From the IMG/VR virus record IMGVR_UViG_3300023220_000082, positions 1-36,323 of that record: a stretch of DNA of 36,323 nt. One strand, given 5' to 3'. This document shows positions 1 through 36,323 of this stretch, in pieces. Each line of letters opens with the position of its first letter. The first letter of the stretch is position 1. Position numbers and translations under genes: made by a program. Source of the stretch: a virus. Below the pieces are notes generated by a model. It searched no databases. It was not told where the DNA came from and saw nothing but the letters and a program-made list of their open reading frames with translations.

Positions 1-2
1 GT

Positions 3-344
3 GTTCCTGACTTGCTAGTAGCTGATAGCAATTATTATATCTTCTATGAAGAGTCATTGCAGGATCAGGTGCGCTTTACTTCAACCAACATGGGTGACGC
101 TGGCTTTGAGGCTTATAAGTATAAGTCTGCTGACGTTATTCTTGATGGATCAACGGGTGTTCCTACCGACCATATGTATTTCTTAAATACTAAGTTCATA
201 CATTTTGATGTTCACAGTGATGCGAATTTCAGACCAATGGAAGGTAAGCGACCTATTAACCAAGATGCTGACGTAGTACCTATTCTATTCATGGGCAACC
301 TGAGTGCGAGTAATCTACAACGTCAGGGTGTAATTAAGGAGTAG
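3..344 (+). CDS. Major capsid protein, C-terminal part (5' truncated)
   Basis: The frame is open from the left edge with no start codon, so this is the 3' end of a longer gene. The visible 113 or so residues resemble the C-terminal end of phage major capsid proteins: a stretch with MYFLNTKFIHF, then a region with FRPMEGKRPINQDADV, then a closing NLSASNLQRQGVIKE. That closing pattern (hydrophobic strand, G-N-hydrophobic, S-N, Q-G-V) is common in capsid proteins of small tailed phages. It sits before decoration, adaptor and tail genes, where a capsid gene is expected, and portal is at the other end of the window. Assignment is by motif memory and position; the missing N-terminal part would settle the fold. 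Confidence 0.7.
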   Translation, partial: VPDLLVADSNYYIFYEESLQDQVRFTSTNMGDAGFEAYKYKSADVILDGSTGVPTDHMYFLNTKFIHFDVHSDANFRPMEGKRPINQDADVVPILFMGNLSASNLQRQGVIKE

Positions 345-348
345 TGTT

Positions 349-813
349 ATGTTTGTAACAGGAATGAACCTTACCAATATTGATACCACTGCTTTATTTA
401 CAGCGGGATCAAGGGGCGTAACTGCCAATGGTAAGGAGTATAAGTATATACAATACGAAAACGGAGCTGCTGCTGTAGCTGGTGTAGCGGGTGAAGTCAC
501 CTATTACGCTAAAGTTGCAGTAGGTGATGCTACCGGAACCATAGTTACTTCTGATTTGACAGATAGTGATTTGAATGGTGCTGGTGTATTACAGGCTTCA
601 CTAACTGACGGTGCTTTTGGATGGGTACAAACTAAGGGTCTTGCGACTCTTTCGATTGCTCTATCTGCTGGTGTTGATGGCGATGCCCTCACACCTACGG
701 GCGCCACTGATGGTACTTTGGATGTTAACTTAGCAACTGCTGCAAATACTGATATTTGTGCTAGAGCTATAGATGTAACAGCCAAGATTATCATGTGTGA
801 CTTTATATCCTAA
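349..813 (+). CDS. Putative capsid decoration/head protein
   Basis: A 154-residue protein rich in Gly, Ala, Thr and Val, with beta-like strands (for example VTYYAKVAVGDATGTIV) and few charged residues. AAGGAG overlaps the capsid stop and serves as its ribosome binding site. Its position directly after the major capsid gene, together with the composition, suggests a head decoration or stabilisation protein. No specific family motif was recognised. It overlaps the possible GTG start of the next gene and is followed at once by a GC-rich hairpin. Confidence 0.5.
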   Translation: MFVTGMNLTNIDTTALFTAGSRGVTANGKEYKYIQYENGAAAVAGVAGEVTYYAKVAVGDATGTIVTSDLTDSDLNGAGVLQASLTDGAFGWVQTKGLATLSIALSAGVDGDALTPTGATDGTLDVNLATAANTDICARAIDVTAKIIMCDFIS

Positions 814-1486
814 AGAAGGGGAGGGGGTTTCGGCCCCCTCTTTGACTGTACCACAAGAAGTAATAATAGAGAATATCAGGGACAACGCTAATCAACCTAC
901 CGTTGCCGCATTAAAAGAGAAAGACACTAGGGTTGCTATAGTAGGCGGTGCGCCAAGCTTAAAAGAGAATTTAGATAAGTTAAGGAAATTTAAAGGTCAT
1001 ATATTTGCTTGTAATGGAGCTTATGATTACCTACTAGAGAATGGAGTAAAGCCTAGGGCGTTGGTTGTGATTGATGCCAGACCCCTTAATAAGAGATTTA
1101 CCAACAATGCTAAGATTATTTATTTAGCTAACTCGTGTGACCCTTCGTTATTTGATAAGCGGATTGTGATGTTTGAGCCTCTCTGTAGTACAGTAGGATT
1201 ATCTACATTATTCCTATGCTACACGCTAGGATACAGAGATTTTACATTATATGGAATGGATGGATGTTATTCAGATGGACACCACGCCTATCCACAAGCT
1301 GAAAACGACAACATGAAAACAATTACCCTTCCTTTTGGGGATAAGGAATATGTCTGCGATAGATGGATGGCGGAGCAGGCACATATGTTTATTAAAATAA
1401 GTGACCATCCAATGTTTAACAAACTTTCGATAGTAGGCGATGGCTTGCTAGCGGATATATTAAGGGAGAGAAGAAAATGCAACTAA
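797..1486 (+). CDS. MptE-like / DUF115 family protein
   Basis: The core resembles DUF115 (MptE-like, 6-hydroxymethylpterin diphosphokinase-related) proteins, a Rossmann-like fold. It has VAIVGGAPSL near the N-terminus, then FACNGAYDYLLENGVKPRA, VVIDARP, a Gly/Thr strand, LYGMDGCYSDGHHAYPQ, a W..EQ segment and a closing SIVGDGLLADIL. Its role in phages is unknown; sugar or pterin-nucleotide chemistry is only inferred. The longest reading starts at GTG 797, but a strong hairpin (821-840) falls inside that N-terminus, and the in-frame TTG at 842 gives MTVPQEVIIENIRDN, which looks like a natural start. Neither start has a good Shine-Dalgarno. The 3' end overlaps the next gene. Confidence 0.7.
   Translation: MTLYPKEGEGVSAPSLTVPQEVIIENIRDNANQPTVAALKEKDTRVAIVGGAPSLKENLDKLRKFKGHIFACNGAYDYLLENGVKPRALVVIDARPLNKRFTNNAKIIYLANSCDPSLFDKRIVMFEPLCSTVGLSTLFLCYTLGYRDFTLYGMDGCYSDGHHAYPQAENDNMKTITLPFGDKEYVCDRWMAEQAHMFIKISDHPMFNKLSIVGDGLLADILRERRKCN
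821..840 (+). terminator. GC-rich hairpin, terminator-like
   Basis: GAGGGGG (821-827), loop TTTCGG, CCCCCTC (834-840), then TTTG. This is a seven-pair stem just after the stop of the decoration-like gene. The T run is short, so termination would be partial. It may lower expression of everything after the abundant capsid genes, or hide the start region of the DUF115 gene. Confidence 0.55.
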
Positions 1487-2100
1487 CACAAAGAATAATT
1501 ACACCAGACCCACAAGACCAAAATTTAATTGTCAGTTTCAGGCATGAGATGAAGCCTGACGGCAAGGCAAGTAAAGAAAAGGGCGTATCTATGGAGAAGT
1601 CAGTAGAGTACGTCAAGATAAGTGAGCCAGGTAGATTTAGAGAGTTATGGAGTGGCGCAGCCACTGAACTACACAAAGTCAGGTTCCCCGTCCAGTATCA
1701 ACAATTCCTAGATGGTGAAACACAGGTTGCTGATGGAACGCCCCTTGCTTCAATTACCTGCCTTACAGGTGAAGAAAAGTCCCGTTTAAAGGGCCAAAAG
1801 ATACAAACCGCTGAACAACTGGCTAACGCTTCAGAGGTAACCATCAAAGCTCTTGGTATGGGCGGAAGGGATTTATGTAACAAGGTTGCTAAGTGGCTTG
1901 CTGTAGCCGGAGGCGAGGCAAAGACAATGCAGATGATAGAGGACTCTACGAAGGGTATGCAGGAGCAGATAGATAAACTAACCAACTCCCTTGAGCAGAA
2001 AGACACAATTATTGCCTCAATGAAAGAGGAAAAGAAAAAAGAAAAGTTAACATTAGGAAAGAAAGATGACAGTTCTAACAATAGTACAGGAAGCGATTAA
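1477..2100 (+). CDS. Head-module protein with C-terminal coiled coil, function unknown
   Basis: A 207-residue protein. The first 60 residues contain a mixed segment with VEYVKISEPG; the middle (about 105-145) reads like a helix-hairpin-helix (KIQTAEQLANASEVTIKALG, then a Gly pair). The last 55 residues are highly charged and look like a coiled coil, ending in a KKEKLTLGKK-type basic tail and a Ser/Asn-rich tip. ATG 1477 overlaps the previous stop. Its place between capsid and adaptor genes suggests a role in head assembly or maturation. No family was recognised with confidence. Confidence 0.5.
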   Translation: MQLTQRIITPDPQDQNLIVSFRHEMKPDGKASKEKGVSMEKSVEYVKISEPGRFRELWSGAATELHKVRFPVQYQQFLDGETQVADGTPLASITCLTGEEKSRLKGQKIQTAEQLANASEVTIKALGMGGRDLCNKVAKWLAVAGGEAKTMQMIEDSTKGMQEQIDKLTNSLEQKDTIIASMKEEKKKEKLTLGKKDDSSNNSTGSD

Positions 2101-2779
2101 GAATGTAGGATTATTTGATGAGCCTTCTACTGTAGTAGGTAATTCTAGTAAGGATGTTAAGACTGCCCTTTCGCTTCTAACAAAGGCGGGGGGGGCCTTA
2201 ACTAAGTACCAGTGGAACACCTTGCAGAACGAGCAGGAGTTTAACACTGTTGCAGATCAAGAAGCTTATGTTATATCGACGATTATAGATGATGATGATT
2301 ATAGTCGGTTAATGCCAGGAACTGAATGGGATAGATCAAATTTCAGAAAGATGAACCAGGTTAACCCTGCTGAGTGGGGATTGCTTAAAGGTGGTCTTGC
2401 CTCTACCGTAGGGATTACAAAGTTTATTCGTCAGCGTGGCGATAGCTTTATTATTAATCCAACGCCCGGATCAATTGAGACTTTGGTTATAGAGTATATA
2501 TCTAATAAGTGGATCAACGCTGCATCTGGAGGAGCTAAACAAAGCACCTTCCTTGATGATGGCGATACGACTGATTTCGACGAGACTTTATTACAGATGT
2601 CTTTAGAGTGGCGATTGTTATCAAGATTTAAACTTCCTTTCGGCACTGCGTTAAAAGAATACGAGGATTATCTGGACGACACCCTGGCTGGGGATACTCC
2701 TTCTGAGGATTTACACTTCGGACATGATAGAATACTTGTTCCAGTTGCTAACACACCAGATACAGGAGTTGGTCTATAA
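2066..2779 (+). CDS. Head-to-tail adaptor (gp4/adaptor-like)
   Basis: The N-terminus has a short helix, VLTIVQEAIKNVGLFD, then a helical KTALSLLTKAGGALTKYQW. A middle stretch contains SFIINPTPGSIETLVIEYIS, and the C-terminal half has a helix with LEWRLLSRFKLPF followed by KEYEDYLDD. This N-terminal helix, beta domain and late helical pair are typical of podovirus and siphovirus adaptor proteins that bind under the portal. Its position just before the tail hub agrees. It starts inside the previous gene at ATG 2066 behind AGGAAAG, and its TAA overlaps the next ATG. A run of eight G at 2188-2195 lies in the coding sequence, but the frame reads through intact. Confidence 0.65.
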   Translation: MTVLTIVQEAIKNVGLFDEPSTVVGNSSKDVKTALSLLTKAGGALTKYQWNTLQNEQEFNTVADQEAYVISTIIDDDDYSRLMPGTEWDRSNFRKMNQVNPAEWGLLKGGLASTVGITKFIRQRGDSFIINPTPGSIETLVIEYISNKWINAASGGAKQSTFLDDGDTTDFDETLLQMSLEWRLLSRFKLPFGTALKEYEDYLDDTLAGDTPSEDLHFGHDRILVPVANTPDTGVGL

Positions 2780-4284
2780 TGCTAGCTCACCGGGCATTAG
2801 CACAAGAACAGAACTCAACAGGCTTGATACAGGTTGTTGGTGCGCCCGAAGGTGGTTGGAATACTCGTGATAATATAGGCTCTATGTTAGAAATAGACGC
2901 TATTGAGCTGGATAACTTCTTTCCTGATACGGGAGGAGTAAAGAATAGGAACGGACATACCGAATGGGCCACAAGCTTTGGCACAGGTGGCACTATAGCA
3001 GAATTTAGGTCGGGTAGTACAAGAACCGGAATTGCGGGCGCTGGTGGCAAGATATGGAGCTTTAACAGCACAACGGCTGCACAGGCTCCTGTTGAGCTAG
3101 GAACCGGCTTTTCCAATAATAGGTGGCAGACAAGAAACTTTAAACTTAACCTAATGTTTGTTAATGGGGCGGACGTTCCGCAGATATATGATGGTTCCAC
3201 GTTAGGAGCTATGACTATAACCGGTGATTTGTCGGGGTCTGAAAGTGGTATTGATGGTATTACAGATCATAAGAGCCGCGTTTATATGTGGAATACAGGC
3301 GAAGCTAAGTTTTATTATGGTGATGTTAATGCTATTGCGGGAGACTTTACAGAGTTTCCATTAGACAGAGTAGCAAGTGGTAACTTACTGATTATGACTA
3401 CGGTCTCATTTGATACAGGTAATGGATTAGATGATTTTGCAGCCTTTATCATGGATAATGGTGAGGTTCTTTTATATCAAGGCTCGAACCCTGGCTCTGC
3501 AAGTGATTGGTCATTAATGCAAAGATATGAAATACCTAGGCCGATTGACGTAAGGGGTGTTGCTAGATTTGGTGGCGATGCTATCCTTATTACGGAAACA
3601 GATTTCCTTCCTTTATTAGCGTATGCGACTGCCAAGCCTGAGAATAGAACATTGAGTAAGTTAAGTGGAGCGGTTAAAGCTGCGGTTGATTCGTTTGAGA
3701 CAAACTCAGGCTGGGAAGCTCATTTATATAATAAGGGCAAGTGGCTGTTTATGAATGTTCCTGTAGGCGGTTCTTCATATGAACAGTATGTATTTAATAC
3801 CGTTACGCGAGCAGCAACTAGATTCACTGGAATGGATGGTTCTGCTTGGGGCGTTGTTAACGATAGACTGTTTTTGTTTAAGGGCACTGTTTTATATAGG
3901 GCCGATGATGGCTTGAATGACGATGATGCAGATATAGACTTACACGCCAAGCAAGCTTTTACCTTTCTACAGAATCCTAATAATAAGGCGTTTAGTAGAT
4001 TTGATGCATTAATTGAAAGTCGCGGTACTGTTAATCTTAGTTATACGACGGCTGTAGACTTTGGTCAGGCGCAAACAGCACAAACAACGTCTAGTGAATC
4101 AACCGGTACACCATGGGGCAGTCCTTGGAGTAGTCCTTGGAGCAGTGAGATAAGAACTAAAACTATAAGTTTTGAAGTTTCAGCTAAGGGTAGATCAATC
4201 TCAGCTATTTTAGATGTGTCAATAAAGAATCAAGAATTAGCGTGGTTATCTAGTAACTATAGCTTTGATATACAAGTCGGATGA
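2779..4284 (+). CDS. Tail hub/nozzle protein (P22 gp10-like beta-propeller type)
   Basis: A 501-residue, beta-rich protein. The N-terminus has APEGGWNTRDNIGSM then ELDNFFPDTGGVKNRNG, a signature I associate with podovirus tail hub or nozzle proteins. Next comes a propeller-like series with LMFVNGADVPQIYDGST, DHKSRVYMWNTG and GEVLLYQGSNPG. A Ser/Pro/Trp repeat (WGSPWSSPWSS) near residues 450-460 precedes a final beta domain. It would close the portal/adaptor channel and hold fibres. It starts at a TAATG overlap and ends overlapping the GNAT-like gene (ATGA). Confidence 0.65.
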   Translation: MLAHRALAQEQNSTGLIQVVGAPEGGWNTRDNIGSMLEIDAIELDNFFPDTGGVKNRNGHTEWATSFGTGGTIAEFRSGSTRTGIAGAGGKIWSFNSTTAAQAPVELGTGFSNNRWQTRNFKLNLMFVNGADVPQIYDGSTLGAMTITGDLSGSESGIDGITDHKSRVYMWNTGEAKFYYGDVNAIAGDFTEFPLDRVASGNLLIMTTVSFDTGNGLDDFAAFIMDNGEVLLYQGSNPGSASDWSLMQRYEIPRPIDVRGVARFGGDAILITETDFLPLLAYATAKPENRTLSKLSGAVKAAVDSFETNSGWEAHLYNKGKWLFMNVPVGGSSYEQYVFNTVTRAATRFTGMDGSAWGVVNDRLFLFKGTVLYRADDGLNDDDADIDLHAKQAFTFLQNPNNKAFSRFDALIESRGTVNLSYTTAVDFGQAQTAQTTSSESTGTPWGSPWSSPWSSEIRTKTISFEVSAKGRSISAILDVSIKNQELAWLSSNYSFDIQVG

Positions 4285-4682
4285 AGGTATTTACTTCAGA
4301 AGATTACGGCATGATCAAGAGTTGGTGGGAAGGTCATGACGCTCCTGTAGTGCCTGAACATGGATTATCAAGAACGGGGCTAATAGCATATTCAGGAGAT
4401 AAGCCCGTTGCAGCTGCTTGGTTGTATTCAACTGATAGCTCTGTTGCATTCTTAGAGCATTTTGTTAGCAATCCTGACGCTACGAACAGAGAAAGATCAA
4501 AAGGAATGAACGGATTAATAGGGGCCTTCTTCGGCATAGCTGATGAATTAAAGGTTTCTAAGTTATTTGGCATGGTTAAGCCAAAGAGTTTAGTTAGAAG
4601 GTCGGTAAGTGCTGGCGCAAACATTGTAGAAGAAAACATATATTTATTAGTGAGGAATCAAGATGAGCGGTTTATTCAGTAG
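4281..4682 (+). CDS. GNAT-like protein of the tail module
   Basis: A 133-residue protein with the GNAT outline: MKVFTSEDYGMIKSWW at the start, LIAYSGDKPVAAAWLY, AFLEHFVSNPDA, a helix (MNGLIGAFFGIADELK) and a late KLFGMVKPKSLVRRSV segment. Similar small acetyltransferase-like proteins are common between tail-hub and ejection genes of podovirus-like phages; the substrate is unknown. The acetyl-CoA loop (Q/R-x-x-G-x-G/A) is weak here; the nearest match is RERSKGMNG. The fold may be kept while activity is reduced or altered. Confidence 0.6.
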   Translation: MKVFTSEDYGMIKSWWEGHDAPVVPEHGLSRTGLIAYSGDKPVAAAWLYSTDSSVAFLEHFVSNPDATNRERSKGMNGLIGAFFGIADELKVSKLFGMVKPKSLVRRSVSAGANIVEENIYLLVRNQDERFIQ

Positions 4683-5799
4683 TCCGAAGGCGGCACAACA
4701 AGAAGCTCCAGAAAAGATAGCGCAAGCTGGCCCTACGGGGAGTACGCAGTTTGGTAATTTTGATGAGCAGGGTAATTTTGTGGTTGATCCTTCAATTATC
4801 ACGCAATTAACAACAGAGTCTCCGTTTGGGCAGGAGTTCAGAGAAGGTAGAGAGCAGCTTTCTCTTGGTTTATTAGGTGGATTAAGTCCACAATTAACAG
4901 ATCCACGCTCTGCACAGCAAATAAGAGGTATATTACCTAGCGCACAAGGAACAACCGAAGGGCTTGGTGGGTTTGCAACCCCTGAGTCTATACGAGGCGG
5001 TATACAAACTAGCTTACCTGGTGATTTTGCTGGAGAGGGGCAGAGATTAGAAGACGCTACTTTTGGCAAGTTTGAGAATCTTGTTGGTGGCTCGTTTGAT
5101 GAGCAAAGAGAGAATCTGGCACAAAGTTTAGCCAATCAGGGTATACCTATTGGGTCGGAGGCATTTGAGAGAGAATTTAGCCGCCTAGAGGACTCACAAG
5201 GAAGATTAAGAGAATCTGCTGCATTTGAATCTATAGGAGCTGGCAGAAGCGAACAAGAAAGATTATCACGGTTAGCCCTATCGACCAGAGGACAAGAGTT
5301 TGGCGAAGGGTTTGGTTTGGCGGGGCTTGCGTCTCAAAACAGAGCACAGCAATTCGGAGAAAATCGTAGTCAATTACAGGATGCTCTACAGAAACAACTA
5401 GCCCTCGCCTCTCTTGAACAACAACAGCGCGCTCAACAGTTTGGTGAGTTGGGATCATTGGGTGGCTTTAGCTTGCCGTTTAGTCCTACTCCGATTAGTT
5501 CGTTAGCAGGTAGTTCAACGGGCGCACAGGCGGCTGGGCCGGGCTTCCAGTTATTAGGCCAATTAGGAGGAGCTGCGCTTGCAGCCTCTGACAGAGACTT
5601 AAAAGAAAACATAGAATTAGTAGATGAAACTAATGGGTTTAATATCTATGAGTTTAATTACAAGACCGATCCTGAACACCGTTACAGAGGTGTAATGGCT
5701 CAGGAAGTACAGAAAACACGACCTGATGCGGTTGTTAAGATAGACGGATATCTGGCGGTTATGTATGATCTAATCGGTGTTAAAATGGAGGCGGTGTAA
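4663..5799 (+). CDS. Virion protein with C-terminal peptidase S74 (intramolecular chaperone) domain
   Basis: 378 residues. The first 300 are low in complexity, rich in Gln, Gly, Leu and Glu, with repeated AQQFGE segments and probably helical. The last 70 residues form a short S74 domain: SDRDLKENI from about residue 309, IYEFNYK, YRGVMAQEVQKTRPDAV, and DGYLAVMYDLIGV. S74 domains trimerise and cut themselves off at the Ser of SD-x-x-x-K. Both the Ser and the Lys five residues later are present, so auto-cleavage looks possible. Such proteins usually lie beside ejection genes, as here. The start overlaps the GNAT-like gene. Confidence 0.75.
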   Translation: MSGLFSSPKAAQQEAPEKIAQAGPTGSTQFGNFDEQGNFVVDPSIITQLTTESPFGQEFREGREQLSLGLLGGLSPQLTDPRSAQQIRGILPSAQGTTEGLGGFATPESIRGGIQTSLPGDFAGEGQRLEDATFGKFENLVGGSFDEQRENLAQSLANQGIPIGSEAFEREFSRLEDSQGRLRESAAFESIGAGRSEQERLSRLALSTRGQEFGEGFGLAGLASQNRAQQFGENRSQLQDALQKQLALASLEQQQRAQQFGELGSLGGFSLPFSPTPISSLAGSSTGAQAAGPGFQLLGQLGGAALAASDRDLKENIELVDETNGFNIYEFNYKTDPEHRYRGVMAQEVQKTRPDAVVKIDGYLAVMYDLIGVKMEAV

Positions 5800-6851
5800 T
5801 GGTAGACTTCAGACAGCAATTCTTGAATCAACTACTCCCTCAACAGACCCCAATTCCTAATCAAACCCAAATCCCAAACCAGAGCTTTCCAAGCGGTACA
5901 GATCAGCTATTACAAGCGTTGACCCAAAGAACACAACAGAACCAACAAAGGTTTCAAGCTGGTCAAGAGGCACAAGAACAGTTACAAGGCGACACCTTGG
6001 GAGATGCGTTAATAGGCCAAACACAGGGCAGGACTGGTCTTGCTGATGCTTTAGGTAGGGACTTAACCGCTGGTGAGAAGTTTGCTTTGGGATTAGATGG
6101 CAAACCTGTAACCGGCACAAGCGGAGCAGGTGACTTAGCACAAGCGTTTATCAACTCCTTTAGTAAGGGAACAAAGGGGCGTTTAGCTAGAGAAGAAAAG
6201 CAGATCGCAACCAAAAAGGCAGAAAAGATAGAAGAAAGAAAGCTAAGCCTACAAGAGAATGAATTTGATTTAAAGGCTACGAAATTAAGGAACGAGATTA
6301 AAGGCGGTGGACTCGACAAGAAGTCATTGCTAGCGGCAACCGGGAGCATGAGAAAAGAGTTTACTAAGCTGTCCGGTGATTTCTTTAAACAAAGAGATGC
6401 CTTTGGTAGAGTAAAGGCTTCTGCTTCTGACCCTAGTCCAGCTGGTGATTTTGCTATGATATTCAATTTCCTAAAAGTCTTAGATCCTGGATCTACTGTA
6501 CGAGAAGGAGAATTTAAGGCAGCTGGTGCCGCTGGCTCGCTACCGACAAGGATACAGGGCGCGTTCAACAGAATTGAGTCAGGTCAACTACTTACCACCA
6601 AGCAAAGGGGTGATTTTGTTAACAGGGCTAAAAAGCTATTTGGGTCTGCGGATGCGCAGCATGAGAAAAGAATAGGAACTTTTGCTAACTTAGCTGATCA
6701 AGCCGGTGTTCCTAAAGAACAGGTAATTCTTGACCTTGGCTTAGCAGAACAAGAAGCGGCTGAAGAACAGGTTGAAAAACCACCTACTGATAGTACGGAT
6801 GATGAGATTCGTGACCGATTGGGTATTAGTTTACCAGGAGGCTCTAGTTAA
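5799..6851 (+). CDS. Putative internal virion/ejection protein
   Basis: 350 residues. The Gln/Asn/Pro-rich N-terminus is followed by a Gln-rich helix, a long charged helix (about 130-165), and a compact region with SPAGDFAMIFNFLKVLDPGS then VREGEF. That region recurs in my memory of phage internal virion proteins. The C-terminus is acidic. TAATG overlaps on both sides place it in one translational block with the S74 and 601-residue proteins, the usual trio of ejection-type proteins. The exact role is inferred from position. Confidence 0.6.
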   Translation: MVDFRQQFLNQLLPQQTPIPNQTQIPNQSFPSGTDQLLQALTQRTQQNQQRFQAGQEAQEQLQGDTLGDALIGQTQGRTGLADALGRDLTAGEKFALGLDGKPVTGTSGAGDLAQAFINSFSKGTKGRLAREEKQIATKKAEKIEERKLSLQENEFDLKATKLRNEIKGGGLDKKSLLAATGSMRKEFTKLSGDFFKQRDAFGRVKASASDPSPAGDFAMIFNFLKVLDPGSTVREGEFKAAGAAGSLPTRIQGAFNRIESGQLLTTKQRGDFVNRAKKLFGSADAQHEKRIGTFANLADQAGVPKEQVILDLGLAEQEAAEEQVEKPPTDSTDDEIRDRLGISLPGGSS

Positions 6852-8656
6852 TGGCTAGAATAGATGATTTATTAGAAGCTGAAAAGCGTGGTATCTTACC
6901 AGAGGGCATGCTTGCTGATTTAAACGAAGCTCGTACTAGAGGTTTAATACCTACTGATGATGAGCGTGTAAGCAAAGAAAGAGTTGATACTGTAACCGAT
7001 TTAGTTCCTGAAAGAACTGGTATAGGTAGAACTGCACTAGATCAGAGCTTGCAGGGCGCTACATTTGGTTTTGGTGATGAGGCCCAAGCTATTATAGGAG
7101 CCTTGGTTGCTAAAGGATTTGGCGGAGATGCTACAAAAGATTTAAGTTTTGAAGAGTTGTTTGAACAAGGTAGATCCTTACAGAGTAGAGATTTGGCAAG
7201 ACAGCAAGAAGTAAACCCCGGAACGGCTATAGCATCTCAAATTGGCGGAGCTTTATTAACTGGAGGTGCTGCTGCAACTACGGGCGCTGGAAGGGCTATA
7301 GCTGCTAGAACTGCGTCAGGAGGAGTTGGTGCAAGGGCATTAACTGGAGCTGGTGTAGGTGCTGCTTCAGGAGGCGCATTTGGCGCTGGTACAGCAGAAG
7401 GCGATATTTCGGAGCGTGTAGGCCCCGCTTTAAAAGGCGCTGCTATAGGCGGTGGTCTAGGTGCGGCAATACCAGTGGCTGGAGCTGCTATAGGTGCTGT
7501 TTCTAACAGGGCTACCAAAGTTTTAGATGCCTTAGATGCAGAGGGACAACTAACAAAACCTATTGAGGCTTTAAGGGGCAAATTAGGTGCCGCAGAGCGC
7601 GAAGTATCCAAAGCATTCCAAACTGCCAAGAGAAGGGGGCAAACGGTGTTCTTAGACAAGGATTCAGCCGTTAAGCCTATACGAGACAATATTAAAAGAA
7701 GGTTTAGAGATGAGGCAATCTTCCCAGAAGGTGACGCTTCTTCAGCTGTAAGGAATCTTAATAGAGAATTAGACAGTTTCGCGGACGCTAAAGGCGTGAA
7801 GGCAATCAACATTAACCGCCTGGAGAAGTGGCGTAGGAAAGTAACAACTAACCTAAGAAGAACAACCGATCCTAATGCTAAAGCTGCTCTTGGTGAGATG
7901 CTTGGTGCTTATGACGAGACATTGACTGAATTAGCCAAGGAATCGGTTATTAAGGGTGACTCCGCTGCTATTAATGCCTGGAGAAAGGCTGTTGCTCAAC
8001 GTAGGGAATTAGGAAAATTGTTCCAGACTAATAAGAAAACTGGTCAATCTAACATATTCGAGAAGGTTCTATCTGAAGAGGAATTAACTAACGAACAGAT
8101 AATTAACACTATATTTGGTACTTCATCTAAGACCAAGCCTGTTACAGGCCAGATAATGAAGAGAATGATAGATAATGCCGGAGATCAAGGCGAAGCTGTA
8201 AGACAGAATTTCCGTAATGGTTTAATTGCAAGATCGATAACAAGAGCTACTAATGACCAAGGAAAAATAGTAATTGGTAAGCTGTCTAAAGAGTTGGATG
8301 ATTTATTAACCGGGAACACGACTGTCTTAAAAACAGCGTTTAGTGAGGGTGAAGCTCAGATTATAAGAGATTTACAGAAGGGACTCGCAAGTGGTGCTGA
8401 TAAGTTCGTATTCAACCCATTGCAACAGTTATTCACTTTACCTGGTTTGCGCTTGGTAGGTGGTCAGGTGGTAGACTCTGCTATAGAGGGAGCAAGGAAT
8501 CTAAGAACAAAGGGCCAAGTTGCTGACGCGGTTAGTGAGATATTGGAGCAAAGTGTTCCTGTTCTTAACGGACAGCCAGCCTTTTATGGTGGTCTTATTG
8601 GTGGGGGCGCAGCCGGAACGTTAACTAATGGCGCTACCAAAAATGGAACAAAATAA
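6851..8656 (+). CDS. Large putative ejection protein with Gly/Ala-rich membrane-active region
   Basis: 601 residues. The N-terminus has two related segments (EAEKRGILPEGM and EARTRGLIPTDD). Residues about 130-218 are an almost uncharged Gly/Ala-rich stretch (GGALLTGGAAATTGAG, GAAIGGGLGAAIPVAGAAIG), typical of phage proteins thought to insert in or cross the host membrane during DNA ejection. The remainder is helical and basic, with a second small Gly-rich patch at the C-terminus. It is the last gene of the block; an intergenic gap follows. No muralytic motif was visible. Confidence 0.6.
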   Translation: MARIDDLLEAEKRGILPEGMLADLNEARTRGLIPTDDERVSKERVDTVTDLVPERTGIGRTALDQSLQGATFGFGDEAQAIIGALVAKGFGGDATKDLSFEELFEQGRSLQSRDLARQQEVNPGTAIASQIGGALLTGGAAATTGAGRAIAARTASGGVGARALTGAGVGAASGGAFGAGTAEGDISERVGPALKGAAIGGGLGAAIPVAGAAIGAVSNRATKVLDALDAEGQLTKPIEALRGKLGAAEREVSKAFQTAKRRGQTVFLDKDSAVKPIRDNIKRRFRDEAIFPEGDASSAVRNLNRELDSFADAKGVKAININRLEKWRRKVTTNLRRTTDPNAKAALGEMLGAYDETLTELAKESVIKGDSAAINAWRKAVAQRRELGKLFQTNKKTGQSNIFEKVLSEEELTNEQIINTIFGTSSKTKPVTGQIMKRMIDNAGDQGEAVRQNFRNGLIARSITRATNDQGKIVIGKLSKELDDLLTGNTTVLKTAFSEGEAQIIRDLQKGLASGADKFVFNPLQQLFTLPGLRLVGGQVVDSAIEGARNLRTKGQVADAVSEILEQSVPVLNGQPAFYGGLIGGGAAGTLTNGATKNGTK

Positions 8657-8705
8657 GAAGTAACAAAAAGTTAGTTAGGCTAAGAGCCGCCTTTATGAAT
8701 TTAAG

Positions 8706-8728
8706 ATCATCTTTCATACGGAGATGAT
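8706..8728 (+). terminator. Hairpin in the gap between ejection and fibre genes
   Basis: ATCATCT (8706-8712) pairs with AGATGAT (8722-8728) around a 9-base loop, in the 102-base gap 8657-8758. There is no T run after it, so it may be a weak terminator or processing site. A good Shine-Dalgarno (TAGGAG) for the fibre gene follows at about 8746-8751. No clear promoter is visible in this gap. Confidence 0.35.
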
Positions 8729-8758
8729 ACCACAGAAATAGTTAAATAGGAGAATGTT

Positions 8759-9373
8759 ATGGCCGGTGGCTTTGATGGAAATGGAAACTTTATTCTACGC
8801 TTCGACTGGACGGATGATGAAGCTGCTGCTGTAGTTATAACGGCTAGTAGGTTTGATCAGATGGCGGTTGATTACCAGGTTGCGCTTGAGAATTGCTATA
8901 CTTTGGATTCACAGACTACCCCTACAACCAACTTAGCGATGGGTAGTAATAAGATAACGGGCGTAACAGATGGTACCGCTGATCAAGACGCAGCTACTAT
9001 ATCTCAACTTATCTTACCTATGGGTTGGGCTGCCTCTGATGAGACAAGTGGTGTTTCTACAGGAAATGCTAAGTTAACCTATCAATGGCAAGTAGCATTT
9101 ACTATATCGTCAATATTCGCAAATGTTAGCGTGGCTCCAACAGGCTCTAGCATGATAATAGATGTTAATGATGGTGGTAGTACAATAATGTCTAGTGCTA
9201 AGCTAGAGATTGATGCTGGTGAGACCACTACAAGAACGGCTGCTACACCGCCTGTTTTAACTGATACTGCATTTGCTGCTGGTGCGATTATGACCTTTGA
9301 CTTCGATCAAGTTGGCTCAACGATAGCGGGGGCAGGTGTTAAAGTTTATATGAACGGAAGGATAACCACCTAA
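8759..9373 (+). CDS. Tail fibre/spike protein, virion-attachment type N-terminus
   Basis: 204 residues. The N-terminus MAGGFDGNGNFILRFDW, then ITASRFDQM, then DSQTTPTTNLAMGSNKITGV matches the usual podovirus fibre/spike attachment start (GFDGxGxF, TTPTxNxxMGxxKI). The C-terminal half is Thr/Ala/Gly-rich beta sequence (AKLTYQWQVAFTISSIFANV) ending in a strand with YMNGRI. It is likely the adaptor on which the following small beta proteins and the esterase spike assemble. It has its own ribosome site and overlaps the next ATG. Confidence 0.7.
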   Translation: MAGGFDGNGNFILRFDWTDDEAAAVVITASRFDQMAVDYQVALENCYTLDSQTTPTTNLAMGSNKITGVTDGTADQDAATISQLILPMGWAASDETSGVSTGNAKLTYQWQVAFTISSIFANVSVAPTGSSMIIDVNDGGSTIMSSAKLEIDAGETTTRTAATPPVLTDTAFAAGAIMTFDFDQVGSTIAGAGVKVYMNGRITT

Positions 9374-10317
9374 TGTATTTTATAAACTCATATATCTTTG
9401 GGACTAATTTCTACAAGACCAATTTACATACCGGGACAGGTGCGGAACTTTCTATAACTGGATTGGGATTTCAGCCTGATTTAACCTGGATAAAGAACTT
9501 TGGCACAAGTTCGACTAATCATCACATATTTACATCTGAAAGAACTGCTACCAAGTACCTAAAGACCAATTCACAGGATGCAGAAACAACTGACACACAA
9601 AGTCTAAAAAGCTTTGATGCTCAAGGCTTTACTTTGGGAACAAGTGCTGCAACTAACGATAGCTCTGAAACGTATGTTTCTTTTAATATAGAGCAGAAGT
9701 CAGGCGTATTTAGTATGATTAGTTACGCTGGTACAGGTGTAGCAAAAGCAGAGGCTCATGGTCTTGGTGCAACACCTGAGATGATGATAGTTAAGTCATA
9801 TGATACCGCATCAACTGATTGGATGGTGTTTCATACCGACCTTACAGGATCTGGTTATTATTTGAGATTAAACGCAGCCTCAGCAGAGGTTAATGGTGGG
9901 ACTACGGTCTGGAACGGAAACCCCGATGGAACAAATATTAACCTAGGGACTAATGGGAATGTTAATACCGGATCAAGAAATTACTTAGCGTTGTGTTTTG
10001 CTAGTTTAGCTGGTGAGTGTGATGTTGGTGTTTATACGGGCAACGGATCTACGACCGGGCCCTTAGTTGTAACAGGTTTTGAACCTGCTTTTGTAATGAT
10101 TAAACGTGCTAACTCTTCGGAAGATTGGGCATTGTATGACAATAAAACAACATCCGGCAACCCTAGAGCTTTATTGGTTCCTAACTTACAAAGTGCTTCT
10201 GCTGCCACAGATTTAGACTTTAATTCCAACGGATTTCAACCCAAAGCTACGGCCCCACAGATTAACGCGAGTGGATCTACTTATGTTTATTTAGCCCTAA
10301 AGGAGATTGTATTTTGA
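9373..10317 (+). CDS. DUF7483-like repeat protein, putative tail fibre component
   Basis: 314 residues with three copies of one beta unit: around residues 18-55 (TGTGAELSITGLGFQPDL), 118-155 (YAGTGVAKAEAHGLGATPE) and 220-258 (YTGNGSTTGPLVVTGFEPAF). The latter two are followed by MIVKSYDTAS/MIKRANSSE and a W-hydrophobic strand. This unit (G-x-G, GFxPxxVxIK, DW) is widespread in tail fibres of marine phages. It probably forms an exposed lectin-like shaft or tip. Starts at TAATG. Confidence 0.65.
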   Translation: MYFINSYIFGTNFYKTNLHTGTGAELSITGLGFQPDLTWIKNFGTSSTNHHIFTSERTATKYLKTNSQDAETTDTQSLKSFDAQGFTLGTSAATNDSSETYVSFNIEQKSGVFSMISYAGTGVAKAEAHGLGATPEMMIVKSYDTASTDWMVFHTDLTGSGYYLRLNAASAEVNGGTTVWNGNPDGTNINLGTNGNVNTGSRNYLALCFASLAGECDVGVYTGNGSTTGPLVVTGFEPAFVMIKRANSSEDWALYDNKTTSGNPRALLVPNLQSASAATDLDFNSNGFQPKATAPQINASGSTYVYLALKEIVF

Positions 10318-10739
10318 GAAGGATTTATGATGATCTCCGGGTTAGGGGTTTTTTACAGCTAGGTAACACTGACAAGGCGGTAGACGACGGAACCATACGG
10401 TTTAATCCTGATTTCCTAGAGCTTCGTATAAACGGAGAGTGGGTTAAATTAGGATTTGACGGTGATATAACCCTTAAAACAGGAGATTACACAGCGACAA
10501 TTGCTGATGGCGTTCTATTGGTAGATGCTACCTCTGGAGACGTTGATATAACTCTATACACAGCTGTAGGCAATGGCAGAAGGGAATTAACAGTTATTAA
10601 GGTAGATGGGACAAGCAACACGGTTAATATTCTAACAAATGGCAGTGAGACCATTAATGACGAGGATGATGCAGCTACTTCCGTCCAACATACATCATTA
10701 ACTTTTGTGTCTGATAATGCTAACTGGCAAGTGATATGA
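10314..10739 (+). CDS. Small tail-associated beta protein, TTG start
   Basis: 141 residues, beta-rich. It has LGNTDKAVDDGTIRFNPD and INGEWVKLGF, a pattern seen in fibre-associated proteins, then a second domain (TLKTGDYTATIADGVLLVDA, TVNILTNGSETIND) of the kind found in phage structural beta domains. The start is TTG at 10314, overlapping the previous TGA, with AAAGGAG at 10299-10305 in good position. No in-frame ATG is nearby. Confidence 0.6.
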   Translation: MRRIYDDLRVRGFLQLGNTDKAVDDGTIRFNPDFLELRINGEWVKLGFDGDITLKTGDYTATIADGVLLVDATSGDVDITLYTAVGNGRRELTVIKVDGTSNTVNILTNGSETINDEDDAATSVQHTSLTFVSDNANWQVI

Positions 10740-11470
10740 CTTTTGTTCCAAACACTTCACGTGATGAGGTAATGCTCGGTAATGTTACTGGTCGTGAGAT
10801 GGGCGGCTTTACTGGACGCAGTACTCTTATCGGATCAACTACAAGTGATGTATGGGATGAAGGTGGGATAATGGTATATCCTACGGCTGCTGAGACTTGG
10901 GAGCTTCTAAGTACTGACGCTGATGATACCTCGGCCGGAACTGGAGCAAGAACAGTTCTAGTAACTAGTTTAAGCGATACTTTTGTACCGCAGGTTAACC
11001 TTGTTACTCTAGATGGAACAACTCCCGTAACGGTTTCGGGGACTCACTTTAGGCCAATAGGTATAACAGTTCTAACGTCTGGTTCTATTAATGGAAATAA
11101 CGAAGGTACGTTAAGATGTAGGAACGCATCAGGAGGGGCTGTAAGAATGACAGCTTTGCCGGGTAGAGGTAGGAGTTTTAATAGTCACTATACTGTTCCT
11201 GCTGGCAAGGTAGCTAGAGCTGTGCAGATTACACCTTTTGTGCCAAAGAACGAAGATGTTCAATTAAATCCAAGACTTAATCTAAGAACAGATTCTGATT
11301 CAGCATGGATTGATGGTGGCGTAGAGCCTTTGTACCAAGGCGCATTTACATTTATAGAGAACAACCCGTTAGGATTGGTGGCTGGTACTGATCTTAAGAT
11401 AGAGGCTGCTTCGACCAATGAGAATATTACTTTAATTGTTTTTACAGATTTATACATAGTGGACGCTTGA
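10736..11470 (+). CDS. Beta-rich virion protein of the fibre module, function unknown
   Basis: 244 residues. N-terminal SRDEVMLGNVTGREMGGFTG is followed by a jelly-roll-like domain with MVYPTAAETWELLSTDADD, TFVPQVNLVTLDGTTPVTV, HYTVPAGKVARAVQITPF and a terminal strand LIVFTDLYIVDA. Similar proteins often lie beside phage receptor-binding genes. The ATG overlaps the previous TGA. It may be a fibre-head domain or chaperone; no enzyme motif was seen. Confidence 0.55.
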   Translation: MTFVPNTSRDEVMLGNVTGREMGGFTGRSTLIGSTTSDVWDEGGIMVYPTAAETWELLSTDADDTSAGTGARTVLVTSLSDTFVPQVNLVTLDGTTPVTVSGTHFRPIGITVLTSGSINGNNEGTLRCRNASGGAVRMTALPGRGRSFNSHYTVPAGKVARAVQITPFVPKNEDVQLNPRLNLRTDSDSAWIDGGVEPLYQGAFTFIENNPLGLVAGTDLKIEAASTNENITLIVFTDLYIVDA

Positions 11471-11471
11471 T

Positions 11472-11780
11472 ATGGAAGCTTTTATAGGAAGAAATATGAA
11501 CTCGGCGGGTGACGCGTCAATACCAGGCGCTATATCCGTAGGGGACTCGACTAGTACCGTTTTATTAGCTGAGAATAAAAAGCGAATTTCGGTGACAATA
11601 TCGGTACAAGACGCCGACATTTGGGTAAAAGAACAGGCTGCAATTGTAGATGATGATAAGAAGGGTCTGCCAGTTTATAATGGAGAAACCGCTACTGACA
11701 AAACCGACAACGTTTACACGGGAGAAATCTCAGCAATAGCAGAGGACGGAACCGCGCAAGTTTACGTAACGGAGATATAA
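11472..11780 (+). CDS. Small fibre-module beta protein, paralogue A
   Basis: 102 residues, related to the next gene. Both have ISVGxSxSxxLLAxNxxR in the first half, a strand with IWVK/VWIR in the middle, and YTGEISAIAEDGT with a terminal VYVTEI. It is probably a small all-beta cap or connector on the fibre. The pair suggests gene duplication and hetero-oligomer formation. Confidence 0.6.
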   Translation: MEAFIGRNMNSAGDASIPGAISVGDSTSTVLLAENKKRISVTISVQDADIWVKEQAAIVDDDKKGLPVYNGETATDKTDNVYTGEISAIAEDGTAQVYVTEI

Positions 11781-12116
11781 ATGGAAAAGTATGGAACAAG
11801 GATAATAGACAAAACAGTTCCTACAGCTAATGTACCTTCTGGCATAAGCGTTGGGCAATCTGTTTCTGTCACTCTGTTAGCTGCTAATCCCAATAGAAAG
11901 TATATGTACTTTGCCGTACCTGAAAGTGATAATGGAAAGCAAGTATGGATAAGACTTTATCCTAGCTCAGATGATAATTTAAAGCGTGGCATTATACTCT
12001 ATGAGACTGACAAGGGGCCTACAACCCATGCGATTAGTGGGGAGCTTATTTATACAGGTGAAGTCAGTGCTATTTCAGAAGATGATACTAATGATGTTTT
12101 TGTGACGGAGTTTTAG
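11781..12116 (+). CDS. Small fibre-module beta protein, paralogue B
   Basis: 111 residues, paralogue of the gene just before it. Shared features are ISVGQSVSVTLLAANPNR, VWIRLYPSSDDN, YTGEVSAISEDDT and a terminal VFVTEF. It starts right after the previous TAA and ends one base before the next ATG. The likely role is structural, in the receptor-binding complex. Confidence 0.6.
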   Translation: MEKYGTRIIDKTVPTANVPSGISVGQSVSVTLLAANPNRKYMYFAVPESDNGKQVWIRLYPSSDDNLKRGIILYETDKGPTTHAISGELIYTGEVSAISEDDTNDVFVTEF

Positions 12117-12404
12117 ATGATTTACTCCAATGTAGATATGACCAGCACAGGAAATGGAGCTTCGCAAGCTGTTACTGGTACAAAGCTAACTGTTCAAATT
12201 ATAAATAAAACGGGCCAACATCAAGGGGGCGTTATAGCCATTCAGGGGTCACTTGATGATTCCAACTGGGGAAAGATTGCTAGAATAAAGGGAAGGAAGG
12301 CACTCGAAAGCTTTGATATTGGTGCTATGAAACACGTAAGATACAGAGTTGTTGAAACTGAGGCCGATACTTCCACAATAGATATTATTATAGAGGACAG
12401 GTAA
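12117..12404 (+). CDS. Small beta protein of the fibre module
   Basis: 95 residues: VDMTSTGNGASQAV, KLTVQIINKTGQHQGGVIAI, GSLDDSNWGKIARIKG, and a C-terminal VRYRVVETEADTSTIDI strand pair. This resembles small jelly-roll proteins found beside phage fibres, where a W and a D-D-S-N-W loop are common. It shares TAATG with the spike gene. Structural role inferred. Confidence 0.5.
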   Translation: MIYSNVDMTSTGNGASQAVTGTKLTVQIINKTGQHQGGVIAIQGSLDDSNWGKIARIKGRKALESFDIGAMKHVRYRVVETEADTSTIDIIIEDR

Positions 12405-14773
12405 TGACTACTAACCAAGAAGGAAAACACGTCTCATTTAGAGCTATATCTGGAACAAGCGGAACCTACAACGGTGATGCTATTGCTTGTTTTAAAGCCG
12501 AGGGAGCTACTGCCAACGATTACAATTCCGCTTTTATACAATGGCTACAGATAAGAACAGGAAGCTCTCAGGGGGACTTAAACGGGCTTCAGTCACTGTT
12601 TGCTATTCAACAAGGTTTTGACTCATGGGGCGATGTTAACACCTTCCCATCTAGCAGTAGCGTAGAAGATGTCTATGTATTAGCAGTCCATTCAAACGGA
12701 GTGGGGCGAGGTACAATTGCAGATGCTCAGCCTTATTTATCTGGAGCTATAAGTGGCGCTAATATCTGGAACGGTTCGGAGTTTGCTCAATTAAATGTTG
12801 GTAGTAACAACGAGGGAAACAATGCTTCAAGCTTTGGCCCTGAAGCTGCTCTTGGTTATTTTATAGGCCAGCAGGAGACAATTAATATAGTTAAGAAGGG
12901 TGTTAATAGTTCTTACTTACACAACGATGGATCAACTACGCTAAGCTGGAATAAAGATATATCTGGTGGTTTGTATAGCGAATTACTTACAGAGATAAGC
13001 GCTGCTAGTGTTAAAACCATGAAGGGGCTTGTTATATTCCTAGGTGGAAATGATAGAAACGGAACAAGAGCACCCGACGTACAAAACAATATAGATGATT
13101 TTATTACTCAGTTTATTGCAGATCATTCTGGTAAATTACATGCTAGCTTCAAGGTTATGGTTATAGGACTAGTTCCCTATGACACTCCTAATGGGTTTGA
13201 AGATGATGTAATGTCTGGTTTAATTGCGGGTGTTGCAGATGCTAATGCAAGCAATCCTACAATCACCACTACATTGCAGTACATATACGATCATGCCGTT
13301 GGTGCAGATGGAGTACATCTAGACTGGGAGGGACAGACTGATCTAGGAGAAAGTTTAGCAAGACAGTACTTAACTATTCCGACTACTGATTACTTTACCT
13401 TTGCAGACTTTATCGCAGATCCGAATGAAGTATTCTCTACGATTGTAACGGATACAGGTGAGGTTACAAGTGTTGTAGGTAATGGGGTAACGTTTAACAA
13501 CGCTGGTTTAACTGGGCCTGATCTTATTACTGACGGTATAGAATCAGGCAAGGATTCCTTTAGATATGCAGGAGCGGAAGTTCTTGCCGGTGCGAATAAT
13601 ACGGATATCAATTATCTACCAACTGAGAAACATGAGTTCCATGTATTGCATAAGATATCTGGTGGAACTACCGGAACTTTATTCAGTAAACGAGATTCAA
13701 CAGCTGGTAATGCTAACTGGCATAGTTTCGTAAGTGGCAATGATCTTAACTATTCAGTGGGTAATGGTGCGGCTTCTGTTACCGAGGAAGCAATTGCCGA
13801 TGGAACCACTCAAGTTACTTACGGTGTAAACGACACGACTAATAAGAGACAGTTTGTTAGAGGCAGACCAGATATAGCAAGTGGAACTCCGGGAGCGGGA
13901 ACCAATGCATTCAAGCCTACTCTAGGTGTAAGGTGGCAGGTAGGTGATACAAGTATAGGCTTTCCGCTAACTGGTGATATAGGATTTTTCGTTACCTGGT
14001 CGGGTAATTTAACCAGGATTCAACGTCGTAGGTTAAATGTTTATTACGCTGCTAACTGGACGCTCTCTAATGGTGCTGTTGAAGATTACGGAACATTGGC
14101 AATGAACCTAGATTCTACTGATGCTTCTAGCTTAACTTTAGATGGGGCTGATGTTACTACATGGGCGGATCAAACGGCCAATAGTAATGATGCCGCTGGT
14201 ACAACCAAACCTTCCTATAGTGCAACAGCTGTTCAAGGCTTGCCAGGAGTAACCTTTGTTAGTGATGGGTCGACTACCTGGGAAAACTTAGTCATAACCG
14301 ACTCAACAAGTTTAAACTGGGCCACACAGAATTTAATAGGTGTTTGTACCTTTGCTACTGACAATGGGAATCAATTTAGGATCCTACAGAAGTGGGGTGC
14401 AGGTCAATTAGAATTTATCTGGAATTACAGAGGGGATCAGTCTCCTGACGATATAAGTATGGGTTATTCAGAAGACGGAACAACTACTGCCTTTGGATCA
14501 CCTAATTTACCATTAAGTTATCCTGGCAGACCACAGTTTATAGATGCTCACCACGACGGAGCTAATCCTGACTTTGCTATTAACATAGCTGAAGATACAG
14601 CTACCGTAGCGGAAGGGGTGAATAACGGAACAACTAACATTACCCTAGGGGCCGTTTCTGGATCTGCATACGAGTTTACTTACCACCAATTCTTGTTTTA
14701 CAGCGCTGAATTGACGGACATAGAGAGATCAAAGGTATTTGATATATTAATAGAAACCTGGAAAAGAACATGA
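12404..14773 (+). CDS. Tail spike with SGNH/sialate O-acetylesterase-like domain and C-terminal lectin-like domains
   Basis: 789 residues. About 85-325 reads as an SGNH/SASA-type carbohydrate esterase: VYVLAVHSNGVGRGT with the nucleophile at Ser97 and Asn98 after it (GQSN is usual; here VHSN), SSFGPEAALGYF, a strand with IFLGGNDRNG (Asn216), and ADGVHLDWEG with Asp302 and His305 as the Asp-x-x-His pair. From about 330 onward two beta-sandwich, LamG/ConA-like regions follow, the second from MNLDSTDASSLTLDGADV. The likely job is binding and deacetylating host surface polysaccharide. It is the largest fibre-module gene and so the main host-range candidate. Confidence 0.75.
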   Translation: MTTNQEGKHVSFRAISGTSGTYNGDAIACFKAEGATANDYNSAFIQWLQIRTGSSQGDLNGLQSLFAIQQGFDSWGDVNTFPSSSSVEDVYVLAVHSNGVGRGTIADAQPYLSGAISGANIWNGSEFAQLNVGSNNEGNNASSFGPEAALGYFIGQQETINIVKKGVNSSYLHNDGSTTLSWNKDISGGLYSELLTEISAASVKTMKGLVIFLGGNDRNGTRAPDVQNNIDDFITQFIADHSGKLHASFKVMVIGLVPYDTPNGFEDDVMSGLIAGVADANASNPTITTTLQYIYDHAVGADGVHLDWEGQTDLGESLARQYLTIPTTDYFTFADFIADPNEVFSTIVTDTGEVTSVVGNGVTFNNAGLTGPDLITDGIESGKDSFRYAGAEVLAGANNTDINYLPTEKHEFHVLHKISGGTTGTLFSKRDSTAGNANWHSFVSGNDLNYSVGNGAASVTEEAIADGTTQVTYGVNDTTNKRQFVRGRPDIASGTPGAGTNAFKPTLGVRWQVGDTSIGFPLTGDIGFFVTWSGNLTRIQRRRLNVYYAANWTLSNGAVEDYGTLAMNLDSTDASSLTLDGADVTTWADQTANSNDAAGTTKPSYSATAVQGLPGVTFVSDGSTTWENLVITDSTSLNWATQNLIGVCTFATDNGNQFRILQKWGAGQLEFIWNYRGDQSPDDISMGYSEDGTTTAFGSPNLPLSYPGRPQFIDAHHDGANPDFAINIAEDTATVAEGVNNGTTNITLGAVSGSAYEFTYHQFLFYSAELTDIERSKVFDILIETWKRT

Positions 14774-14958
14774 CCAAACCACTAACAGATTTTAATAATG
14801 GCAATTACCGCAAGGCTATTAACTCTTGCAAGGCTAACATGTCTTTAATTGAAGAGCTAGAGAGCGATCCTGATGTTCCTGACGAGATACCCGCTTATTT
14901 AAGGGGTAAAATAGGACATGAGGATGAAAAAAAACGTAGGAAGCAGCAAAGACGATGA
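14770..14958 (+). CDS. Small protein after the spike, unknown
   Basis: 62 residues, highly charged, mainly helical, with an acidic middle (EELESDPDVPDEIP) and a basic Lys/Arg-rich C-terminus. It overlaps the spike stop (ATGA) and the next start. Nothing identifies its function. The overlap supports it being translated. Confidence 0.55.
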   Translation: MTKPLTDFNNGNYRKAINSCKANMSLIEELESDPDVPDEIPAYLRGKIGHEDEKKRRKQQRR

Positions 14959-15287
14959 ATGAAAAGGAATTAAGGATTGTTGAGGAGACGGCCAAAAGGA
15001 CGGCTGAACCTATAATAGAGTACGTCAACAATCTTCTGAGCGACGCTTTGGGTGTTGATGTAAGGGATGAATCCCAACGAAGTAGACCAAGAGAGGCTAT
15101 TAAGTACGCCTTCAAGCACATGAATCATAAGGTTCGCTACATAGCGATGATTGTTTCTGTCACTCTCCTAATAGTGTTAATCGTTGTAGGTGGTGGCGGT
15201 TATATTGCTTATGTTAATTTCGATCGTATGTGTACTTTACTGCCATTAAAACATTGCCCGGAGGTGAGTAGTGACTCTTTCAAGTAG
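14955..15287 (+). CDS. Single-span membrane protein of the lysis region
   Basis: 110 residues. A charged helical N-terminus (about 60 residues) is followed by one strong membrane segment, about 63-88 (IAMIVSVTLLIVLIVVGGGGYIAYV), then a short Cys-containing tail. Its place at the head of the membrane-protein cassette suggests a holin or lysis-timing role, but no family was recognised. ATG overlaps the previous TGA. Confidence 0.55.
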   Translation: MNEKELRIVEETAKRTAEPIIEYVNNLLSDALGVDVRDESQRSRPREAIKYAFKHMNHKVRYIAMIVSVTLLIVLIVVGGGGYIAYVNFDRMCTLLPLKHCPEVSSDSFK

Positions 15288-15606
15288 AGATATAGAGCTA
15301 ATAGATAAGACGGTTCGCCAGGTCACAGAGGGGCTTGGTGGTAGAGTGGGCGAGGTAGAGCAGCGCCTTGCATCAAATGACACAATGTGGAAGATGCATC
15401 TTGATAACTTTTCTGCGCTTAGTAACGATCAGAAGGAGTCTTTTAGGGGCGTTAATGAAAAACTAGATAAGATCATCCCAAAGGTAGCAAAGATAGACGA
15501 TCATGAGCGAAAGATAAACGCCTTACTAAAGAAAAGCTGGAAAGAAAAAGGCGCATGGGGCGTGGCTATGTTAGTTTGGGGTGGTATAATAGCATTTGTT
15601 AGATAG
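15271..15606 (+). CDS. Coiled-coil protein with C-terminal membrane anchor, holin-like
   Basis: 111 residues. The GTG start at 15271 has GGAGG about 5 bases upstream. The N-terminal 80 residues are heptad-rich; the last 18 are hydrophobic (GAWGVAMLVWGGIIAFVR). This resembles haemolysin XhlA-like or holin-accessory proteins, with cytoplasmic coil and C-terminal anchor. It overlaps the preceding gene by 17 bases. The lysis role is inferred from neighbours. Confidence 0.5.
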   Translation: MTLSSRDIELIDKTVRQVTEGLGGRVGEVEQRLASNDTMWKMHLDNFSALSNDQKESFRGVNEKLDKIIPKVAKIDDHERKINALLKKSWKEKGAWGVAMLVWGGIIAFVR

Positions 15607-15615
15607 GAGATTATT

Positions 15616-15828
15616 ATGGATACAGTTATAGACTTTATAAAAGAACACGTAATTTCGATAGGATCAATAGGTGGCTGGCTACTCGTAGGAATAGGAGCTG
15701 GACTTGTAGCAGCTGGTTATTTTGGAGTAGATAGTTTTGTTGCCAAGATAATTGAGTATGGAACGCTACCAGCTGGGATCTTAGCTATGGTTTATGGTGG
15801 TTTACTGGTGGTTAAAAAGAATGTCTAA
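15616..15828 (+). CDS. Putative holin with two membrane segments
   Basis: 70 residues: a short amphipathic start, membrane segment 1 at about 18-36 (GGWLLVGIGAGLVAAGYFG), a short polar loop, membrane segment 2 at about 48-66 (GTLPAGILAMVYGGLLVV), and a basic KKNV tail. The size, two spans and basic end fit a class II holin. It comes just before the spanin-like pair. TAGGAG lies upstream of the ATG. Confidence 0.6.
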   Translation: MDTVIDFIKEHVISIGSIGGWLLVGIGAGLVAAGYFGVDSFVAKIIEYGTLPAGILAMVYGGLLVVKKNV

Positions 15829-16036
15829 AGGCGTACCAGCTTGGAGGTTTTACTTAGTTATCTGCATAGCCACTATAATTGTAGGGGTTGGTGCTTATGG
15901 ACTTGGTAAAAAGACTGAAGAGACTGATTTACTAAAAGCACAGATAATTGAACGCAACACAGATCAGGAGGCTTTAGATGAGATTAACAGGAATCTGCCT
16001 AGTATTACTGATAGCAATTTCTGGGAGCGCCTGTAG
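15821..16036 (+). CDS. Putative inner-membrane spanin (Rz-like)
   Basis: 71 residues, start ATG 15821 (an upstream in-frame start exists but this one overlaps the holin stop). One N-terminal membrane span (FYLVICIATIIVGVGAYGLG) is followed by a short charged helix and a closing LPSITDSNFWERL. This is the Rz plan (type II anchor, periplasmic helix), although shorter than lambda Rz. The lipoprotein gene begins inside it in another frame, the classic Rz/Rz1 overlap. Inner-to-outer membrane bridging is inferred. Confidence 0.6.
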   Translation: MSKGVPAWRFYLVICIATIIVGVGAYGLGKKTEETDLLKAQIIERNTDQEALDEINRNLPSITDSNFWERL

Positions 16037-16274
16037 CGGGCCTACAAAGTACCTACGTTCTGAATTAGGGTGTAGTACCCCTGAGTTAACTACGTCTGTT
16101 AAGCAGTGCTTAAAGAAGCATTGTGACACGTTAGAGAATAGACAAAACGCTTTACAGATAACTATAGCTGCTAAGCAAGGAAAAGAACGTGATGACAGAG
16201 ATGAAATAATAACAAAGGCTGCCAGAATAGATCCCTGGGGATTTATAACCTCGATAGATTACTGGCCCTTTTAA
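15978..16274 (+). CDS. Putative outer-membrane spanin lipoprotein (Rz1-like)
   Basis: 98 residues. A signal peptide with LVLLIAISGSAC puts the lipid-modified Cys at 19. The lipobox is loose (Gly-Ser-Ala before Cys). Mature sequence is about 80 residues with three more Cys and a charged helix, and ends DPWGFITSIDYWPF. An AGGAGG ribosome site lies inside the Rz-like gene, and the two overlap by 59 bases in different frames. This pairing supports an o-spanin. The mature part is long and Cys-rich compared with classical Rz1, so an unusual spanin or another lipoprotein is possible. Confidence 0.6.
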   Translation: MRLTGICLVLLIAISGSACSGPTKYLRSELGCSTPELTTSVKQCLKKHCDTLENRQNALQITIAAKQGKERDDRDEIITKAARIDPWGFITSIDYWPF

Positions 16275-16345
16275 GAAATAGATGGCGGGTCTTTATGAAC
16301 CATACACTCCCACGGTTTGTGTCTCTCCCTGGCTCGTCATCTTCC

Positions 16346-16373
16346 TTGACTTATGTTAAATAGGGTGTATTAT
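16346..16373 (+). promoter_or_regulatory. Sigma-70-like promoter facing into the leftward operon
   Basis: TTGACT (16346-16351), 16 bases, TATTAT (16368-16373). It points rightward, but all genes to its right up to 21896 are on the other strand, so a transcript would be antisense to the end of the leftward operon. It lies in the convergent gap 16275-16400, where no gene is seen. Confidence 0.4.
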
Positions 16374-16381
16374 TTATTGCC

Positions 16382-16395
16382 CTCTGTGCCCAGAG
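16382..16395 (-). terminator. Short hairpin at the end of the leftward operon
   Basis: CTCTG-TGCC-CAGAG, five pairs with a four-base loop, just after the last leftward stop. The leftward downstream sequence is A/T-rich but lacks a clean T run, so this is only a weak terminator candidate. No stronger bidirectional terminator was seen between the convergent operons. Confidence 0.3.
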
Positions 16396-16400
16396 ATGTA

Positions 16401-16580
16401 TCAATACTCCTCATTTCCATACACCTCATCTATAACCCTCTCGCACTCCTTCTTATCACCTTCCATTTTATATTGAGGTATAAAGGTTTTACAGTCAGCT
16501 TCCTCTAGCATCATCTTTGTATGCGTTAAATTACGGGTGCATTCTTTCCTGTATCCACCTCTTTTAGTTCTTACTCCCAT
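16401..16580 (-). CDS. Small basic protein, last gene of leftward operon
   Basis: 59 residues from ATG 16580, with GGAGAG upstream; longer readings lack a ribosome site. It begins GVRTKRGGYRKECTRNLTH and ends acidic (VIDEVYGNEEY), with three Cys. Start lies inside the HNH-like gene. Function unknown; the basic, Arg/Gly-rich start might bind nucleic acid. Confidence 0.5.
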   Translation of the reverse strand: MGVRTKRGGYRKECTRNLTHTKMMLEEADCKTFIPQYKMEGDKKECERVIDEVYGNEEY

Positions 16581-16890
16581 TAGACTCTCCTTTGTAGGTT
16601 TCGTAAATCTCATCACAGTATTGTAAAATATCCGCGTCAAACCCCCACTCCTTCAGAACCTTATCCTCATTCCCTCCTTTATGTATTGCCCTATGAATGA
16701 AATCGCATACAGTAAATGCGTGGTTATCTCCCGCTTTAATTCCAGTGCCTTTAGATGGACATTGTAAAGAGTGGTGTCCGTATGTTTCGTCTTGGCAAGG
16801 ATGAGGCTTAGTTATTGTGCATGGGCGGAATCTTAGCCATTCAAGAAACTTCTTGTCAACTATGCGCTTTTCTTTGAAGAAGCTATCCAT
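16564..16890 (-). CDS. Putative HNH-type nuclease (DUF968/Ref-like)
   Basis: 108 residues with RFRPCTI, then HPCQDETYGHHSLQCPS, KGTGIKAGDNHAFTVCDFIH and HRAIHKGG. This is the C-x(n)-H-H, G-x-G-x-K-x-x-D, C-x-x-x-H-x-x-x-H layout of small phage HNH nucleases. It could act in recombination or host DNA breakdown. Start ATG 16890 overlaps the end of the HNH-AP2 gene. The metal-binding set is partly unusual, so activity is unproven. Confidence 0.6.
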   Translation of the reverse strand: MDSFFKEKRIVDKKFLEWLRFRPCTITKPHPCQDETYGHHSLQCPSKGTGIKAGDNHAFTVCDFIHRAIHKGGNEDKVLKEWGFDADILQYCDEIYETYKGESNGSKN

Positions 16891-17380
16891 CTAAAGCCTT
16901 TAACACAGCTATACAGTTAAGATTAGCAAATTCCCCGAAGTATTCTTGAGCAGCTTCATTATAAGCAATAGCCGCTTGTTCTTCAGTATCAAAATAACCA
17001 AGGCATTTGGGTTCTCTATCGACTTTTATCATTGCGAACCATCTGTTGTACCCACCCCCCCTCCAGCTTACTCCCTTGTATTTACTCTTCCCACTAACGG
17101 TTTTTCTATTTTGCTGGTTCTGAGCATTGGTGCATACTCTTAGATTGCCCCTTCTGTTATCCAATTTATTGCCGTTAATGTGGTCTGTATGCATACCTTC
17201 TGGAGTATCCATGATTAAGCGGTGCATTAAAATTTTCCTATTCTTTTCTTTGCCGTCTATCTTCCCGACATATTCAGCCCTTATGGCATACCTATCATAA
17301 TGCCATTTCCATTGGTTTAACTGCTCGTAGTCCTTGTCGTCTACCAAGGCTACCTTACCTTGCGTTAGCTTAATTTCCAT
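16883..17380 (-). CDS. HNH homing endonuclease with AP2 DNA-binding domain
   Basis: 165 residues from ATG 17380, behind GGAGG; longer readings lack a site. HNH part: KILMHRLIMDTPEGMHTDHINGNKLDNRRGNLRV shown in pieces as MHRLIM, HTDHINGNKLDNR, NLRVCT; the His-Asn-His set is clear (DHING, N-x-x-N). Linker NAQNQQNRK, then an AP2-type three-strand plus helix unit (SKYKGVSW, YFDTEEQAAIAYNEAAQEYFG, FANLN). Free-standing genes of this type spread by cutting alleles that lack them. The tail after FANLN (CIAVLKALDG) resembles the end of the upstream neighbour, a possible insertion trace. Confidence 0.85.
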   Translation of the reverse strand: MEIKLTQGKVALVDDKDYEQLNQWKWHYDRYAIRAEYVGKIDGKEKNRKILMHRLIMDTPEGMHTDHINGNKLDNRRGNLRVCTNAQNQQNRKTVSGKSKYKGVSWRGGGYNRWFAMIKVDREPKCLGYFDTEEQAAIAYNEAAQEYFGEFANLNCIAVLKALDG

Positions 17381-17702
17381 TTGTATCCTCCAGTGCTTTA
17401 AGAGCTGCAATTGCGACAGCTGTGGGTAGGTGCTCGTGTTCACTAGTCCATACTACGTGATTACCAAGTCCCATAACCTTCTTAAATGAACATATATTAG
17501 GGGCTTGATAAGGACGCTCTAGTATAAAATAGTACTCCAACTCCCGCATCTTCTCCAGTATAGCCATCATTCCTTGTTCATTATGGTAGCAAGCAAACCA
17601 AGCCCCATCACCATGCTGATAACCTAAAGTTTCCTGATATTCTTTTAGCTTTGCGTCGAACACCTTCTTAGCTATAAGCCTGTCTCTTTCTTCATTTGTC
17701 AT
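17370..17702 (-). CDS. Phage ABA-sandwich-like protein, unknown
   Basis: 110 residues: basic helix, then DGAWFACYHNEQGMMAI, a strand pair ILERPYQAPNICSF, and a C-terminal EHLPTAVAIAALKALED. That W-x-C plus LP-x-A-x-x-x-AALKALE ending is common to phage proteins of the ABA-sandwich type. No enzymatic role is known. It overlaps the HNH-AP2 start by 11 bases; that ribosome site lies in this gene's last codons. Confidence 0.55.
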   Translation of the reverse strand: MTNEERDRLIAKKVFDAKLKEYQETLGYQHGDGAWFACYHNEQGMMAILEKMRELEYYFILERPYQAPNICSFKKVMGLGNHVVWTSEHEHLPTAVAIAALKALEDTNGN

Positions 17703-17907
17703 ATCTTTCTATCCCTTCTAATGTACTAAATCCTGCCCAGTCACTATGCTTATAATGCTCCCTATAAGTCCTCTCAGTAACACAAACACCCTTCCAGCTA
17801 TCAGCACTACCTACAGGTATCCTCCACTTACACCCCGGAAACATATGGGGCATAGCATGAGCCTGAGCGCATCCACTAATTAGTAGGCTAAGCAATAAGA
17901 TTCTCAT
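17692..17907 (-). CDS. Small phage lipoprotein
   Basis: 71 residues. MRILLLSLLISGCAQ is a textbook lipoprotein signal: L-I-S-G before Cys13. The mature part of about 59 residues has two further Cys and many aromatics (GCKWRIPVGSADSWKGVC), ending in an acidic stretch. It is coupled to the upstream gene by ATGA. Early phage lipoproteins are known to block superinfection (for example Llp of T5), so that is a candidate role by analogy only. Confidence 0.6.
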   Translation of the reverse strand: MRILLLSLLISGCAQAHAMPHMFPGCKWRIPVGSADSWKGVCVTERTYREHYKHSDWAGFSTLEGIERYDK

Positions 17908-18179
17908 AAGTCTAATGTATGTTGTACTTTCCTTGGTCTGTGCTTCTTGTAAGGACGCTTGCCGTTGCCAGTTAGGAATTTATTGATGTGATCTGCGTGT
18001 CTTTCAAGCTCACCCTCACCAGCATTAAGTATCGTGTCTCTAGTTTTTTTGTCAACGTGAGCCAACACCCCCAGCTTCTCCAGCCCCTCTTCTGGAAATA
18101 GACTTATTTTATAATCCTTGGCAAGAAGGTTGGTTTTACCTCCCATAGAAGATAACTGTAGGTCGTTTATTTTAGACAT
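17904..18179 (-). CDS. Unknown protein with basic C-terminus
   Basis: 91 residues from ATG 18179 behind AAAGGAG; in-frame upstream Met codons lack a site. The sequence begins SKINDLQLSSMGGKTNLL, has a helix with HADHINKFL, and ends GNGKRPYKKHRPRKVQ-type basic residues before a short acidic tip. Possibly nucleic-acid-binding. Coupled at both ends to its neighbours. Confidence 0.5.
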   Translation of the reverse strand: MSKINDLQLSSMGGKTNLLAKDYKISLFPEEGLEKLGVLAHVDKKTRDTILNAGEGELERHADHINKFLTGNGKRPYKKHRPRKVQHTLDL

Positions 18180-18351
18180 CTTGTAGCTCCTTTGCGTAAC
18201 TCTGTGAAACATAATAAGCATTAGCTTTCTGTCCACTTAATACTGGTAGCGCTTGCTTACCTTCCTTTCCATACGTATATCTAACGGGTGTAATATCAGA
18301 TGACATGTTTTCCATTATAATATATTTCTTCCCATTCTTCATAAAGGTCAT
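18172..18351 (-). CDS. Short unknown protein
   Basis: 59 residues, starting at ATG 18351 with GGAGG 8-12 bases upstream. It begins MTFMKNGKKYIIMEN and contains TPVRYTYGKEGKQALPVL. The beta-like start and GKQALPVL segment suggest a small fold. The stop overlaps the following ATG. The site and the tight overlaps on both sides are the evidence that it is real. Confidence 0.5.
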   Translation of the reverse strand: MTFMKNGKKYIIMENMSSDITPVRYTYGKEGKQALPVLSGQKANAYYVSQSYAKELQDV

Positions 18352-18656
18352 AGCTTGTTCCTCCCTTTCTGTAGTTTTCTCATTCTAAAGAAACCCTGAT
18401 GCTCTGGATGATCTTTCTCAAATAACCTTGCATAACCAGCAGCGAAATTATTATTACACTTGAGCGCTTTACCATCTGCCCCTACTGGAGTTTCCCATCT
18501 AATCTTCTCGACAATAGAGTTAGCTCCGAAGTTAGAATAACCCGATCTTATCCTGTCAAACGTCCATCTCTTGAACTCATCATAGATATTAGGATGCTCC
18601 TCATGGTATTTTAAGAAAGTCTTGTCTTGTTCAAACCAGTCAAATAGATCGTTCAT
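18348..18656 (-). CDS. Conserved phage protein of unknown function
   Basis: 102 residues: FKRWTFDRIRSGYSNFGANSIVEKIRWET, then CNNNFAAGYARLFEKDHPE and GFFRMRKL (quoted in parts). The RIRxGYxxFxAxxIxExIRWE and NNNxxxxYARxFxxxHPExxxFFRxR pattern recurs in phage genomes next to recombination genes. No function is established to my knowledge. It has its own GGAGAG site. Confidence 0.55.
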   Translation of the reverse strand: MNDLFDWFEQDKTFLKYHEEHPNIYDEFKRWTFDRIRSGYSNFGANSIVEKIRWETPVGADGKALKCNNNFAAGYARLFEKDHPEHQGFFRMRKLQKGRNKL

Positions 18657-18973
18657 TCTTTCTCTCCATCATAATAAGGTATGGCAATATTGCGTTTAGG
18701 ATGGGACATCCAACATTCGGTATAGGCTATCAGATTAGATGCATCCTCAGTGGTAAGTTGCTTTAGTCCAAACTCTTTAGCAAACCAACCAAGACTATAG
18801 TCACCTGCAAACCTCTCTATCATCATCTCAGGCCAACCATTCTTGGCAGTCTTTACCTTGAGATACAGCTTAACGTTTTCCTTGTTTAGCTTGCTCATAT
18901 CCCCGTCAGCCTTGCAGATTACATCTCTCAAGAAATGAAAGTACTTACTCTGTTCTTTAGTGGCTGGTTCCAT
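18653..18973 (-). CDS. Unknown protein of the recombination/replication cluster
   Basis: 106 residues: KEQSKYFHFLRDVIC, a long central helix region with KLYLKVKTA and WPEMMIERFAGDY, and a C-terminal ECWMSHPKRNIAIPY. It follows the SSB-like gene with a TAATG overlap, suggesting linked expression and maybe linked work on DNA. No family was recognised. Confidence 0.5.
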   Translation of the reverse strand: MEPATKEQSKYFHFLRDVICKADGDMSKLNKENVKLYLKVKTAKNGWPEMMIERFAGDYSLGWFAKEFGLKQLTTEDASNLIAYTECWMSHPKRNIAIPYYDGEKE

Positions 18974-19638
18974 TAGAAGGGCACACCCTTTTGCATCTGC
19001 CTATCAATTTCAGATATAGAAGGCTCATCATAAGCCTCAACAGGAGGACTCTCACTCGCATGATTCCCCGCTGCTTGACTTGGTGTGTCTACAGGCTGTA
19101 TACTACTCGTTGCTTTCACATATTCAGGGCTATCCATGATAATCTTCTGTGTTCCCTCGTTTAGTGAGGCAAATGCGGGTTGGTTAAAGTCACCTAGATC
19201 AAGATGTATTCTAACGTGTTCTGGAGTCAGGTCGCTGTCATTAGGTGCTGCGCTAGTTATCCCTGTGCTTGGCAGCACTTCATCACCAAAAGACTTATGG
19301 GAATAATAGCAGTTTATGTTTTTCCCAAGCATTTTATCGAAGTCTGTAAACACTCCATCCACTACTTGCAGCCCACAAGCCTTAATGAACATAGTTAGCT
19401 TTGCGTTATCACCCAAAACAAGGTTACACCTTTCTCTGGTACAGAGAGCCTCCATCTTACCTTTAAATTCAACTCTAGGACAATTAGGAAACTCGACCCC
19501 TATAGCCACCTGTGGCTTAGCTTCGCCCCCCTCATAGGACTGGCTACCAAGGTCAATTACCTGATAGATAATACCTAAATGCCATTCATTTAACTCTGGT
19601 GTTGCCCACTCTTTCTTCTCGGGTGTTGTAGCTTTCAT
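18973..19638 (-). CDS. Single-stranded DNA-binding-like protein
   Basis: 221 residues. The first 125 look like an OB-fold phage protein: GIIYQVIDLGSQSYEGGE, QVAIGVEFPNCPRVEF, a Cys-containing loop, LTMFIKACGL, then FDKMLGKNINCYYSH. The long tail is Pro/Ser/Ala-rich and acidic and closes DRQMQKGVPF. A disordered acidic tail ending in hydrophobic-Pro-Phe parallels the DDIPF tip with which bacterial SSB proteins recruit partners. Known phage ssDNA-binding proteins share this plan. Has AAGGAG. Function inferred, not proven. Confidence 0.6.
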   Translation of the reverse strand: MKATTPEKKEWATPELNEWHLGIIYQVIDLGSQSYEGGEAKPQVAIGVEFPNCPRVEFKGKMEALCTRERCNLVLGDNAKLTMFIKACGLQVVDGVFTDFDKMLGKNINCYYSHKSFGDEVLPSTGITSAAPNDSDLTPEHVRIHLDLGDFNQPAFASLNEGTQKIIMDSPEYVKATSSIQPVDTPSQAAGNHASESPPVEAYDEPSISEIDRQMQKGVPF

Positions 19639-19853
19639 TATATACTCCTTGGTTTATATTCGATTTCAAATGACTTATCTTCTATTGCTTGGCTTAATTG
19701 TCTGTTATACTCTCCTCTAATTATACTCTTATTCTCCTGCTTTACTTTATCTAGATCCAAACTATCCTCACATAGATTTATTCTATCCAGAACGTCTTGG
19801 TATTCTTCATATAACCTGATAACTCTACAGTTTTCTGGCTCTTCAGCTCTCAT
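19638..19853 (-). CDS. Small charged helical protein, unknown
   Basis: 71 residues, largely helical (IRLYEEYQDVLDRINL, KVKQENKSIIRGEYNRQL), with a beta-like end (SFEIEYKPRSI). Start overlaps the upstream gene by 11 bases with no strong ribosome site, so translation likely depends on coupling. Function unknown. Confidence 0.5.
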   Translation of the reverse strand: MRAEEPENCRVIRLYEEYQDVLDRINLCEDSLDLDKVKQENKSIIRGEYNRQLSQAIEDKSFEIEYKPRSI

Positions 19854-20037
19854 TTTTAGTTACCGTATATCCCTTAGATTCAATTGTTTTTATCATCTGC
19901 TCTATAATATATTCATCATATTCAGCTTGGTAAGTATCAGCAGGTTTTCCAGCAACTAACATGGTTACACCCCCTGTATAGACAGGCTCTATCTCTGTAT
20001 AGTCACCATCTAGAAAGTCTTGAGTTGGATCAGTCAT
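19843..20037 (-). CDS. Small acidic protein, unknown
   Basis: 64 residues from the second of two adjacent ATGs (20037), five bases after GGAGG. It starts MTDPTQDFLDGDYTEIEP, is strongly acidic, and has a helix (YDEYIIEQMIKTIESKG) with a final strand. Acidic small early proteins are often DNA mimics or anti-defence factors, but no feature here proves that. Overlaps both neighbours. Confidence 0.5.
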   Translation of the reverse strand: MTDPTQDFLDGDYTEIEPVYTGGVTMLVAGKPADTYQAEYDEYIIEQMIKTIESKGYTVTKNES

Positions 20038-20161
20038 CATATCCTCCATATTCCCTAATTATTATTTGTGGGTTGTCCTCTAAGTGCTTAACTCTCTTTT
20101 CTAGCTTCTCCACTAGCTTCTCTAGTCTTTGCACTCTTCCTCCTTGACCAGGCTCTATCAT
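20030..20161 (-). CDS. 43-residue coiled-coil micropeptide
   Basis: Begins MIEPGQGGRVQRLEKL and continues with Leu at heptad spacing (RLEKLVEKLEKRVKHLED), an ideal short coiled coil, then NPQIIIREY. It carries the next gene's GGAGG in its last codons. The start at 20161 overlaps the upstream gene's stop. It could be an oligomerising regulator; function unknown. Confidence 0.45.
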   Translation of the reverse strand: MIEPGQGGRVQRLEKLVEKLEKRVKHLEDNPQIIIREYGGYDD

Positions 20162-20412
20162 TTGGTTTCTCCGATTGCATCATTGATTAACTCTTCTATT
20201 GTGGTAGCACATCTATCCTTGCTTAGGTCACCGTATTTCACGCATTCTTCTGACTCGGTTACTCCCTTATCAACTTCAACCTTAGCCTCTTTAGGCAGGA
20301 AGAAAGCTACATTAGCAACCGCAGCCCCAAAACATACAGCGGTTATTACTAGGCATCCCCAACTAATTATTGAGTCTTTAATGGCTTTTTTCCTTGTATT
20401 GTTAGTGTACAT
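20158..20412 (-). CDS. Membrane-anchored small protein
   Basis: 84 residues from ATG 20412 behind AGGAG. A basic start (MYTNNTRKKAIKDS) precedes one membrane span, about 14-38 (IISWGCLVITAVCFGAAVANVAFF), then a charged tail with two Cys and a terminal helix (TTIEELINDAIGE). The basic N-terminus implies an outside-facing tail, about 45 residues in the periplasm. Function unknown. Confidence 0.5.
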   Translation of the reverse strand: MYTNNTRKKAIKDSIISWGCLVITAVCFGAAVANVAFFLPKEAKVEVDKGVTESEECVKYGDLSKDRCATTIEELINDAIGETK

Positions 20413-20572
20413 ATTCACTCTCCTCATCTGTTAAAGCCTCTACAAAGTCTTGTTGTATCTCCTCAGCTAGCCCTATGGCCCTGTCGTGTTGCCCTGTTTT
20501 TAAGTGCGTTATTATAGCTTCAAGACCGCCAGCAGTTCTGCCAAGAAGCTCTACTAATTCCTCGTCTGTCAT
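20402..20572 (-). CDS. 56-residue acidic helical protein
   Basis: MTDEELVELLGRTAGGLEAI, then THLKTGQHDRAIGLAEEIQQ and an acidic end. It looks like two or three helices. It carries the Shine-Dalgarno of the membrane protein after it and overlaps both neighbours. Unknown function; supported by the chain of overlaps. Confidence 0.45.
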   Translation of the reverse strand: MTDEELVELLGRTAGGLEAIITHLKTGQHDRAIGLAEEIQQDFVEALTDEESEYVH

Positions 20573-20856
20573 AACCACCCCAATGCTATAAGAGCTATAA
20601 GAGTAAGAGCTATCAGTAATGTAGCATAGAAAGCCCCTGTTATCCTTCCTTCCATTCGACTATCCTGCCCAGCTAGTCTAGCTAATTCAGCATCCTGTCT
20701 TTCTCTTGTGATGGCGTAGTACTTTTGTTGCACTCCTGTCCACTCTCGATCTGTCCAGAACCTCTCATTACATCTACTGGCTATAGTGCCCCAACCCATC
20801 TCTTTTTTGCGTAACTTAAATATAAGCTCAACTTCTTCTGGTGTGTATCTATCCAT
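20569..20856 (-). CDS. SANT/Myb-like domain with C-terminal membrane anchor
   Basis: 95 residues. Residues 4-50 read like a short SANT/Myb-type helix-turn-helix (YTPEEVELIFKLRKKEMGW, TIASRCNERF, WTDREWTGVQQKYYAITRER) with spaced Trp. Residues about 73-95 are a membrane span at the extreme C-terminus (AFYATLLIALTLIALIALGWL minus its last bases). A tail-anchored protein with a possible DNA-binding head is unusual. GGGGAAAG precedes the ATG. The fold assignment is by eye and tentative. Confidence 0.5.
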   Translation of the reverse strand: MDRYTPEEVELIFKLRKKEMGWGTIASRCNERFWTDREWTGVQQKYYAITRERQDAELARLAGQDSRMEGRITGAFYATLLIALTLIALIALGWL

Positions 20857-21029
20857 TATCTTTCCCCTACTATTTTCATTATCTTGTGGTTGCGTTCTAT
20901 GCGGTGGGTTAATGCGGCCCTTGTCATTCTATCTATGTGGGTTAACTCGCTTACGCTATCCCTGAGGCCCCCTAGCCATTCCGTAGATTCACCCAAACAT
21001 TCCATTAGTTCTTTTGTGTCCTCGTTCAT
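20856..21029 (-). CDS. 57-residue helical protein
   Basis: NEDTKELMECLGESTEWLGG, then RDSVSELTHIDRMTRAAL and a basic helix (HRIERNHKIMKIVGER). Its last codons hold the Shine-Dalgarno of the next gene. Starts at TAATG with AAGGAG upstream in the previous gene. Function unknown. Confidence 0.45.
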   Translation of the reverse strand: MNEDTKELMECLGESTEWLGGLRDSVSELTHIDRMTRAALTHRIERNHKIMKIVGER

Positions 21030-21214
21030 TACGCTCTCCTTGCCCAGCCATTTGCTACAAACTGCCTAGCTAAATGATCGTCTACCGAGTAAGTCTCTCC
21101 ACATTCATACATGTAAGTTGTAAACCCATCATTAGTACCGCGTCTGGTTTGTGTCATTGTTATCTTATGCTCTTGGCGCATGTCTGATATTTCGTCGTCA
21201 AGTTTGTGTTCCAT
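21029..21214 (-). CDS. Small protein, unknown
   Basis: 61 residues: MEHKLDDEISDMRQEHKI, an Arg/Thr segment, then FTTYMYECGETYSVDDHLARQF and WARRA. The YMYECGETY...DDHLA part looks like a small beta-hairpin plus helix. TAATG overlaps occur at both ends; the start lacks a strong ribosome site and probably relies on coupling. No family recognised. Confidence 0.5.
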   Translation of the reverse strand: MEHKLDDEISDMRQEHKITMTQTRRGTNDGFTTYMYECGETYSVDDHLARQFVANGWARRA

Positions 21215-21327
21215 TACATTACCCTATCTAATATTACAAAAAACGTGAAGCCCATTAGTAGTAAGCAGAATATACCATAACCAATTCCAGGCATCTCTCT
21301 GCTCTGTTTAGAATAGTTCTTACCCAT
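21214..21327 (-). CDS. 37-residue single-span membrane micropeptide
   Basis: A polar basic start (MGKNYSKQSREM), then one membrane segment (IGYGIFCLLLMGFTFFVIL) and DRVM. A Shine-Dalgarno of AGGGGGAG lies just before the ATG, and stop and start overlap both neighbours as TAATG. The predicted topology is N-in. Micropeptides of this size in phages often modulate membrane proteins or lysis; no specific role can be read. Confidence 0.45.
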   Translation of the reverse strand: MGKNYSKQSREMPGIGYGIFCLLLMGFTFFVILDRVM

Positions 21328-21650
21328 TACTCCCCCTTTGCTAGTTTGAGTGCTTTTAGCGCATTACTAATGGCTTCAGGTGGGTGGTCGTGGATGGCAT
21401 CACCAAACTCACCTTCTGCAAGCTGTATAAATTCATTTGTCAGCCTATCCAAAGCCTCTACAAGCTCATCATGCACATTAACACAATGTACTATGCGCTT
21501 AGCGTTGGCTTTATGTTCATCACCTTTACCCTCTACTTTAGCTATTACTCCACACTTACCTCCAGCTATCGCATACTTATGATTGGTTTCCGTAAAGTGG
21601 TCATCGGTTTGCACTAAAATTGGCCCCCAAGGTGTTGCTGTATGTTTCAT
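21327..21650 (-). CDS. Conserved phage protein (HTATPW... type), unknown
   Basis: 107 residues. It starts MKHTATPWGPILVQTDD, followed by KYAIAGGKCGVIAKVEG, HKANAKRIVHCVNVHDELVE and a C-terminal helix with EAISNALKALKLAKGE. The pattern HTxTPW, IAxV, ANAxxIVxxVNxHxELVEAL is frequent in phage early regions and has no settled function. GGGGAAG precedes the ATG. Confidence 0.55.
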   Translation of the reverse strand: MKHTATPWGPILVQTDDHFTETNHKYAIAGGKCGVIAKVEGKGDEHKANAKRIVHCVNVHDELVEALDRLTNEFIQLAEGEFGDAIHDHPPEAISNALKALKLAKGE

Positions 21651-21748
21651 TATCTTCCCCTACTATGTTTATATAAATACATCAGATCAGATTCTTCGTC
21701 CTGACAGCCTGTTAGTGTTAGCAACATAATTATTAATAAGACTTTCAT
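21650..21748 (-). CDS. 32-residue lipoprotein micropeptide
   Basis: MKVLLIIMLLTLTGCQDEE: a clear lipoprotein signal with L-T-G before Cys15, giving a mature lipopeptide of about 18 residues. AGGGGGAAG lies just upstream. Its first 62 coding bases overlap the end of the single-span membrane gene in another frame, an arrangement like Rz/Rz1. Role unknown: a second o-spanin-like element or an exclusion lipoprotein. Confidence 0.5.
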   Translation of the reverse strand: MKVLLIIMLLTLTGCQDEESDLMYLYKHSRGR

Positions 21749-21896
21749 AACTTCCCCCTAGTATTAAATGACACTCCATAACCTCGCGCCCTTCCTTTAA
21801 ACATGCCTCAATCGTACAACACCGGAACCACCAAACTAATAAACCTACAATAGATAATGCTATTAATGCCCATTTATATTGTTTTAATTTATTCAT
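21687..21896 (-). CDS. Single-span membrane protein, first gene of the leftward operon
   Basis: 69 residues from ATG 21896, behind AAGGAG; the longer reading to 22064 would run through the promoter region and lacks a site. N-terminal span about 8-25 (WALIALSIVGLLVWWF), then four Cys within about 25 residues (RCCTIEACLKE, MECHL), and a polar tail. The 3' part encodes the lipoprotein micropeptide in another frame. Cys-rich periplasmic part suggests disulphides. Function unknown. Confidence 0.5.
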   Translation of the reverse strand: MNKLKQYKWALIALSIVGLLVWWFRCCTIEACLKEGREVMECHLILGGSYESLINNYVANTNRLSGRRI

Positions 21897-21917
21897 CGGT
21901 AGCTCCTTGTTACCCTT

Positions 21918-21945
21918 ATTATGCACAAAGAAAAACATATTACAA
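21918..21945 (-). promoter_or_regulatory. Leftward early promoter candidate
   Basis: On the minus strand: TTGTAA (21945-21940), 16 bases, CATAAT (21923-21918). It lies just upstream of the first leftward gene (ATG 21896) and is back-to-back with the rightward promoter. Confidence 0.45.
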
Positions 21946-21976
21946 CAACTAATTTTATTTATTTTGTTTTTTATTG

Positions 21977-22005
21977 TTGCATTAGTAATAAGCCTCATGT
22001 ATAAA
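21977..22005 (+). promoter_or_regulatory. Rightward early promoter candidate
   Basis: TTGCAT (21977-21982), exactly 17 bases, TATAAA (22000-22005), ahead of the gene at 22028 with its AAGGAG. An AT-rich, T-rich tract lies just upstream (21950-21976) and could act as an UP element. Host sigma-70 use is inferred. Confidence 0.6.
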
Positions 22006-22027
22006 GAGAATAACCAAGGAGATATAA

Positions 22028-22198
22028 ATGACGGAAGATAAAAATAAGGTAGTTGGCTCTTCATTAGATCCAGAACACCAAGAAAAACTAGAGAAGATAA
22101 AGAATGAGGGTATGCATGGAAATGACTCTAATACTATCCGCGTATGTATTGTGAGGACTTATAACCAGATGTTTGGTGATGACAATGGCAAAGCCTAA
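22028..22198 (+). CDS. Ribbon-helix-helix-like regulator, first gene of rightward operon
   Basis: 56 residues. A basic/beta start (KNKVVGSSLDPEHQEKL) is followed by LEKIKNEGMHGNDSNTIRVC and IVRTYNQMFG. This is the RHH layout: short strand, helix A, a G-N/S-N turn, helix B ending hydrophobic. Its place 23 bases after the promoter and at the head of the operon fits an autoregulator of the divergent promoters. AAGGAG site. The assignment is by pattern and is moderate. Confidence 0.55.
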   Translation: MTEDKNKVVGSSLDPEHQEKLEKIKNEGMHGNDSNTIRVCIVRTYNQMFGDDNGKA

Positions 22199-22619
22199 AA
22201 AACCAGAACAAATAGTTTGTGAGCGCTTCCACAACGCTATGCAGGTATTAACACACCAAGGGTTAACCGCACCTTACTTCTGGTATACACATATAGCTAA
22301 TGAACAGCCTATGTCTGGGTTAAGTAGGGGCGTTGCAATGAACAACATGAGACAGTTTAGGTTAATGGGATTCCAGTCTGGTACACCTGATTACTTATTG
22401 TTCTGGTTAGATGGTGCTGGAACGTTAGAGGCTAAAGCTAGGTTACAGAAGAAAGATCCTATAAACACACTAAAGGGTGGACAGCTACTTTATTACTACC
22501 AAGCTAAGGATGCTAATTTCCACCATGATTTATTTGCCTCACCTGACCAAGCAATAGAAATACTTGTGCAATGGGGCGCATTAAAGCCTGGTGCAAGAAA
22601 GCACTTAGGGGAGTTTTAA
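22185..22619 (+). CDS. VRR-NUC-type PD-(D/E)xK nuclease
   Basis: 144 residues from ATG 22185. GFQSGTPDYLLFW places the motif Pro68-Asp69; GAGTLEAKARL gives Glu82-x-Lys84; KGGQLLYYYQAKDAN supplies the Gln and the following helix. G-x-P-D, E-x-K, Q-x(n)-helix is the VRR-NUC pattern used by junction- or flap-specific nucleases, often with phage replication genes. It overlaps the RHH-like gene. A role in recombination or DNA processing is inferred. Confidence 0.75.
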   Translation: MAKPKKPEQIVCERFHNAMQVLTHQGLTAPYFWYTHIANEQPMSGLSRGVAMNNMRQFRLMGFQSGTPDYLLFWLDGAGTLEAKARLQKKDPINTLKGGQLLYYYQAKDANFHHDLFASPDQAIEILVQWGALKPGARKHLGEF

Positions 22620-22623
22620 CGAA

Positions 22624-22692
22624 TAGGTCACTCACATTTTGATCTTATAACAATGGTGTTATGATTTTGTATTTTTTTGTGTGGGTGACCTA
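22624..22692. repeat. Nested inverted repeat, regulatory or terminator structure
   Basis: Outer arms TAGGTCACTCACA (22624-22636) and TGTGGGTGACCTA (22680-22692) match at 12 of 13 positions; the exception would be a G-T pair in RNA. Inside, ATAACA (22647-22652) and TGTTAT (22657-22662) form a perfect inner hairpin, followed by a T-rich run (22672-22678). It fills the 91-base gap between the nuclease gene and the next ATG. It could be an intrinsic terminator, a binding site for a dimeric regulator, or both. Confidence 0.55.
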
Positions 22693-22710
22693 GCGAACTG
22701 GAGAGGAAAG

Positions 22711-22887
22711 ATGATTAACAAACTAACAATACACCTAAATGGAGCTAACTACGAGTATGTAGTGGGGGAAGATTCTGTAACGAGAATAGGAATGGAGGGG
22801 ATATACTTTCATGTGTCTTATGAGGGTAGGAAACACACAATTTGGAATCAAGAGCAAATAGCTGGCTCTACGACATCAGCGGGATAA
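22711..22887 (+). CDS. Small beta-rich protein, unknown
   Basis: 58 residues: MINKLTIHLNGANYEYVV, IGMEGIYFHVSYEGRKHTIW, then a short polar tail. Pattern of alternating strands. GGAGAGGAAAG site; lies right after the inverted repeat. Function unknown. Confidence 0.5.
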   Translation: MINKLTIHLNGANYEYVVGEDSVTRIGMEGIYFHVSYEGRKHTIWNQEQIAGSTTSAG

Positions 22888-22891
22888 GCAA

Positions 22892-23386
22892 ATGGAAATC
22901 AAAGAGATACTAGAGCTTGATGAGAAGAGAACGCAGGGGGAATGGGAGTGGAAAAACCCTGATAATGATGAGCCAGTGCAAGGTGAGTATTTCCTAAGAA
23001 CTGTAGAGCATTTTGGTGACGATTTATATACAACAATTTCATTGCCAAAGTTTATACTAAACACAGAAGATGTTTCTTTTGATGACGCACAATTCATAGC
23101 CGCTGCTCCTCGTATGGTAGAAATAATAAAAGAGCAGGATAAGCAGATAAAGGAATTTAAGGGCTTTCCAAGTGAAGAGGTGTGCGATGCTGCAAGGAGC
23201 TTCTTGCTAGGCTTAGAGATTGGTTTTAACACGTACGAGTCAATGATAAAGCACCTAACGCTGTCTAGAGGCTACGCCCCCGATTGGATGAAGGGGCGCA
23301 CTGGACATCTGACCAAGTGGGACAAAGCTGAATGTATCTTTAAGCTAATGTCAACCAAAGCACTAGTAGGGGGGAATAATGGATAG
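22892..23386 (+). CDS. Ead/Ea22-like early protein
   Basis: 164 residues. The N-terminal part contains LDEKRTQGEWEW and, later, SFDDAQFIAAAPRMVEIIKEQ. The TxGxW and DAxFIAAAPxxV pair is the hallmark of Ead/Ea22-like phage early proteins, whose role is unsettled. The C-terminal half is a different helical domain (EVCDAARSFLLGLEIG, LTKWDKAECIFKL). It overlaps the next gene by 8 bases. Confidence 0.55.
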   Translation: MEIKEILELDEKRTQGEWEWKNPDNDEPVQGEYFLRTVEHFGDDLYTTISLPKFILNTEDVSFDDAQFIAAAPRMVEIIKEQDKQIKEFKGFPSEEVCDAARSFLLGLEIGFNTYESMIKHLTLSRGYAPDWMKGRTGHLTKWDKAECIFKLMSTKALVGGNNG

Positions 23387-23612
23387 CATAGAAGAACAAA
23401 AGAAATCATGGCGTAATACTATTGTAGGGCTAGAAGCTGAAAACGCTCAACTCAAGGAGCTATTGGTAGAGGCCAGGGATTTTATTGATGAAATCACTTC
23501 TATGACTGGTAAGTATCCTTATGTGAATGGAACTGAGTTAGTGAGAGATGCATACGACGCATCAAGAAAGATAACTAACACACTGGAGAGAGATGATGCG
23601 ACTAGCTTATGA
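23379..23612 (+). CDS. Helical protein with coiled coil, unknown
   Basis: 77 residues: a coiled-coil start (SWRNTIVGLEAENAQLKELL) and a second helix (VRDAYDASRKITNTLERD). This layout is frequent in early phage proteins related to Ead modules. Overlaps both neighbours. Confidence 0.5.
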   Translation: MDSIEEQKKSWRNTIVGLEAENAQLKELLVEARDFIDEITSMTGKYPYVNGTELVRDAYDASRKITNTLERDDATSL

Positions 23613-23787
23613 AACTTTCGATGGTGGCTTTGGTTGCTTTGGATGTGAAGATATAACCTTACTGGAAAACGGGTGTATCAAATGCGAAGGTTACTACAAT
23701 CACATCACAGAGGAAACATGCACCCTCATAATAAATCCCAATAAATACGCATCTATAGAATTGCCAACGGATAAGGAAAGCAAATGA
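23593..23787 (+). CDS. Small Cys-pair (possible zinc-binding) protein
   Basis: 64 residues. GCFGCED and GCIKCEG are two C-x-x-C pairs about 14 residues apart, a likely zinc ribbon, followed by a histidine and one more Cys (HITEETCTLI). The ribosome site GGAGAG lies just before two adjacent ATGs. Might bind nucleic acid or act as an adaptor; function unknown. Confidence 0.5.
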   Translation: MMRLAYETFDGGFGCFGCEDITLLENGCIKCEGYYNHITEETCTLIINPNKYASIELPTDKESK

Positions 23788-24140
23788 CTAAAGATATTAT
23801 AGAGGAAATACACGAAGCCTTCTTTAAGCTATGTCAACCAAGTGATACAAATACAGTTTCATTAAAGGGTGAGAATCTTAAAGAGGTTAGCCTGAAAGAA
23901 CTAGCACAAGCTGCATATGATGTGATGAAGGCGAAGCTTAGGAAAGACTGTGATGACGCTTATAACAGAGGGTTATCCTGTGCTAAAGAGTGTGCTGAAT
24001 ATAGGGAAAAAGAGCTAACCAAGAAACTAGATGTAGCCCGTAAAGCTCTGGAGGAGGGATACCAACTTTCTTGTGATAGAGTTGTCTTGGAAACAAAAGA
24101 ACAGTTCTTGATAGCCGACGCACTCAAGGAAATAGAATGA
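23784..24140 (+). CDS. Helical protein, unknown
   Basis: 118 residues, almost all helix: TKDIIEEIHEAFFKLC, KELAQAAYDVMKAKLRKD, AKECAEYREKELTKKLDVA, RKALEEGYQLSCD. The LDxARKALE part is common in small phage early proteins. Starts at ATGA with the previous stop and ends overlapping the next start. Confidence 0.5.
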   Translation: MTKDIIEEIHEAFFKLCQPSDTNTVSLKGENLKEVSLKELAQAAYDVMKAKLRKDCDDAYNRGLSCAKECAEYREKELTKKLDVARKALEEGYQLSCDRVVLETKEQFLIADALKEIE

Positions 24141-24286
24141 CTGATCTAATAGAAATACTGGACATAGCCATTAAACGAGCAGAGACGCTCAGTGAGGTAG
24201 CTCCAAAGGGTAAAGAGTACAGAACATCAGCTTTAACATTAGCTGTGTTAAAAGAGGCTGTAATGGAGGTAGAGAATGACAGATAA
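24137..24286 (+). CDS. 49-residue helical protein
   Basis: MTDLIEILDIAIKRAETLSE, then a basic loop (KGKEYRTS) and helix TLAVLKEAVMEVENDR. The last codons (AATGACAGATAA) hold the next gene's ATG. Function unknown; supported by the overlap chain. Confidence 0.45.
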   Translation: MTDLIEILDIAIKRAETLSEVAPKGKEYRTSALTLAVLKEAVMEVENDR

Positions 24287-24419
24287 CTTACCACAAAAAG
24301 AAGATGAATACGTGGATCTTGAGCTAATCTATATGGAGCGTAAGTTGTCGCGATCTTTCGTAGATGAGCTTTCTGAGCAGATTTATTCTAAGTTAATGGA
24401 GGCATCTAATGACAGATAA
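24276..24419 (+). CDS. 47-residue protein, unknown
   Basis: MTDNLPQKEDEYVDLELIYM and helices RKLSRSFVDELSEQIYSKLM, ending ASNDR. Its start (ATGACAGATAAC) and end (AATGACAGATAAC) repeat one 12-13-base segment that also begins the next gene, a sign of duplication or module exchange in this tract. Confidence 0.45.
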   Translation: MTDNLPQKEDEYVDLELIYMERKLSRSFVDELSEQIYSKLMEASNDR

Positions 24420-24633
24420 CTGGAAAGATATATCTTCGGCTCCCACTGGCCCCTTATTGTTATGGTTGCCTAAGTCTAGGTTAGTAGTGTTTGGGAGGAG
24501 GCAATGTTCAACGCCATCTGCTAAAGGTTATCACAATTTTTCCGCACTTCTTACAAGTGGGTGGGTTACCCTACCAAACGAACAGCCTACATATTGGCAG
24601 CCCGAACCAGAGCCTCCAAAGGAGCTAGGATGA
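24409..24633 (+). CDS. DUF551-like early protein
   Basis: 74 residues: NWKDISSAPTGPLLLWLP near the start and SGWVTLPNEQPTYWQPEPE near the end. The W-x-x-I-x-S/A-P ... GW ... P-T-H/Y-W-x-P pattern is that of DUF551 phage proteins; function unknown. Overlaps both neighbours. Confidence 0.6.
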   Translation: MTDNWKDISSAPTGPLLLWLPKSRLVVFGRRQCSTPSAKGYHNFSALLTSGWVTLPNEQPTYWQPEPEPPKELG

Positions 24634-24755
24634 TGGATAAACAGTTAATATTAAACACGTTAGAAAAGATACGGGAAGATATAGAAAATGATAAGCTTGT
24701 ATCTGCCTACATTAAGACTCAGCTTATAACTGAGCATATAAAAGAAAAAGACTAA
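24630..24755 (+). CDS. 41-residue helical protein
   Basis: DKQLILNTLEKIREDIENDK and LVSAYIKTQLITEHIKEKD: two short helices. Two adjacent ATGs overlap the DUF551-like stop, with GGAG upstream. Function unknown. Confidence 0.4.
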   Translation: MMDKQLILNTLEKIREDIENDKLVSAYIKTQLITEHIKEKD

Positions 24756-24777
24756 TGAAAGATAAAACAGGAGATGA

Positions 24778-25125
24778 ATGATGGATATAAGCGAAGATAT
24801 AACAAGAGATGTGGCTAGAGCAATTGGTTATGCTTATTTACAGAAGAGCAACACTGTTTATATGGAGGGTGTGCCAGAATCAATTATGAGTGAAGTTAGG
24901 CCAATGGCACAAGCCGCTATTAAAGCATATAGGTCAAGCGATGAATATATCCATACTATTGGTGAGCTACAAATAAAACTAGGGATAGCTACCGAGAAGC
25001 TAGAACACATAAAGGCGTTGGCTAGTATGCTTGCAGATACCAAAGACATTAAAGCTTTAAGAGAGGGTTATAGAAATATTGCTGGTAATGCCAATGAAGC
25101 ACTAAAGGAGATGAATGATGGATAA
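24778..25125 (+). CDS. Helical early protein, unknown
   Basis: 115 residues: DISEDITRDVARAIGYAYL, RPMAQAAIKAYRSSDEY, LQIKLGIATEKLEHIKAL, REGYRNIAGNANEALKEM. Three or four helices with a coiled-coil-like middle. Preceded by AGGAG and a possible eight-codon mini-ORF. Function unknown. Confidence 0.5.
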   Translation: MMDISEDITRDVARAIGYAYLQKSNTVYMEGVPESIMSEVRPMAQAAIKAYRSSDEYIHTIGELQIKLGIATEKLEHIKALASMLADTKDIKALREGYRNIAGNANEALKEMNDG

Positions 25126-25429
25126 ATACACACTAGATAAAAACGGCAACCCAGTTATAGAAGAGGATCTTCTCACGTGGGGGGCGTGGTTTAAAGAGGC
25201 AGACAGGCACACAGCTTTAGATAAGTTTGATGGAATAAAAGTATCAACTGTATTCCTGGGGCTAGATCATAGTTTCGGGGGCGGTAGGCCAGTTTTATGG
25301 GAAACTATGATATTCGGTGGTAAATATGATCTAGACCAAGAAAGATACACAAATGAAGAAGACGCGATAAAGGGGCATAAAAGAATGTTAAAGAAGGCTA
25401 AAGAAAAAGGGAGAAAGACTAATGACTAA
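25115..25429 (+). CDS. Conserved phage protein, unknown function
   Basis: 104 residues with DKNGNPVIEEDLLTWGAWFK, IKVSTVFLGLDHSFGGGRP, LWETMIFGGKYD and ERYTNEEDAIKGHKRM. This set (W-x-x-W, VSTVFLGLDHxFGG, ETMIFGG, ERYxxxxxAxxGH) is highly conserved among phages and some bacteria, yet I know of no proven function. A long hairpin begins in its last codons. Confidence 0.65.
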   Translation: MMDKYTLDKNGNPVIEEDLLTWGAWFKEADRHTALDKFDGIKVSTVFLGLDHSFGGGRPVLWETMIFGGKYDLDQERYTNEEDAIKGHKRMLKKAKEKGRKTND

Positions 25430-25442
25430 TCTATCTCCCTTT
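25406..25442 (+). terminator. Nine-pair hairpin spanning a stop and a start
   Basis: AAAGGGAGA (25406-25414) pairs perfectly with TCTCCCTTT (25434-25442), loop of 19 bases. The loop holds the stop of the gene above and the ATG of the next ORF. It may terminate part of the transcription, or control translation of the ORF at 25422 by hiding its start. Confidence 0.45.
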
Positions 25443-25778
25443 ACATTCATTATATTGTATGCTAGAAACATACTGAACTTTGACTGGTTCCCTTATACTA
25501 TATTTACGACAGAACTGTCAAGGTTTAACCAGAAACAGATGGTTTTGCTTAGCAGGCGTTCTTACATGTGTTTCATCATAACGGTTCAAGGAATGGCTGA
25601 GTGGATAAATAAATCCCGTGCAATGCTGAAGAGCAACCGGGTCTGTAACAATACGCTAGGTGTAGGGTTCATACTAGCAGCACTTAAGAAGAAGAAGGAA
25701 CTAACCACGAGTTTCTTAGCTAAGTGTAGGAAGCTACTTACTTTAGCAGGGAGTAGTAGAATAAGTACTGGAGCGTAA
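25422..25778 (+). CDS. Highly basic protein of atypical composition
   Basis: 118 residues with many Lys/Arg and very few acidic residues, unlike the acidic neighbours. Hydrophobic start (LSPFTFIILYARNILNF), then RFNQKQMVLLSRRSYMCF, a helix and a KKKKELTTSFLAKCRKLL-type end. 119 codons without a stop in AT-rich DNA favours a real gene, but start codon and ribosome site are within a hairpin, and the region has further inverted repeats. A structured RNA is the alternative. Confidence 0.4.
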   Translation: MTNLSPFTFIILYARNILNFDWFPYTIFTTELSRFNQKQMVLLSRRSYMCFIITVQGMAEWINKSRAMLKSNRVCNNTLGVGFILAALKKKKELTTSFLAKCRKLLTLAGSSRISTGA

Positions 25779-25781
25779 GCT

Positions 25782-25835
25782 TAAGCATCATAGGTTCTTC
25801 TTGAAATGCTTTAACCCTTCTATCTAGGTTGGGTT
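25782..25835. other. Structured intergenic region
   Basis: AAGCAT (25783-25788) can pair with ATGCTT (25806-25811), and AACCC (25813-25817) with GGGTT (25831-25835). It fills much of the 109-base gap 25779-25887. No T run follows, so termination is doubtful. No clear promoter was found before the AAAGGAG of the next gene. Confidence 0.3.
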
Positions 25836-25887
25836 ACAGGAAAAACTAGAGCTGTGTTTAGAATTTAATTAACCAAAGGAGAATAAA

Positions 25888-26046
25888 ATGACTGAAGATA
25901 TTAAATACGAAGGCTTAACTAACTTAAATAACCGAATGAGCGGAGCAATAGCTGAGTTCGTTGATGAGAAGCTAGGGTGGAAAGAGTTAGTTCATGTTAT
26001 TGATGGACAAGAATTTGTAATAACTATCCAGAGGAAAGCAAGATGA
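25888..26046 (+). CDS. 52-residue protein, unknown
   Basis: TEDIKYEGLTNLNNRMSGAI, AEFVDEKLGWKELVHVIDG, then a strand EFVITIQRKAR. A helix-strand layout; AAAGGAG lies 7 bases before ATG. Its stop overlaps the next start (ATGA). Function unknown. Confidence 0.5.
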   Translation: MTEDIKYEGLTNLNNRMSGAIAEFVDEKLGWKELVHVIDGQEFVITIQRKAR

Positions 26047-26207
26047 ATAATGACACATTAATTACACTTAGAAACGAGGGTGACTATACCTTAATTGTAG
26101 AGATAGATGGTAAAGAAATAATTAGAGAACACTTTGAGAATGGAGGGAGTGAGATTAACCACACTTATCACCTAAAACCACAAGAGGAAAATTATGTCGA
26201 GGGATGA
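26043..26207 (+). CDS. 54-residue beta-rich protein
   Basis: NNDTLITLRNEGDYTLIVEI, DGKEIIREHFENGG, INHTYHLKPQEENY: strand-rich with a short helix. Overlaps both neighbours, consistent with coupled translation. Function unknown. Confidence 0.45.
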   Translation: MNNDTLITLRNEGDYTLIVEIDGKEIIREHFENGGSEINHTYHLKPQEENYVEG

Positions 26208-26442
26208 TAACTTTGACCGAAAGGAGGTACTTATGAACTTTTATGCTGTAATGAGACTTGGTTTTATTGAAGAGACCCTTGAGAAAAAAGGGTACATTAG
26301 AAGGGCTGATATTATAAATAAGTTTGGTGTTGGCGAATCTACAGCCACTAGGGACTTGGCTCAATTCAGAAAAGAAAACCCTGACTTTAGTCAGTACAAC
26401 GTAACCAATAAAAGATATGAAAAGGTAGAAAATGATGAGTAA
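26194..26442 (+). CDS. Winged-helix/DeoR-like HTH regulator
   Basis: 82 residues. RLGFIEETLEKKGYIRRADI, INKFGVGESTATRDLAQFR and a basic wing (NVTNKRYEK) form an HTH such as those at the start of DeoR or WYL regulators: helix, turn with F-G-V-G-E-S-T-A-T-R-D as recognition helix, then wing. The effector part is missing, so it is a stand-alone DNA binder. Two starts are possible: ATG 26194 (GAGG site) or ATG 26233 (strong AAGGAGGT site), giving 82 or 69 residues. Confidence 0.65.
   Translation: MSRDDNFDRKEVLMNFYAVMRLGFIEETLEKKGYIRRADIINKFGVGESTATRDLAQFRKENPDFSQYNVTNKRYEKVENDE
26221..26235 (+). promoter_or_regulatory. Strong internal Shine-Dalgarno and second start
   Basis: AAGGAGGT (26221-26228), five bases, then ATG 26233, in frame inside the HTH gene. 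It is the best ribosome site in this stretch and may be the true or a second start; the HTH domain begins after it. Confidence 0.5.
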
Positions 26443-26563
26443 TACAGGAAAAATATCCACCGCATTGGCACTTATGAATAGCATGATACTTTCAGGTGAA
26501 GAACATACAGATATATCAAGGAAAGTGCTGGCAGAGGCTCTGGACGAGCTTAAAGAGCTGTAA
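26432..26563 (+). CDS. 43-residue helical protein
   Basis: MMSNTGKISTALALMNSMIL, then HTDISRKVLAEALDELKEL. Two helices, overlapping the HTH gene. Possibly a partner of the HTH protein; no direct evidence. Confidence 0.4.
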   Translation: MMSNTGKISTALALMNSMILSGEEHTDISRKVLAEALDELKEL

Positions 26564-26604
26564 GATATTTAGATAGGTTTGCAGGTAAACAAAGGAGAGA
26601 TAAG

Positions 26605-27051
26605 ATGACAGAAGAATTATTTATATTAGGTTATTTCGGCATAGGGTTAGCAATAATAGGGGTTGCTTACCTGTTTCAAGATAAAGATGTACCGGATGTT
26701 AATGGTCACAGAGCTATGGGGTATCTACTAATACCTCTTCTCTGGCCTCTAATAGTTCTTATGATTCCAGTGTTTATTGGTGAGAAGATAGAGTCTATTA
26801 GAGAGAGAAAGACTCTTAATGACCAGAATGTTGATATCAGCAAGCTAGAGCAAGGAGATGAGATTAGGGTTGGCTGGGTGAGTAAGTCTAGTGATGGTAG
26901 GCCAGTGATACGTGACTTCTGGTGTAAGTTTCTTTGGATAACTCATAACCACTATGGACATGAGGAGGTGTATTGTGAGGATTTTAATGGAGACACTGAC
27001 ACCTATGGAAGTGACGATGTTAGAGAGGTTCGTGCGGATAGGAAAGGCTAA
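26605..27051 (+). CDS. Two-span membrane protein with soluble C-terminal domain
   Basis: 148 residues. Membrane segments at about 5-24 (LFILGYFGIGLAIIGVAYLF) and 40-58 (YLLIPLLWPLIVLMIPVF), then a charged helix (IRERKTLNDQN) and a small beta domain (KLEQGDEIRVGWV, VIRDFWCKFLWITHNHY). A Trp/His-rich soluble tail in the cytoplasm is predicted. Its own AAAGGAG site. Function unknown; host membrane takeover is one option. Confidence 0.5.
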   Translation: MTEELFILGYFGIGLAIIGVAYLFQDKDVPDVNGHRAMGYLLIPLLWPLIVLMIPVFIGEKIESIRERKTLNDQNVDISKLEQGDEIRVGWVSKSSDGRPVIRDFWCKFLWITHNHYGHEEVYCEDFNGDTDTYGSDDVREVRADRKG

Positions 27052-27105
27052 AAAACGTCTAATACTTGCCAAGCACTTAATAGGTAACTTAATAGGAGAA
27101 CTAGG

Positions 27106-27354
27106 ATGGAGAAATTATATTACATATGGGCTAAAAACAAAGGCTATGTTGGTAACAACGTTCTTTGGTGGGGTAAAGACCATGCAGGTTATACCTGTCA
27201 CCTCGATAATGCGGGGCAATACTCTGAAGAGGAGGCTCTTGCTATTGTTGGCAATGACCATGAAGATAAGGTGGCTTTTCGTGTCGGAACCGTTGATGCA
27301 ATTGCTACTCGTCAAGTGGACTCCCAATATATGTACGAACTTAAACAACTATAA
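27106..27354 (+). CDS. Conserved small phage protein (YVGNNVLWW type)
   Basis: 82 residues: NKGYVGNNVLWWGKDHAGYT, LDNAGQYSEEEALAIV, then a polar tail. The YVGNxxLWWxxxxxGYTxxLxxAxxYxxEEA pattern recurs in phage genomes; function unknown. ATG follows TAGGAG with standard spacing. A long ORF in another frame covers this area but is judged a shadow. Confidence 0.6.
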   Translation: MEKLYYIWAKNKGYVGNNVLWWGKDHAGYTCHLDNAGQYSEEEALAIVGNDHEDKVAFRVGTVDAIATRQVDSQYMYELKQL

Positions 27355-27373
27355 ACCTTATAGGGAGAGGAAG

Positions 27374-27910
27374 ATGAAAGAAGACATAAAAAGATTATTT
27401 GAACTGGAGGCCGGGGTGGTTCGCATCTACGATGGGCGCACCCCTAAAACTACGCCTATAGATGATGTTCTGGCGGCAAACCTTCTGAGCGGGGAGATGG
27501 CTGATCTAGGCCCCAACATAGTGCGTAGACTGCAAAAGCGTATTAAGGAGCTAGAAGTAGCTACAGCTCCTCACATTGAGGAAAAAGCCCCCTTCCATGA
27601 AAAGAATATGCAACTCCATAAGGCTAATAATATAGCTACAGAGTTCCTAGAAATAATAACTGTATATAACACAATACCATCTATTCATAAATATGCTAAC
27701 AAGGCACTAGAGGCTATGAGAGAGGCCCTCAAAGGCGTGGATTGCACAAAAGATTATGAACCGTTGATAAATGCCTTGGGCCGAGCTGTAGATAACGCCA
27801 ACAATGGCCCTAGGACAGAGGAGAATTTCGAGATAGAAACTCTTATCGATGAGAAGGTTGCCGCTCATTTTGAGTCCTTGCGCTACCATTTAAAGAAAGA
27901 ACTAAGCTAA
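27374..27910 (+). CDS. Helical protein, unknown
   Basis: 178 residues from ATG 27374 with GGGAGAGGAAG upstream. It begins MKEDIKRLFELEAGVVRI; a central charged helix (IVRRLQKRIKELEVA) precedes an IATEFLEIITVYNTIPSIHK segment and a final helical repeat-like part (LINALGRAVDNANNGPRTEE). Mostly coiled or helical. An in-frame extension upstream to 26954 is not supported. Confidence 0.5.
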   Translation: MKEDIKRLFELEAGVVRIYDGRTPKTTPIDDVLAANLLSGEMADLGPNIVRRLQKRIKELEVATAPHIEEKAPFHEKNMQLHKANNIATEFLEIITVYNTIPSIHKYANKALEAMREALKGVDCTKDYEPLINALGRAVDNANNGPRTEENFEIETLIDEKVAAHFESLRYHLKKELS

Positions 27911-27929
27911 CCTATAGGGAGTAAAGAAG

Positions 27930-28241
27930 ATGTTTAACAAAAAAGACGAAGATGACTACAAAGAAGAGATAAAGGAATTAAAAGAAAAATTGGAAGTGCT
28001 CGATTCCAATTGGGACGAGACTCTTGAGGAGTTGGAGGTTGAGAGGAAGAAGAAACTCCCCAACGCTGAGAGGGCTGAGGATCTTGGTAAGCGGGAAAGA
28101 CTAATGACAATGAGGGAGGAGGAAGTAGAAGAGCTTATAAAAGGAAAGTCTGACCAAATACAAATTGAGGCGCAACACTTGGCAATGGGAATGGCAGAGC
28201 GTCTACTAAGGGCCGTCAGTGGAGCAAACGAACAAAACTAA
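27930..28241 (+). CDS. Coiled-coil protein, unknown
   Basis: 103 residues, very charged: DDYKEEIKELKEKLEVLDSN, ETLEELEVERKKK, a hinge, REEEVEELIKGKSDQIQIEA and a terminal helix (HLAMGMAERLLRAV). Probably a dimeric coiled coil. AGGGAG site; unknown role. Confidence 0.5.
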   Translation: MFNKKDEDDYKEEIKELKEKLEVLDSNWDETLEELEVERKKKLPNAERAEDLGKRERLMTMREEEVEELIKGKSDQIQIEAQHLAMGMAERLLRAVSGANEQN

Positions 28242-28255
28242 CTAGGGAGAATAAG

Positions 28256-28381
28256 ATGGGTGAAATAGGTGATGCAATGGATAATTACTACGACAACCAA
28301 CTAGACGAGCTATTAGAAGGAGAAAACAGAGAGTTAATAGAGCAAGAAAAACGTCTAATAAAGGGGAATAAGAATGGATAA
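28256..28381 (+). CDS. 41-residue acidic protein
   Basis: GEIGDAMDNYYDNQLDELLE then ENRELIEQEKRLIKGN: one long amphipathic helix, acidic first, basic last. AGGGAG site upstream; its stop region overlaps the next ATG. Function unknown. Confidence 0.4.
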   Translation: MGEIGDAMDNYYDNQLDELLEGENRELIEQEKRLIKGNKNG

Positions 28382-28541
28382 ACGTAAAAAGATAATTACC
28401 TTTACTGAGGTAGAGGTGAGGCACATCTTGACCCACCTTGAAGACAACGATTCTAACGAGTGGGGATATTATTGGGGAAACCCTGAGCAATTCAGAAAAA
28501 GACATGACGGCCTAATAGATAGGTTGAAAGGTGTATTATAA
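28374..28541 (+). CDS. 55-residue protein, unknown
   Basis: DKRKKIITFTEVEVRHILTH, then EDNDSNEWGYYWGNPEQFRK and a helix LIDRLKGVL. Small helix-turn layout with a GYYWGNPEQF loop. Overlaps the previous gene. Function unknown. Confidence 0.45.
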   Translation: MDKRKKIITFTEVEVRHILTHLEDNDSNEWGYYWGNPEQFRKRHDGLIDRLKGVL

Positions 28542-28550
28542 GGAAACACT

Positions 28551-28703
28551 ATGGATAAATACAAACACCGCTTACAAGAAGCTTATGAAGCAGCTAACTA
28601 CATGAATATAAACGGGGGCATACATCAAGACGAGATCAGAGATTTGGCGAAAGACCATAGAGTGAAGTATGAAGATATAATTCAACAACTAGGGTGGGAG
28701 TAA
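28551..28703 (+). CDS. 50-residue helical protein
   Basis: DKYKHRLQEAYEAANYMNIN, GGIHQDEIRDLAKDHRVKYE, DIIQQLGWE. Three short helices with an HTH-like spacing, but no clear recognition helix. AAGGA site upstream. Function unknown. Confidence 0.45.
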   Translation: MDKYKHRLQEAYEAANYMNINGGIHQDEIRDLAKDHRVKYEDIIQQLGWE

Positions 28704-28707
28704 TAAG

Positions 28708-28941
28708 ATGAGTAATTTCTTTAGTGTGACTAGGCGGAATAAAGGACATTGGGACATAGGCGATGGTGACCGTCGTGCTTTTCGCATTCGTGGTGGAGAA
28801 GCTGGCAAGTCTTTTGCTGTTACTGGTGAGGGAGAGTATGAAGGTGCGATTGGTGATGGGTGGCTAGAGTTTCATAGTCTAAGCAGCGCAATGTCGTGGA
28901 TAGCTGATTATTTTATGCAAGAGCCACCAGAACTAAGCTAA
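28708..28941 (+). CDS. Small beta-rich phage protein
   Basis: 77 residues: NFFSVTRRNKGHWDIGDGDR, RAFRIRGGEAGKSFAVTGEG, then a helix LSSAMSWIADYFMQE. The FRIRG/FxVxxE strand set followed by an S-A-x-x-x-I-x-x-Y helix is a frequent small phage fold (strands then one helix). Function unknown. Confidence 0.5.
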   Translation: MSNFFSVTRRNKGHWDIGDGDRRAFRIRGGEAGKSFAVTGEGEYEGAIGDGWLEFHSLSSAMSWIADYFMQEPPELS

Positions 28942-28960
28942 CACAAGGGGAGTAAAGAGA

Positions 28961-29173
28961 ATGAAAGATAAATTACTTTCAGACTACCACAAGGATATAC
29001 TAAAGGTTACTCCTAAGAAGATGCGGAAGAGGTATGAAGCTAGGTTGTTCTATCTTTTTTCTGATGACAACAAGGGTAAGCGTGAGAAGGAGCTTAACAA
29101 CTATGGTGAGAAAGGCTGGGAAGTTAAGGCCGCACTACATAACGTGATAATACTACAACGGGAGATAGAATAA
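28961..29173 (+). CDS. DUF4177-like small protein
   Basis: 70 residues: basic helix, then RLFYLF, KREKELNNYGEKGWEVKAA, NVIILQREIE. The E-L-N-x-Y-G-E-K-G-W-E-V plus final I-I-L-x-R-E strand match DUF4177-type small proteins. AAGGGGAG site. Function unknown. Confidence 0.5.
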   Translation: MKDKLLSDYHKDILKVTPKKMRKRYEARLFYLFSDDNKGKREKELNNYGEKGWEVKAALHNVIILQREIE

Positions 29174-29201
29174 GAAAAAGAGGGTCAGTCATCTGTGCAA
29201 C

Positions 29202-29285
29202 TAACCCCCTTGTATCTATGTGCGCTATGTGTTAGAACATAACTAGCTTAATAAGTAATTCTCTTATACATCCATTCGGGGGTTA
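29202..29285. repeat. Nested inverted repeats upstream of the replication gene
   Basis: TAACCCCC (29202-29209) and GGGGGTTA (29278-29285) are perfect 8-base arms. Inside lie TGTAT/ATACA (29211-29215, 29266-29270) and a hairpin TATGT-GTTAGA-ACATA (29226-29241). This fills most of the non-coding gap 29174-29320. It may be part of the replication origin, a regulator site or a structured leader. Confidence 0.5.
29210..29238 (+). promoter_or_regulatory. Possible promoter for the replication gene
   Basis: TTGTAT (29210-29215), 17 bases, TAGAAC (29233-29238) with TG one base upstream (extended -10). It matches consensus only partly and overlaps the inverted repeats, so the call is weak. Confidence 0.3.
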
Positions 29286-29320
29286 CTGTCAATAGACGAG
29301 GTAACTAATGGAGGTGTTTG

Positions 29321-29950
29321 ATGATAAAAAAATCATTCATATTGTACCACGATATCTGTGAAGTCTTCGATGATTTGGCAGATGAAGAAGCTGGTAAATT
29401 AATCAAAGAAATCGTTAAAACAGCAAGGACGATAACCCACGATAACCCACAACAACCCACTGGGTTAACTGGGTTACTCAAGGCTGTGTTTAATCCCTTT
29501 AAGTCGCACCTACTAAGGGATTCAGAGAAATACCAAACTATAGTAGAGCGTAACAAAATGAACGGAAGTAAGGGTGGTAGACCAAAGGTTAAAACCCAAC
29601 GTAACCCAAAAAAACCCGATAATGTTAATGATAAGGATAATGATAAGGAAAAGAAAGGGGTAGTACGCGCGATACGTTTAGAAAAATATACAGATAAGGA
29701 AGGAGACTTAACAGATAGAGAAACTTTACCTGCTGAGTTTTACGATACTGCAATGAAGGAACATGATTGGACTGATAAGCAGCTTTGGTGGGTATGGTAT
29801 AATTTCTGGGATTACTTTGACTCTGCCAATGCTAAGGTTCCTGCCAAGAAAGACTGGTTACAGACTTGGAGAGCTTGGTGCAGGAAGGAGAATCCACCAG
29901 TAGAATTTAACAAAGAGGAAGGATATGGCAAGAAAAAATCAAGATATTGA
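29321..29950 (+). CDS. Replication initiator-like protein (DUF6291-like N-terminus)
   Basis: 209 residues from ATG 29321 behind GGAGG (a TTG just before it is less likely). N-terminal KKSFILYHDICEVFDDL, DEEAGKLIKEIVKTA, LKAVFNPFKSHLLRDSEKY and QTIVERNKMNGSKGGRPK follow the DUF6291-type pattern of phage replication-region proteins. A polar linker (NVNDKDNDKEKKG) precedes a C-terminal domain with LWWVWYNFWDYFDSANAKVP and DWLQTWRAWCRKE, as in O-like initiators. Its DNA holds AACCC iterons and an AT-rich tract, so it likely binds its own gene to start replication and load a host helicase. Function inferred. Confidence 0.6.
   Translation: MIKKSFILYHDICEVFDDLADEEAGKLIKEIVKTARTITHDNPQQPTGLTGLLKAVFNPFKSHLLRDSEKYQTIVERNKMNGSKGGRPKVKTQRNPKKPDNVNDKDNDKEKKGVVRAIRLEKYTDKEGDLTDRETLPAEFYDTAMKEHDWTDKQLWWVWYNFWDYFDSANAKVPAKKDWLQTWRAWCRKENPPVEFNKEEGYGKKKSRY
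29434..29618. repeat. AACCC iteron arrays, candidate replication origin
   Basis: Array 1: AACCCAC starts at 29434, 29444 and 29454, exactly 10 bases apart, followed by inverted TGGGTT at 29461 and 29470. Array 2: AACCC starts at 29593, 29603 and 29613, again exactly 10 apart. An AT-rich tract with repeated AATGATAAGG follows (about 29619-29655). Ten-base spacing puts each site on one face of the helix and is not a codon multiple, so it is not simply a protein repeat. The plan resembles lambda ori inside gene O. Confidence 0.65.
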
Positions 29951-30197
29951 GAGTAAGTACGATTACATTGCTTGTAATTGTGGCAGACACTTTGGTGTTG
30001 GTTTATGGGATGCTCATACGCGGGCTGAAGCTTACGCAAGAATGAGGGATGGAACTTTACCCTGGGGTACTACTCACTACGATACTGCTGCGCGGCACTG
30101 GCTGGCAGACTACGAGAAGGAGCATGGTAAGATAACTTGGAGTACCTTCCATGAAAGCTTACCAGAAGCTCAGAAACGTAAACTAAAAGGAGAATGA
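29925..30197 (+). CDS. Small protein after the initiator, unknown
   Basis: 90 residues: a basic start (MARKNQDIESKYDYIACNCG), RHFGVGLWDAHTRAEAYARM, an aromatic middle (PWGTTHYDTAARHWLADYEK), and a basic end. Cys-x-Cys plus several His could bind metal. ATG lies in the last codons of the initiator gene with AAGGA nearby. Function unknown. Confidence 0.5.
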   Translation: MARKNQDIESKYDYIACNCGRHFGVGLWDAHTRAEAYARMRDGTLPWGTTHYDTAARHWLADYEKEHGKITWSTFHESLPEAQKRKLKGE

Positions 30198-30201
30198 TCT
30201 T

Positions 30202-30489
30202 ATGGGAATATTAGAGAAGTTACAAGAAGATATAATTAAGGTTATGGATGGTTGGCTCGGGGATAGTATTTACGAAAGTCCAGAGGTTTTCCCTGCTGTA
30301 GCTAAGAAGGCCATAGACTCACTAGGAATATTAATACTAGATAAGGATGCAGAGCCGGAGGTTGGTGATGTTGTTGAATACAGAGAATATGGCTCTACTA
30401 ACAAAAGGTATGGAGTATTCGAGGAATCGGCACCTATGGAAAGTGTAAAAATAATAAAACGTGGCAACCAATTAGTTATTCAGGAGTAG
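30202..30489 (+). CDS. Small protein, unknown
   Basis: 95 residues: helix start (GILEKLQEDIIKVMDGWLGD), FPAVAKKAIDSLGILI, then a beta part (PEVGDVVEYREYGSTNKRYG, VKIIKRGNQLVIQE). AAAGGAG site. Function unknown. Confidence 0.5.
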   Translation: MGILEKLQEDIIKVMDGWLGDSIYESPEVFPAVAKKAIDSLGILILDKDAEPEVGDVVEYREYGSTNKRYGVFEESAPMESVKIIKRGNQLVIQE

Positions 30490-30624
30490 ATGATGGAAGA
30501 AAGTTGGGTCGTGCAGATAAAAGAGCTAGAAGCAAAAGCGTTGCGAGAGATAGATAGAACAACACAAGGCGTTGTACTGCTTGGCCCCCTAGACAAAAAA
30601 CGTGAAGTTGATAATAAGAAATAG
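30490..30624 (+). CDS. 44-residue protein, unknown
   Basis: EESWVVQIKELEAKALREID then RTTQGVVLLGPLDKKREVDN. The start overlaps the previous TAG; two adjacent ATGs exist. A helix and a strand at best. Function unknown. Confidence 0.4.
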   Translation: MMEESWVVQIKELEAKALREIDRTTQGVVLLGPLDKKREVDNKK

Positions 30625-30652
30625 ATATGTTAAATTAAATGGGGAGTTGTAA

Positions 30653-31105
30653 ATGAAAAAGTTACCTCAAGTAATGCCAACATCTGAACGCCTCGAACAC
30701 AACGGAGGACTAAGATTACATGAAGGGAATTACTTTGCTAAGGAAGCCTGTAAATTAGATACTTACCTCAAAAGAAAGATAATAAACGCAAAGCAGCATG
30801 AGGTGGGTTTGATACTATTCAGGACGTTCTATGCAGCTAATATATCCCCCGGATCTAGTATGAACCTGGAAGAAATAAGGGGCGGTAGAGGAGACTTCTC
30901 TGAAAAACAGATAGCAGCCAGAGAAAGGCTAGACCAAGCGTTAGAAACGTTAACACCAAGAGGAAGAACAACTATCTGGTATGTTTGCCTAGAAGATCAA
31001 GATTTAAGAGAGGTAGACAAGAGGCTAAACGCACCTTATCCAACTAGTAGAATAGTGTTACAAGAAAGCTTAGAGGCTTTAGTTAAACATTTTGGGAGAG
31101 GGTGA
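30653..31105 (+). CDS. Putative late-region regulator (HTH-like C-terminus)
   Basis: 150 residues. LKRKIINAKQHEVGLILFR, YAANISPGSSMNLEEIRGG, a helix with KQIAARERLDQALETL, then RTTIWYVCLEDQDLREVDK and RIVLQESLEALVKHFG. The last part resembles small phage regulators in which an HTH-like helix pair follows a TxxWYVCxE strand. It sits at the boundary between replication and packaging genes, the usual place of a late activator or antiterminator. GGGGAG site. Function inferred. Confidence 0.45.
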   Translation: MKKLPQVMPTSERLEHNGGLRLHEGNYFAKEACKLDTYLKRKIINAKQHEVGLILFRTFYAANISPGSSMNLEEIRGGRGDFSEKQIAARERLDQALETLTPRGRTTIWYVCLEDQDLREVDKRLNAPYPTSRIVLQESLEALVKHFGRG

Positions 31106-31431
31106 TGGAGATTACCGTTAGAACCATGTCTATAACCATTAAGGAGCCTGAACTGTGCAATGGATCCAATGCAGTTAAGGGCAAGAAGTATTATGGGGAA
31201 ATTTCTATTGAGGTAAAACCTGACGATATAGAGCATATATTCGACTTGGCAAAGAACGAGGTTGCCAAGAAGTATCCTGACCAGAGCTGTAGACCGACTA
31301 ATATATATTTTTCTAGACGTGTGGGGGAAAACTATTTAACCGCATCAGTAAAGTGTTGCATAGGTGACGGAGATTATGTTTCAAGGCTTGTTGAAGTTGA
31401 CTTACCTGAATTACTATTTGGGAGAGGGTGA
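31105..31431 (+). CDS. Beta-rich protein, unknown
   Basis: 108 residues from ATG 31105 overlapping the previous TGA. EITVRTMSITIKEPELCNGS, KYYGEISIEVKPDDIEHIF, a helix, CRPTNIYFSRRVGENYLTAS and a Leu-rich end. It ends FGRG as does the gene above; the ribosome context GGGAGAGGG is repeated too. Function unknown. Confidence 0.5.
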   Translation: MEITVRTMSITIKEPELCNGSNAVKGKKYYGEISIEVKPDDIEHIFDLAKNEVAKKYPDQSCRPTNIYFSRRVGENYLTASVKCCIGDGDYVSRLVEVDLPELLFGRG

Positions 31432-31565
31432 TGAACAGGAAACAGCTGTTGCTATGCAATGAATACGGTAAGCTAATGCTTGAGGCTGGATTGAGTTGTG
31501 ATTCTAACGTATTGCAAAAAGCTATTGATAAATATGGAGAGATTGTACTGACACTTGAAGTTTAA
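31431..31565 (+). CDS. 44-residue helical protein
   Basis: MNRKQLLLCNEYGKLMLEAG, LSCDSNVLQKAIDKYGEIV, LTLEV. Two short helices. GGGAGAGGG upstream, stop/start overlap with the gene before. Function unknown. Confidence 0.4.
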   Translation: MNRKQLLLCNEYGKLMLEAGLSCDSNVLQKAIDKYGEIVLTLEV

Positions 31566-31616
31566 ATTAATCTATGTTATAAGGAATATAATCCATGAAG
31601 TACCCCCAGAGAGACA

Positions 31617-31712
31617 ATGATTGATATAGCACTAGGAATAATACTAGGTGGCCTTGGGCTAATTTTCGTGGTATTATTATTAGATAGCATAAAAGAGAGA
31701 TGGTTTGAATGA
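31617..31712 (+). CDS. 31-residue single-span membrane micropeptide
   Basis: MIDIALGIILGGLGLIFVVL, then LLDSIKERWFE: one Gly-containing membrane span and a charged end. It overlaps the next ATG (ATGA). A TATAAT sits at 31587-31592 upstream, with no good -35. Similar one-span peptides exist upstream of packaging genes in some phages; role unknown. Confidence 0.4.
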   Translation: MIDIALGIILGGLGLIFVVLLLDSIKERWFE

Positions 31713-31852
31713 CCATAAACCCCAGAGATTTAGACTGCACTGTCAAAATATCCAGTCTAGAGCATATGACACACGATGACTATGTTGTGGCCTCTGCGCT
31801 TTTTAGCAAACTATTTGAAGAAGCTTTAAGGAAGTTAGATGCCAGCAGGTAG
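31709..31852 (+). CDS. 47-residue protein before TerS
   Basis: TINPRDLDCTVKISSLEHMT, HDDYVVASALFSKLFEEALR, KLDASR. Its last codons overlap the TerS ATG by 14 bases. Probably helical; function unknown. Confidence 0.4.
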   Translation: MTINPRDLDCTVKISSLEHMTHDDYVVASALFSKLFEEALRKLDASR

Positions 31853-32258
31853 ACCAACGTTATACACAGAAGAACTAGTAGACGACATTATCAATAGACT
31901 AACCGATGGAGAAAGCTTAGTTAAGATATGCGATAGTGATGGTATGCCTAAATGTGCCGTTGTTTACAGATGGTTAGCTCTTCATGAGGAATTTAGTGAT
32001 AGATACGCACGCGCAAGAGCTGATCAAGCTGAACGTTACCTAGACGAGATACTAGAGATAGCTGATAAAGAAGAAGACGTACAGCGTGCTAAACTAAAGA
32101 TAGACACACGTAAATGGACAATGGGCAAGCTTAAACCTAAGAAGTATGGTGACAAACAAACTAATGTATTTGAAGATCCAGATGGCAAAGCTTTAACCCC
32201 TATATTAAATGTCAACCTCACCACAAATAAACCTAACACTACACCAGAAGCAGACTGA
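31839..32258 (+). CDS. terS: Terminase small subunit
   Basis: 139 residues. MPAGRPTLYTEELVDDIINR is the usual start of small terminase subunits of this class, followed by an HTH region (ESLVKICDSDGMPKCAVVYR, WLALHEEFSDRYARAR), a central coil (AERYLDEILEIADKEED), and KWTMGKLKPKKYGDK. It recognises phage DNA and regulates the large subunit. Overlaps TerL by 50 bases. Confidence 0.85.
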   Translation: MPAGRPTLYTEELVDDIINRLTDGESLVKICDSDGMPKCAVVYRWLALHEEFSDRYARARADQAERYLDEILEIADKEEDVQRAKLKIDTRKWTMGKLKPKKYGDKQTNVFEDPDGKALTPILNVNLTTNKPNTTPEAD

Positions 32259-33696
32259 CGCATTAACTACGGTAGCAACTGAGTTACTATATGGTGGTGC
32301 AGCAGGTGGTGGTAAGAGCCACTTGTTTAGAGTAGCTGCTATTATGTGGTGTTCAGAAATACCTGGCTTACAGGTTTACCTATTCAGACGCATAAGAGAA
32401 GACTTAATAAAGAACCACATGGAGGGGCCTAAGGGGTTTAGAGCCTTGTTAGCTCCTTGGGTAGCAAATAAGTTTGTCTCTGTTGTTGATGATGAGATAA
32501 GATTCTGGAATGGCTCTAAGATATACTTGTGTCATTGTAAGGATGAGAAGGATAGATTTAAGTATCAGGGCGCTGAGATACACGTACTATTAATTGATGA
32601 GCTAACCCACTTCACAGAGATAATATACAGGTTCCTACGTTCAAGAGTAAGAATGGTAGGTTTAAAGCTTCCTGACAAGTATAAGGGGATGTTTCCAAGG
32701 ATACTAAACGGAAGCAACCCTGGTAATGTTGGGCATTTGTGGGTTAAGTCATCCTTTATAGATGGTTGTCTACCTTGGGCATTAAGAGAGATGCCTGATA
32801 TAGAAGGTGGTATGTTAAGACAATTCATACCTGCCAAGCTAGAAGATAACCCTTCAATGGAACAAGATGATCCTAGCTACAGAGCTAAGCTTAGAGGTTT
32901 AGGTAGTGAGTCTTTAGTTAAGGCCATGGAAGACGGTGACTGGGACGTTATCGAAGGAGCTTATTTTGATTGCTGGTCTGATAAACTAATAATAAGACCC
33001 TTTGAAATACCCGAAGAATGGACTAAGTTTAGATCCTTTGACTGGGGCTCAGCAAGGCCGTTCTGTTTAGGTTGGTACGCTGTATCAAATGGGTATGAGA
33101 GTGAAGATGGTTTCATTCCTGCTGGTGCTTTAGTTAAGTACAGAGAGTGGTATGGATGCAAGAAGGATGAGAAGACTGGGCGGATAGTCCCTAACGTAGG
33201 CTTGAAGTTAACAACTGAAGAGGTTGCTGACGGTATTATAGAGAGAGAACATGAAGAGTTAAACTATAGCGTTGCTGATCCTAGTATATTTAGTGAGGAT
33301 GGCGGGCCAAGCTTTGCAGAGAGATTTGATAGAAAAGGAATATACTTCCAGAGGGCTGACAATAAACGTATCTCTAAAGGAGATGCTAAGGGGCCAGTGG
33401 GAGGTTGGGATCAAATGCGTGGTAGGATTAAAGGTGAAGAGCGTCCTATGTTATACTTCTTTAATACATGCGTTGACTCAATAAGAACAATACCTGCATT
33501 ACAACATGACGAGAGAAAGCCAGAGGATTTAGATACTAATGGCGAGGATCATGCGGCAGACGAAACAAGATATGCCTGTATGAGTAGGCCGTGGCAAGCT
33601 CCTGAAGCTGAGAAGCCAGAGCCTATAAACACAAGATACTACACGTTTAACGAGTTACTAGAGAGTGATAGGAATGATACTTATGACAGAGTCTAG
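32209..33696 (+). CDS. terL: Terminase large subunit (packaging ATPase/nuclease)
   Basis: 495 residues. Walker A GGAAGGGKS at 29-37, Walker B VLLIDE at 126-131 with the catalytic Glu. The nuclease part has acidic residues in RSFDWGSARP (Asp278), SVADPSIF (Asp357) and the late HAADETRYA region (Asp451 area). It pumps DNA into the prohead through portal and cuts the concatemer. ATG 32209 lies within terS. A 93-base gap follows, then an 11-codon ORF and portal. Confidence 0.95.
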   Translation: MSTSPQINLTLHQKQTDALTTVATELLYGGAAGGGKSHLFRVAAIMWCSEIPGLQVYLFRRIREDLIKNHMEGPKGFRALLAPWVANKFVSVVDDEIRFWNGSKIYLCHCKDEKDRFKYQGAEIHVLLIDELTHFTEIIYRFLRSRVRMVGLKLPDKYKGMFPRILNGSNPGNVGHLWVKSSFIDGCLPWALREMPDIEGGMLRQFIPAKLEDNPSMEQDDPSYRAKLRGLGSESLVKAMEDGDWDVIEGAYFDCWSDKLIIRPFEIPEEWTKFRSFDWGSARPFCLGWYAVSNGYESEDGFIPAGALVKYREWYGCKKDEKTGRIVPNVGLKLTTEEVADGIIEREHEELNYSVADPSIFSEDGGPSFAERFDRKGIYFQRADNKRISKGDAKGPVGGWDQMRGRIKGEERPMLYFFNTCVDSIRTIPALQHDERKPEDLDTNGEDHAADETRYACMSRPWQAPEAEKPEPINTRYYTFNELLESDRNDTYDRV

Positions 33697-33754
33697 TCAC
33701 CCGCCCGTGCAAAGGTGTATTTGAATCGCTGTAAACCCACTATTGAGGAATATT

Positions 33755-33790
33755 ATGCCCGTACATAAAAGAGGAAAGCGTAAGAAGTAA
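33755..33790 (+). CDS. 11-residue basic micro-ORF coupled to portal
   Basis: Reads MPVHKRGKRKK, with TGAGGA a few bases upstream. Its TAA overlaps the portal ATG (TAATG), so translation of portal would be coupled to it. The gap 33697-33754 before it has no other gene. A very short, strongly basic peptide could be functional or just a coupling device. Confidence 0.35.
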   Translation: MPVHKRGKRKK

Positions 33791-35934
33791 TGGTTAAAAA
33801 GGACACAGAAAAGTCAACCAATGACTCTGATACGTTCCAATTCTGGATTAAGCAGATAGATGCTGCTGAGCAAGAGCGTAGTGAGTTTGAGGTTACTGGT
33901 CAGAGGATAGTTGACATTTACCGCGTAAGGCGGAAGTTCACATCCACAGCAGACCGTAGAGCTTGGCATGACGTATCACGCGTTAACATATTATATTCCA
34001 ATACAGAGACTGTCTTACCTGTTTTATATAGCAGGACTCCCCAACCAGAAGCTATCGCAACAGATAGCAATGATCTAGAGGCCAAGAGTGCTGCTGAGAT
34101 ATTTGAATCAGCATTGGCTGTAGCTTTAGAAGCTGACAACATAGATGATCTAATGGAGAGCGGAGCTTTGCTTGATTACCTCTTACCTGGTGTTGGTATA
34201 CTCCGAGTAAGCTATGAGCCTATAACTGAAGAGGCGGAAGTTAGATTACCTGTTGTTGAAAAGGATGGTGAGTTCTTCACTGTTGATCCCGATGGAAACG
34301 AAGAAGAGGTTGATGAGAATGACGTTCAGAGTGAGGGGCCTACATTAAGCCCATCAGGTATGTTTGTTGAAAGAGACGGAGAAAGAATTATCTCAGAAGA
34401 GGCTCCTATAACTCACGTACATTGGAAGGACTTTCTGCATGGCTTTGCTAAGAAGTGGGAAGATGTTCCTTGGGAAGCCTTTAGAGGTGATATGACACGA
34501 CCTGAACTTGTGGAGATGTTTGGGGCTAAGGGTAGTGAAGTTAAGATGGACAACGCGTCCCGCTCTAAGAACATTGCCAGGAAAGATAGAAAAGTAAGTG
34601 ATGATTTTGAGACAGCAACAGTTTGGGAAATATGGGATAAGACTAAACGTCAGCGGGTGTTTATATCCCCCGGCTTTGATAAAGGCCCTTTGGATGTAGA
34701 AGAAGACCCACTAGGGTTGAGAGATTTCTTTCCTAACGGCAAGCCTTTATACAGCAACGTAACAACTGACTCGCTTATCCCAATACCCTTTTATAAGCAG
34801 TATGAGGATTTAGTAGCTCTTGAATTGAACGAGATATCTACTAGATCAATGAAGCTTACTAGAGAGTTAAAGCGTAGAGGTGTTTACGATAAATCGTTTA
34901 AGGACTTGCAGAGAATAAAGGATCTAGGTGATAACGGCTTCATAGGTGTAGAGAACTATTCCCGCTTAGTTGAGAAGGGCGGCTTGAATGCTGCATTTCA
35001 GGAGTTAGATAACAGCGGAGTAATTGAGGTTCTTTCTGGTTTAGACAAGAGGAAAGAAGTCATCAAGCAAGAGATATTTGAGATCATGGGGATTGCTGAT
35101 ATTATGCGTGCTGTGAGTGATCCTCGTGAGACACTGGGTGCGCAACAATTAAAAGGAAGGTTTGGGTCTTTAAGGATAAGCAAGAACCAACGTAAAGTTC
35201 AGAGATTTATAAAAGATATATACGCTTTAAAGGCGGAGGTAATGGCTGAGAACTTCTCGCCAGAAACTATAGCTAGACTAGCTAGTGTTGAGCCGCAACA
35301 GGTTGATGCAAGGGGACAGCAGGTCGAGGTATCTCCTGAGCAGCATGTCCGTGAAAAGGTTATGCCGTTTATTCAGGATCAAGAACCACAAGCTATTAAC
35401 GTTGGTATAGAAACGGATTCAACTATTGCTTTAGATGAACAGCAGCAGAAAGAAAACGCTGTAGAGTTTGGAACTGTAATGGCTGAGATGACCGACAGAA
35501 TCCCATCAATGGTACAGGCTTACGGAATTGACTTTACTACTGAGTTAATAATGGAAACAGCTAGGAAGTTTGGCATATCTAGATCATTGGAAGATAAGTT
35601 GCTAGATCAAGCTAAGAAAGCCAAGGAGCAAGAGGGTCAACCACAAGAGCCTAGTATTGAACAGCAGAAACTAGAGCTAGATAAACAGAAGGTGCAGATG
35701 GAAGCCCAGAAGGATCAGGCTGAAATGCAGTTAGAGGTTGCCAAGTTAAAGCTTAAAGACCAGGAATTACAGATGAAAGCTGGTGTTGAGGGTACAAAGG
35801 CGCGTAATGCAGAGAATGTAGTTAACTTTAAAGGATTAGAAACTGCATTGAAGTTTGACAAGCTAGCCTTGGATGAGAAGAAGCTTGCAGCAGAAGCTGC
35901 TAACCCAAAAGATAACGCAATAGTAGGTGCATGA
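33790..35934 (+). CDS. Portal protein (P22-like, long form)
   Basis: 714 residues. RRAWHDVSRVNILYSNTETV, LPVLYSRTPQPEAIATDSND, LLDYLLPGVGILRVSYEP, then IPFYKQYEDLVALELNEIST and IADIMRAVSDPRETLGAQQL are portal features of the P22-like type. The last about 110 residues form a Gln/Lys/Glu-rich coiled coil (EQQKLELDKQKVQMEAQKDQ), like the barrel of long portals. It forms the ring through which DNA enters and leaves. Segment 34670-34814 reappears inverted at the window end. Confidence 0.9.
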   Translation: MVKKDTEKSTNDSDTFQFWIKQIDAAEQERSEFEVTGQRIVDIYRVRRKFTSTADRRAWHDVSRVNILYSNTETVLPVLYSRTPQPEAIATDSNDLEAKSAAEIFESALAVALEADNIDDLMESGALLDYLLPGVGILRVSYEPITEEAEVRLPVVEKDGEFFTVDPDGNEEEVDENDVQSEGPTLSPSGMFVERDGERIISEEAPITHVHWKDFLHGFAKKWEDVPWEAFRGDMTRPELVEMFGAKGSEVKMDNASRSKNIARKDRKVSDDFETATVWEIWDKTKRQRVFISPGFDKGPLDVEEDPLGLRDFFPNGKPLYSNVTTDSLIPIPFYKQYEDLVALELNEISTRSMKLTRELKRRGVYDKSFKDLQRIKDLGDNGFIGVENYSRLVEKGGLNAAFQELDNSGVIEVLSGLDKRKEVIKQEIFEIMGIADIMRAVSDPRETLGAQQLKGRFGSLRISKNQRKVQRFIKDIYALKAEVMAENFSPETIARLASVEPQQVDARGQQVEVSPEQHVREKVMPFIQDQEPQAINVGIETDSTIALDEQQQKENAVEFGTVMAEMTDRIPSMVQAYGIDFTTELIMETARKFGISRSLEDKLLDQAKKAKEQEGQPQEPSIEQQKLELDKQKVQMEAQKDQAEMQLEVAKLKLKDQELQMKAGVEGTKARNAENVVNFKGLETALKFDKLALDEKKLAAEAANPKDNAIVGA
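34670..34814 (+). repeat. Source copy of a terminal inverted duplication (within portal)
   Basis: This 145-base stretch of portal coding DNA is identical to the reverse complement of 36179-36323. Here it lies in intact reading frame, so this copy is the genuine one. Confidence 0.95.
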
Positions 35935-36218
35935 ATATATTTGACTTAAAACAAGGTGGACACCACGCGGCTGCAATGTCTATACCAGAAAAGGCTGCTT
36001 TAAAGATAGAGTTTGCTGCTGGTAATATAGAGCCCGCTATAGTCAACACGCTCAATAAAAGAAACGTTGTTGTAGAAGGTTGGATGAGAATTGAACTAGC
36101 TAGGATGTGGGGTTATACAGACTTCCCCATTACTGAGGTTAAATATAATATCCATAAAGAAGCTGAAGAGCACACTAGACTAAATCCTCATACTGCTTAT
36201 AAAAGGGTATTGGGATAA
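35931..36218 (+). CDS. Head-module protein, 3' end lost to chimeric junction
   Basis: The reading gives 95 residues, but only about the first 82 or 83 are natural. Start MNIFDLKQGGHHAAAMSIPE, then ALKIEFAAGNIEPAIVNTLN and IELARMWGYTDFPITEVKYN. From base 36179 the DNA is the reverse complement of portal, so the final residues and stop codon are artefactual. The ATG overlaps the portal stop. Position after portal suggests a small head gene or the start of a scaffold-region gene; function unknown. Confidence 0.55.
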   Translation: MNIFDLKQGGHHAAAMSIPEKAALKIEFAAGNIEPAIVNTLNKRNVVVEGWMRIELARMWGYTDFPITEVKYNIHKEAEEHTRLNPHTAYKRVLG

Positions 36219-36323
36219 GCGAGTCAGTTGTTACGTTGCTGTATAAAGGCTTGCCGTTAGGAAAGAAATCTCTCAACCCTAGTGGGTCTTCTTCTACATC
36301 CAAAGGGCCTTTATCAAAGCCGG
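36179..36323 (-). repeat. Inverted duplicate of portal DNA at the right end (likely chimera)
   Basis: Exact reverse complement of 34670-34814 over 145 bases, ending at the window edge. It disrupts the ORF at 35931. ACTA near the join (36179-36182) also occurs just before it, a possible microhomology. Most simply an amplification or assembly fold-back. Confidence 0.9.

Follow-up and report, generated by a model that had tools for sequence, protein, structure and literature searches.

The window, i.e., the complete stretch of 36,323 nucleotides that comprises positions 1 to 36,323 of the virus record IMGVR_UViG_3300023220_000082, most probably holds a phage replication origin inside the gene of its own DUF6291 initiator (from the sequence comparisons reported here we put the probability at roughly 0.8). 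The best reading of these comparisons is that DUF6291 proteins are initiators with a lambda-O-like layout, in which the gene itself, or the DNA just behind it, contains the putative iterons and unwinding tract. The feature is general to a large protein family. The window derives from a metagenomic virus; isolated phages among its relatives are Vibrio phage MG592450 and Shewanella phage OR636717. The Pfam descriptions of DUF6291, and of a second family considered below, DUF1376, list an unknown function. We propose that DUF6291 acts as an origin-binding replication initiator, and extend this proposal to the GGRP-tailed members of DUF1376, which show the same signature.

The candidate initiator gene and its repeat arrays

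The features of the region are as follows.

29321..29950, plus strand: candidate replication initiator gene, 209 aa, DUF6291 (PF19808); ATG start, GGAGGT at 29310-29315
29333..29587, plus strand: DUF6291 domain, residues 5-89; three predicted helices, then a basic tail
29434..29475, plus strand: iteron array 1; AACCC at 29434, 29444 and 29454, inverted GGGTT at 29462 and 29471
29573..29587, plus strand: codons of the basic tail GGRPK; among relatives this tail predicts AACCC repeats
29593..29617, plus strand: iteron array 2; AACCC at 29593, 29603 and 29613, in the linker behind GGRPK
29618..29655, plus strand: AT-rich repeat tract (GATAATGTTAATGATAAGGATAATGATAAGG...), candidate unwinding element; 76% A+T vs 58% in the window
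29633..29947, plus strand: C-terminal part of the candidate initiator; no Pfam match above cut-off

The encoded protein matches PF19808 at residues 5-89 with an E-value of 5.4e-17 (62.2 bits, cut-off 27.2). Its structure model (39 sequences, pLDDT 86) consists of helices at residues 10-17, 21-40 and 51-83, followed by GGRPK. A Foldseek search of the domain against solved structures (PDB) gave no meaningful match, so no DNA-binding fold was identified. Against viral models the search returned DUF6291 proteins, some of them named replisome organizer; it also linked the fold weakly to a single DUF1376 model (probability 0.95, E 0.29). The C-terminal part is presumed to recruit a helicase or its loader; a W-rich motif sought there across the family occurs in 3 of 69 proteins only and is not general.

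Six copies of AACCC lie within the gene, and TGGGTT at 29461 and 29470 provides two inverted copies (GGGTT); AATGATAAGG is present at 29627 and 29639. The AACCC and TGGGTT coordinates are exactly those listed in the sequence-only reading, in which the region had been put forward as a candidate origin. The pattern AACCC-N5-AACCC has 4 matches in the window, all inside this gene, while shuffled sequences contain 0.07 on average and never 4. On both strands of the window the only AACCC triplets with a spacing of 9-11 nt are those of this gene. The three copies of each triplet begin at codon positions 2, 0 and 1, i.e., three reading frames are used. Shuffling synonymous codons within the gene yields a mean of 0.22 AACCC pairs at 9-10 nt vs 4 observed, and 0 of 20,000 shuffles reached 4; for the mere number of AACCC sites the same procedure gives P = 0.0026. 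The earlier argument that such phasing does not come from repeated codons and that selection on the DNA is likely is borne out by the three frames and by the synonymous shuffles.

Array 1 codes for residues 38-52, which in the predicted structure form the loop connecting helices 2 and 3 of the DUF6291 domain. In this region the window protein is seven residues longer than most relatives, among them all eight of the first alignment. Three relatives (L019, L033, L064) likewise carry an array in the inter-helix loop, with AACCC at 106, 116, 126 and 135 of their genes. Array 2 occupies the position directly behind GGRPK, the place which is used by nearly all relatives. The AT-rich tract, already noticed behind the second array in the sequence-only reading, directly adjoins the iterons. 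Of a lambda-type layout, the following parts are thereby present: phased iterons within a candidate initiator gene, constraint at the DNA level and an adjacent AT-rich tract.

An Rfam search gave no match. The cumulative GC skew along the window tracks the strand of the genes and shows no turn at 29.5 kb; it is uninformative on the origin. A block of minus-strand genes (16401-22064) is situated between plus-strand blocks, and the GC skew reverses there. The gap upstream of the candidate initiator gene contains TAACCCCC (29202-29209) and, about 70 nt further on, its inverted counterpart GGGGGTTA (29278-29285); the two may serve as additional binding sites or as an operator.

A repeat lattice conserved across DUF6291 relatives

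The lattice is under selection at the DNA level and is conserved across the DUF6291 family. We scored the 105 nt behind the tail in 69 distinct DUF6291 genes in which this tail is GGRP or GGKP; the DUF6291 loci compared were mostly collected by queries that included the GGRP tail. In the linker behind the domain these genes contain 264 AACCC/GGGTT sites, whereas 47 are expected by synonymous recoding (maximum 63 in 300 recodings). The excess is far larger for neighbours: 91 pairs are 9 or 10 nt apart vs 3.7 expected by the same recoding. The sites use the three frames in the proportion 94/69/65. Pair distances in the 69 genes peak at 9, 10, 20, 29, 30, 39 and 40 nt, and the best period of the lattice is 9.82 nt; a period of 10.5 fits far worse. 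Thus, the exact 10-base spacing claimed initially holds within the window, but not across the relatives, where steps of 9 and 10 give a period of 9.8 nt. Inverted copies have a preferred place in the lattice: in 29 of 36 cases an AACCC precedes them by 8 nt, and in 22 of 33 the next one follows 12 nt later.

The lattice is retained when the protein changes. Distant DUF6291 members keep it in other frames, elsewhere in the gene and even beyond stop codons. In L098 two in-frame stops lie inside the lattice, which runs on after them; in L092, L093 and L097 the reading frame likewise terminates at a repeat site or shortly after it. Copies also switch in concert, to AACCG in L084 and to AACCT in L057. 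The comparison of relatives suggested by the sequence-only reading therefore came out in favour of the repeats. The opposite outcome, a retained protein with lost repeats, is not what was found: loss of the repeats usually goes along with a changed basic tail, and often a substitute repeat is present.

The tract which follows the lattice is AT-rich throughout the family, with 73% A+T vs 64% elsewhere in the genes, and the value is higher in 57 of 64 genes. Within this tract serine is encoded by AGT in 171 of 185 cases vs 88 of 550 elsewhere; repeat expansion could contribute to this bias.

Several prophages (L098, at about 2750-2830, L092, L093, L097, L233 and L235-L237) encode DUF6291 domains of about 90 aa with a stop codon directly behind the tail. 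The repeats of these stand-alone copies are found downstream, either in non-coding DNA or spanning stop codons.

Pairing of tail and repeat

For these counts proteins were grouped according to the residues that follow helix 3, and loci fetched by the AACCC DNA pattern were left out. At least three AACC[CG] are present behind GGRP-like tails in 83 of 100 DUF6291 genes, but behind other tails in 3 of 46 (Fisher 2e-19, a P-value that ignores kinship). RW-tailed DUF6291 genes have AACC[CG] repeats in 0 of 26 cases; CGTATA, GTATAC or ATACGA are present in 12 of these 26 vs 1 of 120 in the rest. Exceptions exist in both directions: NSKLK tails with AACCC (L088, L119, L177, L221) and GGRP tails without (L074, L080). 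Other repeat types (GCAAA, GCCAT, AGCGAT) were recognized by eye and by k-mer counts only.

A similar picture emerges in the DUF1376 family (PF07120). Here the first query returned mainly one clade of near-identical loci, and the scan was made anew with a different one. AACC[CG] repeats accompany GGRP tails in 28 of 32 DUF1376 genes and other tails in 0 of 9 (2e-6, again ignoring kinship). Many members share the GGRPRK tail and the AACCC lattice with DUF6291, each family having its own N-terminal domain; members without GGRP, such as YdaU, differ in that they lack the AACCC lattice and carry other repeats. Alignments of DUF6291 with DUF1376 detect no profile similarity outside the tail (hhalign probability 4.7%), and by this measure the window protein is not assigned to DUF1376. 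Therefore, the common tail and repeat represent either a swapped module or a very distant kinship.

In the DUF6291 trees, independent pairs which differ in tail and repeat do so in the same sense in a mean of 4.2 and in the opposite sense in a mean of 0.1 of 8 supported pairs; in the DUF1376 trees the means are 3.9 and 0 of 4 pairs. The tree pairs are consistent with the tail-repeat pairing, but too few for significance within either family. The pairing makes initiator specificity and its evolutionary switching directly testable with small synthetic sites.

RW-tailed DUF6291 genes with CGTATAC-type repeats about 10 nt apart (L105, L233, L239, L416, L419, L425, L428, L439, L446) derive from both bacterial genomes and viral contigs. 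A DUF6291 gene of a Flavobacterium phage which is annotated as 'replication protein' (L011, at about 2820-2890, and L251) has CGCATAGCGATAAAAA-like repeats in place of AACCC.

Blind search and gene neighbourhood

When two DNA patterns were used for a blind search without any protein information, 191 ORFs were located over the sites, 94 of DUF6291, 76 of DUF1376 and 21 others. Many of the DUF1376 matches are near-identical copies of one prophage gene and therefore represent fewer independent cases. The 21 others are mostly antisense frames or 3' fragments of DUF6291 or DUF1376 genes.

In viral contigs 15 of 20 downstream ORFs match DnaB helicases, primase-helicases or DnaC/IstB-type loaders. 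In six annotated phages the next or next-but-one gene codes for a DnaB-like helicase, a P-loop NTPase in that place, a 'replication protein P' or a primase/helicase. By Pfam, no helicase or loader is encoded next to the candidate initiator gene in the window. The designation as initiator gene, initially a guess, is consequently backed by the helicase and loader genes around DUF6291 relatives, but not by a Pfam match in the window's own next genes. Together, the family-wide lattice and the neighbourhoods argue for the region as a probable origin.

A possible mechanism and alternative explanations

Initiation would require binding of the iterons, melting and helicase loading. The DUF6291 protein would bind AACCCA iterons arranged in two arrays of 3+2 and 3 copies, probably via the end of helix 3 and the basic tail NGSKGGRPK. 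With copies about one helical turn apart, DUF6291 monomers could pack tightly side by side. At 9.8 instead of 10.5 nt the row of sites would wind slowly round relaxed B-DNA, or slight overtwisting would be required. The protein-iteron complex would then melt the adjoining AT-rich RNT tract, and the variable C-terminal part would bring in the replicative helicase or its loader. A further-reaching proposal, for which we see slightly less than an even chance, is that the basic tail serves as an exchangeable origin reader (GGRPK with AAACCCA in DUF6291 and DUF1376, RW with CGTATAC) and that the one-turn copies build up a continuous protein filament which melts the RNT tract. If true, the protein tail could reveal the origins of very many phages and prophages that are still uncharacterised.

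Could the lattice be a feature of the protein, i.e., a flexible proline-rich linker (NP, KP, TQ, SGL) which is kept for protein reasons? The linker residues do recur through the family. Yet the sites fall in all three frames and outnumber the synonymous null fivefold, the lattice runs on behind the stop in L098 and others, and all copies changed in concert in L084 and L057. Within the limits of sequence evidence, a protein-level repeat is ruled out by the frames, by the synonymous null and by the stop codons, and we regard this explanation as highly improbable. We rather see a clear case in which DNA sites dictate a protein linker, and not the reverse.

Two other explanations accept a DNA site and assign to it a different role. 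The DUF6291 protein may bind within its own gene as to an operator and repress or time early transcription, with replication starting elsewhere. Iteron-binding proteins often repress their own genes, and an AACCC/GGGTT pair is located upstream of the gene as well (29203, 29280). The arrays, however, are inside or behind the coding region and not over a promoter; a promoter scan remained at chance level and found no promoter-like site there. An origin is also the better fit for the AT-rich repeat tract and for the neighbouring helicase genes. An operator is thus unlikely. Slightly less likely still is that the lattice is a site for a host protein, or for partition or packaging, and not a DUF6291 site. 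This possibility draws on the fact that binding by DUF6291 is itself inferred; it is at odds with the pairing between repeat sequence and protein tail in DUF6291 and DUF1376, and with a nearly fixed position directly behind this tail. An in-gene origin served by DUF6291 remains the reading which we favour, and with it a candidate replication origin is placed at the base-pair level in many phages and prophages.

Relation to known origins

In lambda and Stx phages iterons and an AT-rich tract are positioned in the middle of the O gene, adjoined by replication genes (PMC7466680). The window resembles lambda O and ori-lambda in having iterons and an AT-rich tract within the candidate initiator gene. 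The iterons of lambda are longer, with a spacing of roughly 20 bp, whereas the repeat core in the window comprises 5-6 bp, at a distance of about 9.8 nt, and DUF6291 repeats vary by subfamily together with the protein tail. A Pfam scan of the window protein (E <= 0.01) reports DUF6291 only, with no match to lambda O. The lambda-like placement of the origin asserted earlier thus applies to the layout, but is not extended to ancestry. In SPP1, oriL resides within gene 38, which codes for the replisome organizer gp38, and a helicase loader and a helicase belong to the same set (PMC6316719). Different from this system, gp38 has no relation to DUF6291 in the Pfam scan.

The origin-in-initiator layout is thus already known. 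For the DUF6291 family, the one-turn lattice and the tail-repeat rule, open-licence papers seem to offer no description, as judged mostly from titles and abstracts. Among open-licence papers we found none on DUF6291, and for DUF1376 and replication no origin is mentioned in titles or abstract starts.

The DUF1376 gene ydaU of the Rac prophage in E. coli K-12 (L225, 6120-6977) was considered as an experimental anchor for AACCC and rejected, as it has neither GGRP nor the AACCC lattice. Behind its tail it carries TGTTCAAAC/GTTTGAACA-like repeats and it adjoins ydaV, a putative ATP-binding protein; these repeats are a possible in-gene origin of Rac.

Follow-up and report, generated by a model that had tools for sequence, protein, structure and literature searches.

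A terminal inverted copy of portal-gene DNA in a viral contig, almost certainly an artefact and not a biological feature

The right-hand 145 bases of the contig described here are probably an inverted chimera made in vitro, and the tail is almost certainly an artefact and not a biological feature. The window, by which we mean the whole stretch of DNA analysed, is the entire IMG/VR virus record of 36,323 bases, and its end repeats, in inverted orientation and without a single difference, a segment of the record's own portal gene. We regard this as a matter of quality control only: the last 145 bases are to be trimmed and given no biological reading, and the contig is not to be taken as having inverted termini.

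Geometry of the inverted copy

When the window was compared with itself, the terminal segment proved to be the reverse complement of the internal portal segment at 145/145 bases (Table 1). Agreement ceases at the join, where 36178 (G) fails to pair with 34815 and five further positions fail too, and the loop between the two arms (34815-36178) measures 1,364 bases. A chance origin of such a match is excluded (E 1e-70), and this pair is the only inverted match longer than 17 bases in the window; likewise, a blastn search of the window against itself at E<=1e-2 returned the 145-base pair, one weak 30-base direct match and nothing else. The original prediction had described an exact 145-base inverted copy of portal DNA that breaks the ORF at 35931 and runs to the very edge of the sequence, and our analysis bears out each part of that description: 36178 is the first base to differ, the copy abuts the final base of the complete record, and the ORF takes up codons derived from the copy.

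The genuine part of this small ORF comprises 82 codons plus 2 bases; the copy completes codon 83 with its third base and adds 12 residues (LNPHTAYKRVLG) before a stop at 36218, which is not the true end of the small gene. The small gene has no homologue by sequence in viral_contigs, phages, PHROGs or Pfam, and for the 29 bases immediately 5' of the join no exact DNA match was found. No structural RNA or tRNA was found.

Table 1. Positions of the inverted copy, its source and the genes near the contig ends
Feature	Position	Strand	Basis
Terminal inverted copy of portal-gene DNA (almost certainly an artefactual fold-back tail)	36179..36323	-	145/145 reverse complement, reaches record end
Source copy within portal gene	34670..34814	+	in frame, portal ORF uninterrupted; segment conserved in relatives
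Chimeric join (probable)	36178..36179	.	36178 is the first mismatch
Portal protein gene	33790..35934	+	PHROG phrog_12082 portal protein, 4.5e-133
Small gene 3' of portal (place of Mx8 gp46), genuine part, cut by join	35931..36178	+	ORF 35931-36218; gene order in L115, L116
Major capsid gene, C-terminal third, cut by left contig end	1..344	+	phrog_9953 major head protein, profile positions 212-326 of 329
Terminase subunits	31839-33696		ORF list and PHROG

Contig ends, gene content and the portal-to-capsid stretch in relatives

The left end of the record lies inside the major capsid gene (the phrog_9953 match covers bases 3-344) and the right end just past the portal gene, so that the record covers only part of a longer map; it is a near-complete genome opened within the head module, and its ends were set by the assembly and do not mark the termini of a virion molecule. 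The arrangement in relatives supports this. In 43 of the 44 relatives in which both genes could be placed, the capsid gene lies downstream of the portal gene after at least 2 kb of other genes, and the circular records Mx8 and MW202489 likewise have the capsid after the portal with at least 2 kb of other genes between. From the portal stop to the equivalent capsid position the distance is 2,563 bases in L028 and 2,004 in both L029 and L030, with a median of 2,526 bases over the 44 loci, among which L104 is an outlier, its portal frame extending to the capsid match. In L028, L029 and L005 the stretch comprises at least one small gene, a gene of ~360-376 codons at the scaffold position and the front part of the capsid gene, an order shared by MW202489 and Mx8. 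Since the nearest relatives have 2.0-2.6 kb between portal and capsid and the window has 244 bases of genuine sequence past the portal stop, roughly 1.8-2.3 kb, including the gene in the scaffold position and the first part of the capsid gene, is missing between the contig ends.

The comparison set includes no conspecific genome, its nearest portals being ~36% identical to that of the window; the phages database yielded no close DNA relatives of the window, and the one relative that the genome scan found, the distant L114, had no match to the capsid within reach. The equivalent of the source copy was found in 66 of 111 related loci, on the plus strand, and inverted in none of the 66. Thus the same inversion in related phages, a check set beforehand, was not found in any locus that carries the segment. 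None of the 111 loci ends in an inverted self-copy of at least 20 bases, which gives a rough base rate only, as some locus ends are not contig ends. Imperfect inverted repeats do occur elsewhere in L111, L099 and L045, with none at the portal-capsid place; those of L111 (several at 2482-5161, 80-112 bases long) are also self-complementary.

Several other genes of the window deserve mention in their own right. The small protein encoded after the capsid (349-813) is 79% identical to its counterpart in L028, as compared to 56% for the capsid fragment and 36% for the portal; judged from these identities it may be mosaic or strongly conserved, and is perhaps a capsid decoration protein. The large terminase (32209-33696) shares 60-71% identity with those of many phages, against only 25-36% for the portals of the same phages, a disparity that suggests possible mosaic exchange between terminase and portal. 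Between the capsid and tail genes lies an MptE-like domain protein (797-1486; Pfam PF01973, 4.3e-17), which is present in some relatives as well (L036, L084, L007 and L014). The product of 4663-5799 is a virion structural protein with a C-terminal Peptidase_S74 intramolecular chaperone domain (3.3e-9), the portion ahead of which resembles head/ejection protein families and not a tail fibre, and the 789-residue protein of 12404-14773 carries a SASA carbohydrate esterase domain (1.3e-7) and is possibly a receptor- or capsule-active tail protein.

Origin of the inverted copy

Because the two copies show zero divergence, whereas the portal shares only ~36% identity with its nearest relatives, the copy must be recent or laboratory-made, and perfect identity is as expected from a laboratory event. 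We infer that it was made by amplification, most likely multiple displacement amplification (MDA) by phi29 polymerase, rather than by assembly alone. During MDA, displaced 3' ends anneal anew to displaced 5' strands close by; of 475 chimeras, more than 85% had an inverted join and a deletion between the joined segments, those segments lay less than 10 kb apart in 337/406 inverted chimeras, and chimeras arose at about 1 per 22 kb of product (PMC1855051). On this view, a growing plus-sense 3' end, having reached about 36178, would have left its template; the freed end would have re-annealed by a few bases, at about 34814, to a displaced strand of plus sense from the same phage DNA, and would then have been extended toward 34670. 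Reads of the chimeric product would have carried the assembly over the join, and the contig would have halted inside the already assembled portal gene. According to a later study, the segments joined in chimeras mostly lie less than 5 knt apart, the distances peaking at 80-280 nt, and more than 95% of chimeras have an overlap of 3-13 nt (PMC5372508). Here the 6-base word AAGAGC is common to both sides of the join; being close to chance (P 0.02-0.09), it was set aside as a priming site, and any overlap at the join would be concealed within the opening bases of the copy (ACTAAATCC...). A point against a chimera is that its product had to be plentiful enough to prevail in the assembly.

Template switching in vitro is most likely and assembly alone less likely. 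An error of assembly without whole-genome amplification, in which the contig end was joined to the opposite portal strand by a few faulty or library-chimeric reads or during scaffolding or contig merging, is an alternative that we think unlikely but would still take seriously. The copy stands exactly at the contig end, where assemblers break, and yet there is no shared word across the join long enough to mislead an assembler, nor is the match continued before 36178; such an origin is possible, explaining the inverted join less well. The length of the copy, 145 bases, is not known as a usual default assembler k. The CheckV authors note that repeats at contig ends are often k-mer-sized, e.g., 55, 77 and 99, lengths among which 145 does not appear (PMC8116208).

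Biological structures fare worse. A real inverted duplication or invertible segment that broke the assembly at the repeat would accord with the fact that inverted repeats do break assemblies and with the position of both contig ends within the portal-capsid interval. Against this, antisense portal DNA would fall between the small gene and the scaffold with loss of reading frame, assembly ran uninterrupted through the internal copy, and the inversion is absent from every relative examined; an invertible segment with flanking inverted sites was rejected, as no exact inverted match longer than 18 bases occurs between portal and capsid in 44 relatives. No recombinase was found among the ten window proteins scanned against each library (PHROGs and Pfam). 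We therefore hold a real inversion to be very improbable, and just as improbable is a phage sub-population that truly carries it, with a rearranged or defective genome that arose by replication fold-back in vivo and has inverted portal DNA breaking into its head module. A genuine inverted or hairpin virion terminus, whether protein-primed as in PRD1 or a telomere as in N15, strikes us as scarcely credible, even with a perfect inverted repeat sitting at the record end, since the left end lacks a copy and lies within the capsid gene, so that the record ends are not genome ends, and since relatives have continuous coding DNA at the same place. Terminases are present, and packaging from concatemers is therefore implied. 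Inverted terminal repeats of the PRD1/phi29 type were rejected, as these have copies at both genome ends, and an N15-type hairpin telomere was rejected as well, for which a palindrome would be expected at the tip and not arms that stand so far apart. The original prediction had preferred a fold-back of amplification or assembly over a true inverted terminus, and this preference is upheld by relatives that run uninverted from portal to capsid, by a left end in mid-capsid and by a geometry that fits published MDA chimeras.

Comparison with known systems

The inverted chimera that we favor resembles those described for MDA by Lasken and Stockwell in 2007 (PMC1855051) in its inverted join, its intervening deletion, its arms less than 10 kb apart and the exactness of its copy, while its loop is longer than the commonest chimera distance of 80-280 nt (PMC5372508). 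With the inverted terminal repeats of PRD1 the window shares an inverted repeat that reaches the record end, but the partner of the window's copy is internal and not at the other end, and the left end lies inside a gene. In gene order the window also matches the head module of Myxococcus phage Mx8 (NC_003085), which runs terminase, portal, small gene, scaffold-position gene and capsid; that of Mx8 is continuous, whereas the window lacks some 1.8-2.3 kb of it, with the fold-back standing at the edge of the gap.
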